Program-made: the position numbers and the translations under genes
The notes under the pieces: model-generated
The model's database searches: none
The model's input: the letters and a program-made list of their open reading frames with translations, nothing else
What the model was told of the DNA's origin: nothing
Shown here: piece after piece, positions 1 through 21,311 of the stretch
Layout of the letters: the number at the start of each line of letters is the position of its first letter
Position numbering within the stretch: the first letter of the stretch is position 1
From: a virus
IMG/VR virus record: IMGVR_UViG_3300030410_000107
Location: 1-21,311 of that record
Strand: one strand, 5' to 3'
Length of the DNA stretch: 21,311 bases

Positions 1-58
1 TCGCGTCAACGTCACTCGCCTCGGTCGTTTCGCCCTTACTATTTACGACGGTAGGCAT
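1..58 (-). CDS. Partial CDS, N-terminus of an unidentified protein (runs off the window)
   Basis: An ATG at 58..56 opens a frame that stays open to the window edge. The 19 visible residues begin MPTVVNSKGE and are polar and acidic. The ATG lies three bases beyond the TAG stop of the preceding 769-residue gene (62-64), the same tight spacing as its neighbours, so it is probably the next gene of the late structural operon. No strong Shine-Dalgarno sequence is visible. Too little is present to name a function; by position a further virion or ejection protein is likely. Confidence 0.45.
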   Translation of the reverse strand, partial: MPTVVNSKGETTEASDVDA

Positions 59-61
59 GGG

Positions 62-2371
62 CTACGGCGCATCTCCTGCGGTCAGGCGATCGTCTTCGAT
101 CTCGTTCTGGAGCTTCGCGTCTTTCGCTTCGCCCTTCGCGATTCCTTCGATGTCGCCGTATTGATGCCGCGCATCCGCCACGGCCTTGATGGCCTCCTGC
201 CGCTCGGCGAGTGCCCTTCGGTTGTTCTTCAGCTGCGTCTCTTCGGCCGGCGTTCGCTTCTTCTTTGCTTGGAGCGACGAGATTTCCGACCCGATCGCGG
301 CGAGTGCTTTGTGTTGTGCGGAGTCGATAGAATCGAACTCCTCGGCCATGCCCTTGTTCCGCGAGCCGCCCATGTCGGTGAGCGTCGGCGTCTGCGTCCA
401 GTGCTGACCGAGGGCGTCGAGGCCCCTGCTAAACTCGCCGAGTGACTGGCTTGGGTATCCGGCATCGCCCTTGATCGGCATCGACTTGAGCGCTGAGGAA
501 AGCGTGTTCGAATTGATCGGCTCGACCTTCGGACGATCGCTGCGCACCTTGACGGGCGCGCCCGTGATGACACTGAACTTGCCGGACATGCGGCTATCGA
601 TGTCGTTTCGGAAGTTGTCGATCTCCTTCGCCGTATCGCCGCCGTCCATCATCCCCTTGAGCTGCGGCATGACGTGCATGATCTCTTCGAGGGTTCCAGC
701 CGGCACCGGACGACCACCATGGATGGTCGTGCCGTACGTGTTTCCTACGTCGATGATCAGTTGTTCGTACTCGTGCTCGCCGGTGTCCTGCCACTTCTTC
801 CAAACCTGACCGCCAGTCGATCGGGCGTTGTTTCGCTCGATTGCGATCTGCTGCATCCGGTTTAGATCGACATCGACGGCCTTGTACGCTTCGGACAGCG
901 CAGCACCTTGCTCAGCGCTCTTTGCGTTGTTCGCGAGCATGACGCCGCCACTCGGCAATGTGAACGCAAGCGGCTTTTCCTTGTCAGGGATTTCGTTGTA
1001 GCTGCCAAATACCTTGCCGTACGCGTCGATCTTCGGGACGGCAGCGCCTGCTCCAGCGCCTGCCATTTTCGCTTGGATCTGGAGCGTCTCTTGACGGTTC
1101 TTCTCGGCCGCCGCCATCTTCTCTTCGTACTCAGACGCGGCCTTCATGCCGTCGACTTTGTTTTTGAAGGTCTGCTGCTGGTACTTCGCGAGCGCCGTTT
1201 GCTGCGCAGATGTCACCGTATCTCGTGTCTCGCGCAGTGACCGCGCGGTCGTGCCGTTCTGGTCGTAGTCCTGCATTTTCGTATCGATGCCGTTGATAGC
1301 CATCTGATACGCGGTGACGCGATACGTCTCTTGCGCGCGATACGTCTCTTGGCTGCGCGCGAGGTCGTCACCGATGTTCGTGCGGTCGGAGCCGATGCCC
1401 TTCCACTGGTTATCGATGTTGTCCTTCTGCGAGGCGATGTCGCTCTCGATGCTCTTGTTAATCTGCTCGAGCGCGAGGTTGCGGCCGCCCGTGTACTGTG
1501 ACATCGCGCCGCCGATTGCCGCGGCGATGATGGTCGCGATGGTGCCACCGATGCCGAGGTTCTTTTGGTAATGGCGTGGGTCGACCTGCGTGGCAGCAAG
1601 CTGCGTGGCGCGCTGCTGAAGCTGCTGCGTTGCCTGTGCGGCGTGCTGCGTCGCTTGCTGCGCAAAGACGAGGTTCTTTTGCGAATCGGCGAGCTGCTTC
1701 GCGTCTGCTTCGTTCTTGAGCCGGGCGCGTTCGTTCGCGCGGTTGATGTTGTCCTGCGCCTGGTACTCGGCGAACTGCTCATCCGTCAGCGCGTTAACGT
1801 CGTGTTTCTCCTCTTCGAGCGGCGTGCCCTCGGGTCGCATCGTCGCGCCCTGAGATGCGAGCTCGTCACCGACCGTGTGCGTCGGCTGCGAGTAGCCGTA
1901 CATAGATTGCAGCTGACTGTCGCCAGGCGCTTCCGGTCCCATCGGCACAGGCGGCTGGCTCGCATCAGGTGGCGGACCGCCGAATGCCTGCGCGGCTGAC
2001 ATGGGCGGCCCATCAGCAAGCGTCGGCGGCGGACCTTGGCCCACAAACTCGGACGGCATCTCACCAAGATCGGGCGGTGCGGCCTGCGCCTCGACTTGCT
2101 GTTGTTGCTGCGCGGGCCCGGTGGGGTCGATCTGGATCTGCGCTTCTTCTTGCGGCGACAGCTTCGCCGTATCGGTCAAGTTAGCCGTCTCTTCGGGACT
2201 CTTGCCGACCTGCTTCGCGACCTTCTTGCCGTCCTTTTCGACCTTGTCTGGCACGGTCGGAGACGCGAGCTGCGCTTGCTGCTGAATGCTCGGCGCAGTC
2301 CACGCATCAGGCACCCACGACCACGGATGCTCCGCGTTGACGTCCTCTTCGTATGGATTGTCGAGCGCCAT
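62..2371 (-). CDS. Putative internal virion / DNA-ejection protein with one hydrophobic helix
   Basis: 769 residues. No domain family is recognised with certainty. Residues 1-190 are rich in Pro, Gln, Glu and Gly and look disordered, including a run of five Gln near 88-92. Residues about 195-265 are Ala/Gln/Arg/Lys-rich and probably helical or coiled coil. Residues 272-289 form a Gly/Ala/Ile-rich hydrophobic segment of glycine-zipper type, followed by another helical, Gln-rich stretch to about 440 and then a mixed C-terminal half. Long helical proteins with one buried hydrophobic segment, at the end of a podoviral structural operon, are often ejection proteins that enter the host envelope with the DNA; that role is inference here. 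The start ATG shares a base with the upstream stop (TAATG at 2371), suggesting coupled translation. A tail or minor capsid component is the main alternative. Confidence 0.6.
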   Translation of the reverse strand: MALDNPYEEDVNAEHPWSWVPDAWTAPSIQQQAQLASPTVPDKVEKDGKKVAKQVGKSPEETANLTDTAKLSPQEEAQIQIDPTGPAQQQQQVEAQAAPPDLGEMPSEFVGQGPPPTLADGPPMSAAQAFGGPPPDASQPPVPMGPEAPGDSQLQSMYGYSQPTHTVGDELASQGATMRPEGTPLEEEKHDVNALTDEQFAEYQAQDNINRANERARLKNEADAKQLADSQKNLVFAQQATQHAAQATQQLQQRATQLAATQVDPRHYQKNLGIGGTIATIIAAAIGGAMSQYTGGRNLALEQINKSIESDIASQKDNIDNQWKGIGSDRTNIGDDLARSQETYRAQETYRVTAYQMAINGIDTKMQDYDQNGTTARSLRETRDTVTSAQQTALAKYQQQTFKNKVDGMKAASEYEEKMAAAEKNRQETLQIQAKMAGAGAGAAVPKIDAYGKVFGSYNEIPDKEKPLAFTLPSGGVMLANNAKSAEQGAALSEAYKAVDVDLNRMQQIAIERNNARSTGGQVWKKWQDTGEHEYEQLIIDVGNTYGTTIHGGRPVPAGTLEEIMHVMPQLKGMMDGGDTAKEIDNFRNDIDSRMSGKFSVITGAPVKVRSDRPKVEPINSNTLSSALKSMPIKGDAGYPSQSLGEFSRGLDALGQHWTQTPTLTDMGGSRNKGMAEEFDSIDSAQHKALAAIGSEISSLQAKKKRTPAEETQLKNNRRALAERQEAIKAVADARHQYGDIEGIAKGEAKDAKLQNEIEDDRLTAGDAP
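1320..1350. repeat. Short in-frame tandem repeat inside the 769-residue gene
   Basis: A 13-base unit (CGATACGTCTCTT on the plus strand) occurs at 1320-1332 and again at 1338-1350, a period of 18 bases. On the coding strand it doubles the peptide QETYR (residues 341-351). The period is a multiple of three, so the frame is kept. It looks like a small local duplication within a helical region. Confidence 0.6.
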
Positions 2372-3108
2372 TACTTCGCGGCTCCGATCTTCGCGAGACG
2401 CTTGGTCAACGCGTTGCTGATGCGCTCCATCATGTCGCTAGCCTCGTCGTCGGCGTCCGCGATGTTTTCCTTGAGGCGCTCGTCGGAGAACAGCCCGACG
2501 ACTCCGCCGATGCCGCCGCCGAGTAAGCTGCCGCCAGTCTTCATCGGATTCTTCTCGGCGTTGTCGTACGCGCCGGTGCCGGTGCCATACGCCGCGTTTG
2601 CGCCCGTCGCGTCTTGACCGCGAGCTCCGTACTGAAGTGCCGCTTGGTTCTGTTGCGACTGGTTGAGCTGCGATGCTGCCGCGTTGCGCTCTTGCATGCC
2701 CGCGATTTGCTGCTGACCCGCGAGGCCGGCTGACATCTGCGCGTTGTTCATTCCTGCGACGCGTGCCGATGCGACGTTGCCGGGCTGCGATGCCGCCATC
2801 GACTGTTGAGCCGCCATGTTTTGCGCGAGACCCTGTTGTAGTTGCGGCGCGCTCTGGCTGGTCGTGCCGTTCATGACGCCTTGGAGATAGCCCTGTGTCT
2901 GGCCCATCTGGCCGTACGTGCCGTTCAGCGCGCCGTTGCTTTGCCCGTAGTTGCCCAGCGCCTGCTGACCAAAACCGGCCTGTGCTTGCGCGTTGCCGCG
3001 TAGTGCGGATCGGTCAGGGTTCGACGGGTCGGCGGCGCCGACGCCGAACGCGTTCGAGATGCCGCGACCCCATGCGCCGGTGTCGGTCAGGTTGTCGTAC
3101 CAGGACAT
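2371..3108 (-). CDS. Gly/Ala/Gln-rich virion protein with a degenerate C-terminal S74 chaperone remnant
   Basis: 245 residues. The body (1-200) is low complexity, rich in Gly, Ala, Gln and Asn, with the motif ADPSNPDRSALRG near residues 26-38 and GARGQD near 161-166. The C-terminus holds LFSDERLKENI (206-216), the hallmark opening of the peptidase S74 intramolecular chaperone domain, with Ser208 and Lys213 in the positions of its catalytic pair. The sequence then jumps almost directly to the terminal helix (about 230-243), so most of the domain is absent. It is collinear with the 301-residue protein encoded just upstream and is clearly its paralogue, about 56 residues shorter. Gene order suggests a minor virion or ejection component. 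Start ATG is one base past the neighbour's stop. Confidence 0.65.
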   Translation of the reverse strand: MSWYDNLTDTGAWGRGISNAFGVGAADPSNPDRSALRGNAQAQAGFGQQALGNYGQSNGALNGTYGQMGQTQGYLQGVMNGTTSQSAPQLQQGLAQNMAAQQSMAASQPGNVASARVAGMNNAQMSAGLAGQQQIAGMQERNAAASQLNQSQQNQAALQYGARGQDATGANAAYGTGTGAYDNAEKNPMKTGGSLLGGGIGGVVGLFSDERLKENIADADDEASDMMERISNALTKRLAKIGAAK

Positions 3109-3109
3109 G

Positions 3110-4015
3110 TTACTTGCCCTCGATCTTGGACAGCCGCTTGTGAAGCGACGCCATCATGGCGGTGTTGGCGAGCGTCAGTCGTCCGGTGTCGACGGCTTTG
3201 CCCTCGGGCTTCTCGATGATGACGTGCTTGAGGTTCGCCCGTTCGAGGTCCTGCGCCATGATTCCGAACTGGTTGCCGGCGCCGTGCTTCTGATCTTTGT
3301 AGTCGAAGCGGTATGCCTTGAGCTTGTCGAGCGAGTCAGACGCCGAGTCGTCGGCGCTCGTGATGTTTTTCTTCAGCCGCGCATCCGAGAACAGCGCTGC
3401 GATACCGCCCGCGCCGCCTGCTGCACCACCACCGAGCATGGTCGCGCCGGTCTTTTGCGGCGTTTGGATCGCGTTGCCATACGCGGTCGCGCTGCCGCCG
3501 TACGCCTGGTTCGCGGCGTTGAGGTCCTGCCCGCGCGCGCCGAGTTGCATCGTACCGAGTTGGTTCTGCGACTGGTTGAGCAGGTTCGTGGCCTGGCCGC
3601 GCTCTTGGAGTCCAGCTGCCGCACCCTGCGCGGACATGTTGTTTCCGTTCGCGGCCATCGCGTTTGCTGCTGCGCGTTGTGCAAGCGCTGCGTTCTGCGG
3701 AGGCCCAGCGCCTCCGGCTTGTTGCGCAGACTGCATGTTCTGCGCGAGCCCTTGCTGTAGCTGTAGTCCCGAGACGCTGTTGCCACCGCGCATCTGATTC
3801 GCGAGGTAGTTCTGCGTCTGACCGATGTTCCCGTAGCTCTGGTTCAGCGCATTGGCGTTGTTCTGATAGTTGCCGGCGAGCTGACCGCCGAGCGCCTGCG
3901 CGTTTGCGCCCGCACCGCGAAGTCCTGCGCGATCGCCGTTCGTCGGGTCACCGCTGTTGACGCCAAACGCGTTGTTGAAGTCGTCACCCGTCCATGTCCA
4001 CGGTGCAAAGCCCAT
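3110..4015 (-). CDS. Gly/Ala/Gln-rich virion protein with C-terminal peptidase S74 intramolecular chaperone domain
   Basis: 301 residues. Residues 1-200 are low complexity (Gly, Ala, Gln, Asn) with GDPTNGDRAGLRG near 22-34 and GARGQD at 159-164. Residues about 208-299 match the S74 chaperone domain: LFSDARLKKNI (208-218, Ser210 and Lys215 as the self-cleavage pair known from endosialidase-type tail proteins), then the AYRFDYK and FGIMAQDLE blocks (234-258) and a terminal helix. In known proteins this domain assists trimerisation of fibres or spikes and is cut off. Here the carrier lacks obvious beta-helical fibre sequence, so whether it is a fibre or an internal protein is open. It is the longer of two tandem paralogues. 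A good ribosome binding site (GGAG, seven bases before the ATG) supports the start. Confidence 0.72.
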   Translation of the reverse strand: MGFAPWTWTGDDFNNAFGVNSGDPTNGDRAGLRGAGANAQALGGQLAGNYQNNANALNQSYGNIGQTQNYLANQMRGGNSVSGLQLQQGLAQNMQSAQQAGGAGPPQNAALAQRAAANAMAANGNNMSAQGAAAGLQERGQATNLLNQSQNQLGTMQLGARGQDLNAANQAYGGSATAYGNAIQTPQKTGATMLGGGAAGGAGGIAALFSDARLKKNITSADDSASDSLDKLKAYRFDYKDQKHGAGNQFGIMAQDLERANLKHVIIEKPEGKAVDTGRLTLANTAMMASLHKRLSKIEGK

Positions 4016-4018
4016 AAA

Positions 4019-7000
4019 TTATCTCCGCTGCGCAGAAGAGAGCAGCTTGTAAAGGCCCTTCTTGATGCCGACTTCCATGCTGATTCCAGTGAGCTTGATC
4101 GATGCTCCAGCAGTCGGTGCAGTTCCGTTCTCTGCAATATTGCTCGCCGTGATCCGGACCTTCACAGATTCGATCTGTTGCAGAGACGGCGAAACCTGTA
4201 CCTGGAGTGCAGATCCAACCGTGATCGGATACGGCGTCCAATACACGTCGTCGACGTACAGCGGGTTTCCTGCTCCGTCGTATTTGTAGTTATAGGCGAA
4301 CCGAAACCGAAGGTGATGGGCAGACCTGTACTCGCCGAGGAGCTGATACTTCTGCACGCGCGCGAAGCCCTGGATATCAGCGAGCTTGAACCACGCCGTT
4401 TCGACGTCTAGCCCGTACGTGACGCCGTTGGCGAAGTCCGTGCGCTGACGAAGCACACCTGCCGTGTTCGACAAATAGACGTGCTGACCTTGCCAGATGG
4501 TGGCGCCCACTGCGTTCGTGATCGTCCATTCGCACCACTGGTTCGCGACGTTGTCGAACATCAGCACACGATTTGACGTAATCACACGAAGTTGATGCTG
4601 ACCGGGGACGAGATGTGCGGCCTGGATCGTCTCGCTATCGAAGCTCGAGATGCCTGCGCCAATGAACTGCACTGAGAGCGAGCGGTCGAGCAGGTGCCAG
4701 CCCTTGGAAGATTTGAAAACGATGCCGCTGTCGGTCGTGACAAGCGATTCGTAGTTGATGGCTCCGACGTCCGTCGTGCAGGTGCGCACGAGCTCGAAGT
4801 TGGAACCGCCCCCCGTGTCGTCGATGCCCTGGCCAGCGAATGCATAGATCGCCGTCTCGCGGAACACGACGATCGTGTAGTCGATGAACGTTAGGCCCGT
4901 GATCTTTCCGCCGACGGGCGGGACATCGATCAGCAGCTGGTCGTTGAACGCGGCGACCTTGTTGTCAGAGCGATACTTCGAATAGTAGATGGTGTTCGGT
5001 AGGCCAGCGATACCCGTCAGGAACAGGCGCTGGTTAGTCGCGCGGATGATGGTCGCGGGTGGCGGCGGTAGCGCTGGCAGTTGGCCCGTTCCGGCCTCAG
5101 GGTGCGATTCGTTGCTGGTGATGGCTGCATCTCGAAACGTATCGATGAACGTCGCCAAGTTGATCGACGTCTTGTCGATCGAAATGTAGCCGTTCGGATT
5201 CACAGCCGTCGGGTCGTTCGACGTGACGAGGTAGTACGGAGGCCCTAAATTCTTTGCGGAGCGCCACGTCTCGACGGCGACTCCGACTTTTCGCGTGTAC
5301 CAGAGTTGGCTATGACCGTTGGTCCCATCTCCGGTCTGGTGATCCTGCAAGACCGGAATCGTCCGAATTCCGTACGAGCTAGAACGGTCCACCTCGCCGA
5401 CTGCGTTGATCGAGCGCAGCGTACTCTCGTAGTTGTAGGTACCCGCGTCGAGTCCCTGCGCGACCACCACGCCAAGGTCAGCCATGGCCGGCGCGGTCGG
5501 CCCTACGCAAAAGTTTAGCTCGGTCAGCTGCACGCCGTCGTATTGGAGAACAAGCCCTCCAGCCACGTATAGCGTCTTGCCAAACTTGGCAGTACGGCGT
5601 GCAGCATTCGAGTCGAACGTGACGACAACATCGCGAGGCGCACGCGCGGTGAACGATGGATGCTGAAGCGCTCCGACAGACGTGAGCAATCGCTTGTACA
5701 CGCCAAGGAACGCGTACTCATCGGCGTTCGCAGTCGGCTGTACGGATGGCAAATAGCCGATAAGAGACAGCGTCAGCTGCGGCGACTGTGCGTTACCGAT
5801 TCGACTGCGCGCCATGATGCGGCCGTCGTCGCGATATAGGATGTATTGCGACTGGAGATTACCAAACACCGCATCGCCGTTGTCGGTGAATCCCCAGATA
5901 TACGTATGTGCATCTAGCGGCCGAGCGAACGCGTGCGATGCAAGGAATAGCCAAGGCTGAAACAGGGCGTCCGTCCCTAGCGTGCCAGCTGTCGTGATCG
6001 TGTTTTTACGGGAGACGCCTATCGTTCCGTTGTAGTAGACGTCGCAGCGCTCGGGAACTGCGGCGACAGCTGGGTACACGCACACGATTTGCGTCGGGGT
6101 ATCAGCCGTCGACCCGATTGCATCGCCGCTACGAACATCCGCCAGCGTCGAGATGGTCAGCAGGTCTCCGACGACGTTTAGCCCGCTCGACCGCGCGATC
6201 TGTAGCTGCGTTCCCGCAACAGTGACCGCGCACGCAATCGGGCCGTCGCATGTGCGCGCTTTCGTCGACGTCACAGTCGTTCCGAACGCGTCCGTCGTGA
6301 ACGCGATGTACGACGTTCCAGATGCGAGCCGCGCAACACCGACGGCTCCGGTATCCACTCCGGCATTTAGCGCAACGTCGTAGTTTGCGCCCATGCCTGA
6401 CGCGATTACGGTGAAGCTTGCCGCTGCAAGAGACGCCAGGATGCTGAGCGGTTTGAGGATTCGGACCTTGAGCGTGGTCCCAACGATCGTAAACAACATC
6501 ACGTAGTCGACGAGCTTGATCAAACGCGGCATCGTTTCGCCGGTCAGCTTCTGAGCCGACACGAACGATGCTTTGGTCGCCGAGTCGCGAGCCGCTACGT
6601 AGACGTTGGTTCCTTCGATCCACGCGTAGTATTGGACGCCTTGGCACTCGGCGCGGTCTCCGGCCATCTGGTCGCCGTTCGAGGCGAAGACGACCTCCTC
6701 GTCGAGGGCGATGGCTGCATGCTCTCCGCGGTCCTGCCACTTGCTGGTCAGTTGCGACCAGCTGTAGAGGTTCGTCCTGGTCCAGAGCAGCAGTTCATCG
6801 CCGTTGGTCGTCAGTCGACGGACGTCGGCGACGGCAATCGTACCGCCACTCTCGATGGCAAGCGTGCCGAGCACTTCGTAGGGCAAGCGCGTCTGAATGC
6901 CGCCGAGCTCGTCGAACTGGCCATCGCGGCAGATGTCGAGCGAGGGCGGCATCTTCGCGCGTGCATCCATGCGCTGGTTGAGGCCCGCAGCGATCGGAAT

Positions 7001-7036
7001 TTGAACAAGCGAGGTAGGAAGGCCCGTTAACGGCAT
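4019..7036 (-). CDS. Tail nozzle-like / packaged-DNA stabilisation-type structural protein
   Basis: 1005 residues from the ATG at 7036, which overlaps the previous stop by one base (TAATG). The frame is open a further 193 codons upstream, but that extension is Arg/Ser-rich, covers two other genes and is a shadow. The protein is beta-rich throughout. The N-terminal region (GLNQRMDARAK, then GGIQTRLPYEVLG) and the block around residues 750-800 (DVGAINYESLVTTDSG followed by KGWHLLDR) resemble the nozzle and stabilisation proteins that form the distal tube of short-tailed phages (T7 gp12, P22 gp10 type). Position after the connector gene and before putative ejection proteins fits. It would sit at the tail tip, below the portal and adaptor. 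The family match is from pattern memory, not alignment, so the sub-family is uncertain. Confidence 0.6.
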   Translation of the reverse strand: MPLTGLPTSLVQIPIAAGLNQRMDARAKMPPSLDICRDGQFDELGGIQTRLPYEVLGTLAIESGGTIAVADVRRLTTNGDELLLWTRTNLYSWSQLTSKWQDRGEHAAIALDEEVVFASNGDQMAGDRAECQGVQYYAWIEGTNVYVAARDSATKASFVSAQKLTGETMPRLIKLVDYVMLFTIVGTTLKVRILKPLSILASLAAASFTVIASGMGANYDVALNAGVDTGAVGVARLASGTSYIAFTTDAFGTTVTSTKARTCDGPIACAVTVAGTQLQIARSSGLNVVGDLLTISTLADVRSGDAIGSTADTPTQIVCVYPAVAAVPERCDVYYNGTIGVSRKNTITTAGTLGTDALFQPWLFLASHAFARPLDAHTYIWGFTDNGDAVFGNLQSQYILYRDDGRIMARSRIGNAQSPQLTLSLIGYLPSVQPTANADEYAFLGVYKRLLTSVGALQHPSFTARAPRDVVVTFDSNAARRTAKFGKTLYVAGGLVLQYDGVQLTELNFCVGPTAPAMADLGVVVAQGLDAGTYNYESTLRSINAVGEVDRSSSYGIRTIPVLQDHQTGDGTNGHSQLWYTRKVGVAVETWRSAKNLGPPYYLVTSNDPTAVNPNGYISIDKTSINLATFIDTFRDAAITSNESHPEAGTGQLPALPPPPATIIRATNQRLFLTGIAGLPNTIYYSKYRSDNKVAAFNDQLLIDVPPVGGKITGLTFIDYTIVVFRETAIYAFAGQGIDDTGGGSNFELVRTCTTDVGAINYESLVTTDSGIVFKSSKGWHLLDRSLSVQFIGAGISSFDSETIQAAHLVPGQHQLRVITSNRVLMFDNVANQWCEWTITNAVGATIWQGQHVYLSNTAGVLRQRTDFANGVTYGLDVETAWFKLADIQGFARVQKYQLLGEYRSAHHLRFRFAYNYKYDGAGNPLYVDDVYWTPYPITVGSALQVQVSPSLQQIESVKVRITASNIAENGTAPTAGASIKLTGISMEVGIKKGLYKLLSSAQRR

Positions 7037-7365
7037 TACTGCACCTCGATATCTACGGTGATCGTTGCACCGTAGCCGTTTGCCAGCAGCTTCAGTTGCT
7101 TGGTTCGATCGTACGAGTTGTCGCGAATCTCGACGATGTATCCAGAGCTCGAGGCGCCTCGAGGCATCGATGGCTTGACCATTGTCGGTGTCCGACCGAG
7201 GCCGTGAGGAACGAACGTTGCTGCACCGTTGGCCAGCGAAACGTTGCTCAACGTCTTCGCGCTTGCCGCGGGAATACGTTGCAACGCCTCGATCGCTTCG
7301 TGATGCGAGCGGCGAACCTGCTCTGCGTCGAGGTCGGAAAGCACGATGGTCGGCAGCTTCTTCAT
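7036..7365 (-). CDS. Small phage structural protein of unknown role (HGLGRTP motif)
   Basis: 109 residues. The N-terminal half is helical, with an early LSDLDAEQVRRSHHEAIEAL stretch. The C-terminal half carries GAATFVPHGLGRTP (68-81) and ends in beta-like sequence. The HGLGRTP pattern is common in small beta-sandwich proteins encoded with phage tail genes, but I do not know a fixed function. It is coupled on both sides: ATGA overlap with the connector gene (7362-7365) and TAATG overlap with the nozzle-like gene. A small tail accessory or receptor-facing protein is a reasonable guess, not a demonstrated role. Confidence 0.6.
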   Translation of the reverse strand: MKKLPTIVLSDLDAEQVRRSHHEAIEALQRIPAASAKTLSNVSLANGAATFVPHGLGRTPTMVKPSMPRGASSSGYIVEIRDNSYDRTKQLKLLANGYGATITVDIEVQ

Positions 7366-8057
7366 CGGCGATTAAACCGCCAGTCGCCTTCGTCGTAGTC
7401 GGTGCCGTAGTTCGACCCCATGTCGGAGATGACTCGACGCCGAGCGGAGTTGAGTGCACGGAGCTGCACCTCTTCGCTGAAGCGGATGCGTGCAGCCTCG
7501 CGCTCCATGACGGCAAGGGACACGTCGGATTCCGACTTGTGCATCGCCTTGATAGAGACGCCCCATACGAGGAACGCCTCGCCATCGGGCGTGACGACAT
7601 CGACGACGCTGCCATCGGCGTAACTCGACAAGTCGGTCGGCTGCGGTACGTACAGCATCTCGTACGTCTGGCCGGCCGGTGGCGTTGGGTACAGGTAGAG
7701 CCGATCGTCGATCAGCGAGTACTTATACGAGTCGCCCTGAATGCCCTGGAGCTGGGCAATCTCTGCTTCCATAGCCTCATCAAGAGACGCTCGACGGCCA
7801 TCGGCGAAGACCCGACGCACATCGACCGTCTCGTAATGGTCGGACGGTTCAGCGACGTACAGTGCACCCGTGGTGACGTACGTCGCGACCGTCTCAAAAT
7901 ATCGCAGACCCGTTTGCGCAACAATCGACCAAAGCTCGCCATACTGCTCGCTGATGAGCGCGTTCCACTCCGGGGTCTGAACGGATGGATCACTTTCCTT
8001 GTCGCAGCGGCGTTGAATCCGCGTGCGCAAGTCGCTCATCAGGATCAGGCGAGGCAT
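7362..8057 (-). CDS. Head-tail connector / adaptor-like protein
   Basis: 231 residues. The pattern is that of podoviral adaptor proteins that dock under the portal: an N-terminal helical part beginning near LMSDLRTRIQRRCD, a statement of helices around WNALISEQYGELW, a central beta insertion including DDRLYLYPTPPAGQ (about 116-130), and a helical C-terminus. Its place between capsid genes and the nozzle-like gene supports this. The first ATG (8057) lies three bases past the previous stop; an internal ATG six codons later (MSDLRT) is an alternative start. The downstream gene begins inside its stop codon (ATGA at 7362-7365). Identification rests on architecture and gene order. Confidence 0.6.
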   Translation of the reverse strand: MPRLILMSDLRTRIQRRCDKESDPSVQTPEWNALISEQYGELWSIVAQTGLRYFETVATYVTTGALYVAEPSDHYETVDVRRVFADGRRASLDEAMEAEIAQLQGIQGDSYKYSLIDDRLYLYPTPPAGQTYEMLYVPQPTDLSSYADGSVVDVVTPDGEAFLVWGVSIKAMHKSESDVSLAVMEREAARIRFSEEVQLRALNSARRRVISDMGSNYGTDYDEGDWRFNRR

Positions 8058-8060
8058 GAG

Positions 8061-8438
8061 TTAGACGCCCTTGCCGCTCTTCTTGAACTGGAACTTCAGC
8101 GTCAGGTTTTGAAGCGCCGCGAGATCGGTCGCGACGCCCGCCGTGGTCTGCACCGTAATCGGCAGCGTGAACGTTGCAGGCACGTACGCGCCAGCCGTGA
8201 CCACGAGGGCCGCAACTCCAGCCGGAACGGTCGCGCTAAAGGCGGCGATCACACCGAGGAAAATCCCCGGGTTTTCTTTCCACACGATGGAATAGAGGCC
8301 CGCCGACGGGCGCGTCAGCGTTGCACCGAGTCCGCCGTTCACGACCGTCGGGAGGGCCGCGCCAGTACCGAGGAGGTACCAAACGCGCTCCACCAGGAAC
8401 GGGATGTCCGTATATTCTTCGCACGCATATTCACTCAT
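8061..8438 (-). CDS. Probable capsid decoration or head-fibre-like structural protein
   Basis: 125 residues with no firm family. The central segment LTRPSAGLYSIVW (about 41-53) followed by hydrophobic beta strands resembles small beta-sandwich proteins that many marine and soil podoviruses encode directly after the major capsid gene. The C-terminus is basic (KFQFKKSGKGV). The gene lies just after the major capsid gene (23 bases apart) and has its own excellent ribosome binding site, GAGGAG at 8450..8445, six bases before the ATG, so strong translation is expected, as for an abundant virion protein. Decoration protein is inference from position and expression signals. Confidence 0.5.
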   Translation of the reverse strand: MSEYACEEYTDIPFLVERVWYLLGTGAALPTVVNGGLGATLTRPSAGLYSIVWKENPGIFLGVIAAFSATVPAGVAALVVTAGAYVPATFTLPITVQTTAGVATDLAALQNLTLKFQFKKSGKGV

Positions 8439-8444
8439 GGGTTT

Positions 8445-8450
8445 CTCCTC
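8445..8450 (-). promoter_or_regulatory. Strong ribosome binding site of the 125-residue gene
   Basis: GAGGAG on the minus strand, six bases before the ATG at 8438. It is one of the two best Shine-Dalgarno matches in the window, suggesting high expression of a small structural protein. Confidence 0.7.
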
Positions 8451-8461
8451 GGAGCGAACGC

Positions 8462-9655
8462 TTAGATCTGGAACACGAAGTGGTTGCGCGTGTCAGTCTG
8501 GATGTAGTTTCCCATCGAGCGCGTACGAGCCTCGATCGAGTCATCCGACGTCGAGCGCAGGTTCGGGCGACCGTCGTCCATGATGATGTGGACCTGATCG
8601 AGCAGCGTCCGGTAGTAGTGCGAGCCGGAGTCGAAGCCACGACCACGGTTGGTCGGCGCATCGGGATCCGAGTAGCACTTCAGCGTGCCGGCCGGAGTCG
8701 AGATCTTGATGCTCTCGAAACCGAACGTCACCTCGCCGCCCATGCCCTCGTACTCGACCTTGGCGCCGAGACGACGCACGACCTGCCAAAAGCGGATCGG
8801 GTTGAGCATCAGCGAATCCGACGTGCCGCCGTTGGCGTTCACGTAGATTGCCGCCAAGCCCGCGTTCTCCTCGATCGGCGTGGTCGTGTCAGCGACACGC
8901 GAGCCGGCGAGCAACTCTGGGAACACCGAACGGTCCTGACCGCGGAAGTTGTCACCACCAACCGGAGCAACGAGAGGAGTGCTCGCCTCGAGACCCTGGA
9001 CGCCCGTGCCGATTTCGGTCGCGGCGAAGAAGTAGTCGTTGGCGCCCAGCGACGTAATGGCTGCCGCGCTGGTCAACGTGACGGTGCCGCCAGCGATCGA
9101 GACGCCCGCAACGGTCGTGGTGCCGGTGCGCGGCGAGGAGCCGTTGGCGTTCGGAGACGCCTGGACAACCATGTTGATCTTGAAGTTACGAGCGGTGTCC
9201 GGATCGATCAGCGTCATCACGTTGGTCGCGATGGAAGCGATCTGACCGCGCTGGCACGTGCCATCGCGATAGAGATCGAACGCGAGGCGATCGATGTGCT
9301 CCGTGATGATTGCGTCGGTCTCGAGCGTGACGAGATCGAGAAACGAGCCCTTGGAGTCGCACGCTTGCAGCGATTCACCGTCGAGGGTGATATCGCCGTA
9401 CTTCTTGAAGCGGAGCGCAGCGAACTGCACGCCCTTGCTCGGCGAGACACCAGCTTGCGCACCAATGAAGGTACCGCCGACGCCCTGCGGGTTTCCGTAC
9501 CGCATCGGGTACGTGAAGTTATTGCCAGTGAATCCACCGGTCTTGGTCATCATCGCGAGCAACGGGTGCTTGCGGACGGCCACGATGCCAACGTTGGAGG
9601 CGTACGTGGTCTTGTAGATGTATGCGACAGACGAGAGAGTTGATGCGGCGGCCAT
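8462..9655 (-). CDS. Major capsid protein (HK97-like fold)
   Basis: 397 residues. Size, the position just after the scaffold gene and the sequence pattern fit podoviral major capsid proteins: an N-terminal arm leading to VRKHPLLAMM and FTYPMRYGNPQG, a central helical stretch (SFLDLVTLETDAIITEHIDR, around 105-124, matching the long spine helix), DLYRDGT, and a C-terminal half with LNPIRFWQVVRRLG and HVDIIMDDG-like sequence (here HIIMDDGRP). It assembles the procapsid shell around the scaffold. There is no N-terminal protease-cleaved delta domain, in keeping with the separate scaffold gene. An AAAGGA site six bases before the ATG (9667..9662) supports the start and strong expression. A 90-base leader separates it from the scaffold gene. 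Confidence 0.85.
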   Translation of the reverse strand: MAAASTLSSVAYIYKTTYASNVGIVAVRKHPLLAMMTKTGGFTGNNFTYPMRYGNPQGVGGTFIGAQAGVSPSKGVQFAALRFKKYGDITLDGESLQACDSKGSFLDLVTLETDAIITEHIDRLAFDLYRDGTCQRGQIASIATNVMTLIDPDTARNFKINMVVQASPNANGSSPRTGTTTVAGVSIAGGTVTLTSAAAITSLGANDYFFAATEIGTGVQGLEASTPLVAPVGGDNFRGQDRSVFPELLAGSRVADTTTPIEENAGLAAIYVNANGGTSDSLMLNPIRFWQVVRRLGAKVEYEGMGGEVTFGFESIKISTPAGTLKCYSDPDAPTNRGRGFDSGSHYYRTLLDQVHIIMDDGRPNLRSTSDDSIEARTRSMGNYIQTDTRNHFVFQI

Positions 9656-9745
9656 GACGAGTCCTTTGCGCGAAGTGCGCAGTCACCTGAGTTGGGTGCC
9701 GGTCGGTCTCGTCGGCTGTCGGGTATCGGTCTTTGAGCGGCGGTG
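9656..9745 (-). promoter_or_regulatory. Leader of the capsid gene with ribosome binding site and small hairpin
   Basis: Ninety non-coding bases between the scaffold stop and the capsid ATG. They hold AAAGGA (9667..9662) and, directly before it, an inverted repeat TGCGC/GCGCA with a five-base loop (9667-9681). I see no convincing promoter or T-tracted terminator. The hairpin could protect the messenger or adjust capsid expression relative to scaffold; this is speculation. Confidence 0.4.
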
Positions 9746-10780
9746 TTAGGCAGTCCCGGTTTCCCAGGGCATGTCTTTCAAAAGTTCTTGGCGCACTTCA
9801 GCTGCGCTTCGCTTAGCGGCCGGCTTGGGCGTCTGTGTTGCGCCACTTGCCGCCGCGTCCAGGGTCCTTGCGGGTCGCTTCATCTCGACGACGGCTGCCG
9901 CGGGCTTCGCTTTCGCGCTGATGACAGCAGCTGGGTCGATACCAAGCTCCTCGAGCTCGGCGCGACGCTGCTTCTCGTACGCGAGCGCCACGTCCTCGGC
10001 GTCCGGTACCTCGCCGGTCTCGGCGAATAGTCGCTCGGTCGTTTTCCACATCTCGGCCTTGGCCTTGATCGGACTCTTCTCGATCAGAGCCTTGAGCAGC
10101 TGGGCTTCCGCGGGAAGCGTCGCTGTGACGTGGTCCAGAAACTGAGTCTTCTGCGACTCGAACGTCTGTGTAGCAGCGGCCTGCTTCTTCTCGGTCTCAA
10201 CCTGTGTGCGCCAATCGCGCAGCTCGCGAATCTCGAGATCCTTTTCGCGCTCTCGGCGAGCATGCGCTGCGGCAGCAGCACGCTTCGGGTCGGAAGCAGC
10301 GGCCTTGCTGTTGTTGAACAGCTGCTGTGCGACGTATTCGAAGTCGTCCTCGCTCAAACCGAGCGATCGCATCAGCTCGACGGGATTCGTGCGGGCTTGC
10401 TCGACCGCGGCCTTGTACTTCTTGACCGAGTCGATATGCGGCGTGATCTCGGCGCGCACTCGCTCGACCTCGGCATGGAAGTCGGCCTTTGCATCGGCGC
10501 GCTCCTTGGAGATGAGGTCACGAGACCGCTTCTCCGCTTTGGCGATCGAGGTCAGCCGCTTGGCGTCCGGATCGACAGGGTCGACTTCTTTGGTCTCGAC
10601 CTTGGCGACATCCGCTTCGTCGTCTTCAATGGGCGCCTCAGCAGCAACGACCACCTCGGGGTCGGCTGCTTCCGATTCGACCTTTGGTGCGGCGGCCTCC
10701 CAGGGCATATCCGCAAGCACGTCGGTGCGAGCAGGTTTTGCGGACGGAGCAGGCGCTACAACGTCAACGGGGTCCGGCAC
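9746..10780 (-). CDS. Capsid assembly scaffolding protein
   Basis: 344 residues, highly charged (Glu, Lys, Asp, Arg, Ala) and predicted largely helical. Acidic low-complexity sequence covers residues 1-75, long coiled-coil-like helices about 75-270 (many KAEKR, EVERVRAEI and REREKDLEIRELRDW type heptads), then an Ala/Lys/Pro linker and a C-terminal helix. This composition immediately before the major capsid gene is typical of scaffolds that fill the procapsid and then leave. The motif DMPWE appears twice, at residues 24-28 and at 336-340 near the C-terminus, each preceded by a Leu-rich turn, which may be capsid-contact sites. The start is GTG at 10780; a stop lies eleven codons upstream and no ATG or Shine-Dalgarno sequence precedes it. 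CTG two codons earlier is the only other upstream option. Confidence 0.75.
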   Translation of the reverse strand: MPDPVDVVAPAPSAKPARTDVLADMPWEAAAPKVESEAADPEVVVAAEAPIEDDEADVAKVETKEVDPVDPDAKRLTSIAKAEKRSRDLISKERADAKADFHAEVERVRAEITPHIDSVKKYKAAVEQARTNPVELMRSLGLSEDDFEYVAQQLFNNSKAAASDPKRAAAAAHARREREKDLEIRELRDWRTQVETEKKQAAATQTFESQKTQFLDHVTATLPAEAQLLKALIEKSPIKAKAEMWKTTERLFAETGEVPDAEDVALAYEKQRRAELEELGIDPAAVISAKAKPAAAVVEMKRPARTLDAAASGATQTPKPAAKRSAAEVRQELLKDMPWETGTA

Positions 10781-10828
10781 TAAAAACAGAGATATACGAA
10801 AAAAGAGGCTGAGTCAATAACTACCCGG
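10781..10828. promoter_or_regulatory. 48-base AT-rich divergent control region
   Basis: This is the whole gap between the scaffold gene (minus) and the small gene before the portal (plus). By eye about 30 of 48 bases are A or T, against GC-rich surroundings. On the minus strand TTGACT (10817..10812) is followed by TATCTC after 17 bases (10794..10789), or TATATC after 15, a weak sigma-70-like pair that would start RNA within a few bases of the GTG at 10780. I see no convincing plus-strand promoter. Neither flanking GTG start has a Shine-Dalgarno sequence. Divergent promoters must lie here or inside the flanking genes. Confidence 0.4.
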
Positions 10829-11113
10829 GTGTACAACTACCCAGTGGCTGGACGCGCATCCCTGTCCTTTGGCGAACGCCTAGCGCTTATCGCCGAGCGC
10901 GCTCCAGCCCTTCGAATGGCTGGAGTTCTTAACGTCGCCGACGGGGAGTGCTCGTTCACCCTCGCGCCCTTCGAGGCTGAGCCTCCAAAAGTCGAGCTGA
11001 GCAAGGTCCCGGACGACAACCGGGATGCCCTGTTTGACCCGGACAGTTACCCGGACGGCAAGGTCCCTGGCTACAACCTGACAGACAACCTTGACGGCGA
11101 GGAACCGTCGTGA
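10829..11113 (+). CDS. Small protein of unknown function encoded before the portal gene
   Basis: 94 residues, not recognised. The N-terminal part is helical (FGERLALIAERAPALRMAG, 14-32), a short beta-like stretch ECSFTLAPF follows (40-48), and the rest is acidic and rich in Asp and Pro (isoelectric point clearly low). GTG at 10829 is the first possible start after an in-frame stop at 10781; a second GTG five codons later and an ATG at codon 30 (10916) are alternatives, and none has a clear ribosome binding site. Its stop overlaps the portal start (GTGA at 11110-11113), which supports a real gene coupled to the portal. A packaging or head-completion accessory role is possible from position only. 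Confidence 0.55.
   Translation: MYNYPVAGRASLSFGERLALIAERAPALRMAGVLNVADGECSFTLAPFEAEPPKVELSKVPDDNRDALFDPDSYPDGKVPGYNLTDNLDGEEPS
11099..11104 (+). promoter_or_regulatory. Ribosome binding site that fixes the portal start
   Basis: GAGGAA lies five bases before the GTG at 11110, inside the end of the preceding small gene. It identifies GTG rather than a later ATG as the portal start. Confidence 0.6.
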
Positions 11114-13059
11114 GTCCTGCGTGGGGAGGACATGGTCTCCAGGCTGACAGCGAGGCTGCGCGACGCAACTGGTGGAACGCACCGAAGGGTGACGTCTATA
11201 CGGTCGCGCTCGAATATGTGCAGGCGGTTGACCGACTGCAGGCGCCTCTCTTCGACAAGTTCGTAAAGCTCGAAGCGCTCTACGACACGAACCCGCGAAC
11301 GAATCTATTCAACAATGACGCGTCCGTAGATGGGCGCGTTGGCGGAAAAATCATCGAGAACGTCATCGCGTCGAATATCGACACGGTCGCCGCATCGATC
11401 TCGGCCACCGACGTTCGCGCGCGCTTCCAGACGACCGACGCGACCTGGGAGCAGCAACGCACCGCGAAGCACCTCGAGTGGTATGCCGACGGGATCGCCG
11501 TCATGTTCGACGTGGGTGCGAAGTGCCGACACGGCTTCAAGGCTGGCGCCGCGCTCAAGGGGACGGGGCTAACGAAGGTCTATATCGACGAGTTCGATCA
11601 GATTCGCGTCGACTCCGTGATGGTCGACGACATCGTGGTCGACGAGCTCGAGACGCGGAACGGATCGCCGCGGCAGATGCACTATCGGACGCTCCTCGAT
11701 CGCGAGGATATGAAGGCGCAGTTTCCCGAGTACGCCAAAGAGATCGAGAACGCACAGACATCGACAGCCCGCAACTGGCGCATCTGGGCCGGGTATCGCC
11801 CGGTCAAACAGAACGAGCTCGTAGTCATCGAGTCGTGGCGCCTGCCAATCGGCAAGAAAGGAAAGAAAGGCTACCAGCCCGGCCGTCACTGCATCATGGT
11901 CGACGGTTGCGATTTGCTCGACGAGGAATGGGAGAAGACCTTCTTCCCATTCGCGAAGATCGTCTGGACTCAGCCCGCTCGCGGCTGGTACGGCATCTCC
12001 CTCGCCGAGCGCATCGCACCCATTCAGCGCGCGCTGAACAAGCGCAACTGGCAGATCGAGCGAACGCTCGACCAGTCAGCAGCGCCGACGACCTTTGTGC
12101 AGCTGGCCGACGCGAAGCTAGCCATCCAGTCCACCAACCGCATCGGCAACATTGCGGTCTATAAAGCAGCGGTCCCAGTCACACCATCGTTCCCGCAGGT
12201 CAACGCAGAAATCTATGCGGACCGCGAGCGACAAAAGGCATCCGCCTTCGAGGAGTCGGGCGTGTCTCGCATGGCCGCGCAGTCGGTCAAGCCGGCCGGC
12301 CTCGACTCGGGAGTGGCAATGCGCGAGTACCGCGACCAGACTACGCAGCGCTTTGCGATGCAGGAGAAGGCGTACGAGCAGTTCTGGCTAGACACCATCA
12401 CGCTGATCATTGACTGCTGCAAAGACCTCGGCAAGGACGCGCCGGTCATCGACAAGAAAACGAAGTTCGGCGCCAAAAAGATCAAGTGGTCCGATGTCGA
12501 CATGGGCGACATCAAGATCCAGATCGCCGCAGCCTCGACGCTGAGTCAGACGCCAGCAGGTCGACAGCAGTCAATTGTCGAATGGGCTCAGGCCGGGATC
12601 ATCAGCCAGGACGAAGCTCGTCGCCTGATGGATCACCCCGACCTCGAGCGGGCGATGAGCATCTACACCGCGGCACTCGACGATATCGAGTCAACGCTCG
12701 AGTCGATCATGGAAGGCCACCATGTGATGCCCGAGCCGTACCAGAACCTCAAGATCGGCGTCTGGCGCGCGCAACAGCAGTACCTAATCCTGCGCGACGA
12801 CCAGGCGCCCGAGGAAATTCTCGAGGGAATGAGGCAGTGGATCGTCCAGGCCGCGTACATCCAGAATCCGCCCGCACCGCCTCAGCCGGCGATGTCACCA
12901 GGTCCGCCGATGATGCCAGGTCAAGGTCCGCAACTCGCGCTACCACCAGGCCAGCCCGGCATGGACCCCAACATGATGGCCGCACCGCCTCCTGATGTTG
13001 GTGGCGCTGCGCAGGGTGCGTTCGCTCCGCAGGCGATGCAGACCATCGCCGCTCCTTGA
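11110..13059 (+). CDS. Portal protein
   Basis: 649 residues. It forms the dodecameric ring at one capsid vertex through which DNA is pumped and to which the tail is attached. Recognisable podoviral portal features are the early GKIIENVIASNIDTVAA stretch (79-95), the AALKGTGLTKVYIDE block (147-161), DDIVVDE (173-179), and the long helical segment around GISLAERIAPIQRALNKRNW, followed by a helical core and a flexible Pro/Met/Gln-rich tail from about residue 600. Start is GTG with GAGGAA five bases before it. The gene overlaps the small upstream gene (GTGA) and the terminase gene (TTGA at 13056-13059), so the three form a coupled unit. Its strand is opposite to scaffold and capsid genes, which is unusual. 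Confidence 0.88.
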   Translation: MSPAWGGHGLQADSEAARRNWWNAPKGDVYTVALEYVQAVDRLQAPLFDKFVKLEALYDTNPRTNLFNNDASVDGRVGGKIIENVIASNIDTVAASISATDVRARFQTTDATWEQQRTAKHLEWYADGIAVMFDVGAKCRHGFKAGAALKGTGLTKVYIDEFDQIRVDSVMVDDIVVDELETRNGSPRQMHYRTLLDREDMKAQFPEYAKEIENAQTSTARNWRIWAGYRPVKQNELVVIESWRLPIGKKGKKGYQPGRHCIMVDGCDLLDEEWEKTFFPFAKIVWTQPARGWYGISLAERIAPIQRALNKRNWQIERTLDQSAAPTTFVQLADAKLAIQSTNRIGNIAVYKAAVPVTPSFPQVNAEIYADRERQKASAFEESGVSRMAAQSVKPAGLDSGVAMREYRDQTTQRFAMQEKAYEQFWLDTITLIIDCCKDLGKDAPVIDKKTKFGAKKIKWSDVDMGDIKIQIAAASTLSQTPAGRQQSIVEWAQAGIISQDEARRLMDHPDLERAMSIYTAALDDIESTLESIMEGHHVMPEPYQNLKIGVWRAQQQYLILRDDQAPEEILEGMRQWIVQAAYIQNPPAPPQPAMSPGPPMMPGQGPQLALPPGQPGMDPNMMAAPPPDVGGAAQGAFAPQAMQTIAAP

Positions 13060-14648
13060 CCTGGGAAACCGTCAAGGCCGAGCTCGCGTTCGCGGCGTCC
13101 GGCGAGTTCGATTCGAAGTGGGTCGAGGACCGCTGCAAGCGAGTCATCGCGAACTGCCACCCGCGCCAGCGCGCGTTCGTGCTCGATCCGCACCGTCGCG
13201 TATCCGCGCTCGTCGGTCGCCGCGGTGGCAAGACCACAGGACAGCGCGCGCGATTCGTCCTGAAGATGCTGCGCATCCCTCGCGCGAAGTGCCTCTATAT
13301 CGCCACGACGCGGGTAGCAGCTGCTGAGTTGATGTGGGGACCGCTCAAGGACCTACTTGGCCGGCTCGGCATCGAAGCGACCTTCAACGAGACTAAGCTG
13401 CTCTGCACCTTCAAGCGGAACGGCTCCACGCTCAAGCTGGTCGGCGCAAGCGACACGTCTGAGGTCGACAAGATCCGCGGCAACAAATTTCATGAGGTCG
13501 GGCTCGACGAGGCCGCATCGTTCCCCGCCGCACGCCTCGAGAACTTGATCGATCGCGTGATCGGTCCCTGTCTCGGCGACTATCGCGGTGTGCTGACGAT
13601 GTTCGGCACCCCGGGCCACATCCTCGCGGGCCCGTTCTATGAGGCTACGAGACCGAGCAGCTCGAGACACCGACGCTACGAGGACCGCGATCTACCTGAG
13701 TACGAAGGCTGGACAAGTTGGTCATCGCACGCGTGGACACTGCTCGATGGCTCCACGTTCGTGAAGGCGATGGCCAACGCGTGGGATGAGGCGCTCCAAG
13801 AAAAGGCCGATAAGAACTGGGCTGATGATCACCCGGTGTGGCTTCGCGAGTGGCTCGGTCAATGGGCTGCCGACTCGACAGAGAACGTCTACAAGTACCG
13901 GCCGCACGTCGAAGGCATCGAATGGAACCAGTGGGACCCGTTCGCGGGCAGACACCTCGATGGACCGCCTGGCCTCAAGCACTGCATCGAGAAGCTCGAC
14001 CAAAACATCACGTGGCACTACGTCGTGTCGCAGGACATGGGCCACACCGACCCGTACGCGTGCAACGTGTTCGCGTTCAGTCCGAGCGACACGACAAAAA
14101 CCATCTGGCATGTGTTCTGGTTCGAGCGAACCAAGATGCATGCCGAACCGATCGCGAAGTTACTGATCGGGGACGCGTTGAAGCACGAAAAACCGTCTGG
14201 CCTGTTCGGGATCATCGGCTGGCCAGACGGCATGGTGATGGACACCGACCCGGCGCACATCGACGAGCTGCAGTCCGTCTACGGCATCCGAATGGTCAAG
14301 GCGGATCGCAAAAAGGACTACAAGCTGGGAGCGATCGAACTGGTCAACGGCGACTTGATCGAGGGCCGCATCAAGATCATCAAAGACTCTCCCCTGGCGC
14401 AGCAACTCGCGCAGCTCCAGTGGCGCACCGACGAGTTCGGGCAGGTCAGCGAGAACAAGGCGCAGGCGAATCACTCGGCCGACACGCTCATCTATGGGCG
14501 CCTCCTCATCGCTCACCTGTTCGAGTCAGGTGCGATCACCGCCGAAGCTCGACGGACACGCGAAGAAGAGATCGAAGATCCGGTCGAGACGAACGACGAG
14601 GACAACTACGACGGGCTGCTAGCCGATGCCGAGTTCGACGACGACTGA
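13056..14648 (+). CDS. terL: Terminase large subunit (DNA-packaging ATPase and nuclease)
   Basis: 530 residues. The ATPase half has a Walker A-type loop at 53-61 (VGRRGGKTT, Lys59), Walker B at 148-152 (VGLDE, Asp151/Glu152) and a coupling motif near LTMFGTPG (180-187). The nuclease half shows conserved acids at Asp327 (SQDMGHTD), Asp396/Asp398 (VMDTD) and Asp476 (HSADT), the RNase H-like arrangement of terminases. It cuts concatemeric DNA and drives it through the portal. Start is TTG, overlapping the portal stop as TTGA; no Shine-Dalgarno sequence is evident and no ATG occurs until about codon 71, past the Walker A loop, so coupled initiation at TTG is the best reading. No small-terminase gene is recognised nearby. 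The 3' end overlaps a convergent gene by 30 bases. Confidence 0.9.
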   Translation: MTWETVKAELAFAASGEFDSKWVEDRCKRVIANCHPRQRAFVLDPHRRVSALVGRRGGKTTGQRARFVLKMLRIPRAKCLYIATTRVAAAELMWGPLKDLLGRLGIEATFNETKLLCTFKRNGSTLKLVGASDTSEVDKIRGNKFHEVGLDEAASFPAARLENLIDRVIGPCLGDYRGVLTMFGTPGHILAGPFYEATRPSSSRHRRYEDRDLPEYEGWTSWSSHAWTLLDGSTFVKAMANAWDEALQEKADKNWADDHPVWLREWLGQWAADSTENVYKYRPHVEGIEWNQWDPFAGRHLDGPPGLKHCIEKLDQNITWHYVVSQDMGHTDPYACNVFAFSPSDTTKTIWHVFWFERTKMHAEPIAKLLIGDALKHEKPSGLFGIIGWPDGMVMDTDPAHIDELQSVYGIRMVKADRKKDYKLGAIELVNGDLIEGRIKIIKDSPLAQQLAQLQWRTDEFGQVSENKAQANHSADTLIYGRLLIAHLFESGAITAEARRTREEEIEDPVETNDEDNYDGLLADAEFDDD

Positions 14649-14855
14649 GGGAGGGAGCCACCATGCGTCGAACTCGATCAACGCAGCAGTGATTTCCTTG
14701 TCGGCGATTCCCCATGTTTCTAGAGCACGGCGATCCTGGCCGATCATTTTGCGATCCACGAGCAGTCCACGAGCCGACAGCCATCCATACATCGCCCAGA
14801 GCTTTCCGATAGCTTCGAGATCGATGAGACCTTCGACAACTTGATCGCGCGTCAT
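14619..14855 (-). CDS. Small protein of unknown function, convergent with the terminase gene
   Basis: 78 residues from the ATG at 14855, chosen because it overlaps the previous stop as ATGA; an ATG six codons upstream (14873) is the alternative. Not recognised. It is Trp-rich for its length (LWAMYGW near 19-25, FDAWWLPP near 62-69) and mostly helical by composition. Its last nine codons overlap the last codons of the terminase gene on the other strand. It is the last gene of the minus-strand accessory chain. The context does not point to a function. Confidence 0.55.
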   Translation of the reverse strand: MTRDQVVEGLIDLEAIGKLWAMYGWLSARGLLVDRKMIGQDRRALETWGIADKEITAALIEFDAWWLPPSVVVELGIG

Positions 14856-15157
14856 TGGGTGATCGGCCACCATTGTTGCGCGCTGCTCACGTGCAGCATC
14901 GCCACTTGCACCGGCTCACGCTGATCGGCCGGGTGATAGAAGATCTCGAACGAGTCCAGCGCGGTGATGTAGTTCACGACCCAGCATTTCTGATTCGTCG
15001 CGACGGGCACGCACTTGATGCGCTCGATCACCGAATCGCCAGGGATGTCCATCGGCTTGGTGAGCTTGACGAAGCTCACTGGGATCTTGAGCGGGAGTAC
15101 CTTCATGTCGCCGAACGATGTCGGTAGGGCGCGAGGCTTGGTGGCGGGTTCGGTCAT
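14852..15157 (-). CDS. Small protein of unknown function
   Basis: 101 residues. Not recognised. After a short polar start (MTEPATKPRALPTSFG) the sequence is beta-like, with PLKIPVSFVKL and IKCVPVATNQKCWVVNYITALDSFEIFYHP, suggesting a small beta-barrel or sandwich. It overlaps the GNAT-like gene upstream (ATGA at 15154-15157) and the 78-residue gene downstream, so all three are probably co-translated. No catalytic motif is visible. Confidence 0.6.
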   Translation of the reverse strand: MTEPATKPRALPTSFGDMKVLPLKIPVSFVKLTKPMDIPGDSVIERIKCVPVATNQKCWVVNYITALDSFEIFYHPADQREPVQVAMLHVSSAQQWWPITQ

Positions 15158-15630
15158 CGTCGGTATCCTTTGCCTGGGTTGAAGCGCGCCAACATCGGTT
15201 GATGCGACGCGAGCGGGATCTTTTCAGCAAGCTGGCTCACTACAGCCGTCTTGTACGTGTAATCGAATTGCGTCTGAGGGTCGATGCCGATCGCGCCGAA
15301 CAGTCGGCGTGCGATACCCGGCTTCGCCCATCGGCGGTAGGGCGTCTTGACGTAGCAGTAGTTCACGACCGGAGGCCGCTGGCGACGAGAGCGCGGCCGA
15401 GAGATGTCGACCTCGCCACAGATGAAGCCGTACAGCATCGAATCATCCGGCTCGCAGGCGACGAGCGTGGTGCAGCCCTCTCGGTCCAGTAGCCTCACGA
15501 CCTGCGGCCACATGACGGCGTACCAGTCGTCCATGTGGATCATGCCCGCCGTCGTCGCGTCGCGGAAGCTGTCGAGCCACGCCGAGACGATGAAAACGCG
15601 GTCAGCTTCGGTGGCAGGGCGGCAAATCAT
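15154..15630 (-). CDS. GNAT-like N-acetyltransferase family protein
   Basis: 158 residues. The start CRPATEADRVFIVSAWLDSF (3-22) is the usual first strand and helix of GNAT folds; TLVACEPDDSMLYGFICGE (55-73) fits strands 2-4; NYCYVKTPYRRWAKPGIARRLF (90-111) fits the acetyl-CoA loop, with Arg99-Arg100 and Gly105-Ile106-Ala107 in the expected places. Proteins like this occur in several podovirus genomes near packaging or structural genes; their substrate is generally unknown, and host protein or peptide acetylation would be speculation. It overlaps both neighbours by four bases (ATGA). Length is normal for a single GNAT domain. Confidence 0.65.
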   Translation of the reverse strand: MICRPATEADRVFIVSAWLDSFRDATTAGMIHMDDWYAVMWPQVVRLLDREGCTTLVACEPDDSMLYGFICGEVDISRPRSRRQRPPVVNYCYVKTPYRRWAKPGIARRLFGAIGIDPQTQFDYTYKTAVVSQLAEKIPLASHQPMLARFNPGKGYRR

Positions 15631-16076
15631 TTGGATTGATTACGCTTCCGGCTCCGCTCGCATGCACTTTCGAATTTGGTCCGCGCGGCCTCCGGCGACA
15701 TCGGGCCGAGCACGCCAGGACGACACACATAGTCTTCCATCCACCACTCGGCTAACGACTTGCTCACATCTTCGTAGACAACGGCAGTGCCGAGGACGGT
15801 CACGACAAGTTCAATGAACCGACGGTACACCTGCGGGTGCGGAAACTCGGCTACGAAGCAGACGCATTGAGGGCAGTCGCCACACATCCACATGCGTCCG
15901 ACCTTCTCGGAATCGCCCCAACCGCCAGGCGAGAACGCGAATTTCCCGTCCATCACCTCGGCGTCACCCATCGTACAGCCGAGATCCTTGGTCTGGAATT
16001 CTACGCCTGCGAGACTATGACCCTCGGAGCATCTCGGTTCCGTATCGCGAAACCAGACTCGATCGAACATGCCCAT
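15627..16076 (-). CDS. Cys-rich protein beginning MGMFD, putative metal-binding
   Basis: 149 residues. It opens with MGMFDRVWF and has FQTKDLGC at 27-34, a signature shared with a family of small phage and bacterial proteins of unknown role that normally bind zinc. Possible ligands are Cys16/His20 and Cys65, Cys68 and Cys71 (CGDCPQC). The C-terminal third is helical and basic. An ATG two codons later is a second possible start. Its stop overlaps the start of the GNAT-like gene (ATGA). Upstream is a 55-base gap without a clear promoter. Function not known. Confidence 0.6.
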   Translation of the reverse strand: MGMFDRVWFRDTEPRCSEGHSLAGVEFQTKDLGCTMGDAEVMDGKFAFSPGGWGDSEKVGRMWMCGDCPQCVCFVAEFPHPQVYRRFIELVVTVLGTAVVYEDVSKSLAEWWMEDYVCRPGVLGPMSPEAARTKFESACERSRKRNQSK

Positions 16077-16131
16077 TATGAAAACAGACTACGCCACAAG
16101 TTGTAGGCGAAGGATGCGGTCCAGCGGTGCG

Positions 16132-16431
16132 TCATAGCTTCTTCGCTCTCAATTCAGCAACCATGGCCGCATGATTCGCGGACGACACAGCCTCGCGCTC
16201 CTGCGTTGCATGCTTTTCAGCAGCGGCGATTACTCGTCGCGTCCTGTCAAGGTCGCGATTCTCGTGCAGTAACTGCCACTCGAGCAGGTCGTGCATTGAG
16301 ATGCCGGGCTCGCTGGATGGCCCGTCCTCGATGCCGCCAGCCACAAGCGCAGCAAGAAACCTTGGGGTGTTGCCGTCCTCAAGGTATGCGTCGCGCGCAA
16401 TCATCAGCGCGAGCGTCTCGGTCGGGCTCAT
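16132..16431 (-). CDS. Small helical protein of unknown function
   Basis: 99 residues from ATG 16431, which overlaps the previous stop as ATGA; an upstream in-frame GTG or similar start would add an Arg/Gly-rich stretch lying over the neighbouring gene and is less likely. It begins MSPTETLALMIARDAYLE and ends in a long basic helix rich in Ala, Glu and Lys (RDLDRTRRVIAAAEK onward). No family is recognised. It may be a small DNA-associated or regulatory protein but nothing specific supports that. Confidence 0.55.
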   Translation of the reverse strand: MSPTETLALMIARDAYLEDGNTPRFLAALVAGGIEDGPSSEPGISMHDLLEWQLLHENRDLDRTRRVIAAAEKHATQEREAVSSANHAAMVAELRAKKL

Positions 16432-16778
16432 ATGCCCATCTTCTCCCGCACGACCTTGCGCCGCATGTCGAAGGTCTCTTTGTCGACCTGAGCGGACCAC
16501 TCCTGCGGCGGCATGCCGTCGGCCAGCGGCTCGGTGTTGAGAAACCCGGGTGGCCGCTCGTCCGACTTTCCGCGCTGGACCTCGCCGCGCTTGATGCGAC
16601 CCATCACAGCCGAGGTGACCTGGATGCTATCGGATCCGCACTTGTCGCAGCTAGTCGAGTCGGGCGGGTTGCCGTCGTCGACTCGGATCACGAGCGACTC
16701 GAAGCGGCCGTGCTCGGGGCACTCGAACTCGCAGCGGAGGTAGCCGCCAGCGGAGCGGATGCGGGTGGTGTAGGTCAC
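16428..16778 (-). CDS. Zinc-ribbon (FmdB-like) small protein
   Basis: 116 residues. It has the arrangement of FmdB-type zinc ribbons: Cys20-Pro-Glu-His23 (CPEHGRFE), then Cys44-Asp-Lys-Cys47-Gly. The remainder is basic and ends in a helix (ETFDMRRKVVREK). Such proteins are common in phages and bacteria and are usually annotated as putative regulators; no target is known. Start is GTG (16778), overlapping the preceding stop as GTGA, and its stop overlaps the next gene as ATGA. Confidence 0.65.
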   Translation of the reverse strand: MTYTTRIRSAGGYLRCEFECPEHGRFESLVIRVDDGNPPDSTSCDKCGSDSIQVTSAVMGRIKRGEVQRGKSDERPPGFLNTEPLADGMPPQEWSAQVDKETFDMRRKVVREKMGI

Positions 16779-17116
16779 GCCAGCACGCTCGTTTCGTCCA
16801 TCGACGACGACAGTTCACGAAGGATGTGCAACTTCATCTCCTCGGGTTGGACGCGCAACCACTCCATCACAAGGGCCGGGGTGAGGCTGTCGCGCTCCTT
16901 GGCGGCGGCTTTGGTGCGCGCTCGGAGCTCGCCAGCGACCGTGGAGAGCGAGGTTGTGGCTCGGCAGACGTCGGCGATGGTCGAACTGTGCTCGCCGGAG
17001 CCGTGTAGGTCCGACCCAAGGGACTCGATGAGGTCGCGCAGGGTGCGGGCGGACAGCTCAAGGCCGTCCTGGACCACGTCGAGGGGCGAAATAGGAGGTT
17101 TCGGTGGTTTAGACAT
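16775..17116 (-). CDS. Small helical protein of unknown function
   Basis: 113 residues from ATG 17116. A TTG sixteen codons upstream (17164) would lengthen it, but neither has a Shine-Dalgarno sequence. It opens with a basic Pro-rich stretch (MSKPPKPPISP), continues with helices (ELSARTLRDLIESLG, then ELRARTKAAAKERD) and ends in LTPALVMEWLRVQPEEMK. Small helical proteins like this sometimes prove to be small terminase subunits, which are otherwise missing here, but nothing diagnostic supports that. Just upstream an 8-base direct repeat, GCGAAATT, occurs twice (17117-17124 and 17126-17133). It is the first gene after the hairpin-rich gap. Confidence 0.5.
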   Translation of the reverse strand: MSKPPKPPISPLDVVQDGLELSARTLRDLIESLGSDLHGSGEHSSTIADVCRATTSLSTVAGELRARTKAAAKERDSLTPALVMEWLRVQPEEMKLHILRELSSSMDETSVLA

Positions 17117-17167
17117 GCGAAATTCGCGAAATTTGGCCGAAAACACAAGGAGAGCTTCATACAAGTC

Positions 17168-17230
17168 GCACCCCGGGTGCCGGGTCGGGGATCACCCCTG
17201 GGTGGTAGGGTATCATTTTACCCACCCCCC
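17168..17230. other. Cluster of three G/C-rich hairpins in the longest intergenic gap
   Basis: Three inverted repeats follow one another: GCACC/GGTGC with a three-base loop (17168-17180), GGGG/CCCC with a four-base loop (17187-17198), and a longer one at 17200-17230 with an inner stem GGGTA/TACCC (loop TCATTT), a one-base bulge at 17207, and an outer stem of six pairs around one mismatch. No T-tract follows on either strand, so this is not a standard intrinsic terminator. It could slow or stop transcription after the HNH gene or act as a protein-binding or structural DNA site. Confidence 0.5.
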
Positions 17231-17256
17231 TGTCATCAACTACTAACCTACCGATA

Positions 17257-17631
17257 TCATTCACGATTGCACGTCCGGCATACCCATCCTCCACCTGGTG
17301 TGATGATCCTGCTCAGCTTGAGCTCGTGTCCTCGAGGGCATGTCGTCCGCCTCATGCGGTACGCGAAGCTCTTGCGAAGCTCGTTCTCGCTCTTGGTCAC
17401 CGGCTCGAGATGGTCTGGCCTGACGCACAGCAGCACTCGACACACATGGTCCAGGACGCGCTGTACTGGCACAGGACCGTTTTTCTCCTGCCAGGCCAGC
17501 TTGTACGCGTTCATCGGCTTGCGGCCTGCCCAGACGATGGGACGGCCGTTAGAGCCGAGCTTGCCCGTCCACACGTGACAGCCGAAGCGTGGATCGAGCG
17601 AGTAGTTCACTCGCATCACCTCGTACCTCAT
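17257..17631 (-). CDS. HNH endonuclease with C-terminal zinc ribbon
   Basis: 124 residues. GCHVWTG (17-23) and the helix NAYKLAWQEKNGPVP lead to LDHVCRVLLCVRPDHLEPV (60-78) and SENELR: the HNH_3-type layout, with Asp61-His62, His74 and Asn83 as the metal and catalytic positions. A second part, CPRGHEL (98-104) and CRTC (118-121), forms a likely zinc ribbon. Such enzymes nick or cut DNA and are often free-standing homing endonucleases in phages. It is the only complete gene in the minus-strand chain with gaps on both sides (10 bases before, 140 after), suggesting insertion. An ATG five codons in (17616), preceded by GAGG, is an alternative start. A role in packaging cleavage is another possibility. 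Confidence 0.8.
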   Translation of the reverse strand: MRYEVMRVNYSLDPRFGCHVWTGKLGSNGRPIVWAGRKPMNAYKLAWQEKNGPVPVQRVLDHVCRVLLCVRPDHLEPVTKSENELRKSFAYRMRRTTCPRGHELKLSRIITPGGGWVCRTCNRE

Positions 17632-17641
17632 TGCTTGGTGG

Positions 17642-17896
17642 TCATGGTTCGATCGTTCTAGGCGTCACGGGCCAGTGCTTCACGTAGTAAGCGTCACCAC
17701 TCCAGCGCTTGTCAGGTTGCTCGGCAATGGAAATCAGCTTTGCTGCTTCCGCGGACTCCTGAGTGATGTGGATTGAGACCCATTCTTCGCCCGGACAACA
17801 CACGTTTCCGTCGTCGCGGCTGAGAACCCAGACGCCGTCTTGTCCCACCGGTTTGCCGCAATGCGCGCAATGCGTCTCGGTAACCGGATCAGTCAC
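17642..17896 (-). CDS. Small zinc-finger-like protein of unknown function
   Basis: 84 residues. Cys10-Ala-His-Cys13-Gly (THCAHCGKPVG) is a typical zinc knuckle half-site; Cys33-Cys34 may complete it. The rest contains WVSIHITQES and a helical stretch, then a short basic tail. Start is GTG, overlapping the upstream stop as GTGA (17893-17896). Likely a small accessory protein; the function is not recognisable. Confidence 0.55.
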   Translation of the reverse strand: MTDPVTETHCAHCGKPVGQDGVWVLSRDDGNVCCPGEEWVSIHITQESAEAAKLISIAEQPDKRWSGDAYYVKHWPVTPRTIEP

Positions 17897-18186
17897 GAAA
17901 ACTCCACCAGAAGGGCCTCGGCACTACGCAGCGCCTCCTGGTCCGCGACCGGCAGATAGCCGCCCACCTTGCGGATGACGCGCGCCAGCGCCAGGACAGA
18001 GGCCAATGCGGCGTCACGCTGCGCCCCGACCGACTCGTCGGCAAGCTTGGCGCGGGAGCGCAACGGGCGCTGGACGCACTGGTCGTCCACGTGCGCCAGG
18101 CGCAGCCGGCCGCAGTGCTCACAATAGGTGCCGCCGGGAATGGCGGACGTGAAGGTGGACGGGGCGGGTTTGCGAGCGGCTACCAT
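17893..18186 (-). CDS. Small protein with N-terminal Cys knuckle and helical C-terminus
   Basis: 97 residues. A basic, Pro/Ser/Thr-rich start is followed by YCEHCGRLRLAHVDDQC (21-37), where Cys22, Cys25, His32 and Cys37 could hold one zinc ion. Residues about 45-97 form an Ala/Leu-rich helix bundle (DAALASVLALARVIRKVGG). It is coupled downstream by GTGA and overlaps the preceding small gene by seven bases. The helical C-terminus could mediate dimerisation. No family is recognised. Confidence 0.55.
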   Translation of the reverse strand: MVAARKPAPSTFTSAIPGGTYCEHCGRLRLAHVDDQCVQRPLRSRAKLADESVGAQRDAALASVLALARVIRKVGGYLPVADQEALRSAEALLVEFS

Positions 18187-18368
18187 CGGTCACAGCCTTT
18201 CGAGCAGGTGAGAATTCCAAACGAAATGGGATGCGGACCATCGATCAGTTCGCACCGGGCATGATCCAGCGGCGCGATACAGCGTGCGCCGTGAGGCGTC
18301 GTGCTCCAGGTCAGGCAGTGGCACGCGAGCGCGGCCTCGAGCAGAAGGCGGATGGCGAGCCAGATCAT
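18180..18368 (-). CDS. Short Cys-rich protein with hydrophobic N-terminus
   Basis: 62 residues from ATG 18368, which overlaps the methyltransferase stop as ATGA; a start 22 codons upstream lies in the coding sequence of that gene and is unlikely. It opens with a hydrophobic stretch (MIWLAIRLLLEAALACHC, 1-18) that may be a membrane anchor or weak signal, then has further Cys residues (32, 40, 56, 60). A lipoprotein signal cannot be excluded (ALAC near 13-16), although the usual N-terminal positive charge is weak. Unknown function; an envelope-directed protein would be a guess. Confidence 0.45.
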   Translation of the reverse strand: MIWLAIRLLLEAALACHCLTWSTTPHGARCIAPLDHARCELIDGPHPISFGILTCSKGCDRW

Positions 18369-18853
18369 CGGTCCCGCCTTGGCGCCCACAGCCGCTGCAA
18401 CACGCTCGCGCTCGGGATCCAGCCGCCGCCCCACGCCAGCACGCTCGAAAAGTCCGCGCTGCCGCAGTTACCGGCCCGCTCGAACGCCAGGCGCTTCCTG
18501 AACGGCGCCCACGCATCCGCAGCGCGCACCAGCACCGAGAACCAGGCCGTGGTGCTGTCGAGCTTCCACAGCGCAGCCCATGGGCCCTGATGGCCACGCA
18601 GCCGCTCGCACCACGGCAGCGGGTCGCTGTACGGGCCGTTGCACCAGACCGAGCCGACCCACGGCAATGCCAAGCCGTCCTGGCCCCGCTCGAGCTGGTA
18701 CGACGCGCGCGCCTGGATATTCGATCGCGGGTTCGATGCGACATCGAGATCAAACCAGCCGAGATCTAGGCACAGGTCGCGTGGTGTGTTCTGCGCATCG
18801 GTCGAGTCGGCAATCGCGATCAGCTCGGCCGGGAACATCGCCAGCGTACTCAC
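18365..18853 (-). CDS. Phage DNA N6-adenine methyltransferase (Dam family) with variant NGPY motif
   Basis: 162 residues. The pattern of the phage Dam family is clear: WFDLDVASNPRSN (33-45) for the S-adenosylmethionine side, DGLALPWVGSVWCNGPYSD (59-77) around the catalytic motif, and WCERLRG and a later CGSADFSSVLAWGGG block. The catalytic motif usually read as NPPY is NGPY here (72-75); Asn and Tyr are kept. The enzyme would methylate adenine in phage DNA, protecting it from host nucleases or marking it. Start is GTG (18853) preceded by a near-perfect ribosome binding site, GAGGAGGT (18864..18857), so expression should be good. The 3' end overlaps the next small gene (ATGA). Whether the Gly variant is active is not known. 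Confidence 0.72.
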   Translation of the reverse strand: MSTLAMFPAELIAIADSTDAQNTPRDLCLDLGWFDLDVASNPRSNIQARASYQLERGQDGLALPWVGSVWCNGPYSDPLPWCERLRGHQGPWAALWKLDSTTAWFSVLVRAADAWAPFRKRLAFERAGNCGSADFSSVLAWGGGWIPSASVLQRLWAPRRDR

Positions 18854-19179
18854 TTCACCTCCTCAGTTCGTAACGTCCACTTCTTCACCGCGCCTCTCGC
18901 GCCCGTCTTGCTCCAGCTCCAAATCTCTAACCTCGCACCCGCATCGGTCCACAGCTTCGCCCTCGGCTCCGCTGCGATCTTCGTGCGGCGTGTCGCGTGG
19001 CTCGAGCCGGCACACGCTTGGATGCCCATGATGCCGAACGGCGTGATGCACACGAGATCGATCACGCCGAACAGGTCGATGCGGCGTCGAGCAAACGCGT
19101 TCCAGTGCTCGACGACCTGGACGGTATAGCCACGTTTGCGGCACTCAGCGAGCGTGCGTTGGGTTGGAGAAATGCTCAC
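18850..19179 (-). CDS. PD-(D/E)xK nuclease-like protein
   Basis: 109 residues from GTG 19179, which overlaps the upstream stop as GTGA; a longer frame to 19224 would overlap the neighbour by 49 bases. It begins SPTQRTLAECRKRGY, then has WNAFARRRIDLFGVIDLVCI (26-45) and GIQACAGSSHATRRTKI (52-68), and closes with LEIWSWSK and KKWTLR. This order matches a group of small phage proteins related to VRR-NUC or resolvase-type nucleases, where Asp35/Asp41 and the strand with Gln53 would sit in the active site. The usual Glu-x-Lys is Gln-Ala-Cys here, as I recall for this phage group. Role may be DNA recombination or host DNA degradation; activity is uncertain. Confidence 0.55.
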   Translation of the reverse strand: MSISPTQRTLAECRKRGYTVQVVEHWNAFARRRIDLFGVIDLVCITPFGIMGIQACAGSSHATRRTKIAAEPRAKLWTDAGARLEIWSWSKTGARGAVKKWTLRTEEVK

Positions 19180-19418
19180 AATCCACCGCACCCGACACGA
19201 TGTCCCGTGTGCATTTGGCAGCACACGTGAAACGCATCAATCGCCGTTGCTGCGATCTTCCGTCCAACACGCGCCGTGCGTCGGCGATCCTCGACGCGCT
19301 TGCGGCACGTCTCGCAACGGCTCATGCCAACAACGCGTGGCCGGCAAACGCACTCGGCGCAAAGGCCCTTGGCCTTGGATGCTGCGCGCTTCACGCGTTG
19401 AGTTACTGCGTCGCTCAT
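19176..19418 (-). CDS. Small basic zinc-ribbon-like protein
   Basis: 80 residues. A basic helix (TQRVKRAASKAKG) is followed by GLCAECVC (18-25) and SRCETCRKRVEDRRR (33-47), the Cys pairs of a zinc ribbon, then a basic helix and a Cys/His-containing tail. Basic and Cys-rich proteins of this kind may bind nucleic acid. Coupled on both sides (ATGA with the upstream gene at 19415-19418, GTGA with the nuclease-like gene). Specific function unknown. Confidence 0.55.
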   Translation of the reverse strand: MSDAVTQRVKRAASKAKGLCAECVCRPRVVGMSRCETCRKRVEDRRRTARVGRKIAATAIDAFHVCCQMHTGHRVGCGGL

Positions 19419-19639
19419 CGGTTGCCTCGGTTTCGCTGCGGCTGTTGCGGCCCTTTGCGCTTCTCGACGATCGCATCCACCAGGCCCTTCACGTCCGGGT
19501 GCTCGAGCAGTGTGATCTCGCGCAGCAACGCGGACTCATCGCCTGGGAACGGTGAGTCTTTGAGCTTCCGAATCAGCACGATCATCCGGTCCACGCTGAT
19601 GCGGTTGCGGTCACCTTGCTCTTTCGGCGACTCCCTCAC
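19415..19639 (-). CDS. Small helical protein of unknown function
   Basis: 74 residues, GTG start at 19639 overlapping the helicase-loader stop (GTGA). It begins and ends with strongly charged stretches (MRESPKEQGDRNR and RKGPQQPQRNRGNR) with two or three amphipathic helices between (VDRMIVLIRKLKD, ALLREITLLEHPDVKGLVDAIVEK). It has no recognised family. Being co-translated with the loader suggests a replication-associated role, but this is only positional. Confidence 0.5.
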   Translation of the reverse strand: MRESPKEQGDRNRISVDRMIVLIRKLKDSPFPGDESALLREITLLEHPDVKGLVDAIVEKRKGPQQPQRNRGNR

Positions 19640-20505
19640 GGCTGCACCTTCTTGCGCAGCGAGCCGCTACCAACCGAGATCCACGTACCAGCCTCGCGGA
19701 TGCGGTCAGCAACGCGCTCGCCGTACCGCAACTTGAACTCCGTCGGGGTGCAGTTCGTCGTGATGAGCATCCGACGACGGTCCGAGTAGAACGCGTCCAC
19801 GAGCTCGTCGAGGTCGACCATGAAACTGCCCTTGGCGTCGAGGTACTCCGCGCCCAAGTCGTCGAGCACGAGCCGTTCCGCCTTGCTCCACCGGGTGCGC
19901 TCCTCGCTGCCGTAGCGGCTCGTCGTGGCGAAGCGTGAAGCCTTGAGGAACATCGCCGGCCAGTCGCCCATGAGCGACCAGTAAGCGGCTGCCGTGGTCT
20001 TGCCGCAGCCAGCGGTGCCGCCGAGCACGAGCAAGGATTCGCCCGTGGCTGCCCATGCCTTGACTGCGACGATGGTCGCGTGCGATTCGTCCGCGGTGTC
20101 CGCATTCTCGACCGGACGACACGGCCACTCGTAGGGCTGCTCGAGCATCTGCGAGCGGCGCCGCTTTTCGCGTCGTGCTCTCTCGCGAGCACGGAACGCC
20201 TCTAGCTCGATGGGATAGCTCTGCACCTTCGCCTCGTAGTCCGCGGCCCTCCGCGCGTCGTACGCGGCCCACTGCTCGCGAGTCCACGTGATCGGCTCGG
20301 CTGTTGTACCGAGGTCGCGGGCGATACACGACGCCTCGAACAGCATCCCGGAGCGGTCTAGGCCATCAGGGTCGATGCACACCCGCTCGGCGAGCCCGCT
20401 CGTGCGGTACCACTCGAGCATTGCAGCTGTTGGAATCTCAGCCTTGGTCGGAGTCTGTGGCGGCTTGGGCTCGGTGTCGTAGTTCCACGAATCCTCGAAT
20501 CTCAT
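19636..20505 (-). CDS. DnaC/IstB-like helicase loader ATPase
   Basis: 289 residues from ATG 20505, chosen for its ATGA overlap with the upstream gene and a GAGG site seven bases before it; the longer frame to 20610 lies over the neighbour. Residues 1-130 form an extension, charged and helical near 80-120. The AAA+ core has Walker A at 162-171 (GGTAGCGKTT, Lys169), Walker B LVLDDLG at 212-218, sensor-1 region MLITTNCT (246-253) and RYGERVADRI (260-269), the DnaC-type arginine-finger region. It would open and load the replicative helicase at the phage origin together with the initiator-like protein upstream. No replicative helicase gene is in the window, so host DnaB or a phage helicase elsewhere is the likely partner. 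Confidence 0.8.
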   Translation of the reverse strand: MRFEDSWNYDTEPKPPQTPTKAEIPTAAMLEWYRTSGLAERVCIDPDGLDRSGMLFEASCIARDLGTTAEPITWTREQWAAYDARRAADYEAKVQSYPIELEAFRARERARREKRRRSQMLEQPYEWPCRPVENADTADESHATIVAVKAWAATGESLLVLGGTAGCGKTTAAAYWSLMGDWPAMFLKASRFATTSRYGSEERTRWSKAERLVLDDLGAEYLDAKGSFMVDLDELVDAFYSDRRRMLITTNCTPTEFKLRYGERVADRIREAGTWISVGSGSLRKKVQP

Positions 20506-21236
20506 AGCGATACCTCTCCGTCGGTAAAGGCTTCGCTGCCCTTGGGCTCGACGCGGCCCGTTTTGAAGGTTTGCTGCGCGCCGCGGAATCGCTGGCTGTT
20601 GCGCAGCCACGTGCGGAACGCGGCGTCCCAGTCCGCGAAGCGAGAAGCCTTCGCGGTGTGGTGGTCGGTGAAGTTCAGTGCCTCGGCTGCCAGGTCAGAG
20701 CCAACGCTGTTCGCAAGCTCGGCGTGCTTCGAACTCGGAGCCCAACCCAAAGGCATCGAGACAGCCCTCGACGCTTTGGGCGGGCGCGAGCCCGAAACAA
20801 CAATCGTCTCTGTATGAGTAGGAACAGTAATAGGAGCAGGAGCAGGAGCAGGAGGGAAGGGTGGAGGCAGGCTCGCGTCTTCCAACTGCCTGCCTTGCGT
20901 CTGCCTCTTGGCAGCTTTTGCTTTCCCTCCCTTCCTCGCGTTATTACGTAGCTTTTTCAGCCACTCAATACGACCACGAGTCCCCTTGATGCGAATACCT
21001 GACTCAACTTGCTCTCCAAGGCCAGATTCGGTGAGTGAAGTTGCTCCGTCCGCACCAAGAACAGCGCGCACCACTGACTCGTTCAGAACGTAGGAGCCCT
21101 GTGCGGTGCACTGCCTCCAGAGCTTCGCCATCTTGCCTCGCGCATGGTCGGCGTCTGCCAACTGGCAGAGAGTTGCCAGAACCTCGAAGCGGACATCGCT
21201 GAACGCCTCATCCTCGATGCGGACCGACGCGGCCAC
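20502..21236 (-). CDS. Phage replication initiator / DnaT-like primosomal protein
   Basis: 244 residues. The N-terminal ~100 residues (FSDVRFEVLATLCQLADAD and RGRIEWLKKLRNNARKGG) resemble the winged-helix part of phage replisome organisers. A Pro/Ala linker follows (123-139, encoded in part by a hexanucleotide repeat). The C-terminal block NFTDHHTAKASRFADWDAAFRTW (188-210) matches the DnaT-like domain that contacts the helicase loader or single-stranded DNA. The pairing with a DnaC-like gene directly after it is a common phage replication module. The GTG start has GGAGG seven bases upstream and overlaps the previous stop (TAGTG). The origin itself is not identified; it is often within such genes. 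Confidence 0.7.
   Translation of the reverse strand: MAASVRIEDEAFSDVRFEVLATLCQLADADHARGKMAKLWRQCTAQGSYVLNESVVRAVLGADGATSLTESGLGEQVESGIRIKGTRGRIEWLKKLRNNARKGGKAKAAKRQTQGRQLEDASLPPPFPPAPAPAPITVPTHTETIVVSGSRPPKASRAVSMPLGWAPSSKHAELANSVGSDLAAEALNFTDHHTAKASRFADWDAAFRTWLRNSQRFRGAQQTFKTGRVEPKGSEAFTDGEVSL
20833..20854. repeat. Hexanucleotide repeat in the initiator linker
   Basis: GGAGCA occurs three times in a row (20833-20850) followed by a partial unit. On the coding strand it gives the Ala-Pro repeats of the protein linker. Slippage by whole units would keep the frame and change linker length. Confidence 0.65.
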
Positions 21237-21311
21237 TACTCGCCCTCCCAGTCCGTCTCAAACGCCGCCAACGCGATCGGCGCGGCATCCGCGACACGCA
21301 ACATCGGCTCC
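21236..21311 (-). CDS. Partial CDS, C-terminus of an unidentified upstream gene
   Basis: A frame open from the window edge ends at TAG (21238..21236), overlapping the initiator GTG as TAGTG. The last 24 visible residues include MLRVADAAPIALAAFETDW and end in EGE. It has the acidic, Trp-containing tail seen in other small genes of this block. Nothing more can be said; it is supported mainly by the open frame, composition and coupled overlap. Confidence 0.45.
   Translation of the reverse strand, partial: EPMLRVADAAPIALAAFETDWEGE

Follow-up and report, generated by a model that had tools for sequence, protein, structure and literature searches.

A tandem pair of paralogous phage proteins, candidate ejection proteins, with a complete and a dismantled Peptidase_S74 chaperone domain

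Introduction

Tandem paralogous ejection proteins of low complexity are already known, in Kuraviruses. In the Kuravirus SU10 gp21 and gp22 are tandem paralogues with 32% identity (E 1e-13) that both belong to phrog_4287, annotated as 'DNA ejection protein'; they are rich in Gln, Asn, Gly and Ala, carry little charge, have a Gly-rich C-terminus, and neither contains a Peptidase_S74 domain. PMC9509320 describes gp20-24 of SU10 as present in the virion and absent after genome release. We found the SU10-type gp21/gp22 pair in five more records. In T7, gp14 lies after the adaptor gp11, the nozzle-type protein gp12 and a small protein, and it precedes a large internal protein.

Peptidase_S74 is the self-cleaving trimeric chaperone of phage fibres, spikes and the transcription factor MyRF. 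For MyRF, PMC8326128 states that Ser587 and Lys592 are both required for cleavage, that the cut depends on a trimer which the C-terminal helices hold together, and that the cleavage site passes through a ring of strands.

Here we analyse two tandem genes, P301 and P245, in the structural operon of an uncultivated virus. A preliminary description of the locus knew of no described pair with such an architecture; a pair of this general kind does exist, in the form of SU10 gp21/gp22.

Results

The structural operon

The window, by which we mean the whole stretch of DNA analysed, comprises 21,311 bases of an IMG/VR virus record. Its structural operon lies on the minus strand and encodes, in order, a scaffold candidate, a major head protein candidate (phrog_9953, E 0.00035), small genes, an SU10-type adaptor, a tail protein of about 1000 residues, P301, P245 and a 769-residue protein. 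The open reading frames of the pair, as already placed in the preliminary description, and the features discussed below are as follows.

7362..8057, minus strand: adaptor protein (PF24175 SU10_adaptor, E 1.4e-10)
4019..7039, minus strand: nozzle candidate, the upstream tail protein, roughly 1006 aa (homologue starts; phrog_3287 in homologues)
3110..4015, minus strand: P301, 301 aa, predicted precursor of a mature helical domain plus Peptidase_S74 chaperone (open reading frame; PF13884, E 1.3e-13; model and fold matches)
3389..4015, minus strand: predicted mature part of P301, residues 1-209 (distance comparison; AF2 model)
3113..3388, minus strand: Peptidase_S74 (ICA) domain of P301, residues 210-301, from the predicted cleavage residue Ser210 (Pfam 210-265; Foldseek; VIA-align)
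2371..3108, minus strand: P245, 245 aa, paralogue with dismantled chaperone (open reading frame; BLASTP against P301, E 3e-44)
2374..2487, minus strand: S74 remnant of P245, residues 208-245, with the Ser208/Lys213 motif and C-terminal helix (partial Pfam match; gapped alignment; model)
62..2371, minus strand: candidate large ejection protein, downstream, 769 aa (conserved neighbour)

The P301 stop and the P245 start are one base apart, and the P245 stop overlaps the start of the 769-residue gene (TAATG). The nozzle candidate had been listed as a 1198-aa open reading frame (4019-7615, minus strand), which is too long at its 5' end and whose extension overlaps the two preceding genes; because homologues begin to align only around residue 192-206 of this frame, the true start is placed near 7039 rather than 7615. 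Five of 15 homologues of the nozzle candidate match phrog_3287, which is also matched by the SU10 gp17 nozzle; the window protein itself does not, its hhalign match to gp17 alone is weak, and a PDB profile search with it gave nothing useful. No solved or named relative of the 769-residue protein was found in searches that included PDB profiles. Elsewhere in the window, the portal and terminase genes (11110-14648) have the plus orientation, the reverse of the remaining structural genes, which would fit an inverted packaging pair or a divergent operon; the minus strand encodes a Dam-type adenine methyltransferase (18365-18853) and an HNH endonuclease (17257-17631).

P301 and P245 are true tandem paralogues

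The preliminary description had proposed duplication and divergence inside the structural operon, and had named identity at background level after correction for low-complexity composition as the result that would speak against it. Composition-adjusted BLASTP aligned the proteins with 111 of 228 residues identical (49%, E 3e-44), and their Smith-Waterman score of 487 was reached by none of 1000 full shuffles (mean 76, z 37.8) and by none of 1000 shuffles that kept local composition in 10-residue blocks (mean 151, z 18.6); the mature parts alone gave z 29 and z 16, respectively. Because no shuffle matched the score, even when composition was preserved in 10-residue blocks, the similarity is not low-complexity background, and P301 and P245 are true tandem paralogues. 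All the motifs that had been listed are present, with the single difference that P245 has PQLQQGLAQNM and not LQLQQ. The alignment does not, as had been thought, extend along the whole length: P301 has a C-terminal Peptidase_S74 domain of which P245 has only the two ends, separated in the alignment by a 54-residue internal gap.

Both proteins contain two 7-residue insertions that the five closest relatives (L054, L055, L056, L058 and L059) lack. In a tree of 42 proteins, in which one of each pair with identical rows was used (L075/L076, L095/L096, L110/L111), P301 and P245 are sisters, with a bootstrap of 99 and an SH-aLRT of only 33, inside a starred set with L059. The sister placement, the common insertions, the single copy in 43 other contigs and the conserved tail-gene neighbourhood (see below) uphold a duplication within the operon. 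The event is old, since identical residues use identical codons in 57% of cases, compared with 54% from codon usage alone, and third codon positions are 48% identical; silent sites are near-saturated. The residues that the two proteins still have in common suggest selection on both copies.

A complete Peptidase_S74 domain in P301 and its remnant in P245

The C-terminus of P301 is a complete Peptidase_S74 domain (PF13884, 51.5 bits against a cut-off of 22, E 1.3e-13); neither this chaperone nor its partial deletion in P245 featured in the preliminary description. Ser210, with a lysine five residues on (Lys215), forms a candidate catalytic dyad with the same spacing as S587/K592 in MyRF (PMC8326128). 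The model of the domain, with pLDDT 92-97 over most of its length, has the ICA fold of strands, helices and a C-terminal helix; Foldseek matched it to the MyRF ICA (7dc3, probability 1.00, E 4.1e-3) and also to endoNF (3gw6), and VIA-align gave Z 6.3-7.7 to four intramolecular chaperones (3gw6, 7dc3, 4uw8 and 3gud). P301 is predicted to trimerize and to cleave itself, a prediction on which only the end-point comparison of the family (see below) bears.

The corresponding part of P245 matches only profile positions 1-23 of 58, and its 15.2 bits fall below the cut-off of 22. It keeps SDERLKENI (Ser208, Lys213) and the last helix, the 54 core residues between them being missing, and its model has a C-terminal helix (residues 220-244, with pLDDT about 85-95 along most of its length) and no strands in the S74 part. 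The match of the last 17 residues to P301 is modest, with 17 of 5000 shuffles equally good, and a fold search with P245 among viral models returned nothing below E 1. The P245 C-terminus is thus an S74 remnant and not a member of the family.

The mature domain and complementary loss

The mature domain of the pair consists of 64-67% Ala, Gly, Gln, Asn and Ser, with 6-8% charged residues, the family means being 58% and 14%. The AF2 model of P301 places helices at 25-75, 81-102 and 106-184 (pLDDT about 60-73) in a long hairpin, and confidence in the mature-part models of both proteins is low to middling. The common 7-residue insertions flank the modelled turn at distances of about 44 and 40 residues, as if each arm had grown by one heptad. 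The domain ends, before the predicted cut, in a Gly-rich hydrophobic stretch that holds the highest 19-residue hydropathy (1.07 and 1.27). VIA-align of the P301 hairpin returned long-helix proteins at Z 8.0 or less, which were judged unrelated and not used; a match to the PhiM1 ejectosome (Z 2.9, rmsd 38.9) is no evidence.

At 33 columns conserved in 40 relatives P245 keeps 28 residues and P301 24, the lowest relative keeping 27, and most of the conserved residues that P301 has lost are found near the turn of the hairpin. A profile of the mature domain built without either protein scores P245 at 94 bits and P301 at 74 bits. The losses are therefore complementary: P301 has the chaperone but an odd mature domain, whereas P245 has a more typical mature domain and has lost the chaperone core. 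Such a pattern is what would be expected if the two proteins now depend on each other, although single-copy relatives do without the chaperone (see below). A mixed assembly in which the chaperone acts in trans is possible.

A single-copy family in which the chaperone comes and goes

The family was collected from viral_contigs with P301, a mature-part profile and a nearest-subgroup profile, and from species genomes, which contributed at least one locus (L088) among the matches listed. The profile model detected the mature domain in 43 uncultivated contigs besides the window, a count that leaves out contigs sharing the S74 end only or matching the model marginally (for example, L015 and L038). 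The scan with P301 yielded 51 loci, most of which share only the S74 part by the mature-domain model; P245 alone had no match in viral_contigs. When tblastn searches with P301, P245, the nozzle candidate and several homologues were run against 50,697 phage records for cultured relatives, they returned nothing, or matches to the S74 end only. As to the same pair in relatives, the search proposed in the preliminary description recovered the family, but each of the 43 contigs carries one copy within the flanks that were fetched (5-6 kb for the most part, shorter near contig ends), while the window has two copies. The gene follows the adaptor and nozzle candidate, and its usual neighbours are a nozzle-type tail protein on one side and a large protein on the other. 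With the nozzle candidate as anchor, 23 loci were obtained, many on the same contigs; 21 of these loci have one such open reading frame downstream; the two without any end inside the nozzle gene.

The S74 domain is present in 31 of the 43 contigs and absent from 10, and the remaining two (L067 and L078), cut by contig ends, were excluded from the S74 counts. Parsimony requires at least 7-8 changes of S74 state on the tree, at least five of them forced by well-supported branches. As shuffled labels need about 8-9 changes, the state is nearly unclustered. The serine and the lysine at +5 are kept in S74-bearing rows. From a core motif defined by a regular expression, so that distances are approximate, the cleavage serine lies 62-88 residues away in 29 of 30 S74 rows (113 in L111), and the protein end lies 70-84 residues away in eight of nine complete chaperone-less rows (127 in L055), these proteins being only 187-244 aa long. 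The chaperone-less proteins thus end about where cleavage would leave the others, which is the strongest indication that the N-terminal domain is the mature product and the chaperone disposable. These lengths suggest that what matters is the portion ahead of the cut. Since chaperone-less single copies exist in other contigs, the chaperone is not always required.

Two other arrangements were observed. In L141 (7679-9658), and identically in L142, L143 and L144, the nozzle candidate is followed by a single 659-aa protein with four stretches that match the family profile and the S74 domain last, an internal-repeat version in one chain. L040 (5725-6282), L044 (5746-6270) and L049 (5788-6237) encode proteins of 149-185 aa that consist mostly of the C-terminal part of an S74 domain and in which no mature domain was detected; this is how a chaperone that stands alone or acts in trans could look.

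Relation to described ejection proteins

P301 matches phrog_4287 (E 3.3e-7), and among the 42 family members five match it. In direct profile comparisons with SU10 gp21/gp22, hhalign gave probabilities of 0.6 and 6.7, and the HMM scores of the 42 real proteins were as a whole no better than those of 840 shuffles, revealing nothing beyond composition. Because the direct comparisons and shuffles show composition only, the pair is better said to work like SU10 gp21/gp22 than to be a member of that group. The idea that gp21 has a worn-down S74 domain, suggested by the common PHROG, was dropped on reading its sequence. PF24072, which is present in T7 gp14, was found in none of the 42 members at E 0.01, and the hhalign probability to gp14 was 0.2.

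Discussion

We lean towards the view that P301 and P245, derived from an old tandem duplication in the lineage of the phage, serve as ejection (internal virion) proteins and that the phage has an SU10-like tail. An ejection role was one of the options in the preliminary description; it is the best supported, by inference, although the direct tests showed no homology to SU10 gp21/gp22 beyond composition. In its favour are the composition, which resembles that of gp21/gp22, the place of the genes and the phrog_4287 match. Counted against it are the occurrence of S74 domains, as a rule, on fibres and spikes, the tail fiber annotation of four of the 14 PHROGs matched by the family, with at least four members each, the failure of direct tests to find homology to gp21/gp22 (beyond composition) or T7 gp14, the low to middling mature models and the SH-aLRT of 33 for the sister pair.

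It could be argued instead that the proteins form a trimeric needle or plug by which the nozzle of the tail is closed, in which case the chaperone would build a trimeric coiled coil and the second copy would be a variant needle. The SU10 needle gene, gp18, directly follows the nozzle gene and the needle comprises three chains; P301 likewise comes next after the nozzle candidate and bears S74, a chaperone that is trimeric. The SU10 needle, however, consists of 40% Ala, Gly, Gln, Asn and Ser with 18% charged residues, as against 64-67% and 6-8% in the pair, and the model predicts a hairpin in place of a long straight coil; we regard this reading as unlikely. A role in the tail fibre or as a fibre adaptor, to which the S74 domain of so small a protein might point, is more improbable still: several members match tail-fiber PHROGs and the solved S74 relatives are appendages and fibres, but the S74 part by itself can account for those PHROG matches, the model shows no beta-rich fibre part ahead of the chaperone, and the chaperone-less members are very short. 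That P245 is a decaying, functionless pseudogene of P301 would fit the lost chaperone core and a pair confined to one phage, but is scarcely credible for an intact, tightly spaced gene of the operon with near-saturated silent sites, about half of its residues kept and a mature part that fits the family better than that of P301.

If P301 and P245 are ejection proteins, P301 would be made as a precursor whose S74 domain trimerizes through its last helix, bringing three hairpin domains together, and would then cut itself at Phe209/Ser210 by means of the Ser210-Lys215 dyad. The product, a helical hairpin rich in Ala, Gly, Gln and Asn whose C-terminus is hydrophobic and Gly-rich, would be packaged, leave through the nozzle and help to form a channel in the host envelope. 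P245 would be the same mature protein, and would either assemble alone with its leftover helix, as the chaperone-less relatives must, or join P301. A stricter division of labour, in which P301 keeps the self-cleaving chaperone and P245 the intact hairpin tip, so that the two assemble only together, with trans action through the leftover helix, is conceivable but doubtful.

What is new is the family itself, the repeated loss or gain of S74 on a candidate internal protein of helical build, and, in one tandem copy, the half-deleted chaperone; in the open-licence literature we found no description that joins an S74-type chaperone with ejection or virion proteins in this way. One family in which the chaperone is present, absent or half deleted is a natural experiment on the purpose of a self-cleaving chaperone. 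Should the mature protein be an ejection protein, then helical injected proteins, and not fibres alone, are served by S74 chaperones.

With respect to known S74 proteins, the P301 C-terminus resembles those of endoNF, the GA-1 neck appendage, the T5 L-shaped fibre and the MyRF ICA in sequence, in the Ser-Lys spacing of five and in predicted fold. In contrast with these proteins, the domain here follows a predicted helical hairpin rather than a beta-structured fibre or stalk, and it is absent or half deleted in close relatives of P301. The gene order of the window follows that of T7, with scaffold, capsid and tail proteins and then internal virion proteins, and the pair occupies the place of T7 gp14, which is less rich in Gln and Gly. 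SU10 and the window phage have related adaptor, portal and nozzle families. Several genes separate the SU10 nozzle gene from gp21/gp22, whereas P301 comes immediately after the nozzle candidate. In composition gp21/gp22, with 62% Ala, Gly, Gln, Asn and Ser and 7-9% charged residues, are close to the window pair, while the fibres, nozzle and adaptor of SU10, like its needle, are not.
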